A stretch of DNA of 47,204 nucleotides, from NCBI GenBank assembly GCA_900018345.1, contig FCNA01000161.1, forward strand, positions 1 through 47,204, given 5' to 3'. Both the position numbers and the translations under genes were made by a program. This document shows positions 1 through 47,204 of this stretch, piece after piece; within the stretch, counting starts at the first letter, position 1; each line of letters starts with the position of its first letter. The stretch is from Clostridiales bacterium CHKCI006 (GTDB taxonomy: Bacteria; Bacillota_I; Bacilli_A; Erysipelotrichales; Coprobacillaceae). The notes under the pieces are model-generated. The model was not told where the DNA came from. It was given only the letters and a program-made list of their open reading frames with translations, and searched no databases.

Positions 1-32
1 GTAATTTTGTCATTTAAAGATTCTTTCTTCAT
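1..32 (-). CDS. Start of an unidentified gene running off the left edge
   Basis: On the minus strand an ATG at 32 opens a frame reading MKKESLNDKI to the window edge. A GAAAGGA ribosome site (44-50) lies 11 nt upstream, which supports a true start. Ten residues are too few to name a product. A small hairpin with a T-run on the same strand (81-106) lies in its probable 5' leader. The gene is divergent from the TetM-like gene. Confidence 0.45.
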   Translation of the reverse strand, partial: MKKESLNDKI

Positions 33-80
33 AATTTGTTCAGTCCTTTCATATAAAAAATGACAATTAAAGTATAAATA

Positions 81-106
81 AAAAAAGCCATCATATGAAG
101 GACGGC
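81..106 (-). terminator. Terminator-like hairpin in the leader of the left-edge gene
   Basis: Read on the minus strand, GCCGTC (106-101) pairs with GATGGC (92-87), including one G-U pair, and is followed by six T. No minus-strand gene lies just upstream, so it would act inside the 5' leader of the left-edge gene rather than at a gene end. The hairpin closely resembles the one at 29951-29980 before the Rpn gene. Confidence 0.4.
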
Positions 107-138
107 GAAAAAAATATGAAGACAAAACATGAAAAGAA

Positions 139-168
139 TTGGACTAACGCGTAGCGTTTTAGTACAAT
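139..168 (+). promoter_or_regulatory. Promoter with inverted repeat in its spacer, upstream of the TetM-NYN gene
   Basis: TTGGAC (139-144), an 18-bp spacer and TACAAT (163-168) form a sigma-A-type promoter. The spacer holds the imperfect dyad ACTAACGC-GTA-GCGTTTTAGT (143-162 approximately), the place where a repressor would block polymerase. Transcription would start near 175 and give a leader of about 280 nt before the ATG at 455. A weaker second promoter, TTGGTC-16-TATGTT, may lie near 387-414. Confidence 0.55.
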
Positions 169-199
169 AGAAGTGTTATTTACGAAATGTAATGACATC

Positions 200-310
200 G
201 AGGTTTCAGATCGTTGTGTCATTCAAGCAAAATCAATTCCTTTCACTGCTGGCTAGCATTGATCTGAAATCTCATGAACCAGAACTGTCACATCTACAGC
301 TCTGGTTTTT
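200..310 (+). terminator. Leader hairpin plus intrinsic terminator (possible attenuator) before the TetM-NYN gene
   Basis: Two structures are visible. A 13-bp stem pairs 200-212 with 261-273 (one G-U pair). It is followed at once by a classic terminator: AACCAGAACTGT (277-288) pairs with ACAGCTCTGGTT (296-307), one internal mismatch, followed by a short T run to 310. This sits between the promoter at 139-168 and the start codon at 455, so most transcripts should stop early unless something lifts the block. tet(M) and ABC-F resistance genes are known for this kind of control. I could not draw a clean antiterminator. From 311 to 430 I see nothing else firm. Confidence 0.6.
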
Positions 311-454
311 CATTTGGACTTTCTTTTAAAATAGACATCGATGCATCTGGCCAAGCTGAATAGATGACCGATTTCTATGCCGGCTTGGTCGACTTAGTGT
401 GGATTCTATGTTATGATTAAAGTTGTTTAGGTTGGATCGAAAGGAGGATCTTCG

Positions 455-3118
455 ATGGAAGAAACGTCTCAAGATAAAGTTGAAAGACAATCAGAACATT
501 TGGTGGCAGGCATTTTTGCGCATGTCGATGCGGGAAAAACGACGCTTGCAGAAAGTTTATTATATTGTGCAGGGGTCTTGAAAAAAAGAGGACGTGTCGA
601 TCATCGGGATGCCTTCTTAGATACGTATGATCTGGAAAGGGAGCGCGGCATTACGATTTTTGCGAAGCAGGCCCGCTTCGAGGCCGGCGGTTTTCAGTTT
701 ACCTTGTTGGATACACCGGGACATGTTGATTTTTCTTTGGAGATGGAACGGACCCTGCAGGTGCTCGATTATGCCATCCTGGTCATCAGCGGATCGCAGG
801 GAATCCAGGGACATACGCGAACCGTATGGTCTTTACTGGCGCATTGTCATATTCCGACAGTCATTTTTGTAAACAAGATGGATCTAGCAGGAACAGACAA
901 GACAAGCTTGCTTGCCCAATTACAGCAACAGCTTTCCACATTCTGCCTGGCTTACGATCTTACGGACGAAAAGACGTGTGAGGAACTATCTTTATTGGAT
1001 GAAACAATGCTGGAAAAGTACTTGACGACAGGGAATCTGGATCAAACGCTGCTGCAGACTTGCTTTGGGAATCGTCAATTTTTCCCTGTTTTCTTTGGCT
1101 CAGCACTCAAGTATGTAGGGATCCAGTCTTTTTTAGAGTCCTTTGTTTCCTTATGTGAACCTAAAACGTATCCTGATACATTGGGCTTGAAGGTCTTTAA
1201 GATCACGCGGGATAAGAAAACACGTCTGACGCTGGCTAAGGTGACAGGCGGTCATCTTTATCCTAAGACAATGCTGGAAGAGATTGATGAAAAAATCGAT
1301 GAGATCCGTCTGTATTCAGGCAGCCAGTACGAGATGGTCCGTCAGGCAGAACCAGGTGAGATCGTGAGTCTGACCGGCTTGCAGACCACCTATGCCGGGC
1401 AGTCACTGGGCTGTGATCAAACGCCTTATCTGGGAATGCTGGAACCCGTCTTAGTCTACCAGCTCGACTTTTGCGATGAGGTGGATGATTATGCCATGTA
1501 TGGTGAACTCAAAACCTTGGAAGAGGAAATTCCGGAACTGGAGATGCAGTGGAATGCTAAGAAACGTAAGATCTATGTGCGGGTGATGGGTGAAGTGCAA
1601 ATGGAAATCTTGAAATCCCTGATTCTAGAAAGGTTAGGGGTATCTGTAGAGATGCATTCAGGCAATATCGTTTATCAGGAAACGATCACGCAAAAGGTTG
1701 AGGGGGTCGGCCATTTTGAGCCTTTACGTCACTATGCCGAGGTTCATCTTTTGTTAGAACCATTGCCGCGTGGATCCGGTGTTCAGATTGCCAGTCAGTT
1801 ATCTTTGGATGAGCTGGAAGCTAACTGGCAGCACTTGATCCTGTCTCATTTAGAGAGCCGTCGGCATCCCGGGGTATTGACAGGAGCGGAGATCACCGAT
1901 CTAAAGATTACCTTAGTTGCCGGTCGTGCACATTTGAAGCATACGGAAGGCGGTGATTTTCGTGAGGCAACCTATCGCGCTTTACGTCAGGGACTCATGA
2001 AGGCTAAATCTATTCTGTTAGAGCCGCTGTACCGTTTTACGATTGAAGTGCCCAATGAACGGGTCGGTCGGGCACTGGCCGATCTGACGCGTTTAGGTGG
2101 GACGTATGATGAACCCACCACCCAGGGCGAAATGACGATCATTCAAGGAACTGGGCCGGTAGCGACATTGAAGGATTATCCTCAGGAAGTCATTAGCTAT
2201 ACCAAGGGACTGGGACGGGTCAGCTTCCAGCTGGAAGGGTATGCGCCATGCCATGATCAGGACAAGATCATGGCACAAAGCGGCTATGATCCGCTAGCTG
2301 ATACAGAGAACCCTTGTGGTTCTGTTTTCTGCAGCCATGGAGCAGGCTTTTATGTGCCTTATGATGAGGTGGAGAACTACATGCATCTTGAAGCCCGCTA
2401 CCAGCCGCCAAGACCACAAAGCCAGATGACTAGAGAGATCCCTGTTTCTTTCGATGCGGAGGATGACCTCAAGCGCATCTTTACACGGACTTATGGAGAG
2501 TACGAGGATGAACGGTATCTCTTTCGCAGCCGCCAGGCCATTCATGAAGGCAAGAGCGAATTGGAGAAACTCAAGGCCGATACCACCAGTCAATCCTATT
2601 TATTGGTAGATGGCTATAATATTATCTTTAGCTGGGATGAATTAAAGGAATTGGCCAAGACCAGTTTGGATGCTGCTCGCTTCCGCCTGATGGATATCCT
2701 CTGTAATTATCAGGGCTTGATTCAGGCCACATTGATCCTGGTCTTTGATGCTTATAAGGTGCAGGGCAATCCAGGGATGGTCGAGAAGTATCATAATATT
2801 TACGTGGTGTATACCCGTGAAGCCGAGACGGCCGATAATTATATTGAAAAGACGGTGCATGAAATCGGACATCATCATCATGTCACGGTCGCTACCTCGG
2901 ATGGGATGGAACAGCTGATCATTTTAGGACAAGGTGGCGTGCGCATCTCAGCACGGGGATTAAAAAAAGAAATCGATTTTGCGATGTCACGCTTAAGACA
3001 GGATCAATTAGCCAATCCGTCCACCGATCAGAAAGGGACGTTATTAGAAAGCGCCAGCGAAGCAGATCAGGAAGTGCTGAAGGCCTGGCGTTTAGAAAAA
3101 AAAGCCCCCGATGATTAA
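455..3118 (+). CDS. TetM-like translational GTPase fused to an NYN (Rae1/YacP-type) RNase domain
   Basis: The 887-aa protein begins as an EF-G-like GTPase of the tetracycline-resistance ribosomal-protection family: G1 AHVDAGKTT (22-30), G2 RGIT, G3 DTPGH, G4 NKMD, followed by EF-G domains. From about residue 714 a second domain begins with SYLLVDGYNII and continues through conserved Asp residues (DAYK, EAETADNYIE, TSDGMEQ). This is the PIN-like NYN fold of YacP/Rae1, a ribosome A-site endoribonuclease in Bacillus subtilis. A ribosome-acting GTPase and a likely ribosome-associated nuclease are thus joined. Real Tet(M) proteins are about 640 aa and lack this tail. The start has a strong AAAGGAGG site. 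Its end overlaps the stop of the opposite-strand gene by 3 nt. Whether it gives tetracycline resistance cannot be told; a rescue or quality-control role is an inference. Confidence 0.88.
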   Translation: MEETSQDKVERQSEHLVAGIFAHVDAGKTTLAESLLYCAGVLKKRGRVDHRDAFLDTYDLERERGITIFAKQARFEAGGFQFTLLDTPGHVDFSLEMERTLQVLDYAILVISGSQGIQGHTRTVWSLLAHCHIPTVIFVNKMDLAGTDKTSLLAQLQQQLSTFCLAYDLTDEKTCEELSLLDETMLEKYLTTGNLDQTLLQTCFGNRQFFPVFFGSALKYVGIQSFLESFVSLCEPKTYPDTLGLKVFKITRDKKTRLTLAKVTGGHLYPKTMLEEIDEKIDEIRLYSGSQYEMVRQAEPGEIVSLTGLQTTYAGQSLGCDQTPYLGMLEPVLVYQLDFCDEVDDYAMYGELKTLEEEIPELEMQWNAKKRKIYVRVMGEVQMEILKSLILERLGVSVEMHSGNIVYQETITQKVEGVGHFEPLRHYAEVHLLLEPLPRGSGVQIASQLSLDELEANWQHLILSHLESRRHPGVLTGAEITDLKITLVAGRAHLKHTEGGDFREATYRALRQGLMKAKSILLEPLYRFTIEVPNERVGRALADLTRLGGTYDEPTTQGEMTIIQGTGPVATLKDYPQEVISYTKGLGRVSFQLEGYAPCHDQDKIMAQSGYDPLADTENPCGSVFCSHGAGFYVPYDEVENYMHLEARYQPPRPQSQMTREIPVSFDAEDDLKRIFTRTYGEYEDERYLFRSRQAIHEGKSELEKLKADTTSQSYLLVDGYNIIFSWDELKELAKTSLDAARFRLMDILCNYQGLIQATLILVFDAYKVQGNPGMVEKYHNIYVVYTREAETADNYIEKTVHEIGHHHHVTVATSDGMEQLIILGQGGVRISARGLKKEIDFAMSRLRQDQLANPSTDQKGTLLESASEADQEVLKAWRLEKKAPDD

Positions 3119-3564
3119 TACAGGGGACTTGTCATCAGATGGAGCGGTAAAGGCTCATCGGGATGATCGTGATAGAAGAGCGCCAGGTCACGACCGACAA
3201 ACTGATAATGCCAGGGACATTTTTCTTCCGGCTGGATCAGTCCAAAAGCGGGACCTTTGTGCTTGAGATAGAGATAGAGGGGACTATTGGCGTAATGCAG
3301 ATAGTCTTTTCTTTCATCCAGAAGATCGACACAGATCCCAGCTTGGTGGTAATCCTCATGGCAGTCGAATGGATAATGCTCTGGGTAGCGTTTTTTGATC
3401 TGCAGGCTATCATGTAAAGAACGATACGCCGAGACGACGACCATTTCAAGGTAGAGTTCATGCGCCTGCCAATAGAGTGCTTCTAAAGCAATCTTGGTCT
3501 GAGCGGTCATCAGATGCCCTTGAAAAGAAACCAGATGTTTAGGCAGATAGGTCGCTTCAAGCAT
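3115..3564 (-). CDS. VanY/DacB-like M15B peptidase homologue, short and cytoplasmic
   Basis: Translation from the ATG at 3564 gives 149 aa. SAYRS, HQAGICVD (HxxGxxxD, zinc His and Asp) and CPWHYQFVG match the D-alanyl-D-alanine carboxypeptidase family, which trims peptidoglycan stem peptides. The usual ExWH motif, which supplies the catalytic Glu, reads CPWH here, so activity is doubtful. No signal peptide or membrane segment is visible, unlike typical VanY. The start overlaps the end of the 69-aa gene by 8 nt (ATGCTTGA), implying translational coupling. A longer in-frame upstream extension exists, but it overlaps the 69-aa gene and lacks a ribosome site. The stop overlaps the convergent TetM-NYN stop. 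Confidence 0.7.
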   Translation of the reverse strand: MLEATYLPKHLVSFQGHLMTAQTKIALEALYWQAHELYLEMVVVSAYRSLHDSLQIKKRYPEHYPFDCHEDYHQAGICVDLLDERKDYLHYANSPLYLYLKHKGPAFGLIQPEEKCPWHYQFVGRDLALFYHDHPDEPLPLHLMTSPLY

Positions 3565-3766
3565 GACGCTGCACCTCCTCCAGTAAGGTTTCCAGCTCAG
3601 GGGCACTCGTGCAAGGCTTGAGTTGTTTCTGGTAGGCGATTGGCCAGTGCAGAATATCGTAATATTCCAGCTGAAGATGGTGGGGCGATTGGCGTCGTCG
3701 CGCCAGTTTAAGCTTGGATAAAGCTTGCGCATGTTTTTCGTGATAAAAATAGATCTGTTGATGCAT
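3557..3766 (-). CDS. Small protein of unknown function (69 aa), coupled to the VanY-like gene
   Basis: The ATG at 3766 follows a GGGAGG ribosome site; the protein begins MHQQIYFYHEKHAQ. It is basic and His-rich in its first half and ends in a Glu-rich helix (ELETLLEEVQ). I do not recognise a family. It overlaps the next gene by 8 nt, so the two are probably made together. Its ribosome site lies inside the 3' arm of the terminator hairpin that ends the alpha-xylosidase gene (3771-3802), so read-through transcripts would carry a hidden ribosome site. Confidence 0.6.
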   Translation of the reverse strand: MHQQIYFYHEKHAQALSKLKLARRRQSPHHLQLEYYDILHWPIAYQKQLKPCTSAPELETLLEEVQRHA

Positions 3767-3770
3767 ATGT

Positions 3771-3802
3771 AAAACCTCCCTGCTTCTATATACGCAGGGA
3801 GG
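3771..3802 (-). terminator. Terminator of the alpha-xylosidase gene containing the next gene's ribosome site
   Basis: On the minus strand CCTCCCTGC pairs perfectly with GCAGGGAGG across a 10-nt loop and is followed by TTTT. The 3' arm is also the Shine-Dalgarno of the 69-aa gene, 5 nt beyond the T-run. Transcription stop and ribosome-site sequestering share one structure. Confidence 0.75.
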
Positions 3803-3809
3803 TTGTGGG

Positions 3810-5828
3810 TTAGAACTGAAAATGATCAAGCAGAAGGGTCTTGTCTTTTGTGAAAAGCGGCAGGGAGAAGTAGTTATACTGTTCCTGATACCAGCGGCCG
3901 CCTTCCCTTTTTTCATGACTGAGCAAATGATACCATTCACCCTCAGGTAAATAATAGGAGACTAGGCCTTCTTCATTAAAGACCGGTGCGACTAAAATCT
4001 TGTCCCCTAACATATATTGGGTATCGAGGTAACGACAGGCAAGATCGTTCGGGAATTCCAGCCACATGGCTCTGAGGATCGGCCAGCCTTTTTCATGCGC
4101 CTCTTTTCCTTTGGCAATGAGATAAGGCATGAGGGCTTCTTTGATGCGGGTAAAATGTCTTAATACATCAGAGGCTTCTTCGTCAAAGAGCCAGGGAACC
4201 CGATAGCTTGAACTGCCGTGAAGACGGGAGTGACTGGAAAGCAGGCCAAAGGCTACCCAGCGCTTATAGAGATCAGGCGTACTGGTGTCTTCAAAACCAC
4301 TGATATCATGGCTCCAGTAACCAAATCCGCCCAGTCCCAGGCTAAGGCCGCCGCGTAATGTTTCAGCCATGCTTTCATAGGTGCTTGAGCAGTCCCCGCC
4401 CCAATGCAGTGGGAATTTTTGACAGGTAGCTGTCGCACTGCGGCTGAAGAGGACTGCTTCGCCTTTTCCTCTTTCTTCCTCAAGTACTTCAAAGACGGCC
4501 TGATTATAAAGATAAGTATAATAATTATGCATTTTCACTGGATCACTGCCGTCATGATAATGCACATGGGTCGGGATGCGTTCACCAAAGTCGGTCTTGA
4601 AGCAGTCCACTCCCTGTGCCAACAATCTTCTCAGATGAGACTGATACCAGGCTTTGGCTTCAGGATGGGTGAAATCGACGATGCCCATACCTGCTTGCCA
4701 CAGGTCGGTCTGAAAGATGGTCCCATTTGTATTTTTGAGAAGGTAGCCTTTGGTCATGGCCTCTTTAAATAAAGGCGATTTTTGGGCAATATAAGGGTTG
4801 ATCCAGACGCAGATATGCAGTCCCTGCTGTTTCAGTCTGGCAAGCATCCCTTCAGGGTCATGGAACATGGCGCCATCCCACTCAAAATTACACCACTCTG
4901 ATTCTTTCATCCAGAAACAGTCAAAATGGAAGACGTTGAAAGGCAGGTCACGCTGTTTCATCCCGTCAATAAAGGATTGAATGGTCTTCTCGTCATAATC
5001 GGTCGTAAATGAGGTGGAAAGCCAAAGACCGTAGGACCAATCCGGTAAAAGGGCAGGACGACCACTGCGGAAGGTATAGCGTTCCAAAACCGCTTTAGGG
5101 TCATCTCCGGCGATGATATCATAACCGAGCGACTGGCCCGGAACGGTGAAGCTGACACGGCTGACGACTTCACTGGCTACTTCAAAAGAGACATCTTCGC
5201 ATTGGGTGACAAAGACACCATAGTTTTGACTGGTAAGGTAGAATGGCACATTTTTATAGGCCTGTTCGGAGCAGGTACCGCCATCGGCCTGCCACATATC
5301 GACCGTCTGGCCGTTTTTCACAAATGGTCCAAATCGCTCGCCTAAACCATAGACGGTTTCACCAACGCTTAAACTTAGCTGTTCGCGCATATAACTTTGC
5401 TTATTTTCATCGGTGATCCAGGCTGAGGCTTTTGAAGGGGACGTGGTCAGCTTTTTGCCTTTGTAATAAAACGTCAGCTGATAAGGAGACTTGTGGATGA
5501 CCAGAACCAGATCTTCCTGTTTAAGAATGAAACAGTCGGCTTGTTCTTCGAGTGTCAGTTCCGTCTTTTCTTCCTTTAAGTCATAGAATGGTCCTGGTTT
5601 ACAGGCGCCTAAATGGTGAACGTGCTCGATATGCAAAATATTCTTACATGGGGCAGTGATGGATAGAGTCGACATCGTGAGATTCAGGGTATCCCCACGG
5701 TTTTGAATTGGACGGTGAGGAACATAGAGTGTCAGGGTGTGGCCATCGAAATCATAGCTGCGTACCTCTAGTGGACGACTGACAACGCAGCCGGCTTTAT
5801 CCAGCCAGAATCCATTGGAAAATTTCAT
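3810..5828 (-). CDS. yicI: GH31 alpha-xylosidase (YicI family)
   Basis: The 672-aa product carries the glycoside hydrolase 31 signature of E. coli YicI, which releases alpha-xylosyl units such as isoprimeverose. HICVWINPYIAQKSP and DCFKTDFGERIP are near-identical to that family, with nucleophile Asp413 (YicI Asp416) and acid/base Asp479 in HWGGD. Order: N-terminal beta-sandwich, (beta/alpha)8 barrel, C-terminal sandwich. No signal peptide, so it acts in the cytoplasm on imported oligosaccharides. The start at 5828 has AAAGGAGG; a 21-residue upstream extension has no site. It is transcribed alone from an extended -10 promoter (5859-5867) and ended by the hairpin at 3771-3802. No transporter sits beside it. 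Alpha-glucosidase activity cannot be excluded. Confidence 0.92.
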   Translation of the reverse strand: MKFSNGFWLDKAGCVVSRPLEVRSYDFDGHTLTLYVPHRPIQNRGDTLNLTMSTLSITAPCKNILHIEHVHHLGACKPGPFYDLKEEKTELTLEEQADCFILKQEDLVLVIHKSPYQLTFYYKGKKLTTSPSKASAWITDENKQSYMREQLSLSVGETVYGLGERFGPFVKNGQTVDMWQADGGTCSEQAYKNVPFYLTSQNYGVFVTQCEDVSFEVASEVVSRVSFTVPGQSLGYDIIAGDDPKAVLERYTFRSGRPALLPDWSYGLWLSTSFTTDYDEKTIQSFIDGMKQRDLPFNVFHFDCFWMKESEWCNFEWDGAMFHDPEGMLARLKQQGLHICVWINPYIAQKSPLFKEAMTKGYLLKNTNGTIFQTDLWQAGMGIVDFTHPEAKAWYQSHLRRLLAQGVDCFKTDFGERIPTHVHYHDGSDPVKMHNYYTYLYNQAVFEVLEEERGKGEAVLFSRSATATCQKFPLHWGGDCSSTYESMAETLRGGLSLGLGGFGYWSHDISGFEDTSTPDLYKRWVAFGLLSSHSRLHGSSSYRVPWLFDEEASDVLRHFTRIKEALMPYLIAKGKEAHEKGWPILRAMWLEFPNDLACRYLDTQYMLGDKILVAPVFNEEGLVSYYLPEGEWYHLLSHEKREGGRWYQEQYNYFSLPLFTKDKTLLLDHFQF

Positions 5829-5858
5829 AGATAGATCCTCCTTTGTGTTTATAAGTCT

Positions 5859-5867
5859 ATTATAACA
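5859..5867 (-). promoter_or_regulatory. Extended -10 promoter of the alpha-xylosidase gene
   Basis: The minus strand reads TGTTATAAT, an extended -10 (TGnTATAAT), about 30 nt upstream of the start at 5828. No good -35 is seen. It is about 10 bp from the -35 of the divergent ThrE promoter, so the two promoters may interfere or share control. Confidence 0.5.
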
Positions 5868-5876
5868 TATTCCTTC

Positions 5877-5904
5877 TTGCATCATTTTCAAAAATGAATA
5901 TAAT
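5877..5904 (+). promoter_or_regulatory. Promoter of the thrE operon
   Basis: TTGCAT (5877-5882), a 16-bp spacer and TATAAT (5899-5904) lie about 30 bp before the first gene of the exporter operon. Confidence 0.55.
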
Positions 5905-5932
5905 CATGTTAGAATACGCTTGAAAAGGATGG

Positions 5933-6718
5933 GTGTTTGGATTGGAAAATATACAGGAAATTGTAGATATGGTGGTGGATGCAGGAAGGATCATGCTGGA
6001 GAGCGGCTCAGAGATCTATCGCAGTGAAGAGACCATGGTGCGGATAGCCCGCTGTTATGGACTGGAGTCCATTGACATTTTTACGTTAGCGACATGTATC
6101 TATGTCACTTGTGAGATCGAAGGAAATTCATATACACGTATCAAGCGGGTCCGCCCGAAGACGACGGATCTTTCCCGTATCTCGCGCATCAATCAGCTCA
6201 GTCGTGATCTGGAAAAAATGCCGCTTGCTTTAAACGACTGTAAACAAAAATTAGCACAAATTGAGAAGCGCTCCCGTTTTTCAGCGCAGATGGTGGCCCT
6301 GACCATGGCGCTTGCCTGTGCGGTCTTTGCTTTTATGCTGGAGAGTTGTACACTAAAGGATGTTCTCTGTACCGGGGTCGTTTCCTATTTGGCTTATTGG
6401 GTGCTGGCATACCTGAATCGTTTTCCCAGTCTTCATCTGATGGTCAAAAATGCGATGGTGGCGATGGTCATCGCTTTGGGAGCCATCCTCTGCATTGAGA
6501 CAGGCATCGGTAGGAGCATGGATGCGATTATTATTGGTGGGATCATGCTCTTAGTTCCAGGTGTGGCCCTGACCAATGCCTTTCGGGATATCTTGAATGG
6601 GGATATTCTTTCAGGGGTCATCCGCATCGTTGAGGCGATTATTATTGCCATCGGGATCGCGTTAGGTGTGGGTATTGTCTTATTCTTCTATACGTATGGA
6701 TTGGGGGCTCTGGGATGA
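5933..6718 (+). CDS. Threonine/serine exporter, N-terminal half (ThrE_1 / DUF1212)
   Basis: The 261-aa protein matches the first half of ThrE, an inner-membrane exporter of threonine and serine. A soluble N-terminal region (about 1-115) holds the conserved LESGSEIYRSEETM and TRIKRVRPKTTDL segments; about five membrane helices follow. The start is uncertain: GTG at 5933 is close to AAAAGGA, while TTG at 5942 in the same frame is further away. It overlaps the second half by ATGA, so the two are translated together. In many Bacillota ThrE is split into two proteins like this. Confidence 0.85.
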   Translation: MFGLENIQEIVDMVVDAGRIMLESGSEIYRSEETMVRIARCYGLESIDIFTLATCIYVTCEIEGNSYTRIKRVRPKTTDLSRISRINQLSRDLEKMPLALNDCKQKLAQIEKRSRFSAQMVALTMALACAVFAFMLESCTLKDVLCTGVVSYLAYWVLAYLNRFPSLHLMVKNAMVAMVIALGAILCIETGIGRSMDAIIIGGIMLLVPGVALTNAFRDILNGDILSGVIRIVEAIIIAIGIALGVGIVLFFYTYGLGALG

Positions 6719-7152
6719 TCGTTCAGTTTATTGCCGGTGTGGTTTCCTGTATCGGTTTTGCATATTTATTTAATTGCCCGCAAAAAGCGATCCTTAAGGC
6801 CGCCATCGTTGGCGGACTGGGTTGGCTGATGTATGATTATGCGGTTCATTTCTGGCACTTAAGTGTGGTCGTGTCGACTTTCTTAGGAACACTGGTTTTG
6901 GCTATTGGCTGTGAGATCCTGGCTCGTATAGAGAAAGATGCCGTGACCATCTTTATCATTCCGGCCATTCTGCCGCTGGTGCCGGGAGCAGGTTTATATT
7001 ATACTCTGCTTTATTTCATCGAAGGGGAGTTCAGTCTGGCAGCCGCCAAAGGATTCGATACTTTAGGCTGTGCTGCCGGTATCGCAATCGGGATCATCTT
7101 TGTTTCCAGCCTGACCCGCTTTCTCACGCATTTACGTAAAGGAGGTCGTTAA
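6715..7152 (+). CDS. Threonine/serine exporter, C-terminal half (ThrE_2 / DUF3815)
   Basis: The 145-aa membrane protein has about four helices and the conserved FIIPAILPLVPGAGLYYT segment of the ThrE C-terminal domain. It starts in the ATGA overlap with the first half; together they make one transporter. The end carries GGAGG for the next gene. Confidence 0.85.
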   Translation: MIVQFIAGVVSCIGFAYLFNCPQKAILKAAIVGGLGWLMYDYAVHFWHLSVVVSTFLGTLVLAIGCEILARIEKDAVTIFIIPAILPLVPGAGLYYTLLYFIEGEFSLAAAKGFDTLGCAAGIAIGIIFVSSLTRFLTHLRKGGR

Positions 7153-7641
7153 ATGGCCAAACAGCAGGCATTTTCTATGTTTCTGATCTATCTCATCCTC
7201 GTGTTTGGACTGGCTCTGGTTCAATACATTCTTTTGCACTACGAAAGTTTTATTGGAACCTGGCTGGGAAATCTGTTTACCTTCATGGTTGCATTGACGT
7301 TTTTAGGTGGGTGTGTCATGCTCAGTTTGAAAGCACGTGCCTTACCTTTTCCTAAGTGGTTGCTTTTCTTTCTATGCTGTTTTTTATATATCCTTCTTTA
7401 TATGGGGATTGAGGCGCTGACGACGATCTTCTTTGTCACGCTTGACAAAGAGATGATTGAGGCCATCAACCTTTCGGTCTACGAGAGTCAGGATGTCATC
7501 TACATGCTTTTGAGTGAGATTCCTTCTCAGTGGTGGCGGCTAGTCACGCTAGCAGATGTGAGTCATCTTCTTGATGTGGCCCTGACAACGATTTATGATG
7601 CCGCTTTCTTATCTGCTTTCTTTGTTTTTTGGAAAGATTAA
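7153..7641 (+). CDS. Small membrane protein of unknown function
   Basis: The 162-aa protein starts directly after the ThrE_2 stop, with its AAAGGAGG inside that gene's end. Four hydrophobic segments are visible (about 9-28, 35-55, 66-92, 140-158). There are no family motifs I know. As the third gene of the exporter operon it may assist or regulate export, but nothing in the sequence proves it. Confidence 0.7.
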   Translation: MAKQQAFSMFLIYLILVFGLALVQYILLHYESFIGTWLGNLFTFMVALTFLGGCVMLSLKARALPFPKWLLFFLCCFLYILLYMGIEALTTIFFVTLDKEMIEAINLSVYESQDVIYMLLSEIPSQWWRLVTLADVSHLLDVALTTIYDAAFLSAFFVFWKD

Positions 7642-7643
7642 GG

Positions 7644-7672
7644 TTGAGACTCGCGCCCAATCTGTGTATAAT
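7644..7672 (+). promoter_or_regulatory. Promoter of the glutamine synthetase transcript
   Basis: TTGAGA (7644-7649), 17 bp and TATAAT (7667-7672) form a good sigma-A promoter 128 bp before the glnN start. Confidence 0.65.
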
Positions 7673-7692
7673 AGGGGGCAAGAGGTGGTTGA

Positions 7693-7752
7693 ATGAAGAA
7701 AGTGTCAAATAGAAATTCTTTATTTAAGCAACTTCTTTCTAGACGTTTTTAA
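7693..7752 (+). CDS. Possible 19-codon leader peptide upstream of glnN
   Basis: AGAGGTGG (7681-7688) precedes ATG at 7693; the frame reads MKKVSNRNSLFKQLLSRRF and stops at 7752, inside the 5' arm of a terminator hairpin. It is a short basic peptide with no run of one amino acid. The layout of promoter, short ORF with ribosome site, terminator, then gene resembles attenuation leaders. It could be chance. Confidence 0.4.
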   Translation: MKKVSNRNSLFKQLLSRRF

Positions 7753-7779
7753 GCGTAACTTTTTAGTGCGCTTTTTTTC
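7751..7779 (+). terminator. Terminator-like hairpin between leader ORF and glnN
   Basis: AAGCGTAACT pairs with AGTGCGCTT (one bulged A, one G-U) across TTTT and is followed by seven T. It lies downstream of the 7644-7672 promoter and just before the glnN ribosome site, so it would act as an attenuator. Confidence 0.5.
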
Positions 7780-7799
7780 TTAAATAAAAGGAGGAAACT

Positions 7800-9896
7800 A
7801 TGGATTCTACACAGTTAACGGATTTATATGCTTCAATGACATTCAATGATGATGTGATGAAGGAACGCATTCCTAAATCGACGTATAAACAATTTCATGA
7901 AGCGTTGACACGAAATGAACCGATGAGTCGGGAAGTGGCCACCGTCATTGCGAATGCGATGAAGGTCTGGGCTGTCGAAAAGGGCGCTACGCACTTTGTG
8001 CATTGGTTCACCCCGCTTAGCGGCAATACAGCCGGCAAGTGTGACGCCTTTTTGGAACCAACCTCTGATCATCGCGCTATTCTGGAATTTAGCGGTAAAT
8101 CTTTGCGTAAAGGAGAACCGGATGCTTCCAGTTTCCCATCAGGAGGCTTGAGAGCGACTTTCGAGGCGCGCGGTTATACGGCCTGGGATTGTACCTCACC
8201 GGCTTTCGTTTATCAGAATACCCTTTATATTCCAACCCTTTTCTGTTCATACACAGGCGAGGCGCTGGATAAAAAGACGCCGCTGCTAAGAAGCTGTGAT
8301 GCACTGGATCGTGAAGGGGTGCGCTTATGTCATTTGATTGGTCTTACCGATGTGAAAAAAGTCAGTCCTTCAGTGGGATCAGAACAGGAATACTTCTTGG
8401 TCGATCGTAAATACTATGAAGAGCGTTTGGATCTGCGCCTGACAGGGCGGACCTTATTCGGGGCCAAACCACCGAAAGGACAGGAAATGGATGACCATTA
8501 CTTTGGTCAGATCAAACGCCGGGTCGGTGCTTTCATGGATGAATTGGATCACGAATTGTGGAAACAGGGGATCCCAAGCAAGACCAAACATAATGAGGTG
8601 GCACCTGCTCAGCACGAAGTGGCCTGCGTTTATCGCCATGCCAATTTGACGGCGGACAATAACCATCTGATGATGGAGATCATGCAGCGCATCGCTAAGA
8701 ATCATGATCTGATCTGTTTACTGCATGAAAAACCATTCCAGGGAGTGAATGGCAGCGGTAAGCACAATAACTGGTCAGTGGTCACCGATACTGGTGTCAA
8801 CTTATTCGATCCGGGGGATGATCCGGAAAGCAACCTGCCATTCATGTGTGCGTTTGCCTGTGTGATCAAGGCTGTGGATGAGTATGCGGATATGCTGATG
8901 ATGAGTGTTTCCAGTGCCGGTAATGATTTCCGTTTAGGTGGTCATGAGGCGCCGCCTTCCATCATGAGTATCTTTATCGGAGAAGAACTTTCTGAAGTAG
9001 TACAGGACTGGATCGATGGGGTATCCAAGACCAGCCGTGATGTTGAACGTTTTAAGACCGGTGTTTCGGTCATTCCGACTTTCTCAAAAGATAAGACCGA
9101 TCGTAACCGTACAAGTCCGTTTGCTTTTACCGGTAATAAGTTCGAGTTCCGTTCGGTCGGTTCCAGTCAATCTATTTCGGGTCCGAATACGATCTTAAAT
9201 ACGATCCTGGCCAAAGCGATGCGGGATATGTCCGATGCGATTGAAAAAAGTGAACTGCCTGGAAAGCAGGCTGCCATTGAGGTGGTGCGTCAATTCTTAA
9301 AAGAACATCAGCGCATTATCTTCAATGGAGATGGTTATGCGCCTAGCTGGCCTGAACAAGCCAGTCGTTTAGGTCTCTATAATGCGAAGGATACGGTGGA
9401 AGCCGCCCGTGTCTTGCGCAATAAAGAAAAGACAGCGATCTTCTCTGAAATGGGTGTCTATTCCAAGACGGAGCTGGAAAGCCGCTATGATATCCTGTTA
9501 CACAATTATAATGTCACGGTGCAGGTAGAAGCCAACACAGCGTTGAAGATGGCAAAGACACAGATCTATCCAGCCGGTATCCATTATCTAGGTGAGATCT
9601 CTAATGAACTAGCGAAAACGCGCGATGCGGGGATCGACGCCCGCTTCTTGCAGAAGGATGTACAGGCCATCAGTCATATTCTAGCTGATATTCGTCAAAA
9701 CATCTCAGCCTTAGAGCAGGCTGTCAAAAGGGCGCAGGAAAGTGAAGCCGATATTTATACGGTTTCCTGTCTGTGGCGCGATGAGGTCCGTTACTGGATG
9801 GAAGAGTTGCGCAGCAATGTCGATCTTCTCGAAGAAAATATCGATGCCAAGTACTGGCCATTGCCAACCTACATCGATCTGATGTTTGGTGTATAG
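7800..9896 (+). CDS. glnN: Glutamine synthetase type III
   Basis: At 698 aa this has the length and motifs of GSIII, the large glutamine synthetase of anaerobes and cyanobacteria, which makes glutamine from glutamate, ammonia and ATP. Typical segments include FPSGGLRATFEARGYTAWD, VGSEQEYFLVD (metal-binding Glu), NEVAPAQHEVA and GNDFRLGGHEAPP. The start follows AAAGGAGG. It stands alone, with its own promoter and a leader that looks attenuated (7693-7779). No glnR or nifA neighbour is visible. Confidence 0.95.
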   Translation: MDSTQLTDLYASMTFNDDVMKERIPKSTYKQFHEALTRNEPMSREVATVIANAMKVWAVEKGATHFVHWFTPLSGNTAGKCDAFLEPTSDHRAILEFSGKSLRKGEPDASSFPSGGLRATFEARGYTAWDCTSPAFVYQNTLYIPTLFCSYTGEALDKKTPLLRSCDALDREGVRLCHLIGLTDVKKVSPSVGSEQEYFLVDRKYYEERLDLRLTGRTLFGAKPPKGQEMDDHYFGQIKRRVGAFMDELDHELWKQGIPSKTKHNEVAPAQHEVACVYRHANLTADNNHLMMEIMQRIAKNHDLICLLHEKPFQGVNGSGKHNNWSVVTDTGVNLFDPGDDPESNLPFMCAFACVIKAVDEYADMLMMSVSSAGNDFRLGGHEAPPSIMSIFIGEELSEVVQDWIDGVSKTSRDVERFKTGVSVIPTFSKDKTDRNRTSPFAFTGNKFEFRSVGSSQSISGPNTILNTILAKAMRDMSDAIEKSELPGKQAAIEVVRQFLKEHQRIIFNGDGYAPSWPEQASRLGLYNAKDTVEAARVLRNKEKTAIFSEMGVYSKTELESRYDILLHNYNVTVQVEANTALKMAKTQIYPAGIHYLGEISNELAKTRDAGIDARFLQKDVQAISHILADIRQNISALEQAVKRAQESEADIYTVSCLWRDEVRYWMEELRSNVDLLEENIDAKYWPLPTYIDLMFGV

Positions 9897-9913
9897 TTTT
9901 TGAGTGAATTTAT

Positions 9914-9941
9914 TTGCAATCCCGACGGGATAGGGTATAAT
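9914..9941 (+). promoter_or_regulatory. Promoter of the Ig-like surface protein gene
   Basis: TTGCAA (9914-9919), 16 bp and TATAAT (9936-9941), 22 bp before the start codon at 9964. Confidence 0.6.
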
Positions 9942-9963
9942 TTGTTTACGGAGGGGAAAGAAG

Positions 9964-11211
9964 ATGGAAAAAAAAGTGATTGCGACAACCATTGGAATCC
10001 TGGCAGCGTTCGTTGCTTTGATGACTGTGCTTCTAGTCCGTATTGCGCCTGTTACCATCAAAAGGGCAACCTTTAGTTTTCAGGTCCACAGTGAACTTCC
10101 GACCGATCCGTCTTATTATATTCATGCCAATGACACGGTCCTGACGAGCTGTGTGGTTGATCTGTCACAGGTCGATGTCGAGGTCATGGCAACCTATCCT
10201 GCTTATATCGAATACAATGGACAACGTTTTAGTTTTTCTGTCGTCATTGAAGATACGATTCCACCGAGCATCCAGCTCAAAGATGGCAATACGACCGTCA
10301 AGTGTTATGTCGGTCAAACCATCCGGGCAGCGGATCTGGTGACGGTCAGTGACGATAGTGAATATACCGTTTATTTTAAATTAGATGATGGCTCTTATGT
10401 CGAAACGATGACTTTAAAAGAAGAGATGCGCCGAGATTTCCCTATTTATGCGAAAGATGCTTCAGGCAATGAGCAGTCACCGGTCCGGGTCATTTTGGAT
10501 GTCAGTCTGGATGACGAAAAGCCGGTCATTAGTGGTGTGGATACGACGTCTTTGAAACTGAATGCCAGCTTTGATCCGTATGAAGGCGTGACGGCGACAG
10601 ATAATGTCGATGGGGATCTGACAAGTGAAATAACGATTGAGGGCAGTGTGGATACGCACACGCTTGGAACTTATCGTCTGACTTATCGAGTGACCGACAG
10701 TTCCGGCAATCAGGCGGTTGTGACACGTACGGTCGTTGTGAGTGAGGATGGTCAACGCGGACAGAATGACGTGGGCGATGGACCTTTTTTGACCAATAGT
10801 CAGGTAGAGGCACGCAACCAGAAGGTATCCAGCCTGATGGAAGGCGAATTAGATATCTTTAGCGATGAAAGCTTTGTGCGGGAATTGAATCATTATCTCT
10901 GCACCCATTTTAGCCCATCGGCCAGTGCCCAGACGAGCTATGATGTGATCGTGAATCAGGAAGGAAATCGGGTGGCCATGGCACGTGCGGTGAAGGTCTT
11001 CCTTGATGAAAAGGGACTGAGTAATCAAATCGTTTATGGCAGTCAGAGCGGGATGGTATGGAATATCGTGAAGATTGGCAATCATTACCGCCATCTGGAT
11101 GTCTATGGCAACTATGAAGCCGGCGATGAATCGCTTTATCTTTTGAAGACGACAAACCAGCTTGATGAGAGCCACCAATATGCAACATCTCAATACCCAA
11201 CATGTGAATAA
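9964..11211 (+). CDS. Membrane-anchored Ig-like (DUF5011) protein with a degenerate transglutaminase-like end
   Basis: The 415-aa protein has an N-terminal membrane anchor (about 5-27) and then lies outside the cell. Two beta-sandwich repeats follow; the second (about 185-260) has the DUF5011 pattern ATDNVDGDLT and YRVTDSSGNQA. The C-terminal part ends in a pattern (MVWNIVKIGNHYRHLDVYGN) like the His-Asp half of transglutaminase-like proteins. However, the usual Cys and the His of HAWN are not present, so it is probably a binding domain. No sortase motif. GGAGGGG precedes the ATG; a terminator follows at once. Confidence 0.7.
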   Translation: MEKKVIATTIGILAAFVALMTVLLVRIAPVTIKRATFSFQVHSELPTDPSYYIHANDTVLTSCVVDLSQVDVEVMATYPAYIEYNGQRFSFSVVIEDTIPPSIQLKDGNTTVKCYVGQTIRAADLVTVSDDSEYTVYFKLDDGSYVETMTLKEEMRRDFPIYAKDASGNEQSPVRVILDVSLDDEKPVISGVDTTSLKLNASFDPYEGVTATDNVDGDLTSEITIEGSVDTHTLGTYRLTYRVTDSSGNQAVVTRTVVVSEDGQRGQNDVGDGPFLTNSQVEARNQKVSSLMEGELDIFSDESFVRELNHYLCTHFSPSASAQTSYDVIVNQEGNRVAMARAVKVFLDEKGLSNQIVYGSQSGMVWNIVKIGNHYRHLDVYGNYEAGDESLYLLKTTNQLDESHQYATSQYPTCE

Positions 11212-11234
11212 GCCAGTTTGCGCTGGCTTTTTTT
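11211..11234 (+). terminator. Intrinsic terminator
   Basis: AGCCAG pairs with CTGGCT over a 6-nt loop, then seven T. It starts in the stop codon of the Ig-like gene. Confidence 0.85.
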
Positions 11235-11273
11235 CGAATAAGCCAATCAAAAAATAGATCAAGGAGGAAAGGC

Positions 11274-13016
11274 ATGACGAAAAAAGAATGGCTGGAAGAT
11301 CATCAGAACCAGTTACAAGAGACATACACCCAATTAGAGACAAAAGCCAATCAGTTAAGCTGGATACGCTTAGGAACCATCGTTCCAGCTGTGATTTTGG
11401 CCATTGCCGGAATGGTTGAATGGTCTTTTTGGATGCTGGCGTGTGCACTGGTCCTGCTGGTAGGATTTGGCATCATTTATACACGTCACGAGGCGCTGAA
11501 GCGACGCTTACAGCATATCAGACTGGAATCTTTGGTCGTGGACCGTTTACTGGCTCGTTTTGACGACCGTTGGCAAAAAGAAGAGGGGGAAGCTAAGACC
11601 AGCTGGCCGGTGCAGGATCATTATCTCTATGATCTAGATGTGCTGGGGCCTCGTTCTTTATGGAGCTATTTATGCTTTTTAAAGGGAGAAGCAGCACGTG
11701 AGGATATGCTTTCTTTGCTGACCTCTGTGGGTCTGGAGCATCAGGCAAGTTTTCACGAGTTAGCCAGTCACCCTCAGCTGGTTTTGGATATCATTGTTGA
11801 AAATGAACGCTTAAGCGTTTCAGAACAGCGCAAATTAGCTGCTAAACTGGATCGAACACGACCGGAATGGGCTTTGCAGGCCTGCCTGGTGGTCTATCCG
11901 CTGGCCTTACTCGCGAGCCTCTATCTATTATTGACTGCTTCTATTGCCGTTGGTGTGGTGGGGTGTGTACTGGCTTCGGTTTTCTTTCAGCTTTTTTATG
12001 CCAGCCGTTTCCAGAACCGCTTTGATCAGCTGGCTGCTTTTTTAAGGACAGCCAAAGGCATGGTGGAAAAAAGTGAAGTGATCCTGTCCCAGCCACTGCA
12101 AAGCGATGAGCTGGCAAAACTACAGCAGGCTCTTGCGGAAATGAAACGCCATTATGCCAGTTTACAGCGTTTATTTCAAGCCATTCAGGTTCGCTATAAT
12201 CCCTTGCTCTATCTCTTTTTTAATATGCTTTGTCTTTATGGCGGCTGGCTTTATGTCATCAGTATGAAGACTAAAAGCATCGATTTTGAAAAATGGCAGT
12301 ACTGGGAAAAGAGACTGGCCCGATTTGAGAGCCTGACGAGTCTCTCGACCTGGCTTTTAGTGAAGGAGCATTTATGTGATCCGATCATCACGACAGATCA
12401 TTTATCTTTTGAAGAACTCTGCCATCCTTTGATGAGTGAAGAGCGGGCCGTAGGTGCGACGGCTTCTTTTGATCCATGTACCTGTGTGATCACCGGCAGC
12501 AACATGGCTGGGAAAACGACTTTTATGCGCAGCTTGGGCTTGAATCTGATCTTGGTCAGGATCGGTCTACCGGCCAAGGCCAGGCGGCTGGAGACACCGC
12601 TTTTAGATGTCTTTACCAGTATGCGTGTTGCGGATGATGTGAATGCCGGGGTGTCAACCTTTTATGGCGAGCTTATGCGGATTCGCGAGATGATCGATCA
12701 TGTTTCCGATGAGCGTCCGGCGCTCTATCTGATTGACGAGATCTTTAAGGGAACGAACCTGAAAGATCGTATCATTGGCGCCAAAGCGGCTTTGCAGAAG
12801 CTGCATGTTCCGCATAGCTTTACTTTTGTCTCCACACATGATGAACAGCTGTGTTCACATGAACATATCCCAATTATCAACATTCATTTTCAGGAAGATT
12901 ATGTCGATGACAAGATCGTCTTTGATTACCGTCTGAAGCCGGGCATGGCGACATCGACCAATGCGCATTATCTGATGAAGATGATCGGAATCATAGAAAC
13001 GGGGGAAGAACAATGA
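11274..13016 (+). CDS. Membrane-embedded MutS-family ATPase
   Basis: The 580-aa protein has the C-terminal ATPase of MutS: Walker A GSNMAGKTT (408-416), Walker B LYLIDEIFKGTN and FVSTHDE. The mismatch-reading and clamp-connector domains of MutS are missing. Instead, paired membrane helices lie at about 30-70 and 203-245, with another hydrophobic stretch near 315. This fits the MutS-related membrane proteins of Bacillota and Bacteroidota, whose function is not known. The start has AAGGAGG. It overlaps the following HAD gene by ATGA. Confidence 0.8.
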   Translation: MTKKEWLEDHQNQLQETYTQLETKANQLSWIRLGTIVPAVILAIAGMVEWSFWMLACALVLLVGFGIIYTRHEALKRRLQHIRLESLVVDRLLARFDDRWQKEEGEAKTSWPVQDHYLYDLDVLGPRSLWSYLCFLKGEAAREDMLSLLTSVGLEHQASFHELASHPQLVLDIIVENERLSVSEQRKLAAKLDRTRPEWALQACLVVYPLALLASLYLLLTASIAVGVVGCVLASVFFQLFYASRFQNRFDQLAAFLRTAKGMVEKSEVILSQPLQSDELAKLQQALAEMKRHYASLQRLFQAIQVRYNPLLYLFFNMLCLYGGWLYVISMKTKSIDFEKWQYWEKRLARFESLTSLSTWLLVKEHLCDPIITTDHLSFEELCHPLMSEERAVGATASFDPCTCVITGSNMAGKTTFMRSLGLNLILVRIGLPAKARRLETPLLDVFTSMRVADDVNAGVSTFYGELMRIREMIDHVSDERPALYLIDEIFKGTNLKDRIIGAKAALQKLHVPHSFTFVSTHDEQLCSHEHIPIINIHFQEDYVDDKIVFDYRLKPGMATSTNAHYLMKMIGIIETGEEQ

Positions 13017-13825
13017 CATATCGTATGATTGCCTTAGATTTAGATGGCACACTTAAAAACTCACAAAACGAAATTACACCGAAGACCAAAGAAGCCCTGC
13101 TGGATTGCAGTAAGCAGGGGATGGTTATCGTGCTGGCCAGTGGCCGTCCGACACCGGGGCTGCGCCACGAGGCCAAAGAACTCAAATTAGATGAATATCA
13201 TGGCGTCCTGTTGTCTTTCAATGGGGCACGTGTCTATGATATGAAGACCAAGCAGGTCATTTACGAACAGGTAATCAGCCATGAAATGGCGAAACAGGTC
13301 TATGATCGGGCCAAAGCCTATGGGCTGGCCTGTTTGACTTATCATGAAGATGGGATTCTGACAGAGGATGATCAGGATGCTTATGTCCAAATCGAGAGTC
13401 GGATCAATGATATGCCAATCATTCATACCGATAACTGGAAAGAGGCCTTTGATCATGATGTACATAAAGTTCTCCTGACAGGAGAGCCCGCTTATTTAGC
13501 GAAGATCGAAGAGGAATTCAAAGCCCCTTTTGTCGATCAGCTGAGCATCTATCGTTCCAGCCCTTATTTTCTGGAGGTGATGGCCAAGGGCATCGACAAA
13601 GCCAACTCCTTAGGGAAGCTGTGTGAACAGCTTGCCATTCAGCCTTCCATGGTCATGGCTTTTGGAGATGGCTTTAATGATATCTCCATGATTGAATTTG
13701 CCGGTTTGGGTGTAGCTATGGGCAATGCTCAGGAACCCGTCAAAGCAGCCGCCGATCTGATTACCCTATCCAATGATGACGACGGTATCGAACAGGTGAT
13801 CAACACGTATGTGTTCGGTGCCTAA
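13013..13825 (+). CDS. Cof-type HAD-IIB phosphatase
   Basis: The 270-aa protein shows HAD motif I DLDGTL (9-14), a Ser/Gly motif II region ASGRPTPG, a Lys motif III and motif IV FGDGFNDISMIEFAG, with the C2 cap of sugar-phosphate and nucleotide phosphatases such as Cof and YidA. Substrate unknown. The start overlaps the MutS-like stop (ATGA), suggesting coupling, and its end overlaps the DUF4250 gene. Two other HAD-IIB genes lie at 19709 and 31197. Confidence 0.9.
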   Translation: MTYRMIALDLDGTLKNSQNEITPKTKEALLDCSKQGMVIVLASGRPTPGLRHEAKELKLDEYHGVLLSFNGARVYDMKTKQVIYEQVISHEMAKQVYDRAKAYGLACLTYHEDGILTEDDQDAYVQIESRINDMPIIHTDNWKEAFDHDVHKVLLTGEPAYLAKIEEEFKAPFVDQLSIYRSSPYFLEVMAKGIDKANSLGKLCEQLAIQPSMVMAFGDGFNDISMIEFAGLGVAMGNAQEPVKAAADLITLSNDDDGIEQVINTYVFGA

Positions 13826-13994
13826 GGATCCTTTCATGCTGGTGAGCTGGCTGAACATGAAGCTGCGTGACCAGTATGATTCACTGGATCGTCTGTGCGA
13901 TGATTTGGACTTAGATAGGGAAGCCATCCTCGCCACAGTCGCTTCAAATGACTATTATTATGACAAGACAAATAATCAAATGAAGCAAAAATAA
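13809..13994 (+). CDS. DUF4250 protein
   Basis: The 61-aa frame contains VPKDPFMLVSWLNMKLRDQY and YDSLDRLCDDLDLD, typical of DUF4250, a short protein of unknown function in gut Bacillota and Bacteroidota. The family usually starts MIPKDP, so GTG at 13818 could be the real start; ATG at 13809 has AGGTGA about 9 nt upstream. It overlaps the HAD gene by 17 nt and ends at a terminator. Confidence 0.8.
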   Translation: MCSVPKDPFMLVSWLNMKLRDQYDSLDRLCDDLDLDREAILATVASNDYYYDKTNNQMKQK

Positions 13995-13996
13995 AG

Positions 13997-14022
13997 CCGA
14001 ATCGCTAGGATTCGGTTTTTTT
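13997..14022 (+). terminator. Terminator between convergent genes
   Basis: CCGAATC pairs with GATTCGG over a 5-nt loop, then seven T on the plus strand; the minus strand also has a T-rich tail, so it may work both ways. It overlaps the stop of the AAA ATPase gene. Confidence 0.85.
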
Positions 14023-15747
14023 ATCGGCAAAATCGGCCACTTCTAATAAAGTCAGATCGGCATCCGGATCCTTTGCCAGGCGGGCTGCCTGATGCAGGAT
14101 GGCATCTTCCAGCACATTGCGGGCCAGTCGACCATTCCCCTGTAGGCTTGGCTGATGCGCATAGTCGTCTTCTAAATAGCACTGAGCGCTTTCGGTCAGC
14201 TGGTAATCTTTATCCTGCGCTAGTTTGCAGGTAATCCTGACGAGTTCAGACGGACTGTAATCGGCAAAGTGAAGGGTACGGCTAAACCGTGAGGCCAGGC
14301 CGGAGTTGGCGGTAAGAAAGGTCTGCATCTCTTTCTCGTAACCGGCTAAAATACATACAAACTGGTCGCGGTAGTCCTCCATGTACTTCACCAGTGTATC
14401 GATGGCTTCAAGGCCAAAGCTGTCTTCCTTCCCACGATAGAGACTGTAGGCTTCATCAATGAAAAGAATTCCACCGAGACTGGCATCAATCACTGCTTTT
14501 GTCTTCGGCGCCGTTTGACCGGCATAGCTGGCGACCAGGTCTTGTCGGGCCACCTCGATCAGTTGTCCGTTGGAGACAAGTCCTTTGGATTTGAGGTAAC
14601 GACCGAACAGGCGTGCGATCGTCGTCTTGCCGGTCCCCGGATTGCCGCTAAAGATCATATGGAGATTCAGTGGGGTGGTCTTCAATCCTTGTCTTTGACG
14701 TCTTTCATTCATGGTCACGAGCTGGTCGAGATTGAAAAGATAATCCTTGACTTCTTGGAGACCGACGATCTGATCGAGCTCATCGGCTAAGGCGTAGTCT
14801 GTCACGAGGTCAGGGGAGAGCAGCTGATCATCCAGCCACCATTGCCCATTCGCATAACGGAGCTTACCAGAACGCGACTGAAGCCATTTGTCCAGCTGTT
14901 TTAAGACCTTGAGGTAGCTATGCATGCCCTCCTGCGGATCATAGCTCTCTTCGATGGCTTTATAGGCACTGGCACTGATCTCAAGCTGGGGGTGCTCACT
15001 GGTCAATTGCTGCAAGAGCGTTGACAGAAGCGTTTGCCGCGTTTTCAGATCCAGCGGACTGGCTTCAATGATCTCGTCTAACTGGCCGGTCAATTGATTG
15101 CCCAGACGAGAGATGGCCTGATCGCGTGTCAGATCTTCTACTAAAATGAGCCATTGTCCCTTGGCATACAGGCGCGAGATCAATTGCGAATCTAATACCT
15201 GGCTGGCTTCCACAAGCTTTCCCTGATTGGCCAAATAGCGTTTAGGCAGGGAAAGCGATCCCTGACTGATCAGTTCGCCAAGCGCCCTCTGTAAAGAAGG
15301 TGGGGCAAGCGTGAGATTTTCTAAAACGATGACTGCCTGCGGCTCATTTAATAAGCCATAAATGTCCTGATAAAACAATTGGATGTCCTGATAGAGAGCT
15401 AGATTTAAAATAAGCGGTTCTTTATGTTGGACATGCTTGTCCAAATAGGCTTTTAATGTTTCCTGCCGAATCGCACTATGTTTACCCACCCCTTTGGGTC
15501 CACAGACCAAAACACTGCGCAAGGTCGTCATTGGTTTATTTTGAAGAAAATGCCGAAGTGACTGAAGCATCTTGTCCTGGGCAATCACCGGGTGCAGCGA
15601 AACCTCGGGCAGATCCTCGGTCTGATTATTTTCCTGAATGATGGCATGCATTTGCGAAGATAGGGCATCCATCTCTTTTTTGAGCTGGTCTGTTTTAGAC
15701 ACGGATGTAAAAAAATCATCATATAAAGAACGATATTGTCGGGGCAT
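14005..15747 (-). CDS. Double AAA ATPase, CbbX/SpoVK-like C-terminal domain
   Basis: The 580-aa protein has two AAA modules. The second (about 330-560) is a complete CbbX/SpoVK-type domain: Walker A GNPGTGKTT (368-376), Walker B ILFIDEAYSL and arginine-rich SRFSRTLHF. The first (about 50-260) keeps a P-loop GPKGVGKHS (83-91), but its Walker B reads AVIVLENL, so it may not hydrolyse ATP. Architecture resembles ClpB/SpoVK-like remodelling factors or ESX/type VII helper ATPases. The substrate is unknown and no secretion genes are nearby. AAAGGAGC precedes the start. It is divergent from the DUF1622 gene. Confidence 0.8.
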   Translation of the reverse strand: MPRQYRSLYDDFFTSVSKTDQLKKEMDALSSQMHAIIQENNQTEDLPEVSLHPVIAQDKMLQSLRHFLQNKPMTTLRSVLVCGPKGVGKHSAIRQETLKAYLDKHVQHKEPLILNLALYQDIQLFYQDIYGLLNEPQAVIVLENLTLAPPSLQRALGELISQGSLSLPKRYLANQGKLVEASQVLDSQLISRLYAKGQWLILVEDLTRDQAISRLGNQLTGQLDEIIEASPLDLKTRQTLLSTLLQQLTSEHPQLEISASAYKAIEESYDPQEGMHSYLKVLKQLDKWLQSRSGKLRYANGQWWLDDQLLSPDLVTDYALADELDQIVGLQEVKDYLFNLDQLVTMNERRQRQGLKTTPLNLHMIFSGNPGTGKTTIARLFGRYLKSKGLVSNGQLIEVARQDLVASYAGQTAPKTKAVIDASLGGILFIDEAYSLYRGKEDSFGLEAIDTLVKYMEDYRDQFVCILAGYEKEMQTFLTANSGLASRFSRTLHFADYSPSELVRITCKLAQDKDYQLTESAQCYLEDDYAHQPSLQGNGRLARNVLEDAILHQAARLAKDPDADLTLLEVADFADKKTES

Positions 15748-15801
15748 ATGTCCACGCTCCTTTCTTTTTTATCATATCATAATTCAGCGGGAAAATCACT
15801 C

Positions 15802-15831
15802 TTTACATGTGATCGCAAACTTTGGTAGAAT
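15802..15831 (+). promoter_or_regulatory. Promoter of the DUF1622 gene
   Basis: TTTACA (15802-15807), 18 bp and TAGAAT (15826-15831), 23 bp before the start codon. Confidence 0.5.
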
Positions 15832-15854
15832 ACAGATAGAAAGTGGTGAAAACA

Positions 15855-16175
15855 ATGCTGATTGAATGGATGCATCTTTTTCTGAATAACATAACTGATT
15901 TTTTGGTTATCCTGCTTGAACTGATGGGTGTCTTTGTGATTGCTGTGACTGCTCTGCATGGCTTTTGGAACTTTTTGAAAAAAGATCCCAATATTCGTTT
16001 GAAACTGCTGGAAGGTTTATCGACGGCGCTGAGTTTTAAGCTGGGCAGTGAGATCCTGCGTACGGTCATTGTGCGTGAAATGAGTGAGGTTTTATTTATT
16101 GGTGCCATTATCGTCTTGCGTGCCGGGCTGACTTTTTTGATCCATTGGGAAATTCACAGCGAACAAAAGCACTGA
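15855..16175 (+). CDS. DUF1622 small membrane protein
   Basis: From ATG 15855, after AAGTGGTGA, the 106-aa protein has two membrane helices (about 8-30 and 78-98) and the conserved stretches LGSEILRTVIV and AIIVLRAGLTFLIHWE of DUF1622. Function unknown. GTG codons at 15843 and 15846 are less likely starts because they lie within the ribosome site. A weak hairpin AAAAGC/GCTTTT with eight T follows at about 16168-16193. Confidence 0.8.
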   Translation: MLIEWMHLFLNNITDFLVILLELMGVFVIAVTALHGFWNFLKKDPNIRLKLLEGLSTALSFKLGSEILRTVIVREMSEVLFIGAIIVLRAGLTFLIHWEIHSEQKH

Positions 16176-16249
16176 TTTGAGCTTTTTTTTAGGAACGATA
16201 TGTTATTTTTTGAAATCCATGATATAATGAAAGAGAAAGTGGTGATGAT

Positions 16250-17239
16250 ATGAACTCGAAAGATTTAAAACGACTCGGAGTGGTCGTCGGTACTGGTGTT
16301 TTATTAGGCGCATATATTGGCATGCGGCGGTATTCCACGCATTTCCATGAGCTGGTACGCTGTCGGGAAAGGCGTGTCATAACAGATCATGGCTTAAAGA
16401 TTTATGCGGTGGAATATTATTTTGAAAAGCCTTTAAATGTGTATGTCAGAGAAGAAGATGTGGTTTTAATTCGCGGGGAACACATGGAAATACCACATAA
16501 GATTACTTATGGCTTAAAGACCATCCGTGTTTTCTTCCAGCCTTTTGATGCACGTGAACCTTATGAGATTCAGAGCTTGTATCGCTGGATGAATTTGAAA
16601 CCGCATAGTGAACGTAAATTTGCCATCGATGAGCTGGAGGTTTTTGATGCGCATTATCATTTTGCGGATGAGAGCACGATGGATATGGGTTATCGGCTCT
16701 TTGAACCTCGGGTACGCAGTCAGGAGCGTTTGCCATTGGTAGTCTATCTGCATGATTATCAGGGAATTGGCGATGATAATATCTCCCAGCTGACTTCTGA
16801 TCGCAGTATCTTTGCCTTTGCTTCAACTTATGCGCAAAAGGAAAGACCTTGCTTCATCTTAGCCTGTCAGCTGCCTAAAAATAAGACACAGTGGTTGGAT
16901 CCGAAGATCATGAACACAGTTGTCGATATCATGATTCGCTGTTTTGAGGTTTATCCGAAGATCGATGCCGGACGGATCTATGTCGTAGGAAAAGGAATCG
17001 GTGCTGACGGCGCCCTGGCGATGATGGATGCTTTTCCGAATGCCTTTAGTGCCGGCCTGTTAGATGGCGGTCAGCTTGAACCGGATTTTAAAGTGATGAC
17101 ACCGGTTTATATTGCGAACCATGATGCGCTTGAGGACAAGCTGAAAGCCAATGGGACACCCGTTTCTTCCGATCATGATCATACCAATCCGCTCAAACAT
17201 CCAGTCATCCTGGATTGGTTATTCACAAATCATAAATAA
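16250..17239 (+). CDS. Membrane-anchored alpha/beta hydrolase-like protein lacking the catalytic serine
   Basis: The 329-aa protein starts with a membrane anchor (about 8-25), then an N-terminal beta domain and an alpha/beta hydrolase core resembling the next gene (LPLVVYLHDYQGIG against KPLIVWLHGMGESG; YPKIDAGRIYVVG against HPDIDEDRIYIGG). The nucleophile elbow, GCSMGG in the neighbour, reads GKGIGA here, so Ser is replaced by Gly. The C-terminal end is shorter, and the neighbour's His region is not recognisable. It is probably a non-catalytic paralogue. A -10 TATAAT lies at about 16222-16227. The stop is 14 nt before the start of the next gene. Confidence 0.72.
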   Translation: MNSKDLKRLGVVVGTGVLLGAYIGMRRYSTHFHELVRCRERRVITDHGLKIYAVEYYFEKPLNVYVREEDVVLIRGEHMEIPHKITYGLKTIRVFFQPFDAREPYEIQSLYRWMNLKPHSERKFAIDELEVFDAHYHFADESTMDMGYRLFEPRVRSQERLPLVVYLHDYQGIGDDNISQLTSDRSIFAFASTYAQKERPCFILACQLPKNKTQWLDPKIMNTVVDIMIRCFEVYPKIDAGRIYVVGKGIGADGALAMMDAFPNAFSAGLLDGGQLEPDFKVMTPVYIANHDALEDKLKANGTPVSSDHDHTNPLKHPVILDWLFTNHK

Positions 17240-17253
17240 TGGAGGACATAGAA

Positions 17254-18501
17254 ATGAAATATAAGCTTTATACGCGCGTCCTGGACGGCGGGGAAGCGGT
17301 GGTTCGCATTATCATCGATGCAAAGCAGGAATTGAGTTCGTCTGGTTTGACCAGTGATCTTTGTACGGTGACATGCAAACGCTATTATCAGGGAAAGCTG
17401 CTTGATGAGGCAACGCGGCTTGTTACGAATGTTTATACGAGTCGGACGCAGACCGGGCAGCCCGAGAAGACGGGACGATATCTGAATCTGACCTTACATA
17501 CAAACAAGGATACCAAAGGTGCCAGTTTGATTTATTACGATCCTGAACTGCAGTTATCCAGACTGGTGGATGTCTATTATACGATCAAGTTGACGCATCC
17601 ATTGACCTGTCTGGATGGTTCGATGATCGAGACAGATACAGAAATGGAATATGATGGCATGATCCGTCATCATGTCGATCGCTTTGAAAAATATGAAAGT
17701 TCGCAGGGATTGTTATATCGGGAATTCTCGCCTGAGTTTGATGGCAATAAGAAACCATTGATCGTCTGGCTGCATGGTATGGGTGAATCCGGTAAAGATA
17801 ATCAGATTCAGATCTCGGCTAACCGCGGTGCTGTTGCCTTTGTGACGCGTGAAGCGCAGGCGCTCTTTGGCGGTGCCTATGTTGTAGCACCACAATGTCC
17901 GACCTTCTGGATGCCGATTGATTACCAGGGCAAGCATTACCATGATGATTATACACAGGCAGTACTCTCTTTAATTGATGAGGTCTGTGTGTTCCATCCG
18001 GATATCGATGAAGATCGTATCTACATTGGGGGTTGCTCCATGGGTGGTTATCAGACTTTACGTACGGTGCTAAGATCACCACAGCGTTTTGCGGCCGCTT
18101 TCCCTATTTGTGCAGCATATGAATACAGCATGAAGGAAGCCTGGGAAGTGAGAAATGTACCCATGTGGTTTGTTCACTGCCTGGCAGATACCACGGTCTT
18201 ACCGGATCTATCCATTCATAACTATGATCGTCTGCAGCGTCTGGATAGTGAAGTGGAATTGACCCTGTATCCGGAAGTACGCAGTCAGGGAGAACATTAT
18301 TATCCGCACGCAGCCTGGATCCCGGCTTTGCGTGATCAGCCGAAAAATGTTTCTGGCGAACATTTGTTTGAATGGCTGGCCTCTAAACGACGTAAGCAAC
18401 CTCGTGAATCCAATCCAAAGTGGCCATGGCTTGTGGCGGCAGGGACGGCAGCTTTAGTCGTAGGCATTGCGGCTTATCGGTATATGCGTAAAAGAAAATA
18501 A
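17254..18501 (+). CDS. Prolyl-oligopeptidase-like esterase with C-terminal membrane anchor
   Basis: From ATG 17254 (GGAGGAC upstream) the product has 415 aa. An N-terminal beta domain (about 1-150) precedes an alpha/beta hydrolase core: oxyanion-hole WLHGMGESG, nucleophile GCSMGG (Ser near residue 260), an acidic residue in HCLADTTV, and a His-rich EHYYPHAAW. This is the layout of the large esterase/phospholipase family with Ig-like N-termini. A single helix (about 390-410) followed by MRKRK anchors the C-terminus. Substrate unknown. The inactive-looking paralogue is just upstream, anchored at the other end. Confidence 0.8.
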   Translation: MKYKLYTRVLDGGEAVVRIIIDAKQELSSSGLTSDLCTVTCKRYYQGKLLDEATRLVTNVYTSRTQTGQPEKTGRYLNLTLHTNKDTKGASLIYYDPELQLSRLVDVYYTIKLTHPLTCLDGSMIETDTEMEYDGMIRHHVDRFEKYESSQGLLYREFSPEFDGNKKPLIVWLHGMGESGKDNQIQISANRGAVAFVTREAQALFGGAYVVAPQCPTFWMPIDYQGKHYHDDYTQAVLSLIDEVCVFHPDIDEDRIYIGGCSMGGYQTLRTVLRSPQRFAAAFPICAAYEYSMKEAWEVRNVPMWFVHCLADTTVLPDLSIHNYDRLQRLDSEVELTLYPEVRSQGEHYYPHAAWIPALRDQPKNVSGEHLFEWLASKRRKQPRESNPKWPWLVAAGTAALVVGIAAYRYMRKRK

Positions 18502-18519
18502 AAAAGAACCCGTGGGTTC
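18501..18519 (-). terminator. Terminator of the NahK-like kinase gene
   Basis: Read on the minus strand, GAACCC/GGGTTC forms a short stem followed by five or six T. It begins two bases after the kinase stop. Confidence 0.65.
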
Positions 18520-18520
18520 C

Positions 18521-19591
18521 TTAATGAGACTGGGTGAGCGCCTGTAGCTTAGCCCAGTTTTTTTCAATTTCTTCAACGAGTTTGAACTGTGTTCTGGTTC
18601 GTACCAGATTATGTAACGGATAGTCCGTCTTAAAATAGACGTCGCCTTCCAGATAATCAGTCAAGAAGCGGATACCACATTCAAAGATCATTGTTTTTGC
18701 GGCCAAAGGCAAGCTGGCAATTTCGGCTGCAGTTAAGATTCCTTGTGCGCCTTCGATAAAGCCGCGGGTAAAGGCCTCATAGAGATCGAGCTCTAGTTTC
18801 ACTAGTGTTAGATCGGTCTCATCCTCTTTGGCGAAAGTCGCTCCTGAGCGAATGGCATCACCAAAATCATAACCGACTAAACCGGGCATCACGGTATCCA
18901 GATCGATGATGCATAAAGGTTCCATGCTCGTTTTATCGAAAAGGATATTATTGAGCTTGGTGTCATTATGGGTGACCCTCAATGGCAGTTCATGACGCGT
19001 ATACATTTCATACAGGGTACGTGCGTCTTCTTCATGTGCCAAGACAAAGTCGATTTCTTTTTTGGCAGTAGCGATTTTGCTTTTCTCAGCTTGAGCGTAG
19101 ACATTTAAAAAAGTCTGATAGCGAGAAGGCGTGTGATGAAAATGCGGAATGGTTTCTTCTAACTGGCTCGCATCAAAGTCCTTCAGCAGCGCCTGAAAAT
19201 GACCGAAGGCCAAACCGGTCTTGTAGAAGTCCTGGGCATTGGTGATGGTCTCTAAGGAAACCGTGTTTGGAATAAAAAGGATCGCTCGGTAATAATTCCC
19301 GTTAGGCGCCTGATAGAAATCCTGATTGTCTTTGGTCGGGATGATCGTCAGGGTCTCTCTAGACGGATCTTTGTGTTGTCTGGTAATGATTGCTTTTAAA
19401 TAATCGGTGACCAAACGATAATTGCGCATCAGTAAAGCAGGATCTTTGAAGACATAATGATTGATGCGTTGGACGATGTATTCATTTTCGGTCGTTGCGA
19501 CGTAATAGGTATCATTGATGTGCCCATTTCCATAGGGACTGACCTCAACGATATCACCCTCAAACTGAAAGGCTGAAATATATTCTTCCAT
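18521..19591 (-). CDS. Phosphotransferase resembling N-acetylhexosamine 1-kinase (NahK)
   Basis: The 356-aa protein belongs to the aminoglycoside-phosphotransferase fold: a nucleotide loop PYGNGHINDTY (19-29), catalytic loop VTHNDTKLNNILFD, and metal motif IDLDTVMPGLVGYDFGDA. These segments resemble bifidobacterial NahK, which phosphorylates GlcNAc and GalNAc at C1 in the lacto-N-biose route. No lacto-N-biose phosphorylase is in this window, so the sugar is inferred only from family likeness. AGGAGG precedes the start; a terminator follows. Confidence 0.75.
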   Translation of the reverse strand: MEEYISAFQFEGDIVEVSPYGNGHINDTYYVATTENEYIVQRINHYVFKDPALLMRNYRLVTDYLKAIITRQHKDPSRETLTIIPTKDNQDFYQAPNGNYYRAILFIPNTVSLETITNAQDFYKTGLAFGHFQALLKDFDASQLEETIPHFHHTPSRYQTFLNVYAQAEKSKIATAKKEIDFVLAHEEDARTLYEMYTRHELPLRVTHNDTKLNNILFDKTSMEPLCIIDLDTVMPGLVGYDFGDAIRSGATFAKEDETDLTLVKLELDLYEAFTRGFIEGAQGILTAAEIASLPLAAKTMIFECGIRFLTDYLEGDVYFKTDYPLHNLVRTRTQFKLVEEIEKNWAKLQALTQSH

Positions 19592-19708
19592 GTATCAAAT
19601 ACCTCCTGAAGTGTATTGTATCACATCATCTAGAAAATTGCGTCACTTTTTTGAAAATACTAGTCCTCTTCGATCATTTCCGCTATAATGTGCATAGAGG
19701 TGATCAGA

Positions 19709-20518
19709 TTGGGTAAGCAACCTGTATTTTTTGATATTGATGGCACTTTATTGGACTACCAGATCGGAATTAATGATATTTTGCCATCCTGCCGGCATTC
19801 ATTAGATCGATTACGGCAGTCTCATCCGGCCTTCATTGCATCTGGTCGAACGAAGTGTTTTATCGTCGATGAGATCTTGAATTATCCGTTTGATGGCTTT
19901 GTGACATGTAATGGGGCATATGTTGAATACAAGGGACAATGCATCTATAAAAAAGCTATCTCAAAGACAGCCATCTCGCATGCACTGCAAGTCGCGGATG
20001 CGCTAGGCGCCGTTTTATATCTGGAAAGTCACGACTGTATCTATGTCCATCATGCCCATCTTCCAAGTCACGCAATCTTCGCAGAAAAGTGGCGGATGCA
20101 TGATCACATCGTCGTTACTGATTTTGATCCTGCGACGATCGAAGTTTACATCGGGATGATCATTGCCCCAGATGAGAAAAGCTGTGCGTATATCGAAGAA
20201 ACGTTGCAGGCAGACTTTGATGTCTCGCGACATGTGCGCCAGCGTTCCTTTGATCTGACATTAAAAGGCGAAAATAAGGCCAAAGGGATCGCGGAAGTAG
20301 CCAAATATTTAGATGTGCCGATGTCAGAGATCTTTGCCTTTGGCGATGGCAACAATGATATGGAAATGATCAGTCAGGTCGGTTATGGCATTGCGATGGG
20401 GAATGCGGTGGCGCCTTTAAAGGCTGTGGCTTATGATGTGACCGATACCGTGGCCAATGATGGGATCACAAAGGCTTTATTGAAATATGGACTGATTGAA
20501 GGAGAAAATGAAAAATGA
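19709..20518 (+). CDS. HAD-IIB hydrolase, TTG start
   Basis: The likely start is TTG at 19709, with AGAGGTGATC just upstream, giving 269 aa. An ATG further upstream in frame (19688) overlaps a TATAAT -10 sequence and has no ribosome site. Motifs: FFDIDGTLLD, IASGRTK, KGENKAKG and FGDGNNDMEMI. It most resembles the HAD at 31197 and is a sugar-phosphate or nucleotide phosphatase. It overlaps the desulfidase gene by ATGA, so the two are co-translated. Confidence 0.85.
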   Translation: MGKQPVFFDIDGTLLDYQIGINDILPSCRHSLDRLRQSHPAFIASGRTKCFIVDEILNYPFDGFVTCNGAYVEYKGQCIYKKAISKTAISHALQVADALGAVLYLESHDCIYVHHAHLPSHAIFAEKWRMHDHIVVTDFDPATIEVYIGMIIAPDEKSCAYIEETLQADFDVSRHVRQRSFDLTLKGENKAKGIAEVAKYLDVPMSEIFAFGDGNNDMEMISQVGYGIAMGNAVAPLKAVAYDVTDTVANDGITKALLKYGLIEGENEK

Positions 20519-21792
20519 ACGAACAAGCAATTTTAAGTCGCCTTAAACGTGAGGTCTGTGTCGCTCAGGGCTGTACTGAACCGATTGCCGTCAGCTATGC
20601 GGTCAGTCTGGCTTGTGAAGATCTCAAAGAAGAGGTGCAGTCTCTAGATGTTTATCTGAGTACAAATATGTTGAAGAATGCGATGGGCGTGGGGATTCCC
20701 GGGACGGGGGAGACAGGTCTGGAGATCGCCGTGGCTCTCGGGGCTGTGATCCAGCAGTCCTCTAAAGGATTAGAAATTCTCTGTGATCTGGATGCAGATA
20801 CGTTACAGGCGGCGCATGAAATGATGGCGCAGGGAAAGATCCATATTCACCACGCTGAGACAAACGAGACATTGTATATTGAGGTGCAGGCCCGCAGTCT
20901 CAATCATCATAGTACCGTTCGCATTGCGCGTGAACACACGCATTTGATCTATCATGCCTGTGATGGTCAGGTGTTTTATGAAGAAATGTTAGACAAACAA
21001 AAGAAGGTCGAGAGTATTGATCAGGATGTGATGACGGTTCAGGATATTCTGGATTTCAGTCGTCATGTCGCTATTGAGAAAATCAGTTTTCTGGAAGAGG
21101 GTGCCCTCATGAATAAGGCTGTTTCCGAAGAAGGCCTGAAAGGAAGCTATGGACTTCAGGTTGGACGAAAGATCAAAGCCAGTGAGAGCCAAAATCTGTT
21201 AGCCCAGAATCTGGCTAGTCATTTGGTCGCCGTCACTGCCGCTGCCAGTGATGCGCGTATGGACGGCTGTCCGATGCCGATCATGACAACGGCCGGAAGC
21301 GGCAATCAGGGAATCACCTGCAGTCTTCCCGTCTATGAATTAGCTAAGCTTTTAGACAAGAGCCGTGAGGAGATGCTGCGTGCTTTGGCGATCAGTCAAC
21401 TGATGACGATCCATATCAAACATTATATGGGACGTCTTTCACCTCTGTGCGGGGCCGGCATTGCAGGCACAACGGGTGCCTGCTGTGGAATCACTTATCT
21501 TTTAGGTGGGACAGATAAGCAGATTGGCTATGCCATCAATAATATGCTTTCCGATGTCTCAGGGATGCTGTGCGACGGAGCGAAGAGCACCTGCGCACTG
21601 AAGATTGCGACGAATGTGCATGCGGCTGTTCAATGTGCGAATTTGGCCTTGAGCGATATCTCGCCGAATGAGACACAGGGGATCGTTTTTGATGATGCCG
21701 AGAAGACCATCTCCCATCTGGGAGTTTTAGTAAAGGTCGGTCTGGCAAATGCGGATGACTGTATTTTGGATATCATGCTGCAGAAATGTTAA
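20515..21792 (+). CDS. Cysteine desulfidase / UPF0597 serine-dehydratase-like protein
   Basis: The 425-aa protein matches the UPF0597 family (E. coli YhaM/CyuA, archaeal CdsB), [4Fe-4S] enzymes that break L-cysteine into pyruvate, ammonia and sulfide. Conserved segments are CVAQGCTEPIAVSYA (12-27, likely cluster Cys), GVGIPGTGETG, TTAGSGNQG, GAGIAGTTGACCG and CDGAKSTCALK. It is cytoplasmic. It overlaps the HAD gene by 4 nt and ends at a terminator (21803-21845). No cysteine transporter or regulator is adjacent. Confidence 0.88.
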   Translation: MNEQAILSRLKREVCVAQGCTEPIAVSYAVSLACEDLKEEVQSLDVYLSTNMLKNAMGVGIPGTGETGLEIAVALGAVIQQSSKGLEILCDLDADTLQAAHEMMAQGKIHIHHAETNETLYIEVQARSLNHHSTVRIAREHTHLIYHACDGQVFYEEMLDKQKKVESIDQDVMTVQDILDFSRHVAIEKISFLEEGALMNKAVSEEGLKGSYGLQVGRKIKASESQNLLAQNLASHLVAVTAAASDARMDGCPMPIMTTAGSGNQGITCSLPVYELAKLLDKSREEMLRALAISQLMTIHIKHYMGRLSPLCGAGIAGTTGACCGITYLLGGTDKQIGYAINNMLSDVSGMLCDGAKSTCALKIATNVHAAVQCANLALSDISPNETQGIVFDDAEKTISHLGVLVKVGLANADDCILDIMLQKC

Positions 21793-22244
21793 ATACGAAA
21801 CAGAAGTGCTGGAAAAATCAGGCAATTCCAAGCGCTTCTTTTTTTGTCCAAAAAGACAATGGCGGGGTTTGCATCTGTTTTGATCCATTCTTTTTTGTAA
21901 ACTATGTTTCACTTGTTGTGCTGCAAGATAAAGTCTATCCTTTATTGCAGGAAGCGGAAATGATCGTACTCGCTTCGCCGATCTATTATCATCATTTCAG
22001 CGGACAGCTCGTTTGCGCGATGAATCGTATCTATGCATTAGATAAACCTCAAAAACTAAAGAAAGCCGCCTTGATCATGAGCTCAGGTTCTGATCACGTA
22101 TATAGCGGCGCCATCTTTACTTATCAAAATTCTTTTTTAAACTATCTGCATCTTGAGGATATGGGAATCTTTTCGGTGTATGGAGAAGACAATGATATGA
22201 AAAGCAAGCTCAATGAATTAAGAGATTTCGGACAAAGTCTGTAA
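21786..22244 (+). pseudogene. 5'-truncated NAD(P)H-dependent flavoprotein remnant
   Basis: The frame from about 21835 resembles the middle and end of flavodoxin-like oxidoreductases: KDNGGVC, AEMIVLASPIYYHHFSGQL, KKAALIMSSGS and SKLNELRDFGQSL. The N-terminal FMN-binding part (the G-S-P-R-x-N-G-N type loop and first beta-alpha unit) is missing. The possible ATG at 21786 overlaps the desulfidase stop without a ribosome site, and the desulfidase terminator lies within the frame. I read it as a decayed gene. A complete flavoprotein of a related class is at 42445. Confidence 0.7.
21803..21845 (+). terminator. Terminator of the HAD-desulfidase operon
   Basis: GAAGTGCTGG pairs with CCAAGCGCTTC (one G-U, one bulged A) over a 15-nt loop, followed by seven T. 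Confidence 0.75.
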
Positions 22245-22319
22245 TCTCTTTTTTGGGCTCATTTTTACGTTGTTTACTATGGTAGTGAAGAAAGTGGGGA
22301 TGGAGGATAGCGAAGGTAA

Positions 22320-22509
22320 TCTGATAGCCGATATCGTCTTTTAATAATAGTTCTCGCTTTGATGATCAGTGGTCTGTTTTTGATATATCTTCCATCTCTC
22401 TAAGAATACAGGGATTGTAGCAGGTGTTTGCTTCTTGTCAGGAATGATCGGTCTATGGGGATATGTGTTAGGTGGGGTGGTCTTCTCGAAGAAGGATCTG
22501 CCATTATAA
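22320..22509 (+). pseudogene. Frame-broken remnant of a small membrane protein
   Basis: One frame reads LLIIVLALMISGLFLIYLP and stops. Shifting frame a few bases later gives GIVAGVCFLSGMIGLWGYVL and a charged tail ending at 22509. Together they look like a two-helix membrane protein broken by a frameshift. No start with a ribosome site is visible. It fills the gap between the flavoprotein remnant and the MBL gene. Confidence 0.4.
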
Positions 22510-22532
22510 AAAGCGATGGGTGACCATCGCTT
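22506..22532 (-). terminator. Terminator of the metallo-beta-lactamase-fold gene
   Basis: AAGCGATGG pairs with CCATCGCTT over a 4-nt loop; on the minus strand five T follow. It includes the first base of the stop codon. Confidence 0.75.
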
Positions 22533-23380
22533 TATAACTTGATTGGCTGACTGCCGGCTAGATAGGTATCGATCTCGGCCTGGCCATAGGTATAGGCTGC
22601 CAGGTCATCTTTACGTCCAAAGGCTTCAAATTCATGGTGAGTTGCTTCACCATTTTGAATTTGTCTTACCAGGGTTTGCATATCTAAAAGATATTGTCTA
22701 GTCATGTGTGGGTTCTTCGGCGAAAGGGGATGAATGCCTTTGACCGGTTGGATCTGCTGCTGATAACGATGACCACATAGAAATTCTACCTGTTCATCTT
22801 CCTGCAGGCAACCTAGCACATGTTCAAGGCTCCTGGCATAGATGTTCAGTACATCATCCAGGAAAAGCAACCAGACATAGCTGGATCCAAACGCATCTCC
22901 TGTGGCCAGCAGATGATGACAAGCATCATAATAGCACATGCTGCCTGCCGTATGTCCTGGGGTTTCGATGCAGACAAACGTATGCCGTCCCAGTCGAATT
23001 TGGTCCTGATCTTGTATACCTTTGCCATTCGGGTAATGGGTTAAGTCAAAGTCTTTGAGCGGTAAATAGAGCGTACAGTCATCAAAGTCAGCGAGTTGAC
23101 CGACATGATCAAAATGATTGTGTGTGATAGCGACTTCGATCACTCTGCCTTGCGCAATTTGGTTGACGATCGTACGCAGCGCTCCTTTTTCATGAGGATT
23201 TCCCGCATCAATGACAAGCACCTTGTGATCATCTTCAATGACATAGATGCTGGAAGGATTATTGAAAGAGCCGTCATGATGTTCACCTGCCGGGTTGGCG
23301 ATGGTGGCATCCTGAACATGCCAGACATCAGGAAGGATCAACTCGGCGCTATAGGGTCCCATTTCAAAATAACTGTTCAT
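22532..23380 (-). CDS. Metallo-beta-lactamase-fold hydrolase
   Basis: The 282-aa protein has the full metal set of the MBL fold: HNHFDH (HxHxDH), ETPGHTAGS, ATGDAF and CGHR. This is the glyoxalase II/general hydrolase type, not a classic antibiotic beta-lactamase; no signal peptide is visible. The substrate is unknown. GAGGTGAT precedes the start, which is 87 bp from the divergent acetyltransferase start. Confidence 0.85.
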   Translation of the reverse strand: MNSYFEMGPYSAELILPDVWHVQDATIANPAGEHHDGSFNNPSSIYVIEDDHKVLVIDAGNPHEKGALRTIVNQIAQGRVIEVAITHNHFDHVGQLADFDDCTLYLPLKDFDLTHYPNGKGIQDQDQIRLGRHTFVCIETPGHTAGSMCYYDACHHLLATGDAFGSSYVWLLFLDDVLNIYARSLEHVLGCLQEDEQVEFLCGHRYQQQIQPVKGIHPLSPKNPHMTRQYLLDMQTLVRQIQNGEATHHEFEAFGRKDDLAAYTYGQAEIDTYLAGSQPIKL

Positions 23381-23467
23381 GTGTTATCACCTCTTCTTTA
23401 TTTTAAAACTCTTTCCTGTAAAAATGCAATAGGATATGTTAAAATGGGGGAACGAGGAGGTGCTACG

Positions 23468-23983
23468 ATGATCATTCAACTTTATAGGCAGCAGGATGAG
23501 GCCTTTATCAATCGAACGAAAGATCCAATCTGTATCATTGGCAGGATCCGGGTCCGCTTTGAAAATGGGCAGTGGTCCTGGGATGAGGTGCTCGATGACA
23601 AGATCACTTATAAACAACAGGCACCATTCAGTGTTGATCCGGACAGTACGATCTGGATTGCCTGGATGGACGGCAAACCGGTCGGTCATCTAGCCGTTCG
23701 AGCAGACTGGAATCATTATGCCTGGATCGATGAGATCGATGTGCTGGCTGCTTATAGAGGACAGGGCGTTGGTTCAGCTTTGATGGCTGAGGCTAAAGGT
23801 TGGGCCAAAGATCATCAGCTGGCGGGTCTGGGACTGGAAAGTCAGGATACCAATGTGCCGGCAGCGCGTTTCTATCAGCGTTCAGGCTTTCGGATTGGAG
23901 GGCTGAACACGGCTTTTTATCGCCATTTAGGCAAACCTTATCAGGATGAATATGCTGTTTTCTGGTATGCCGATCTATCATAA
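23468..23983 (+). CDS. GNAT acetyltransferase, SatA-like (streptothricin acetyltransferase family)
   Basis: The start at 23468 follows a strong GAGGAGGTG. The 171-aa protein has the acetyl-CoA loop YRGQGVGSALM and LESQDTNVPAARFYQRSGF. The N-terminal IIGRIRVRFENGQWSW, the central WNHYAWIDEIDV and the final AVFWYADL match the layout of Bacillus SatA, which acetylates streptothricin lysine. Resistance is thus possible but unproven. It is 12 nt ahead of the FAD oxidoreductase. Confidence 0.8.
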   Translation: MIIQLYRQQDEAFINRTKDPICIIGRIRVRFENGQWSWDEVLDDKITYKQQAPFSVDPDSTIWIAWMDGKPVGHLAVRADWNHYAWIDEIDVLAAYRGQGVGSALMAEAKGWAKDHQLAGLGLESQDTNVPAARFYQRSGFRIGGLNTAFYRHLGKPYQDEYAVFWYADLS

Positions 23984-23995
23984 AGGAGGGCAGTT

Positions 23996-25555
23996 ATGCT
24001 GAAAGTAAGTAATGTGAAAGTGTCTTTGAAACAGGCTCAAAAGGAACCCGCCAAAATATTGGCCAGTTATTTGAATGTGCGTGAAAAATCGCTCAGTCAA
24101 GTGACGCTGCTCAAACGCTCCATCGATGCGCGCAAGGGGAAGGTCCATTATATTTGTACTTATGCCTTTAGTTATCCTGATGAGGAAGAACTCATGCAAA
24201 AGCAAAAACAGGTGAGCGTCTATCAGCCTTATCATTATCCGATCCCAAAGCCAATAAACAAAACGACCATTGTTGTCGGAAGTGGGCCGGCGGGTCTGTT
24301 CTGTACCTGGCTGCTGGCGAAATCTGGCAGTCCGGTCATTCTGTTAGAAAGAGGAAGCTGTGTGGAAAAGCGGATCCAGGCAGTCGATACTTTTTTTGAG
24401 ACAGGTCTGCTTAATGAGAGAAGCAATGTTCAGTTTGGTGAGGGTGGGGCAGGAACATTTTCGGATGGAAAGTTGACGACCGGAATCAAAGATCCCCGTG
24501 TCACACAGGTCTTAAAGACTTTTGTTGAGTATGGTGCACCTGAGGATATCCTCTATGAAGCCAAACCGCATATAGGTACAGATTATTTGCGCAAGCTATT
24601 GATCAATATGCGTTATGATCTTTTAGCGATGGGAGCCATTATTCGTTTTGAAAGTCAGGTCACGGATGTGCTGATCGAGAATGGACGTGTTCAAGGAGTA
24701 GAAATCAACCATCAGGAAAAACTGTTGGCAGATGCAGTCGTACTGGCGATCGGGCACAGTGCCCGCGATACCTTCGAGATGCTTTATCAACGGAAGGTTC
24801 CCATGGAAGCCAAACCATTTGCAGTAGGGGTACGGATCGAACACCCACAAACCCAGATCAATACGGTTCAATATGGGGAGCATGCGTCCCAGTTGAAACC
24901 GGCCTCTTATAAGTTAAGCTATCATGCCGCTGATGGGCGCGGTGTGTATACATTTTGTATGTGTCCAGGGGGACAGGTAGTCGCAGCTGCCAGTGAAAAA
25001 GAGCGATTGGTGACCAATGGCATGAGTGAATATGCCAGAGCCAAAGCCAATGCCAACAGTGCTGTGCTGGTCAATGTCGGTACGGCGGATTTTGGCAGTG
25101 ATCATCCATTAGCCGGGATGTATTATCAACGTGAGCTGGAAGGGCGGGCTTTTCGTCTAGGACAGGGACATTATCATGCGCCGGTCTCTTTATTGCAGGA
25201 TTATATGAAACATCAGCTTTCATCGGGCTTAGGCAAGATCGAGCCCAGCTATCAGCCGGGCTGGCAATTTGCAAATCTGCATCAGCTGTTCAGCGAAGCG
25301 ATGAATGATGACCTGAAGGCAGGACTGGCTTATTTTGGAACCCGACTGAAAGGGTTTGATCGTCCGGATGCGATCTTGACCGGTGTTGAATCGCGTTCGT
25401 CCAGCCCAGTACGTCTGGTGCGCGATGGAACGCTATCTAGTGCCATTGCCGGACTCTATCCGTGTGGTGAAGGCGCCGGATATGCCGGCGGTATCATGTC
25501 AGCGGCTGTCGATGGCTTGAAAGTGGCAGAAATCATATTAGGCGGATCCAAGTGA
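23996..25555 (+). CDS. FAD-dependent oxidoreductase (COG2509 type)
   Basis: The 519-aa protein has an N-terminal alpha/beta domain (about 1-85), then a Rossmann FAD site VVGSGPAGLFCTWLLAKSG and LLERG at about 97-125. Later come FGEGGAGTFSDGKLTTGIKD, VVLAIGHSARDTFEML and the C-terminal PCGEGAGYAGGIMSAAVDG. This is the uncharacterised dehydrogenase family often called FAD-dependent dehydrogenase. AAAGGAGGG precedes the ATG. It is probably co-transcribed with the SatA-like gene; the link may be only positional. Confidence 0.85.
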   Translation: MLKVSNVKVSLKQAQKEPAKILASYLNVREKSLSQVTLLKRSIDARKGKVHYICTYAFSYPDEEELMQKQKQVSVYQPYHYPIPKPINKTTIVVGSGPAGLFCTWLLAKSGSPVILLERGSCVEKRIQAVDTFFETGLLNERSNVQFGEGGAGTFSDGKLTTGIKDPRVTQVLKTFVEYGAPEDILYEAKPHIGTDYLRKLLINMRYDLLAMGAIIRFESQVTDVLIENGRVQGVEINHQEKLLADAVVLAIGHSARDTFEMLYQRKVPMEAKPFAVGVRIEHPQTQINTVQYGEHASQLKPASYKLSYHAADGRGVYTFCMCPGGQVVAAASEKERLVTNGMSEYARAKANANSAVLVNVGTADFGSDHPLAGMYYQRELEGRAFRLGQGHYHAPVSLLQDYMKHQLSSGLGKIEPSYQPGWQFANLHQLFSEAMNDDLKAGLAYFGTRLKGFDRPDAILTGVESRSSSPVRLVRDGTLSSAIAGLYPCGEGAGYAGGIMSAAVDGLKVAEIILGGSK

Positions 25556-25577
25556 TCTGTCTTTTTTTGACAAAAAA

Positions 25578-25591
25578 TGTAAACGCACACA
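25578..25591 (+). promoter_or_regulatory. cre-like site 1
   Basis: TGTAAACGCACACA matches the catabolite-response element TGWAANCGNTNWCA at all but one position. It lies about 220 bp upstream of the adhE -35. The 325-bp AT-rich gap 25556-25879 also holds single TTGTGAA/TTCACAA half-sites (25643, 25760, 25853). Confidence 0.45.
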
Positions 25592-25664
25592 TCAAAAGTT
25601 GAAATAATAACTAGCTAAAAAAATCACAAAAATGAATTTTTTTTCACAAGAAAAGCGATTCGAA

Positions 25665-25678
25665 TGTAAACGCAAACA
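25665..25678 (+). promoter_or_regulatory. cre-like site 2
   Basis: TGTAAACGCAAACA is a direct repeat of site 1, starting 87 bp downstream (about eight helical turns), again with one mismatch to the cre consensus. CcpA-type control of adhE is inferred. Confidence 0.5.
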
Positions 25679-25801
25679 CTCATTTTGCCACTTTTAAAAA
25701 TAGATGATGAATTCAAATAAAATTAAATTTATATGATGAAATGAGATTTTATTGAATTTTTGTGAAAAAATGAACGACTTGAATTTTTTGTGCTTTTTTA
25801 G

Positions 25802-25830
25802 TTGAAATTAAAGACGGTAAATGATATTAT
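25802..25830 (+). promoter_or_regulatory. Promoter of adhE
   Basis: TTGAAA (25802-25807), 17 bp and TATTAT (25825-25830), 50 bp before the start codon. A TTCACAA half-site follows at 25853-25859. Confidence 0.65.
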
Positions 25831-25879
25831 TAGGTTGTGTTAAGGGAATTATTTCACAAATATTTATGGAGGTGCAATT

Positions 25880-28540
25880 ATGGCAAAGAAAGCCGAAGAA
25901 CAAGTTCAAGTTGAAGTAAAAAAAGAATGGACAAATGAAGAGATCGATGCTCATGTCAACGAATTAGTTGAAAATGCACAGAAGGCCCTTGATGCATATC
26001 TCGATTTTGACCAGGACAAAGTTGACTACATCGTTGCAAAATGTTCCGTTGCCGGATTGGATGCACATGGTACATTAGCAGAAGCTGCAGTTAACGAAAC
26101 AAAACGTGGTGTATTTGAAGACAAAGCAGTAAAGAACTTATTTGCCTGCGAATATGTCACTTCAAATTTACGTCATTTAAAAACGGTTGGTGTCATCAAT
26201 GAAGATGAACTCTTTGGTGTAACTGAAATTGCAGAACCAGTAGGTGTTGTCTGCGGTATCGTTCCTACTACAAACCCAACTTCAACCGTTATCTTTAAAT
26301 GTTTAATTGCCATTAAAACAAGAAACCCTATTATTTTCTCATTCCATCCATCTGCTTATGAAAGCTCTAAGATGGCTGCTGAAATCATGCGTGACACTGC
26401 TGTTAAAGCTGGTGCTCCAGAAAACTGCATTCAGTGGTTAGGTGTTAAATCTATGTATGCAACTACAGCGTTAATGAATCATCCAGGTGTTGCAACAATC
26501 TTAGCAACTGGTGGTAACGCAATGGTTAAAGCTGCATACTCTTGTGGTAAACCTGCATTAGGTGTAGGTGCCGGAAACGTTCCTTCTTATGTAGAAAAAA
26601 CATGTAATATTAAAAGAACTGTAAATGATATCGTTTTATCAAAATCATTCGACAATGGTATGATTTGTGCTTCTGAATCTTCAGCCATCATCGATCATGA
26701 AATCTTTGATGAAGTAATCAATGAATTCAAACGTTATCATGTTCATTTCTGTAATGATGAACAAAAAGCTAAATTAGAGAAATTTATGTTTGGTGTGAAT
26801 GCTTACACTGATAAAGTAGGTGAAGCTCACTTAAATCCAGATGTTGTAGGTCGTCCAGCTAGCTGGATCGCTAAACAAGCAGGTTTCGAAGTTCCTGAAG
26901 ATACTCAAATTTTATGTGCATACTGTCAGGAAGTTGGTCCAAACGAACCATTAACTCGTGAAAAATTATCTCCAGTATTAGCTATCTTAAAAGCTGAATC
27001 AACTGAAGATGGAATTAATAAAGCAGCAGCAACTGTTGAATTCAACGGTTTAGGTCACTCAGCTGCAATCCACACAATGAACCATGAAATTTCATTAGAA
27101 TTCGGTCATCGTGTAAAAGCAATCCGTATTATTGAAAACGCACCTTCTACATTAGGTGGTATCGGTGGTGTTTACAATGCCTTCATCCCATCACTCACAC
27201 TTGGCTGTGGATCTTATGGACATAACTCCGTTTCCAACAACGTCAGTGCTGTGAACTTATTGAATATCAAACGTGTCGGAAGGAGAAATAACAACATGCA
27301 ATGGGTTAAACTTCCACCAAAAATCTACTTCGAAAAGAACTCACTTCAGTACTTAAGAGACATGAAGTACATGGAAAAAGCCATGATTGTTACTGACCGC
27401 GGTATGTATAACTTAGGTTATGTTGCGAAAGTAGAAGACGCTATCAGAAGACGTCGTAACCATGTTGATTTACAGTTATTCTTCGATGTTGAATCTGACC
27501 CTAGTGTAGAAACAGTAGAAAAAGGTTTAGAGATCATGACTAGCTTCCAGCCAGATGTTATCATCGCATTAGGTGGTGGATCTGCAATGGATGCTGCAAA
27601 AGTTATGTGGTTATTATACGAACATCCAGATGTAAACTTCAATGATATCAAACAGAAATTCATGGATATCAGAAAACGTGCCTTCAAGTTCCCAGAATTA
27701 GGTAAGAAAGCGCGCCTGATCTGTATCCCAACAACTTCTGGTACTGGTTCAGAAGTAACACCATTCGCTGTAATTACAGACCATGCTACTGCTAAGAAAT
27801 ACCCATTAACTGACTACGCTTTAACACCAACTGTTGCCATCGTTGACCCTACATTCGCTATGTCAATGCCAGCTTCTATCGCTGCTGATACAGGTATCGA
27901 CGTATTAACACATGCCGTTGAAGCATATGTTTCTATCCTTGCTAGTGATTACACTGATGGATGGGCTAAACAGGCAGTTAAACTTGTCTTCGATTACCTC
28001 GAAAGATCTGTTAAGAATGGTAAGAACGATCCTGAAGCTAGAGAAAAGATGCACAATGCAGCTACGATCGCTGGTATGGCTTTCGCCAATGCATTCTTAG
28101 GTATGAACCACTCATTAGCTCATAAGATCGGTGGAGAATTCCACGTACCTCATGGTCGTGCAAACGCCATCTTATTACCAACAGTTATCCGTTACAACGG
28201 AACAGTGCCTACTAAGTTAAATATCTGGCCTAAGATTGAAAACTATAAAGCAGATGTTAAATACATGGAATTAGCTCAGTTAATTGGTTTAAAACCTAAG
28301 ACTCCAGCTGAAGGTGTAGAAATGTTTGCTCAGGCATGTGAAAGATTAATTGCTGCTGTAGGAATTCCTAACAACTTCAAATCTCAGAACATTCCAGAAG
28401 ATAAGTGGATGGCTAAAGTTCATCGTATTGCAATGAATGCTTACGAAGATCAGTGTTCACCTGCTAACCCACGTATGCCAATGGTTAAAGATATGGAAAA
28501 GATCTTGATCGATACATACTACGGTCCTAACGGAAAATAA
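25880..28540 (+). CDS. adhE: Bifunctional acetaldehyde-CoA / alcohol dehydrogenase
   Basis: The 886-aa protein joins an aldehyde dehydrogenase (about 1-450, catalytic Cys263 in GMICASES) to an iron-type alcohol dehydrogenase (about 475-886; [39 protein letters not shown]). It turns acetyl-CoA into ethanol, using two NADH, and forms filaments (spirosomes) in other species. Such a gene implies fermentative growth. Codons are more A/T-ending than in neighbours, as expected of a highly expressed gene. The domain linker contains AGGAG and an in-frame ATG at 27296, a possible internal start. GGAGGTGC precedes the main ATG; a strong terminator follows. Confidence 0.97.
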
Positions 28541-28556
28541 TGATTCTATCAACAAA

Positions 28557-28578
28557 CCGAGCTCGTGCTCGGTTTTTT
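28557..28578 (+). terminator. Terminator of adhE
   Basis: CCGAGC pairs with GCTCGG (extended by flanking A-T pairs) over TCGT, followed by six T. Confidence 0.9.
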
Positions 28579-28613
28579 ATATTATGATTCATATGTGTAT
28601 CAATTTTGGTTTG

Positions 28614-28650
28614 ATAAAGAAAGTTGGCTGTAAAGACCAACTTTCTTTAT
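28614..28650. terminator. Long hairpin between adhE and the Rpn locus
   Basis: A perfect 14-bp stem pairs 28614-28627 with 28637-28650 over a 9-nt loop; arms are A/T-rich at the base. It lies 27 nt after the last minus-strand Rpn-locus gene and probably ends that transcript, with possible action in both directions. Confidence 0.6.
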
Positions 28651-28676
28651 TTCTGATATTTAGTGTAGCTAATCAT

Positions 28677-28937
28677 TTAAATCAGTTCTTCTGAAACATC
28701 TTGAATGTATTTTTCGGCTTCTTCTTTGGTAATATGAAAAATAGATACCATATTAGCTACTATGCTGGAAATATCCTGATTTTGCTTTAAAAAATTCAAG
28801 ATAAAATTTCTGATAATGAAGGCACGCTCTTCTCGTTTTCCCTCTTGTATTCCCTCTTGTATTCCCTCTTGCTTTCCTTCTTGTTTAGCTTCATATCTTT
28901 CAAATTCAATCCATTCACGTCCGATGCTTCTTTGCAT
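28677..28937 (-). CDS. Free-standing Rpn C-terminal module (RpnS-like)
   Basis: The 86-aa protein begins MQRSIGREWIEFERYE after GGAGATGATT (28941-28950), 8 nt from ATG. It is nearly identical to the last 74 residues of the adjacent Rpn protein, but carries 12 more residues, three extra copies of a Q-E-G-K/I unit. The rest predicts two helices (IIRNFILNFLKQ; KEEAEKYIQDVSEEL). An ATG 15 nt upstream is in frame but has no ribosome site. No nuclease domain is present. In E. coli, RpnS proteins made from internal starts block the full-length RpnL nuclease; by likeness of layout this gene could be a separate antitoxin, though it could also be a duplication leftover. Confidence 0.65.
   Translation of the reverse strand: MQRSIGREWIEFERYEAKQEGKQEGIQEGIQEGKREERAFIIRNFILNFLKQNQDISSIVANMVSIFHITKEEAEKYIQDVSEELI
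28836..28883 (-). repeat. Four 12-nt tandem units encoding Q-E-G-(K/I)
   Basis: Four units of the form tattccctcttg (plus strand) follow one another, each adding four residues. The full-length gene has only one unit at this place. The 12-nt length keeps frame, so slippage would change protein length without breaking it. Confidence 0.85.
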
Positions 28938-29012
28938 TTGAATCATCTCCATATATTTGTCATAGTCAAATTGATTAGTCTGTTTCAGGAAGTTTTTTGA
29001 ATATATGATTAT

Positions 29013-29930
29013 TTAGATCAGTTCTTCTGAAACATCTTGAATGTATTTTTCGGCTTCTTCTTTAGTAATATGAAAAGTAGATACCATATTAGCTACTATG
29101 CTGGAAATATCCTGACCTTGCTTTAAAAAGTTCAAAATAAAGTTTCTGATAATGAGGGTACGCTCTTCTCGTTTCCCTTCTTGTTTAGCTTCATATCTTT
29201 CAAATTCAATCCATTCACGTCCAATGCTTCTTTGCATTTGAATCACCTCCATATATTTATCATAGTCAAATTGATAAGTCTGTTCCAGGATTGTCTTCTG
29301 CACTTCTAAAGGTAATTGACCTGAAAAAAGTACATCTAGAAAATGTAAAGCATCTGGACCAGTTACCTCTTCATGATTCCCTAAGTACATCATTAATACC
29401 TCTATTTTGCCATAGTCAACTTTACGATGTTCGTTATGCTTGCATATAAACAGCTCGTTCATCTCAAAACGACTCACACTATTCTCTAGCTGTTTAGGTG
29501 GTGCAAACATGATCCAAATAGAGTAGACTTTTTTTAGTTCACCATAATCCTGCGCCACAAAGTCTACACCTTTCTCACCGACAAAAACTCTGGCTGCATA
29601 GTACAGGGCACGAGTGACCAGTGGATAGCTTTGGTGAAATCGGTTCTGACCCTCGATATTGATCAATAAATAATCCTGTCGATCTGGCAGGTAAACTTTA
29701 TAGAGATTATCGAAAGTCACTTCACCTTTCAAAGGGATCTTATCAGTAGTTTGAATACCTCGAATACGTAAGCTTTTCACAGGACCATCGATGAGTTGAC
29801 TGATGTCCTTTAGGGAACAGTTAGTATATTCAGGAATATAGTCGTGCAGGATCCAGGAGAAAAGCAAACGGTTGGATAATAAAGTATGGCACATCGCATC
29901 ATAGCGATGAATGAGGGTTTCATTGAACAT
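29013..29930 (-). CDS. Rpn family PD-(D/E)XK nuclease / recombination-promoting nuclease
   Basis: From ATG 29930 (AGGTGA upstream) the product has 305 aa. The N-terminal half has the Rpn/PDDEXK_2 layout: RYDAMCHTLLSNRLLFSWIL, DYLLINIEGQ with the active-site Glu93-x-Gln95, and TRALYYAARV. The C-terminal quarter is a charged helical tail (YEAKQEGKREER onward). Rpn proteins cut DNA and some defend against phage. A near-perfect internal ribosome site (29241-29250) stands before in-frame Met232, which would give a 74-aa C-terminal protein. A consensus promoter at 30054-30082 precedes it, and two terminators lie in the leader. A 19-residue N-terminal extension runs into the second terminator and lacks a ribosome site. 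Confidence 0.82.
   Translation of the reverse strand: MFNETLIHRYDAMCHTLLSNRLLFSWILHDYIPEYTNCSLKDISQLIDGPVKSLRIRGIQTTDKIPLKGEVTFDNLYKVYLPDRQDYLLINIEGQNRFHQSYPLVTRALYYAARVFVGEKGVDFVAQDYGELKKVYSIWIMFAPPKQLENSVSRFEMNELFICKHNEHRKVDYGKIEVLMMYLGNHEEVTGPDALHFLDVLFSGQLPLEVQKTILEQTYQFDYDKYMEVIQMQRSIGREWIEFERYEAKQEGKREERTLIIRNFILNFLKQGQDISSIVANMVSTFHITKEEAEKYIQDVSEELI
29241..29250 (-). promoter_or_regulatory. Internal Shine-Dalgarno within the Rpn gene
   Basis: The minus strand reads GGAGGTGATT, a ten-base match to the anti-Shine-Dalgarno of 16S rRNA, with its GGAGG core 8 nt before ATG at 29237 in the same frame. It is stronger than the gene's own start site. The duplicated copy keeps GGAGATGATT at the same place. 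Confidence 0.7.
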
Positions 29931-29950
29931 GTATTCACCTCCATTGTAAC

Positions 29951-29980
29951 AAAAAAGCCATCCCTTGAACATGGACGGCT
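29951..29980 (-). terminator. Second terminator in the Rpn leader
   Basis: AGCCGTCC pairs with GGATGGCT (one G-U) and is followed by six T, 20 nt before the Rpn start codon. Hairpin and T-run resemble 81-106. Confidence 0.65.
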
Positions 29981-29988
29981 GGAACAAG

Positions 29989-30016
29989 AAAAAAGGATTC
30001 CTTGACAGAAATCCTT
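29989..30016 (-). terminator. First terminator in the Rpn leader
   Basis: AAGGATT pairs with AATCCTT over a 10-nt loop, then six T, about 40 nt after the promoter -10. With 29951-29980 it makes two stop signals between promoter and gene. Confidence 0.6.
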
Positions 30017-30053
30017 AAACAACTTTATCAATTGAAACCTAACTCATGATATC

Positions 30054-30082
30054 ATCATAACATTCAAAGAGTCCCATGTCAA
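30054..30082 (-). promoter_or_regulatory. Consensus promoter of the Rpn locus
   Basis: On the minus strand TTGACA (30082-30077), exactly 17 bp, then TATGAT (30059-30054). It is one of the best promoters in the window and points at the Rpn gene. The first RNA product would end near 29989 as a transcript of about 60 nt. Confidence 0.8.
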
Positions 30083-30132
30083 GCCGGTGAAGAATGACTT
30101 TTGCATGAATAAGCAATGCACATCTATCGTTT

Positions 30133-31011
30133 TTAACTGTTTGAGGCTTCGTAAATCTTATGAATGGAGCGCTGTAAGGTCTTATCAAATGCTTCATCAC
30201 TCTGCTGGATACTCAATCCTTCGGTAAACGCTCTTGAGAAACTGGCAATAAGCCCTTTATTTTGAGATAATAGATGATTCGCTTCTTTTTGAGAGTATCC
30301 GCCAGAAAGCGCGACGATACGAACGACATGTGAATCTTCCATCAAGTCAAGATAGGTGTCTGTCACGGTAGGAATACTGATCCTAAGTATGATCTTCATA
30401 TCTTCAGGCAAAGTTCTGAATTGTTTAGCAATCTCGTAATGCATAATTTTCTCAGCGCCGGCTTTATCTGAAATATGAATATCGATTTCTGGTTCAAGAA
30501 TAGGGACCAGTCCAGCTTTGGCAATTTGTCTAGCCAACGTAAACTGCTGATCAACGATGGCTTGAATGCCATTGACATCAGCTCCATGGATCACTGAACG
30601 CATCCCGGTGCCAAAGACATGCCTTTCTTTGGCATGAGAAAGTTGCATTTCTAGATCATTGATGGGTGTCATGCGCTGTACCTGATGAGATGGTTCGGTT
30701 AAGCCAACATCTATCTTTGAAAATGAAAGGATACGTTTTCGATGCCAAAGGTAATCGGTCACGTACTCACCTTCGATCTTGCAATCCATCATATTTTGAG
30801 AAAGAATGACTCCTAAAATATAGGTTCCATTGAAGTGGGGATGGGTGAGCATGCGTAAATGCAGGGCATGCATTTTTTGCTCATTAGGATAGCTGTCGCT
30901 TGGAACGCGATCATTTTCTTTAACTTGAGAAGTACTGCTATCGCTTTGATCAAGGGCTGCAATGAATCCTTTACCTGAAATCATACGTTGTAATTGTTCC
31001 TGGTTCATCAT
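30133..31011 (-). CDS. Class I fructose-bisphosphate aldolase homologue with substituted active-site lysines
   Basis: The 292-aa protein aligns along its length with staphylococcal-type class I aldolase: GFIAALDQS, VFGTGMRSVIHGAD, VDQQF, PILEPEIDIH, VALSGGYS and ASFSRAFTEGL. Key positions differ from the family as I know it: DQSGGSTPK reads DQSDSSTSQ, ILFEDTMD reads ILSQNMMD, MRSVIK reads MRSVIH, and the Schiff-base Lys in LKLTLP is Arg in LRISIP. It is therefore probably not a working aldolase. AAAGGAGTG precedes the start. It is divergent from the HAD gene and has no glycolytic neighbours. Confidence 0.75.
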   Translation of the reverse strand: MMNQEQLQRMISGKGFIAALDQSDSSTSQVKENDRVPSDSYPNEQKMHALHLRMLTHPHFNGTYILGVILSQNMMDCKIEGEYVTDYLWHRKRILSFSKIDVGLTEPSHQVQRMTPINDLEMQLSHAKERHVFGTGMRSVIHGADVNGIQAIVDQQFTLARQIAKAGLVPILEPEIDIHISDKAGAEKIMHYEIAKQFRTLPEDMKIILRISIPTVTDTYLDLMEDSHVVRIVALSGGYSQKEANHLLSQNKGLIASFSRAFTEGLSIQQSDEAFDKTLQRSIHKIYEASNS

Positions 31012-31149
31012 TAAACACTCCTTTGCTGAATGGGTGATAGAAATGAGCTGTGCTCTTTCTACGAGATTATTATAGTCCTTTGATCAACGTAATCCTAATG
31101 AATCAACCTCATTTTACAATCATTTAACGGGACTATACATTCACTTGTT

Positions 31150-31177
31150 TTGCATTTATTTGTAAATATGCTAGAAT
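31150..31177 (+). promoter_or_regulatory. Promoter of the HAD gene
   Basis: TTGCAT (31150-31155), 16 bp and TAGAAT (31172-31177), 19 bp before the GTG start. Confidence 0.55.
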
Positions 31178-31196
31178 AGGTCGAGGAGGTGGAAAT

Positions 31197-31982
31197 GTGC
31201 ATTCACATATGTTCTTCTTTGATATAGACGGAACCTTATTATTCTGTCCGGCAGGAAAAACGGATCTGGATGACAGTACTTATCAGACATTAAAGAAACT
31301 GCGCGAGAACTATCCGATTTGTTTAGCCAGTGGTCGGACATTGAGTTATCTACCGGATCATTTATTATCCATTGGTTTTGATGGAATGGTCTTAGCTAAT
31401 GGAGCTTATGTTTATTATCAAGGCAAGGTGATCCGCGAAGATTATTTAGAATCGAAAGAGGTTGAAGAGATCGTAGCATATTGTCAGGCGCATGAGATTG
31501 AATATGTGCTGGAAGGGACGGAAGCTTATTATGCACCGGCAACGTATACAAAGATGCAAGCCTTTTTTGATAAATTCGACTTGCCTAAGCATAAGCGTGC
31601 AGATAAGCCGATTGAACGGGTGACTAAAATTGCGGTCATTTGTCACGATGAAAAAACGGCTAGTCAGTTTGACCGCGACTTTCAGAAACGCTATCGTCTG
31701 ATGGCACATGGAGGATATTCTTACGATCTTTATCCGCATAGTCAGTCGAAAGCACGTGGCATCGCAGATCTTGTTAAAATGGCAGATCGAACGATGGACG
31801 ATGTCGTTGCCTTCGGGGATGGATTTAATGATCTGGAAATGATTGAAGAAGCTGGAATAGGTATTGCGATGGGAAATGCCAGTGGTACTTTAAAAGAGAA
31901 AGCGGACTTTGTGACTACGACCGTTTTAGAACAAGGGGTCGTACAAGCATTGCAGCATTTCAATTGGGTGCCAAAGGGGTGA
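31197..31982 (+). CDS. HAD-IIB hydrolase, GTG start
   Basis: GAGGAGGTGG is well placed for GTG 31197, giving 261 aa; an ATG two bases earlier is out of frame. Motifs: FFDIDGTLLF, LASGRTLSY, SQSKARGIADL and FGDGFNDLEMIEEAG. It is a close relative of the HAD at 19709 (shared FDG...NGAYVYYQGK pattern), probably a sugar-phosphate phosphatase. A terminator overlaps its stop. Confidence 0.88.
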   Translation: MHSHMFFFDIDGTLLFCPAGKTDLDDSTYQTLKKLRENYPICLASGRTLSYLPDHLLSIGFDGMVLANGAYVYYQGKVIREDYLESKEVEEIVAYCQAHEIEYVLEGTEAYYAPATYTKMQAFFDKFDLPKHKRADKPIERVTKIAVICHDEKTASQFDRDFQKRYRLMAHGGYSYDLYPHSQSKARGIADLVKMADRTMDDVVAFGDGFNDLEMIEEAGIGIAMGNASGTLKEKADFVTTTVLEQGVVQALQHFNWVPKG

Positions 31983-31995
31983 GGTCCCTTTTTTT
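31973..31995 (+). terminator. Terminator of the HAD gene
   Basis: AAAGGG pairs with CCCTTT across the stop codon, with a run of T to 31995. Confidence 0.7.
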
Positions 31996-32002
31996 GTGCA
32001 AT

Positions 32003-32029
32003 AAAAAAAGAAGCCTAGGATAAGGCTTC
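32003..32029 (-). terminator. Terminator of the ABC-F gene
   Basis: GAAGCC pairs with GGCTTC (minus strand), then seven T; it overlaps the stop codon. Confidence 0.75.
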
Positions 32030-33889
32030 ACTCAAGCTTTCCCACTGTTCTAAAAGCGTATTGAGTTCCTCTTCCAAAGCTTCTTTTTGACTGACTAGAT
32101 CGTTATATTTCTGATAATCATTAATGACTTCTTCACTGGCCAGTTCTTCATCGAACGCGGCCTGTTTTTCTTCTAATTCACTAATCTTTCTTTCTACATT
32201 TTTCAGGGTATTTTTCATCTTGCGCTGTTCCTGTTCGGAAATTCTGCTGACTTGTGTTTCTTTTTTGGGCATGACGGTAGATTCCCCAGGATGCTTGCGC
32301 ACCAGATAAGTATCATAGTTGCCGTCAATCAGCTGGCTATGATCCTGATTGAAGTCAAGAACCTTATTGGCAATCTTATTGATGAAATAACGATCGTGGG
32401 AGATGAACAGGATCGTTCCATCAAAGCTGTTGAGCGCATCTTCAAGCACCTCTTTACTGGAGATATCCAGATGGTTGGTCGGCTCGTCGAGGATCAGTAG
32501 GTTGGCTTGCTTCAATAAAAGCTTACATAGGACGACCCGTCCTTTTTCACCACCGGAAAGAACATTGATTTCTTTGAAGACATCTTCCTGTTTAAATTGG
32601 AAGGCGGCCAGGGCCTGACGGACTTGTGTATTGGTCATCAGCGGATAGGCATCATGAATTTCATCAAAGATCGTCTTCGTAGGATTCAAGGATGCATGTT
32701 CCTGATCATAGTAAGCGACCTCGACATGACTGCCCCATAAGAGGTGTCCGCTGTCGGCTTTTTCTTCTCCCAAAAGGATCTTAAAGAAAGTGGTCTTACC
32801 GATACCATTCGGACCGATGATGGCAATACGATCCTGCTTCTTGACATCAAAGTTCAGATGCTGGAAAAGTAAATGATCAAAGGATTTAGAAAGATCACGT
32901 ACTTTCAAGACTTCAAAGCCGCTTTCCAGCCGTACTTTGAAATTGAGACTGATCTCTTCAGGCAAGGCTTCCGGGCGTTCTAACTTGACCATTTTTTCCA
33001 ATTGTTTTTCCTTGCTGCGCGCGCGTTTGACTTGCTTTTCACGGTTAAAAGAATGGAGAAGAGTGATGCTTTCTTCCTGCTTTTGGATGATCTTCTGTTG
33101 GTCGAGATAGTGTTTCAGTTCGATTTGACGCAGTTCTTTTTTCTTGTCGGCATATTGTTGATAATTGCCCTGGTAAAGCGTAGATTTTCCATTTTCGATC
33201 TCAATGATACCAGAGGCGATCGTATCGATAAAATAACGGTCGTGACTAATGATGATGACCGCTTTTCGATAGCTTTTCAAATAACCTTCCAGCCATGTGA
33301 TGGCATCGATGTCTAAGTGGTTGGTGGGCTCATCTAACAACAGTAGATCCGGTTCTTTAAGCAATAACTTGCCTAAACTTAAACGGGTCTTTTGACCGCC
33401 GGAAAGGTTGGCCACCGGCATCTCGATTTGAGCCTGGGTAAAACCTAGTCCGGCTAAGACACCGCGAATCTTACTTTTATAGCTGTAGCCATCGTTTTCT
33501 TCATAAGTATGCATTAGACGATCATATTGTGCCATGATCTGATTGAGGGCATCACCTTGCAGATTACCCATTTGGGCTTCTAATTCATGCATCTTTTCTT
33601 CCATCTCAATGAGAGGTGAGAAGACAAGGGTCAAATTCTCAATACAGGATTTGTCTTGTTCAAGTTCTAGATTTTGGGACAGATAACCAATCTCGATGTG
33701 CTTAGGCATGCTGATGGTGCCGCTGGTCGGTTCTTCTTGTCCGCTCAGAATGCGAAACAGGGTCGTTTTACCGGCACCGTTGACACCGATAATGGCCAGT
33801 TTGTCACGTGCTTCGACTTTAAAGGTAATATTTTTTAAAATGGGCGTATCCCCATAGGATTTTGCTAATTGTGAGATAGATAAAATCAT
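32015..33889 (-). CDS. ABC-F ATPase
   Basis: The 624-aa protein has two ABC domains without membrane helices: Walker A GVNGAGKTT and GPNGIGKTT, signatures LSGGQKTRLSLGK and LSGGEKGRVVLCK, each followed by LDEPTNHLD. A charged linker and a C-terminal coiled coil (about 560-624) complete the ABC-F plan. These proteins bind the ribosomal E site; some give antibiotic resistance, others (YdiF/YfmR types) help translation. I cannot place it in the resistance group. Start ATG 33889 has a modest GGTGAT site; the longer 29-residue extension has none. Confidence 0.92.
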   Translation of the reverse strand: MILSISQLAKSYGDTPILKNITFKVEARDKLAIIGVNGAGKTTLFRILSGQEEPTSGTISMPKHIEIGYLSQNLELEQDKSCIENLTLVFSPLIEMEEKMHELEAQMGNLQGDALNQIMAQYDRLMHTYEENDGYSYKSKIRGVLAGLGFTQAQIEMPVANLSGGQKTRLSLGKLLLKEPDLLLLDEPTNHLDIDAITWLEGYLKSYRKAVIIISHDRYFIDTIASGIIEIENGKSTLYQGNYQQYADKKKELRQIELKHYLDQQKIIQKQEESITLLHSFNREKQVKRARSKEKQLEKMVKLERPEALPEEISLNFKVRLESGFEVLKVRDLSKSFDHLLFQHLNFDVKKQDRIAIIGPNGIGKTTFFKILLGEEKADSGHLLWGSHVEVAYYDQEHASLNPTKTIFDEIHDAYPLMTNTQVRQALAAFQFKQEDVFKEINVLSGGEKGRVVLCKLLLKQANLLILDEPTNHLDISSKEVLEDALNSFDGTILFISHDRYFINKIANKVLDFNQDHSQLIDGNYDTYLVRKHPGESTVMPKKETQVSRISEQEQRKMKNTLKNVERKISELEEKQAAFDEELASEEVINDYQKYNDLVSQKEALEEELNTLLEQWESLSEALS

Positions 33890-33962
33890 TTGAATCACCG
33901 CTACTATCTTATCATTGCCGGTTTGCAAAATCAATATTATTTCAATTTTTACCCCTATTAAC

Positions 33963-33991
33963 TTGTATATTTTCAATCCCTATTGTATAAT
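33963..33991 (+). promoter_or_regulatory. Promoter of the phosphoesterase gene
   Basis: TTGTAT (33963-33968), 17 bp and TATAAT (33986-33991), 35 bp before the ATG at 34027. Confidence 0.6.
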
Positions 33992-34026
33992 TTAATGGAT
34001 TGAATGGGTCCAGGGGGGAAGAATAT

Positions 34027-35148
34027 ATGCAACTTGAAAAAAGAATTGTAAAAGTTGATCAAGTACCAGAAGAATATCGGATGTTTGTCATCAGTGATAT
34101 CCATGCACATAAAGATGCTTTTAAGCAGCTCTTGCATCAAGTCAGACTCAAGGATGAAGATTATCTGGTGATCCTGGGGGACTTTTTGGAAAAAGGACCA
34201 AACAGCTTAGAGATGTTATATACGGTACGTGATTTAAGCGAACGTCAAAATACTTTTGTGTTAATGGGCAATTGCGAGGGTGCCCTGTTAGAATTATTAT
34301 TAGATGAGGCGAATGCCCATCGCCTGAAGCATTACCTAGTTCATACAAGCTGGGGCAGTTTACTGCGTGATTCATGTGAAGCTTTAAATCTGGATTACCA
34401 TAAAATGGATCCAAAGGAACTGCAGAAGCGTTTGCGTGAATATCTAAGCAAAGAAATCGCAATCTTACAGACCTTTGCAACTGCGGTTGAATTTGACCAG
34501 TTTATTTTTGTACATGCTGGTATTGAAAAACGTGAAGACTGGGAGGAATCCAGCGTAGAAAGCATGCTGGAGATGCCTTATTTCTTAGATCAGGGGCATG
34601 CTTTAACCAATCGTTATGTGGTCTGCGGTCATACACCAGTCAGCAATTACTCAGATACGAAAATTGATAATTCCATTATTTTAAATCATCGTCGCCGCAT
34701 CATCTCTATCGATGGTGGAATGGGCGTTAAAGAAATTGCTCAATTAAATGCGTTAGAGATTCGCAAAGAGGATGAAGGTTACTTGTATTTCAACCATCAT
34801 GTAGATGAGTATGAGCCTTGCGAAGTTCTTTTCCGTTGCTATCCTAAATTCGAGAGCGTCGTTAAAGTGGCTTGGCCAAACTATGAGATTGAAGTTCTTC
34901 AAGTCGGTACCTCTTTTTCCTGGTGCAGCAAATACGATACCAAAGAGCTCGTTTTCATTAAAAATGAATTTATTTATGAGAAAGACGGACATTACTTCTG
35001 CAAAGATGACTATATTTCATATATGTTAGAGGTACAGGCGGGTGATCAGGTGTCTTTGATCGCCACTTATGGCAAGTATGCTTATGTCATGAAAGACGGT
35101 ATTGTTGGCTGGATCAAAGGGGATCGCTTAAAAAGAATTGTTCGCTAA
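34027..35148 (+). CDS. PPP-type metallophosphoesterase with C-terminal SH3-like domain
   Basis: ATG 34027 follows GGGGGGAAG; the product has 373 aa. The metal-site order of PPP phosphatases is present: SDIHAH, ILGDFLEKGP, MGNCE, FVHAG and CGHTP. The usual GNHE has Cys for the catalytic His, and GDxxDRG is GDFLEKG. A tail of about 80 residues ending in YVMKDGIVGWIKGDRL looks like an SH3 domain, often used for cell-wall or protein binding, though no export signal is seen. Substrate unknown. Confidence 0.8.
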   Translation: MQLEKRIVKVDQVPEEYRMFVISDIHAHKDAFKQLLHQVRLKDEDYLVILGDFLEKGPNSLEMLYTVRDLSERQNTFVLMGNCEGALLELLLDEANAHRLKHYLVHTSWGSLLRDSCEALNLDYHKMDPKELQKRLREYLSKEIAILQTFATAVEFDQFIFVHAGIEKREDWEESSVESMLEMPYFLDQGHALTNRYVVCGHTPVSNYSDTKIDNSIILNHRRRIISIDGGMGVKEIAQLNALEIRKEDEGYLYFNHHVDEYEPCEVLFRCYPKFESVVKVAWPNYEIEVLQVGTSFSWCSKYDTKELVFIKNEFIYEKDGHYFCKDDYISYMLEVQAGDQVSLIATYGKYAYVMKDGIVGWIKGDRLKRIVR

Positions 35149-35174
35149 AAAGCTGTTATCACAACAGCTTTTTT
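35148..35174 (+). terminator. Terminator of the phosphoesterase gene
   Basis: AAAAGCTGTT pairs with AACAGCTTTT over 5 nt, followed by T. Confidence 0.85.
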
Positions 35175-35218
35175 GTATCATTTCCTATTTTTGCCCCATA
35201 CTAGAAGTGGGTGATGAA

Positions 35219-35644
35219 ATGAGTCGTTATCAGCTGCTTTTAGAAGAGTTGATCAAAGGATTGAAAATGGGGGTCGATGCGATCAATGCAATCGAATCTC
35301 ACATTGAAAGTGCGGATATGAAAGCTGAAGTTCTGAAGCAAAAGGCTTATTATGAAAAGAAGATCCTGGAAGGTCAAGTGCTGAAGGAAGATTTTAAGGA
35401 TTCCAAGACCATGGCCACAGCTTTAGAAACGGCATTTTTGAAGTCCATGACAAAAGCCAAAGTGATGATGGATGATAGTGATGCGCATATTGCTGAAATG
35501 CTGATTCAGGGCTGCAATATGCTTATCATTGAACTTAATCAGCTGGTTAATCATAAAGACATGGATGAACGCATTTGTGCATATATTCAAAATATCCTTG
35601 ATCAGCAGCAGGAACACATGGATGTTCTAAAGAAATATTTGTAG
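35219..35644 (+). CDS. Helical protein of unknown function
   Basis: From ATG 35219 (GGGTGATG upstream) the product has 141 aa, almost all predicted helix, with Met- and acid-rich segments and no membrane stretch. It looks like a four-helix bundle. Clear ferritin metal motifs (ExxH pairs) are not obvious. I do not recognise the family. It sits between two terminators, so it is probably its own transcript or a read-through product. Confidence 0.65.
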   Translation: MSRYQLLLEELIKGLKMGVDAINAIESHIESADMKAEVLKQKAYYEKKILEGQVLKEDFKDSKTMATALETAFLKSMTKAKVMMDDSDAHIAEMLIQGCNMLIIELNQLVNHKDMDERICAYIQNILDQQQEHMDVLKKYL

Positions 35645-35647
35645 TTG

Positions 35648-35676
35648 GAGAAATCCTTAACGGGTTTCTCTTTTTT
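35648..35676 (+). terminator. Intrinsic terminator
   Basis: GAGAAATCC pairs with GGGTTTCTC (one G-U) over 5 nt, then six T. Confidence 0.85.
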
Positions 35677-35769
35677 CATGATGAATTAGACTGTCTATTT
35701 GGTGAAAAGTGTGCTAAAATATATGCGTGTTTGACTATTAACAGCTACAATATAGAAAGGATTGAAGTT

Positions 35770-38079
35770 ATGGATAAAAAGATTGCCGGTTTAACGAGTA
35801 CGCAAGTCAAAGAACGTATTGAGGCCGGTCTGGTAAATACAAAACAAAAATCAATTACAAAAACCAATGCCCAAATCATCAGGGACAATGTCTTGACCCT
35901 GTTTAATATGTTGAACTTATTCATTGCCTTATGTCTGGCTTTGGTAGGCGCCTGGAGCAACTTGCTCTTTATTCTGATCATTGCGCTCAATGTAGTGATT
36001 GGTATCTACCAGGAAATGAAAGCCAAAAAGCTGGTAGATGATCTGTCCATCTTAATCGTGCCAGAAGCATTAGTGATCCGTGATGGCAAGGAACAAAAAA
36101 TTCCAGTTGACGAGATCGTCCAGGGAGATACCATCATCCTTTCTGCCGGAGAGCAGATCACTTGTGACTCGGAGATCATCGATGGGGATCTGGAAGTCAA
36201 TGAAGCCATGCTGACGGGGGAAAGTTTACCTATTAGTAAGGGGCGCAAAGACATGCTGTACTCAGGCAGCAGTGTCATCAGTGGACGCTGTTATGCCAAG
36301 GTCGTGCATGTTGGTAAGGATAATTATTCCAGCAAGATTGTTTCCGAAGCTCAGAAATGGAAAGCCATCCAGTCTGAGTTATTGAATTCCATGAAACAGG
36401 TCACTCGCGTTACTTGTTTTATGATCGTGCCTTTGGGCATCATTCTCTTTATTGAAGCTTATTTCTTAAGACATGGTTCACTCAATGAAGCGGTGGTAAC
36501 AAGTGCTGCCGGTTTATTGGGGATGCTGCCTAAAGGATTAGTCCTGTTGATCAGTATGAGCCTTGCCGCCGGTATTGTTCGTTTGTCCAAAAAACGTATC
36601 CTTGTTCAGCAGCTCTACGCTTTAGAGACACTGGCCCATGTTGATACGCTATGCTTAGATAAGACCGGTACTTTGACGACCGGAGAAATGACCGTTGAAC
36701 AGCAGATTTCGCTGACCAGTCATATACCAACGGATTTCGATAAACATTTAAAAGCTTTCCTTTATCACACCGATGATAACAATGCGACATTTAAGGCATT
36801 GGATGCTCATTTTGACAAAGAGGATTGTTACCAGCCAGTCAAAAAGATTCCGTTTAGTTCACAGAGAAAGTGGTCAGCCATTACTTTTGAGGATCGAACC
36901 ATTGTAGTGGGTGCACCGGAGCGTTTGATGAAGAACATTCCTGATGAAATGATGACGATGATTGAAGAGGGAAAACGTTTGATTGTCATCGGTCAGACGC
37001 ATGACCCAATTACGAAAAATCATCTAGGTATCGTTCAGCCGGTTTACACTTTAGTCTTGAATGATGTTTTACGTAAAGATGTGCATAAGGTCTTAGATCA
37101 GTTATATGAAGAAAAGACGGATGTAAAGATCATTTCCGGTGACCATGTCAAGGCAGTGTCCGCGATTGCCAAATATGCTGGAGTCAAGAATTATGATAAA
37201 GCCATCGATATGAGTACCGTGGAAGAACAAGGTCTTGACTATAAAGATGTGGTTCAAAATTACACTGTCTTCGGACGTGTGACCCCTGACCAGAAAAAGA
37301 TCATTGTTGAAACATTGCAGGCACAGGGACATTCCGTAGGGATGACCGGGGATGGTGTGAACGACATCCTGGCTTTGAAACAGGCCGATTGTTCGATTGC
37401 GATTGCTGAGGGCAGCGATGCAGTCAAACAGGTCTCTCAGATCGTCTTGCTGGATTCGGAATTTACCAGTCTGCCGGATGTTTTGAGTGAAGGTCGACGC
37501 GTTGTCAACAATATGACCCGCGTGGCTGGCGTCTTCTTTATCAAGACCATCTACTCCATCATGGTTTCTCTGATCTGCATGCTGGCCAATATCCCATTCC
37601 CATTTATTCCAGTACAGATCACACTGATTGACTTATTGATTGAAGGGTATCCGGCTTTCTTAACGATGATGGAACCGGATTATCGTCCAGTCAAACGCCG
37701 TTTCTTGCCAACCGTTTTAGCCTGGGCTTTTCCAAAAGCGTTATCGATTACGATTGCTGTTATCATTTCGCAGATTTTAGGACATGTGATGGGAATCAAT
37801 GCAGATCATTTACAGACGATGATGTACATTTCTGTAGTGGTGATCAGTATGCTGGCGGTCATTCAGTCTTGCTGGCCAATGACACTGCTGAGAGGTTTTG
37901 TCTGCATCAGCATGATCGTGCTTTTCCTGATTGCAGCCATTCTGTTCCAAGGACTCTTCCATTTGACGGCCTTAACGCAAAATGAGCTCATGATTGCGAT
38001 TGTAGTCTTTGTGGTTTCCTTTGTTTTGGGACAAGTCATCAATTATCTCTTGCGTCTTTATCATATTATCAAACATTAA
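35770..38079 (+). CDS. Cation-transporting P-type ATPase (CtpE-like)
   Basis: From ATG 35770 (GAAAGGATTG upstream) the product has 769 aa. P-type landmarks: TGES, phosphorylated Asp in DKTGTLT, and MTGDGVNDILALKQADCSIA; two N-terminal, two central and about six C-terminal helices. The best family guess is the CtpE/P2-like branch, which moves calcium or magnesium. The fourth helix reads GMLPKGLVLL, where the metal-site motif is usually PEGL, so ion choice is uncertain. Monocistronic, with a terminator right after the stop. Confidence 0.88.
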   Translation: MDKKIAGLTSTQVKERIEAGLVNTKQKSITKTNAQIIRDNVLTLFNMLNLFIALCLALVGAWSNLLFILIIALNVVIGIYQEMKAKKLVDDLSILIVPEALVIRDGKEQKIPVDEIVQGDTIILSAGEQITCDSEIIDGDLEVNEAMLTGESLPISKGRKDMLYSGSSVISGRCYAKVVHVGKDNYSSKIVSEAQKWKAIQSELLNSMKQVTRVTCFMIVPLGIILFIEAYFLRHGSLNEAVVTSAAGLLGMLPKGLVLLISMSLAAGIVRLSKKRILVQQLYALETLAHVDTLCLDKTGTLTTGEMTVEQQISLTSHIPTDFDKHLKAFLYHTDDNNATFKALDAHFDKEDCYQPVKKIPFSSQRKWSAITFEDRTIVVGAPERLMKNIPDEMMTMIEEGKRLIVIGQTHDPITKNHLGIVQPVYTLVLNDVLRKDVHKVLDQLYEEKTDVKIISGDHVKAVSAIAKYAGVKNYDKAIDMSTVEEQGLDYKDVVQNYTVFGRVTPDQKKIIVETLQAQGHSVGMTGDGVNDILALKQADCSIAIAEGSDAVKQVSQIVLLDSEFTSLPDVLSEGRRVVNNMTRVAGVFFIKTIYSIMVSLICMLANIPFPFIPVQITLIDLLIEGYPAFLTMMEPDYRPVKRRFLPTVLAWAFPKALSITIAVIISQILGHVMGINADHLQTMMYISVVVISMLAVIQSCWPMTLLRGFVCISMIVLFLIAAILFQGLFHLTALTQNELMIAIVVFVVSFVLGQVINYLLRLYHIIKH

Positions 38080-38101
38080 AAGAGGGAAACCTCTTTTTTT
38101 G
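38078..38101 (+). terminator. Terminator of the P-type ATPase gene
   Basis: AAAAGAGG pairs with CCTCTTTT over GAAA (a stable tetraloop), then more T. Confidence 0.9.
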
Positions 38102-38150
38102 TTGTCTTAATCAACATAATATGGCACAATGAAATAAAGGAGATGAAATC

Positions 38151-38711
38151 ATGCTTACATTATGGATTGTACGTCATGGTGAGACTCAACTTAATGTCGA
38201 AGATCGCTATGGCGGAAGGATGGATGTTCCACTAACATCAAAAGGACTGCAACAGGCCGATGAACTTGCCAAACGATTACAAAATCAGCACTTTGATGTC
38301 ATGTTATGCTCACCTTTAAAAAGAGCTAGACAGACAGCTGAGGCGATTTCAAAAACGTGTCATTTGGATTCAATCATTATTGATGATCTAGCTGAACGAA
38401 ATCTAGGGGTCTATGAAGGCTTGACCAAAGCTGAAATTCAAGTCCGTTATCCTGATCTTTATGTTTCGAACTGTACCCATTTGGTTGATGGTGCACCGAC
38501 GGGTGGGGAATCGCAAAGAGAGTTTGAAAGAAGGATCCGCAGAGTTCTCAGCGAAATCAAACAACTCTATGATGGCAAGCAGGTGTTATTGGTGACGCAT
38601 GGTTTTGTGGCGATGATGATCAATAAGATCATGAAGCGGCTTAGCTTTGATGAGATGTATGCTTTTCATATGGGAAATGGTGAGATCATATCTTATACGT
38701 TAACTTCATAA
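38151..38711 (+). CDS. Histidine phosphatase (phosphoglycerate mutase-like)
   Basis: The 186-aa protein has the phospho-His motif VRHGETQLN (8-16), SPLKRARQTA, a Glu in ERNLGVYEGL and the second His in LVTHGFVAMM. This is the cofactor-type mutase/phosphatase superfamily (CobC, GpmB and similar). It is short, so a small-molecule phosphatase is likelier than glycolytic mutase. AAAGGAGATG precedes the start. Confidence 0.88.
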   Translation: MLTLWIVRHGETQLNVEDRYGGRMDVPLTSKGLQQADELAKRLQNQHFDVMLCSPLKRARQTAEAISKTCHLDSIIIDDLAERNLGVYEGLTKAEIQVRYPDLYVSNCTHLVDGAPTGGESQREFERRIRRVLSEIKQLYDGKQVLLVTHGFVAMMINKIMKRLSFDEMYAFHMGNGEIISYTLTS

Positions 38712-38749
38712 GAAGGTAAATCCTGGATTGGATTGTTTTTTGGCGAGAC

Positions 38750-39040
38750 TTGAAGAAGGTCAAGGACAATTTGGCTGTTTTGATTTCCCACGGAATGTCA
38801 CTTGCTTATCTTAAAAGGTGCTATTTTATCAAGCAGTGTCAAATGATGAGTATTTCGTGGTTTGTTGTCACGATTGGCTTGCTGATAATGGCTGCGCTGA
38901 GTCATGTGCTTGATCTAATCATGCTACCATTAGCCTTATGGACAGGTTATACGCTGTTATACATCGTCTTTGCAGGATGGCGGATTCACCAAATTTCGAC
39001 AAAGGAGATGTCTTGGATTTTAAAGGATCGTTGGGATTAG
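38750..39040 (+). CDS. Small membrane protein of unknown function
   Basis: The 96-aa frame has two membrane helices (about 33-52 and 56-76) and ends with a basic-acidic tail. The start is uncertain: TTG 38750 has only a weak site, while AGAAGG at 38711 would suit a non-ATG start a few codons upstream (frame open from 38721). A hairpin terminator follows. No family recognised. Confidence 0.5.
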   Translation: MKKVKDNLAVLISHGMSLAYLKRCYFIKQCQMMSISWFVVTIGLLIMAALSHVLDLIMLPLALWTGYTLLYIVFAGWRIHQISTKEMSWILKDRWD

Positions 39041-39051
39041 AAAATCGATAA

Positions 39052-39074
39052 ACGGGTGTGATTAGCACACCCGT
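39052..39074 (+). terminator. Terminator hairpin
   Basis: ACGGGTGTG pairs perfectly with CACACCCGT over 5 nt, followed by ATTATT; the T-run is weak. Confidence 0.65.
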
Positions 39075-39245
39075 ATTATTAAAATATTTATATTATTTTT
39101 ATGTTTTAAAATTCTATATTTAATGATATAATAATAGTAGAAGAAAGAAAAGACTTTGATAAAGGACGTGATCGGGATGGATAAATACTAGATATCTGTT
39201 TAATGTCAAGCCGCAGGCTTATTAATGAGTCGGGGAGGTTTATTT

Positions 39246-40100
39246 ATGACAAAAAAACTCATTTCTGGATCATGTCTATTTCTGGTGACAATTCTGTTAT
39301 TGCAAGTGTATCAAGAATTGGTACTGTTGCCTAGGCAGACAGTCACGTATCAGATTTCTATGATTTCATACTTTCTGATGTTCTTTGGTGTGGAGCTATT
39401 CTATGTCTGCCTTGGCTTTTTGATGACGACCATGATTCGGTCTCATCTGGAACGTAAAGTGTACTGGCGTATTGGTTTATGGATGGGGCTTATCCCGATA
39501 ATTCTCTTTGTTATGATGAATCTGATTTACTGGATGACCTTAGGATCGAAGGATCCTTGGATATTAAGTCTTCGCGATGTTTTATATCGATGCTTGCTTT
39601 ATCCAGAGACCTTTGTGGTCTTCGGTGTATTGACTGGTTTAGGCATTCCGCTTGACCACCAGGAAGTCCGTTCAAGATCTTTAAGCCGGATCGTGGCAGT
39701 CAGTGTGATGATGCTTTTGATCATGACTTTAGAAATATATCATCAAATACATTTGGCTGATTTTCCATTTCCTAGATATGCAATTCGACAATTCCCTCTT
39801 TGGATTGCCTTTGTTTTCCGTCCGCTCTTCTATATTGGCTTAGGCATGCTGATCATGGAAGGGCTGCTGTTCCAGCGTTCCATTCAGCACCACTTACCTT
39901 GGCTGAAATGGCTGGGTGTGGTTTTAACAGGAGTGACCATATTATCCGGTCTTTGGATCTTGCTGGGATTTGAGCGATCTTTGATGTTTTTGAAGATATA
40001 TGAAATACCTGAAGTCTTTACGGTTGGAGGAATTCTTTTAGGCTGTGGCCTGCATTCACAAAGGTGTCAGGCTAAAGGACACATGGAATATTTGACGTAA
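39246..40100 (+). CDS. Multi-pass membrane protein of unknown function
   Basis: From ATG 39246 (GGGGAGG upstream) the product has 284 aa and about eight hydrophobic segments. Composition is rich in Leu, Ile, Phe and Met; no transport or catalytic motif is recognised. A four-codon ORF (ATG GAT AAA TAC TAG, near 39177) with an AAGGACGTGATC site lies in the leader. It converges on the nucleoside phosphorylase across a shared terminator. Confidence 0.65.
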   Translation: MTKKLISGSCLFLVTILLLQVYQELVLLPRQTVTYQISMISYFLMFFGVELFYVCLGFLMTTMIRSHLERKVYWRIGLWMGLIPIILFVMMNLIYWMTLGSKDPWILSLRDVLYRCLLYPETFVVFGVLTGLGIPLDHQEVRSRSLSRIVAVSVMMLLIMTLEIYHQIHLADFPFPRYAIRQFPLWIAFVFRPLFYIGLGMLIMEGLLFQRSIQHHLPWLKWLGVVLTGVTILSGLWILLGFERSLMFLKIYEIPEVFTVGGILLGCGLHSQRCQAKGHMEYLT

Positions 40101-40101
40101 A

Positions 40102-40132
40102 AAACGGTAACAGGGGATTCCTGTTACCGTTT
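40102..40132. terminator. Bidirectional terminator between convergent genes
   Basis: A 13-bp perfect stem, AAACGGTAACAGG with CCTGTTACCGTTT, over 5 nt. The minus-strand side has a longer T-run. It serves the membrane protein and the phosphorylase. Confidence 0.85.
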
Positions 40133-40134
40133 GC

Positions 40135-40962
40135 TTATTTTGGCCATTTGGCGATGATGCGTTTCGCCAGTGCGACCATATTGGTTTCCTGCTGTTTAGC
40201 GATGGCTGTTACCTCAGTATGGCTGAGTTCTTCTTTTGAGAGACCGGCTGCTTTATTGGTAATCAGTGACAGGCCGAGTGTTTCCATGTCGCAGTGTCTA
40301 GCGACGATGGCTTCCGGAACAGTGGACATGCCAACCATGTCTGCTCCAACAGCGCGGATGCCTCTGATTTCGGCAGGGGATTCGTATTGTGGTCCTCTGA
40401 AGTAGGCATAGACACCTTCACCAAGCGAAATGTTCAGCTCTTGTGCAGCTTCTTTTGCGATCTTGCCTAAAGCTTGGCTGTAAACTTCAGTCATGTCTTT
40501 GAAACGTGGCCCAAATTCATCCAGGTTCTCACCTCTGAGTGGGGAAGGGCACATATAGGAAAGATGATCGGTAATCAGCGCAATGGTACCTGGATTGAGA
40601 TCCTCTTTGATACCGCCGGCAGCATTCGTAACGATTAAATAATGGATACCTAGTTTCGCAAAAACGCGGACAGGACGGGTCACGACATTCATTTCATGTC
40701 CTTCATAATAGTGGAAACGTCCCTGCATGGCAAGAACCGGTCTTCCGGATAATGTTCCGGCAATGAGCTTACCGGCGTGACCTACAACGGTCGAGACAGG
40801 GAAATGTGGGATATCTTTATAGTCGATAATGGTTGGATTCTCGATCTCATCTCCCAGAGGTCCCAGACCTGAGCCTAAAATAATGGCAATCTCTGGCTGA
40901 ATCGTGATATGTGCCCGAATATAACTGGCAGCTTCGTTAATTTTTATCATTTCTTCATTCAT
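40135..40962 (-). CDS. Purine nucleoside phosphorylase
   Basis: The 275-aa protein is the trimeric PNP type: ILGSGLGPLG, VGHAGKLIAGTLSG, MQGRFHYYEGH, TNAAGGI, YESPAEIR and GADMVGMSTVPEAIVARH. It splits inosine and guanosine (and deoxy forms) with phosphate in purine salvage. ATG 40962 is preferred (AAAGGATGA 9 nt upstream) over TTG 40968. It stands alone without a deo operon. Confidence 0.93.
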   Translation of the reverse strand: MNEEMIKINEAASYIRAHITIQPEIAIILGSGLGPLGDEIENPTIIDYKDIPHFPVSTVVGHAGKLIAGTLSGRPVLAMQGRFHYYEGHEMNVVTRPVRVFAKLGIHYLIVTNAAGGIKEDLNPGTIALITDHLSYMCPSPLRGENLDEFGPRFKDMTEVYSQALGKIAKEAAQELNISLGEGVYAYFRGPQYESPAEIRGIRAVGADMVGMSTVPEAIVARHCDMETLGLSLITNKAAGLSKEELSHTEVTAIAKQQETNMVALAKRIIAKWPK

Positions 40963-41061
40963 GGTCAATCATCCTTTCTTTTCCTTTAGTATAACATAAA
41001 ACCAAAAAATGGATAGGAAAAAAGATGAAAACCTTATATAATGAGGGTAGGAGGTGTTTTG

Positions 41062-42321
41062 ATGCATCGAAATGATTATGTTTTAGAAAAGGATCGGTTA
41101 AATGAAAGCCGCGTTTTCCGTGACCCGATCCATCGTTATATCCATATCTACCATTTACCTTTCTGGCAGTTAATCAATACCAAAGAAATGCAGCGTCTGC
41201 GCCGTATCCACCAATTGGGTGGAACCCATCAGGTCTATCAGACTGCTGAGCATACGCGCTTTCCTCATTCGTTAGGTGTCTATGAGGTGGTCCGCAGAAT
41301 GTTGGAACTGGAGACCTTCCAGGGACAGCTGAATGATTATGAACGTCTATCCGTTTTGTGTGCAGCGTTATTACACGATGTGGGACATGGCCCATTCTCT
41401 CATTCATTTGAACATGTGTTTGCGGTCAGTCATGAAGATTTTACGCGTCGGATCATCTTAGATCCCGATACAGAGGTCAATCAGGTGCTCGCAAGCTATC
41501 ATCCAAAGCTGCCTGAAGATGTGGCCAGTATTATTGAAAAAACACATCCGAATCCACTTTTGATCCAGTTAGTATCCAGTCAGATTGATGGAGACCGTAT
41601 GGATTATCTCTTGCGCGATTCATATTTCACCGGGACTTCTTATGGAAATTTCGATATGGAACGCATTTTAAGAACTTTGCGCGTTAAAAACAAGCAGATT
41701 GTCTTTAAGGAATCCGGTGTGCAGGCCATCGAAGACTATATTTTAGCTCGTTATCATATGTACTGGCAGGTGTATTATCATCCGACCACACGCAGCTATG
41801 AGCGTTTACTGATTTTGATTTTCCGACGCATTCGTGATTTATATCAGCAGGGCTATCCATTTGAAAATCCGATGCCTTATCTGATGCCTTTTATTGCGGG
41901 GGAGGATGTCAGTGTCGAGGCTTATCTGAAAATGGATGAATCCTGCTTGTTGTACTATTTTAGCTTATTAGAAGAGACAAAAGATGCCATTTTGAGTGAC
42001 TTATGTACACGCTTTTTATCCCGTAAGCTATTCAAATATCGTAATTTAAAAGATGAGGCGGATTATGCGCGGATCAGGGATCAGTTAGAAAAGTTAGGTT
42101 ATGACGTGAATTATTATTTAGCGATGGACGATCCTAAACAGACTCCTTACATCCACTATGGTGCCGGTCATGAAGTTGAGGAAATCCAGATCCTCAGACC
42201 GGATGGCTCGATCCATCTATTACCGGAGGTCTCGGAGATCGTTCATGCCATTGTGGAAAGCAAACTGGATAAACAGGATAAAAAAGTCTATTTCCCTAAG
42301 GAAGTCAAAAACTGGATATAA
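41062..42321 (+). CDS. HD-domain phosphohydrolase (YwfO / SAMHD1-like)
   Basis: From ATG 41062 (GGAGGTGT upstream) the product has 419 aa. The metal motif is complete: RFPHSLGVYEV, ALLHDVGHGPFSHSFEH and QIDGDRMDYLLRDS. This is the YwfO family, related to dNTP triphosphohydrolases such as Enterococcus EF1143 and to SAMHD1. A dNTP-controlling role is likely but the nucleotide preference is unknown. A -10 TATAAT sits about 20 bp upstream of the start. Confidence 0.88.
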   Translation: MHRNDYVLEKDRLNESRVFRDPIHRYIHIYHLPFWQLINTKEMQRLRRIHQLGGTHQVYQTAEHTRFPHSLGVYEVVRRMLELETFQGQLNDYERLSVLCAALLHDVGHGPFSHSFEHVFAVSHEDFTRRIILDPDTEVNQVLASYHPKLPEDVASIIEKTHPNPLLIQLVSSQIDGDRMDYLLRDSYFTGTSYGNFDMERILRTLRVKNKQIVFKESGVQAIEDYILARYHMYWQVYYHPTTRSYERLLILIFRRIRDLYQQGYPFENPMPYLMPFIAGEDVSVEAYLKMDESCLLYYFSLLEETKDAILSDLCTRFLSRKLFKYRNLKDEADYARIRDQLEKLGYDVNYYLAMDDPKQTPYIHYGAGHEVEEIQILRPDGSIHLLPEVSEIVHAIVESKLDKQDKKVYFPKEVKNWI

Positions 42322-42444
42322 TATGTTGATCACGACTGTCAGGTGTTTGGCAACGTTGGATTTAAAGCATGCTTCTACAGGGGTTCGCTTTACCTCTTGC
42401 TTCGTTGCAGATGATGGTCGTGAAAGAAGAACAGGAGGATCATC

Positions 42445-42996
42445 ATGAAAGTATCCATCGTTAATTTTAGTGGCCATAAAGGAGGCAATGGTGACCAAAT
42501 CGCATCCTATATTGCAGAGCACATGAGAAGCATTGGGCATGAGGTAGAAGTCATTCATTTCTCAGATATAGAGATCCATGGGTGCGGGAAGTGCACATAT
42601 CCGTGTTTTATCGATGCGCAAAGCTGTCCTTATTTCGATGATGATATCGTGCTTGTTTATCGTACGATCGCTTCATCCGATCTATGCTTTTATATCGTTC
42701 CCAATTATAGCGATGTTCCATGCTCGAATTATTTTATTCTCAGAGAACGTTCGCAATGCGTGGTGGGAGATCAGCTGTGGAGAGATTATGCCAAAACCAA
42801 AAAACATTTCCTTGTGATCTCATCCACATCCAAGGATTATTTTAAAAGTTTATTGCAAAATGAGATCACTGATCAAAAGCTGGAGATGACCTTTCTTAAC
42901 AGCAACATCGCGGGTTCTAAAAAGATCAGCGGAGATTTTTTAGAATATGCGTATTTTCGCAATTTATTAGATCAAATCATAGCAAAGTATGATTGA
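42445..42996 (+). CDS. NAD(P)H-dependent flavodoxin-like oxidoreductase
   Basis: The start follows AGGAGG. The 183-aa protein begins MKVSIVNFSGHKGGNGDQIA, an FMN phosphate loop, then HGCGKCTYPCF with Cys residues as in iron-sulfur flavoprotein relatives, and a typical beta-alpha fold. It differs in the second half from usual family members (IVPNYSDVPCSNYF replaces the SPIYYHSF-type segment), so FMN ring contacts may differ. A 120-bp gap to the HD gene has no feature. Confidence 0.72.
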   Translation: MKVSIVNFSGHKGGNGDQIASYIAEHMRSIGHEVEVIHFSDIEIHGCGKCTYPCFIDAQSCPYFDDDIVLVYRTIASSDLCFYIVPNYSDVPCSNYFILRERSQCVVGDQLWRDYAKTKKHFLVISSTSKDYFKSLLQNEITDQKLEMTFLNSNIAGSKKISGDFLEYAYFRNLLDQIIAKYD

Positions 42997-43047
42997 GCCA
43001 GACTTAAGGATGGACTTTGATCCGTAAAATGTAAATAGAACCATATT

Positions 43048-43081
43048 AAAAGATCGTCCTCTATATCGAAGACGATCTTTT
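43048..43081 (+). terminator. Terminator after the flavoprotein gene
   Basis: An 11-bp perfect stem AAAAGATCGTC with GACGATCTTTT over a 12-nt loop. Between 42997 and 43385 there are only terminators, the tRNA and the lacZ promoter. Confidence 0.75.
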
Positions 43082-43132
43082 AATGATGGATAAGGGCAAC
43101 AGATGGTTGTTAAATACCTGTAATCATCAAAA

Positions 43133-43154
43133 AAAGAACTCCGTAGAGTTCTTT
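43133..43154 (-). terminator. Terminator of the tRNA-Leu gene
   Basis: AAAGAACTC pairs with GAGTTCTTT over CGTA; on the minus strand the T-run continues. It lies 9 nt beyond the tRNA 3' end. Confidence 0.8.
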
Positions 43155-43163
43155 GTTTTCATT

Positions 43164-43248
43164 TGGTGCGGACGATGAGAGTTGAACTCACACGGGTAAA
43201 TCCCACTACCGCCTGAAGATAGCGTGTCTACCATTCCACCACGTCCGC
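43164..43248 (-). tRNA. tRNA-Leu(CAG)
   Basis: The minus strand gives GCGGACG (5') pairing with CGTCCGC, then encoded ACCA, so the CCA end is genomic. The anticodon loop TTCAGGC gives CAG, reading CUG. A long variable arm (GGG...CCC) and GTTCAA in the T loop confirm a class II leucine tRNA of 85 nt. It is a single gene, not part of a cluster, oriented away from lacZ. Confidence 0.97.
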
Positions 43249-43310
43249 GTGACCAAGAATGATTATAGCGGATATCATCAGAAAATGCAAGAAGAAATTA
43301 CATTTTTTAG

Positions 43311-46388
<3,078 letters not shown>

Positions 46389-46470
46389 AGGGAATGTTCG
46401 TCTAAACTGGTTCCAAAGTCAAGGACAAAATGATGACAGAGAATAAAAAGTTTATTGATACTCGCATTGA

Positions 46471-46505
46471 TTGAGGCAGGTCAGCTGACCTGCCTCAATT
46501 TTTGC
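46471..46505 (+). terminator. Terminator of lacZ
   Basis: A 28-bp perfect palindrome, TTGAGGCAGGTCAG and its complement, then seven T. The 80 bp before it and the 30 bp after hold nothing else clear. Confidence 0.9.
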
Positions 46506-46536
46506 CATTTCCTACCTGTTTTGTTGTAGCACAAAA

Positions 46537-46559
46537 AGTGTACTTTTCTATAGTACACT
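46537..46559 (-). terminator. Hairpin at the end of the insertion sequence
   Basis: AGTGTACT pairs with AGTACACT over 7 nt; the minus strand then runs TTTTTGTG. It ends the transposase transcript and may lie close to the element's terminal repeat. Confidence 0.55.
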
Positions 46560-46589
46560 CGGTTAGTTTATGGGAACTTACCTGCCTTC

Positions 46590-47204
46590 CTAGTATAGAT
46601 CGCCTATCTCATTCACGTATCCCAGTTCCGGATATTGATTCCAATTGTTTGGATTGCGTAGGCTTTCCTTTATTTCTGGTGGGCAACCTTCATAGAATCG
46701 GATAGCTCGTTTCGTCCCTTCATATACTTTATCCAGCTTTTCCATCTGCCTTTCTGCTATTTCTTTACTCTCCTCCCATTTCCTTTTCTCTCTTCGCAAT
46801 ATTCTTTGATCCCGTGCAATGATTCCCGGCACGCTCGTTAATAAGGCTCGTTCTTCCCGTTTCTTTCTTGCCGCTTCTCTTGCTTTGGCCGCTTTTTCCC
46901 TGGCTTTGTTCAACCGTGCTTCTACCAGCTTGCTCACTGACATCAGTTCTCTGGAGGTCACTCCAAAATAATTGTCCAGTGGATAGATCCCGGTTGTGGA
47001 GTATATGTAGAATTCTGCGGGGGTCAATCCAGCCAGTGAATATTGATATCGTTGATGATTATACTCATCCATATACCCATCGATCATTTCAGTCAGTTTT
47101 TGGATCCGCTGATGATTGATCTCGATCATCAATGGGCTCTTTGCATCACATATCGGAACCTGTTCATGCCCAGACCATCTATTGATCCTGCTTTTTACCG
47201 CAGA
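46590..47204 (-). mobile_element. IS3-like transposase, C-terminal part, cut by the window edge
   Basis: The frame is open to the right edge (205 codons visible, counting the stop). DGYMDEYNHQRYQYSLAGLT and PAEFYIYSTTGIYPL match the tail of IS3-family integrase-type transposases. A long Lys/Arg/Glu-rich C-terminal extension (about 110 residues) follows, as in some Bacillota elements. The DDE catalytic part lies beyond the window or partly in the visible N-terminal codons, where I cannot place it. The outer end of the element probably lies near 46520-46560. No paired repeat can be checked here. Confidence 0.65.

Follow-up and report, generated by a model that had tools for sequence, protein, structure and literature searches.

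The closest described counterparts of the locus analysed here are the Rpn systems of Escherichia coli. Zhong et al. 2023 (PMC10327210) reported that RpnS can have a gene of its own or be encoded inside rpn, and that it blocks the full-length protein, RpnL. According to the same study, second RpnS copies lie downstream of E. coli rpnE (ypaA, whose protein was detected) and of rpnC, and fusions occur too. RpnS synthesis was proven experimentally in E. coli, as well as for a Clostridioides difficile rpn gene expressed in E. coli (PMC10327210). In RpnC, the only protein in which these authors tested the rule of repeat specificity, a single extra repeat deprives RpnC-S of its action on the toxin, and a matching repeat restores neutralisation. 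We could confirm both the rpnE/ypaA and the rpnC/downstream rpnS pairs in E. coli genomes.

Here, we analysed a stretch of 47,204 nt (the window) of Clostridiales bacterium CHKCI006, contig FCNA01000161.1. A previous sequence-only reading of this DNA had proposed an Rpn toxin gene, an antitoxin made from an internal start and an extra, free-standing antitoxin copy. The coordinates, lengths and sequences that it gave were all accurate. It had also held that no case of a duplicated separate antitoxin gene was described, which is contradicted by the downstream copies of rpnC and rpnE in PMC10327210. The separate RpnS arrangement is already known in E. coli and the window is a further example. What is new is a second locus in the same genome with two free RpnS copies, and the occurrence of such copies behind about one sixth of 81 Rpn genes of the order.

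The rpn locus and its family

The features of the locus are collected in Table 1. It is flanked by two genes named from a reading of the sequence, presumably encoding an AdhE-like protein of 886 aa (25880-28540, convergent) and a class I aldolase-like protein of 292 aa (30133-31011). Between the latter gene and rpnL, on the minus strand, a promoter-like site is followed by two hairpins (29956-30082); the number of promoter-like sites in the region is not above that of shuffled sequences. The hairpins may attenuate transcription of the full-length toxin or, alternatively, they may merely be terminators of the upstream gene. The spacer that separates the free rpnS from the convergent adhE-like gene holds a 14-bp perfect inverted repeat with a 9-nt loop (28614-28650), a possible bidirectional terminator. 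A search of Rfam gave no match.

Table 1. Features of the rpn locus, in positions of the window
Feature	Position	Strand	Basis or remark
rpnL-like gene, 305 aa, with PD-(D/E)XK-type residues D74, E93, Q95	29013..29930	(-)	Equivalents of E. coli RpnA D63/E82/Q84
Shine-Dalgarno sequence of rpnL, GGAGGTGA	29935..29942	(-)	dG -15.2 kcal/mol with 16S 3' end
Two terminator-like hairpins with U-runs in the rpnL leader	29956..30016	(-)	Fold z-score only -1.6
Promoter-like site TTGACA-17-TATGAT, extended -10, upstream of rpnL	30054..30082	(-)	11/12 consensus matches
Internal Shine-Dalgarno sequence, GGAGGTGATT	29241..29250	(-)	dG -20.5 kcal/mol, best of 2,245 ATGs
Nested rpnS, 74 aa, internal ATG (Met232, 29237)	29013..29237	(-)	Shine-Dalgarno strength and family-wide tests
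Parent copy of the tandem-duplicated segment	28995..29290	(-)	87% identity over 205 nt and 94% over 124 nt with the downstream copy
Downstream copy of the tandem-duplicated segment	28659..28990	(-)	In register with the parent copy except for the 36-nt insertion
Free-standing rpnS-like gene, 86 aa	28677..28937	(-)	dN/dS 0.19 vs parent; 75 nt downstream
Shine-Dalgarno sequence of the free-standing copy, GGAGATGATT	28941..28950	(-)	dG -13.8 kcal/mol
36-nt insertion, three extra four-residue repeats KQEG IQEG IQEG	28839..28874	(-)	Copy alignment

The 305-aa protein itself matches none of the Rpn models in Pfam, NCBIfam, PHROGs and PADLOC. Its relatives do: among 25 aligned sequences, 10 match TIGR01784 (best 3.6e-11) and six match PF12784 (PDDEXK_2). 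The second RpnL of the same genome, found by phmmer from the 305-aa protein (E 5e-25), matches TIGR01784 at 4.6e-5, below the cut-off. D74, E93 and Q95 are invariant in the 25 sequences; their counterparts in E. coli Rpn are D63, E82 and Q84, in the D ... ExQ arrangement of PD-(D/E)XK-type enzymes. Compared as profiles, the window family and E. coli Rpn aligned only weakly and in the C-terminal half alone, and a single-sequence model of the whole 305-aa protein was of poor quality (pLDDT 40). Hence, we accept membership in the Rpn family (COG5464 / TIGR01784 / PF12784) because relatives match the family models and the active-site residues are conserved, the protein's own test against the models having failed; the earlier assignment to this family stands in this indirect form.

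A search of IMG/VR gave no relatives, and the sole match of the genome-contig scan was distant and limited to the C-terminus. Three unannotated phage records from human faeces contain relatives of this Rpn that are 25-29% identical to it (MT838362.1 2440-3363, MT839139.1 69-803 and MT835472.1 54617-55297), which suggests carriage on phage-like elements.

A conserved internal start

As the sequence-only reading had noticed, the internal Shine-Dalgarno site is better than the gene's own. It pairs with the 16S 3' end at -20.5 kcal/mol, compared with -15.2 for the start of rpnL and -13.8 for that of the free copy at 28937, and Met232 ranks first for Shine-Dalgarno match among the 2,245 ATGs that the window contains on its two strands. 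The 10-mer GGAGGTGATT ends 3 nt 5' of the ATG at 29237 and its GGAGG core ends 8 nt 5' of it.

This property is shared by the family. We compared 81 distinct full-length relatives belonging to the same order; in 77 of them, the strongest internal Shine-Dalgarno site would yield a C-terminal product of 40-110 aa. The mean energy of this site is -13.8, compared with -9.4 for the strongest site that the zone offers once synonymous codons are shuffled and -8.5 for the strongest one elsewhere in the gene. The difference from the shuffled codons is large (Wilcoxon, P about 2e-14). As the 81 genes are related, the P value makes them look more independent than they are. Shuffling of the window gene alone gives a P of only about 0.07. 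A chance origin of the internal site is ruled out by synonymous shuffling at the level of the family, and its strength points to selection on translation initiation, in agreement with the RpnS synthesis proven experimentally in E. coli and for the C. difficile gene (PMC10327210). We infer that Met232 is used for translation in the organism of the window. Thus, what holds of the internal antitoxin proposed earlier is a conserved internal start for an RpnS-like protein.

A free-standing copy of the C-terminal module

The recent duplication noted before is also there: the two segments are 87% identical over 205 nt and 94% identical over 124 nt, in register except for the 36-nt insertion, and the downstream one holds an intact frame (28677-28937). 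Parent and free copy differ in 11 codons, seven synonymously and four not, which together with the insertion rules out an assembly duplicate. The changed repeat length of the copy amounts to exactly three extra four-residue repeats. The ORF caller placed its start at 28952 (91 aa); this ATG has no Shine-Dalgarno sequence (dG -1.3) and we therefore prefer the start at 28937, giving 86 aa. Since no terminator was found between rpnL and the free rpnS, the two genes are probably cotranscribed.

Single-sequence AlphaFold2 predicts helices at residues 26-51, 56-67 and 71-85 of the 86-aa protein (mean pLDDT 73), i.e. a helical protein with a confident C-terminal three-helix part. A three-helix bundle is described for RpnA-S (7TH0). 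The model had no significant match among PDB folds, and the lack of 7TH0 in that list means little.

The 86-aa protein might be a true second antitoxin for its neighbour, raising the dose in spite of its three extra repeats. The helix before the repeats and the tail after them are nearly identical to those of the toxin's own module, the gene has its own Shine-Dalgarno site and is probably cotranscribed, and E. coli YpaA is made as a protein (PMC10327210). Yet, one added repeat in RpnC-S abolished the neutralisation of RpnC and here there are three; for this reason the 86-aa protein should not neutralise its neighbour. A role as spare antitoxin of the adjacent toxin is unlikely by this analogy. 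The repeat numbers described below weigh in the same direction, so that we regard a dose-raising second antitoxin as improbable. The claim of an extra antitoxin copy thus survives as a separate, selectively maintained RpnS-like gene, and becomes doubtful as regards this particular toxin. We also considered the free copy as an antitoxin for the other toxin of the genome, which is unlikely given that the two full-length proteins are only 25% identical.

A second locus and a survey of the order

The second Rpn locus of this genome (L061; contig C106 of G000, 1141-2772, minus strand of the contig) consists of an RpnL followed by two free RpnS copies in tandem, with one and three additional repeats. 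The toxin's module reads KKEG-REEEK, the first copy has an extra RIEG, the second has an extra RIEG LIEG RIEG, and the two copies are separated by a repeated hairpin sequence of the GGCGAAGTAAGATTGCTTCGCC type.

We looked at 81 Rpn genes of the order with at least 400 nt downstream. The sequence-only reading had named Rpn genes followed by C-terminal-only copies as something to look for in relatives, and roughly one sixth of the 81 genes have such a copy on their 3' side (12 to 14, depending on the counting of fragments and duplicated loci). Among the free copies of the order with a resolvable array, none equals its parent in repeat number. Relative to its parent, the window copy is 12 residues longer, the two copies of the second locus are longer by 4 and 12, and copies elsewhere in the order differ by -8, +8, +12, +4, -4, +4 and other values. 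One copy (L139) lacks a recognisable start and its gapless alignment extends only over the part covered, so it was left out of the scoring. Some free copies are frame-broken; some are thus decaying and loss also occurs.

Nine distinct rpnE/ypaA array pairs from E. coli have 0-8 repeats in the toxin and 0-6 in the copy (0 in RpnE and 1 in YpaA of K-12), and none of the pairs is equal. The absence of the parent's repeat number from both the scorable free copies of the order and the nine E. coli pairs is the second point against a spare antitoxin. It is tempting to take such consistent mismatch as evidence of selection for difference. We reject this interpretation, since full-length paralogues are equally mismatched and the E. 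coli pairs fit random pairing: full-length paralogues at least 80% identical in the C-terminal region have equal length in only one of 17 pairs, and if the E. coli arrays were paired at random, 0.9 of the nine pairs would be expected to be equal, with a probability of 0.37 of finding none. The mismatch between parent and copy, as we read these arrays, is a product of rapid repeat turnover. Close RpnL pairs differ in length by multiples of four residues in 17 of 17 cases. At one locus (L078, G128:C16:65700-71300) two full-length Rpn genes stand in direct tandem, with repeat regions that differ by 8 residues.

Selection on the free copies

If repeats drift fast, the free copy might simply be a neutral by-product of tandem duplication, a gene on its way to being lost or fused back. 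Full-length paralogues being mismatched as often as parent and copy fits this, as do the frame-broken copies. Alleles without a second gene are also common in E. coli: among 60 rpnE rows evenly spaced in the ranking, a second feature is annotated in 34 and missing in 26. Yet, the coding sequences show constraint. The window pair has dN 0.05 and dS 0.24 (ratio 0.19), 12 parent/copy pairs pooled have a pN/pS of 0.30, and most intact pairs range from 0.11 to 0.30, although these low ratios could partly reflect divergence gained inside another full-length gene before copying. We estimate that a ratio of roughly 0.6 would be expected if one of the two branches were neutral. The observed values are below it, which argues for purifying selection on the free copies, with constraint on both members of a pair. 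Furthermore, free copies are kept at both Rpn loci of this genome. We thus find a neutral by-product rather doubtful.

Alternatively, the free copies might mainly be recombination cassettes that switch the repeat number of the toxin, and hence its specificity. In E. coli, single-copy rpnE alleles (L148, L149, L151-L154) end in a ypaA-type tail; some of them have a KLEGLQEG array as in a ypaA copy, and another combines an rpnE-type array with the ypaA tail. These are likely traces of rpnE/ypaA recombination, in which the breakpoint can fall on one or the other side of the repeats, and the fusions reported in PMC10327210 go in the same direction. Against this, the comparison of the alleles is unpolarised, and a pure DNA cassette needs neither a strong Shine-Dalgarno site nor a start codon, yet nearly all intact free copies have a start codon and a clear Shine-Dalgarno site. 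A role mainly as cassettes seems unlikely to us.

Discussion

We consider it likely that the locus is a chromosomal RpnL/RpnS module with a diverged free RpnS paralogue that probably no longer pairs with this toxin. The full-length protein would be a PD-(D/E)XK-type nuclease toxin, and the 74-aa protein made from Met232 would bind its identical C-terminal helical module and render it inactive. Tandem duplication of this module gave the free-standing RpnS paralogue, which lies 75 nt downstream, is presumably translated and probably shares the transcript of rpnL. The arrays of parent and copy then came to differ by three four-residue units, leaving the copy most likely unpaired with this toxin. 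The copy could persist as a selectively constrained helical protein, i.e. as an antitoxin of another register, matching an earlier or incoming toxin allele. It could also be a recombination substrate, able to replace the toxin's C-terminus and to donate a new repeat number, an outcome that the single-copy rpnE alleles of E. coli exemplify.

Taken further, free RpnS genes in general might be antitoxins of different register or specificity cassettes, and not spare antitoxins of the adjacent toxin. They would guard against RpnL alleles that are foreign or were present formerly, and recombination could bring them into the toxin and so shift the register in which it pairs. We offer this only tentatively. 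If true, a set of RpnS genes would be kept in tandem behind a toxin, as the +1 and +3 copies of the second locus exemplify. Mismatched copies should fail against the adjacent toxin and neutralise a toxin with the matching repeat number, and the outcome of such a prediction would show what the extra RpnS genes are for.

These observations show the separate RpnS arrangement, known from E. coli, also in a divergent Rpn family of another lineage, in which it is common. As in E. coli RpnE with YpaA and RpnC with RpnC-S (PMC10327210), the window combines an internal start with a separate gene for the C-terminal module directly downstream, and the copies of E. coli rpnE likewise differ from their parent by whole four-residue repeats. 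In contrast to RpnE and RpnC, the window Rpn belongs to a divergent subfamily in another lineage, its copy has three extra repeats, and the second locus of the genome has two free copies in tandem. The C. difficile Rpn of PMC10327210 is another Gram-positive case with an internal ribosome-binding site that gives RpnS, as shown in E. coli, whereas the accessible part of that article describes no free-standing copy for it. Finally, the specificity-subunit variants of EcoR124I/II, a comparison made in PMC10327210, resemble these arrays in that the number of four-residue repeats sets specificity, but they belong to another protein family and their repeats set the spacing of the DNA target and not the pairing of a toxin with its antitoxin.
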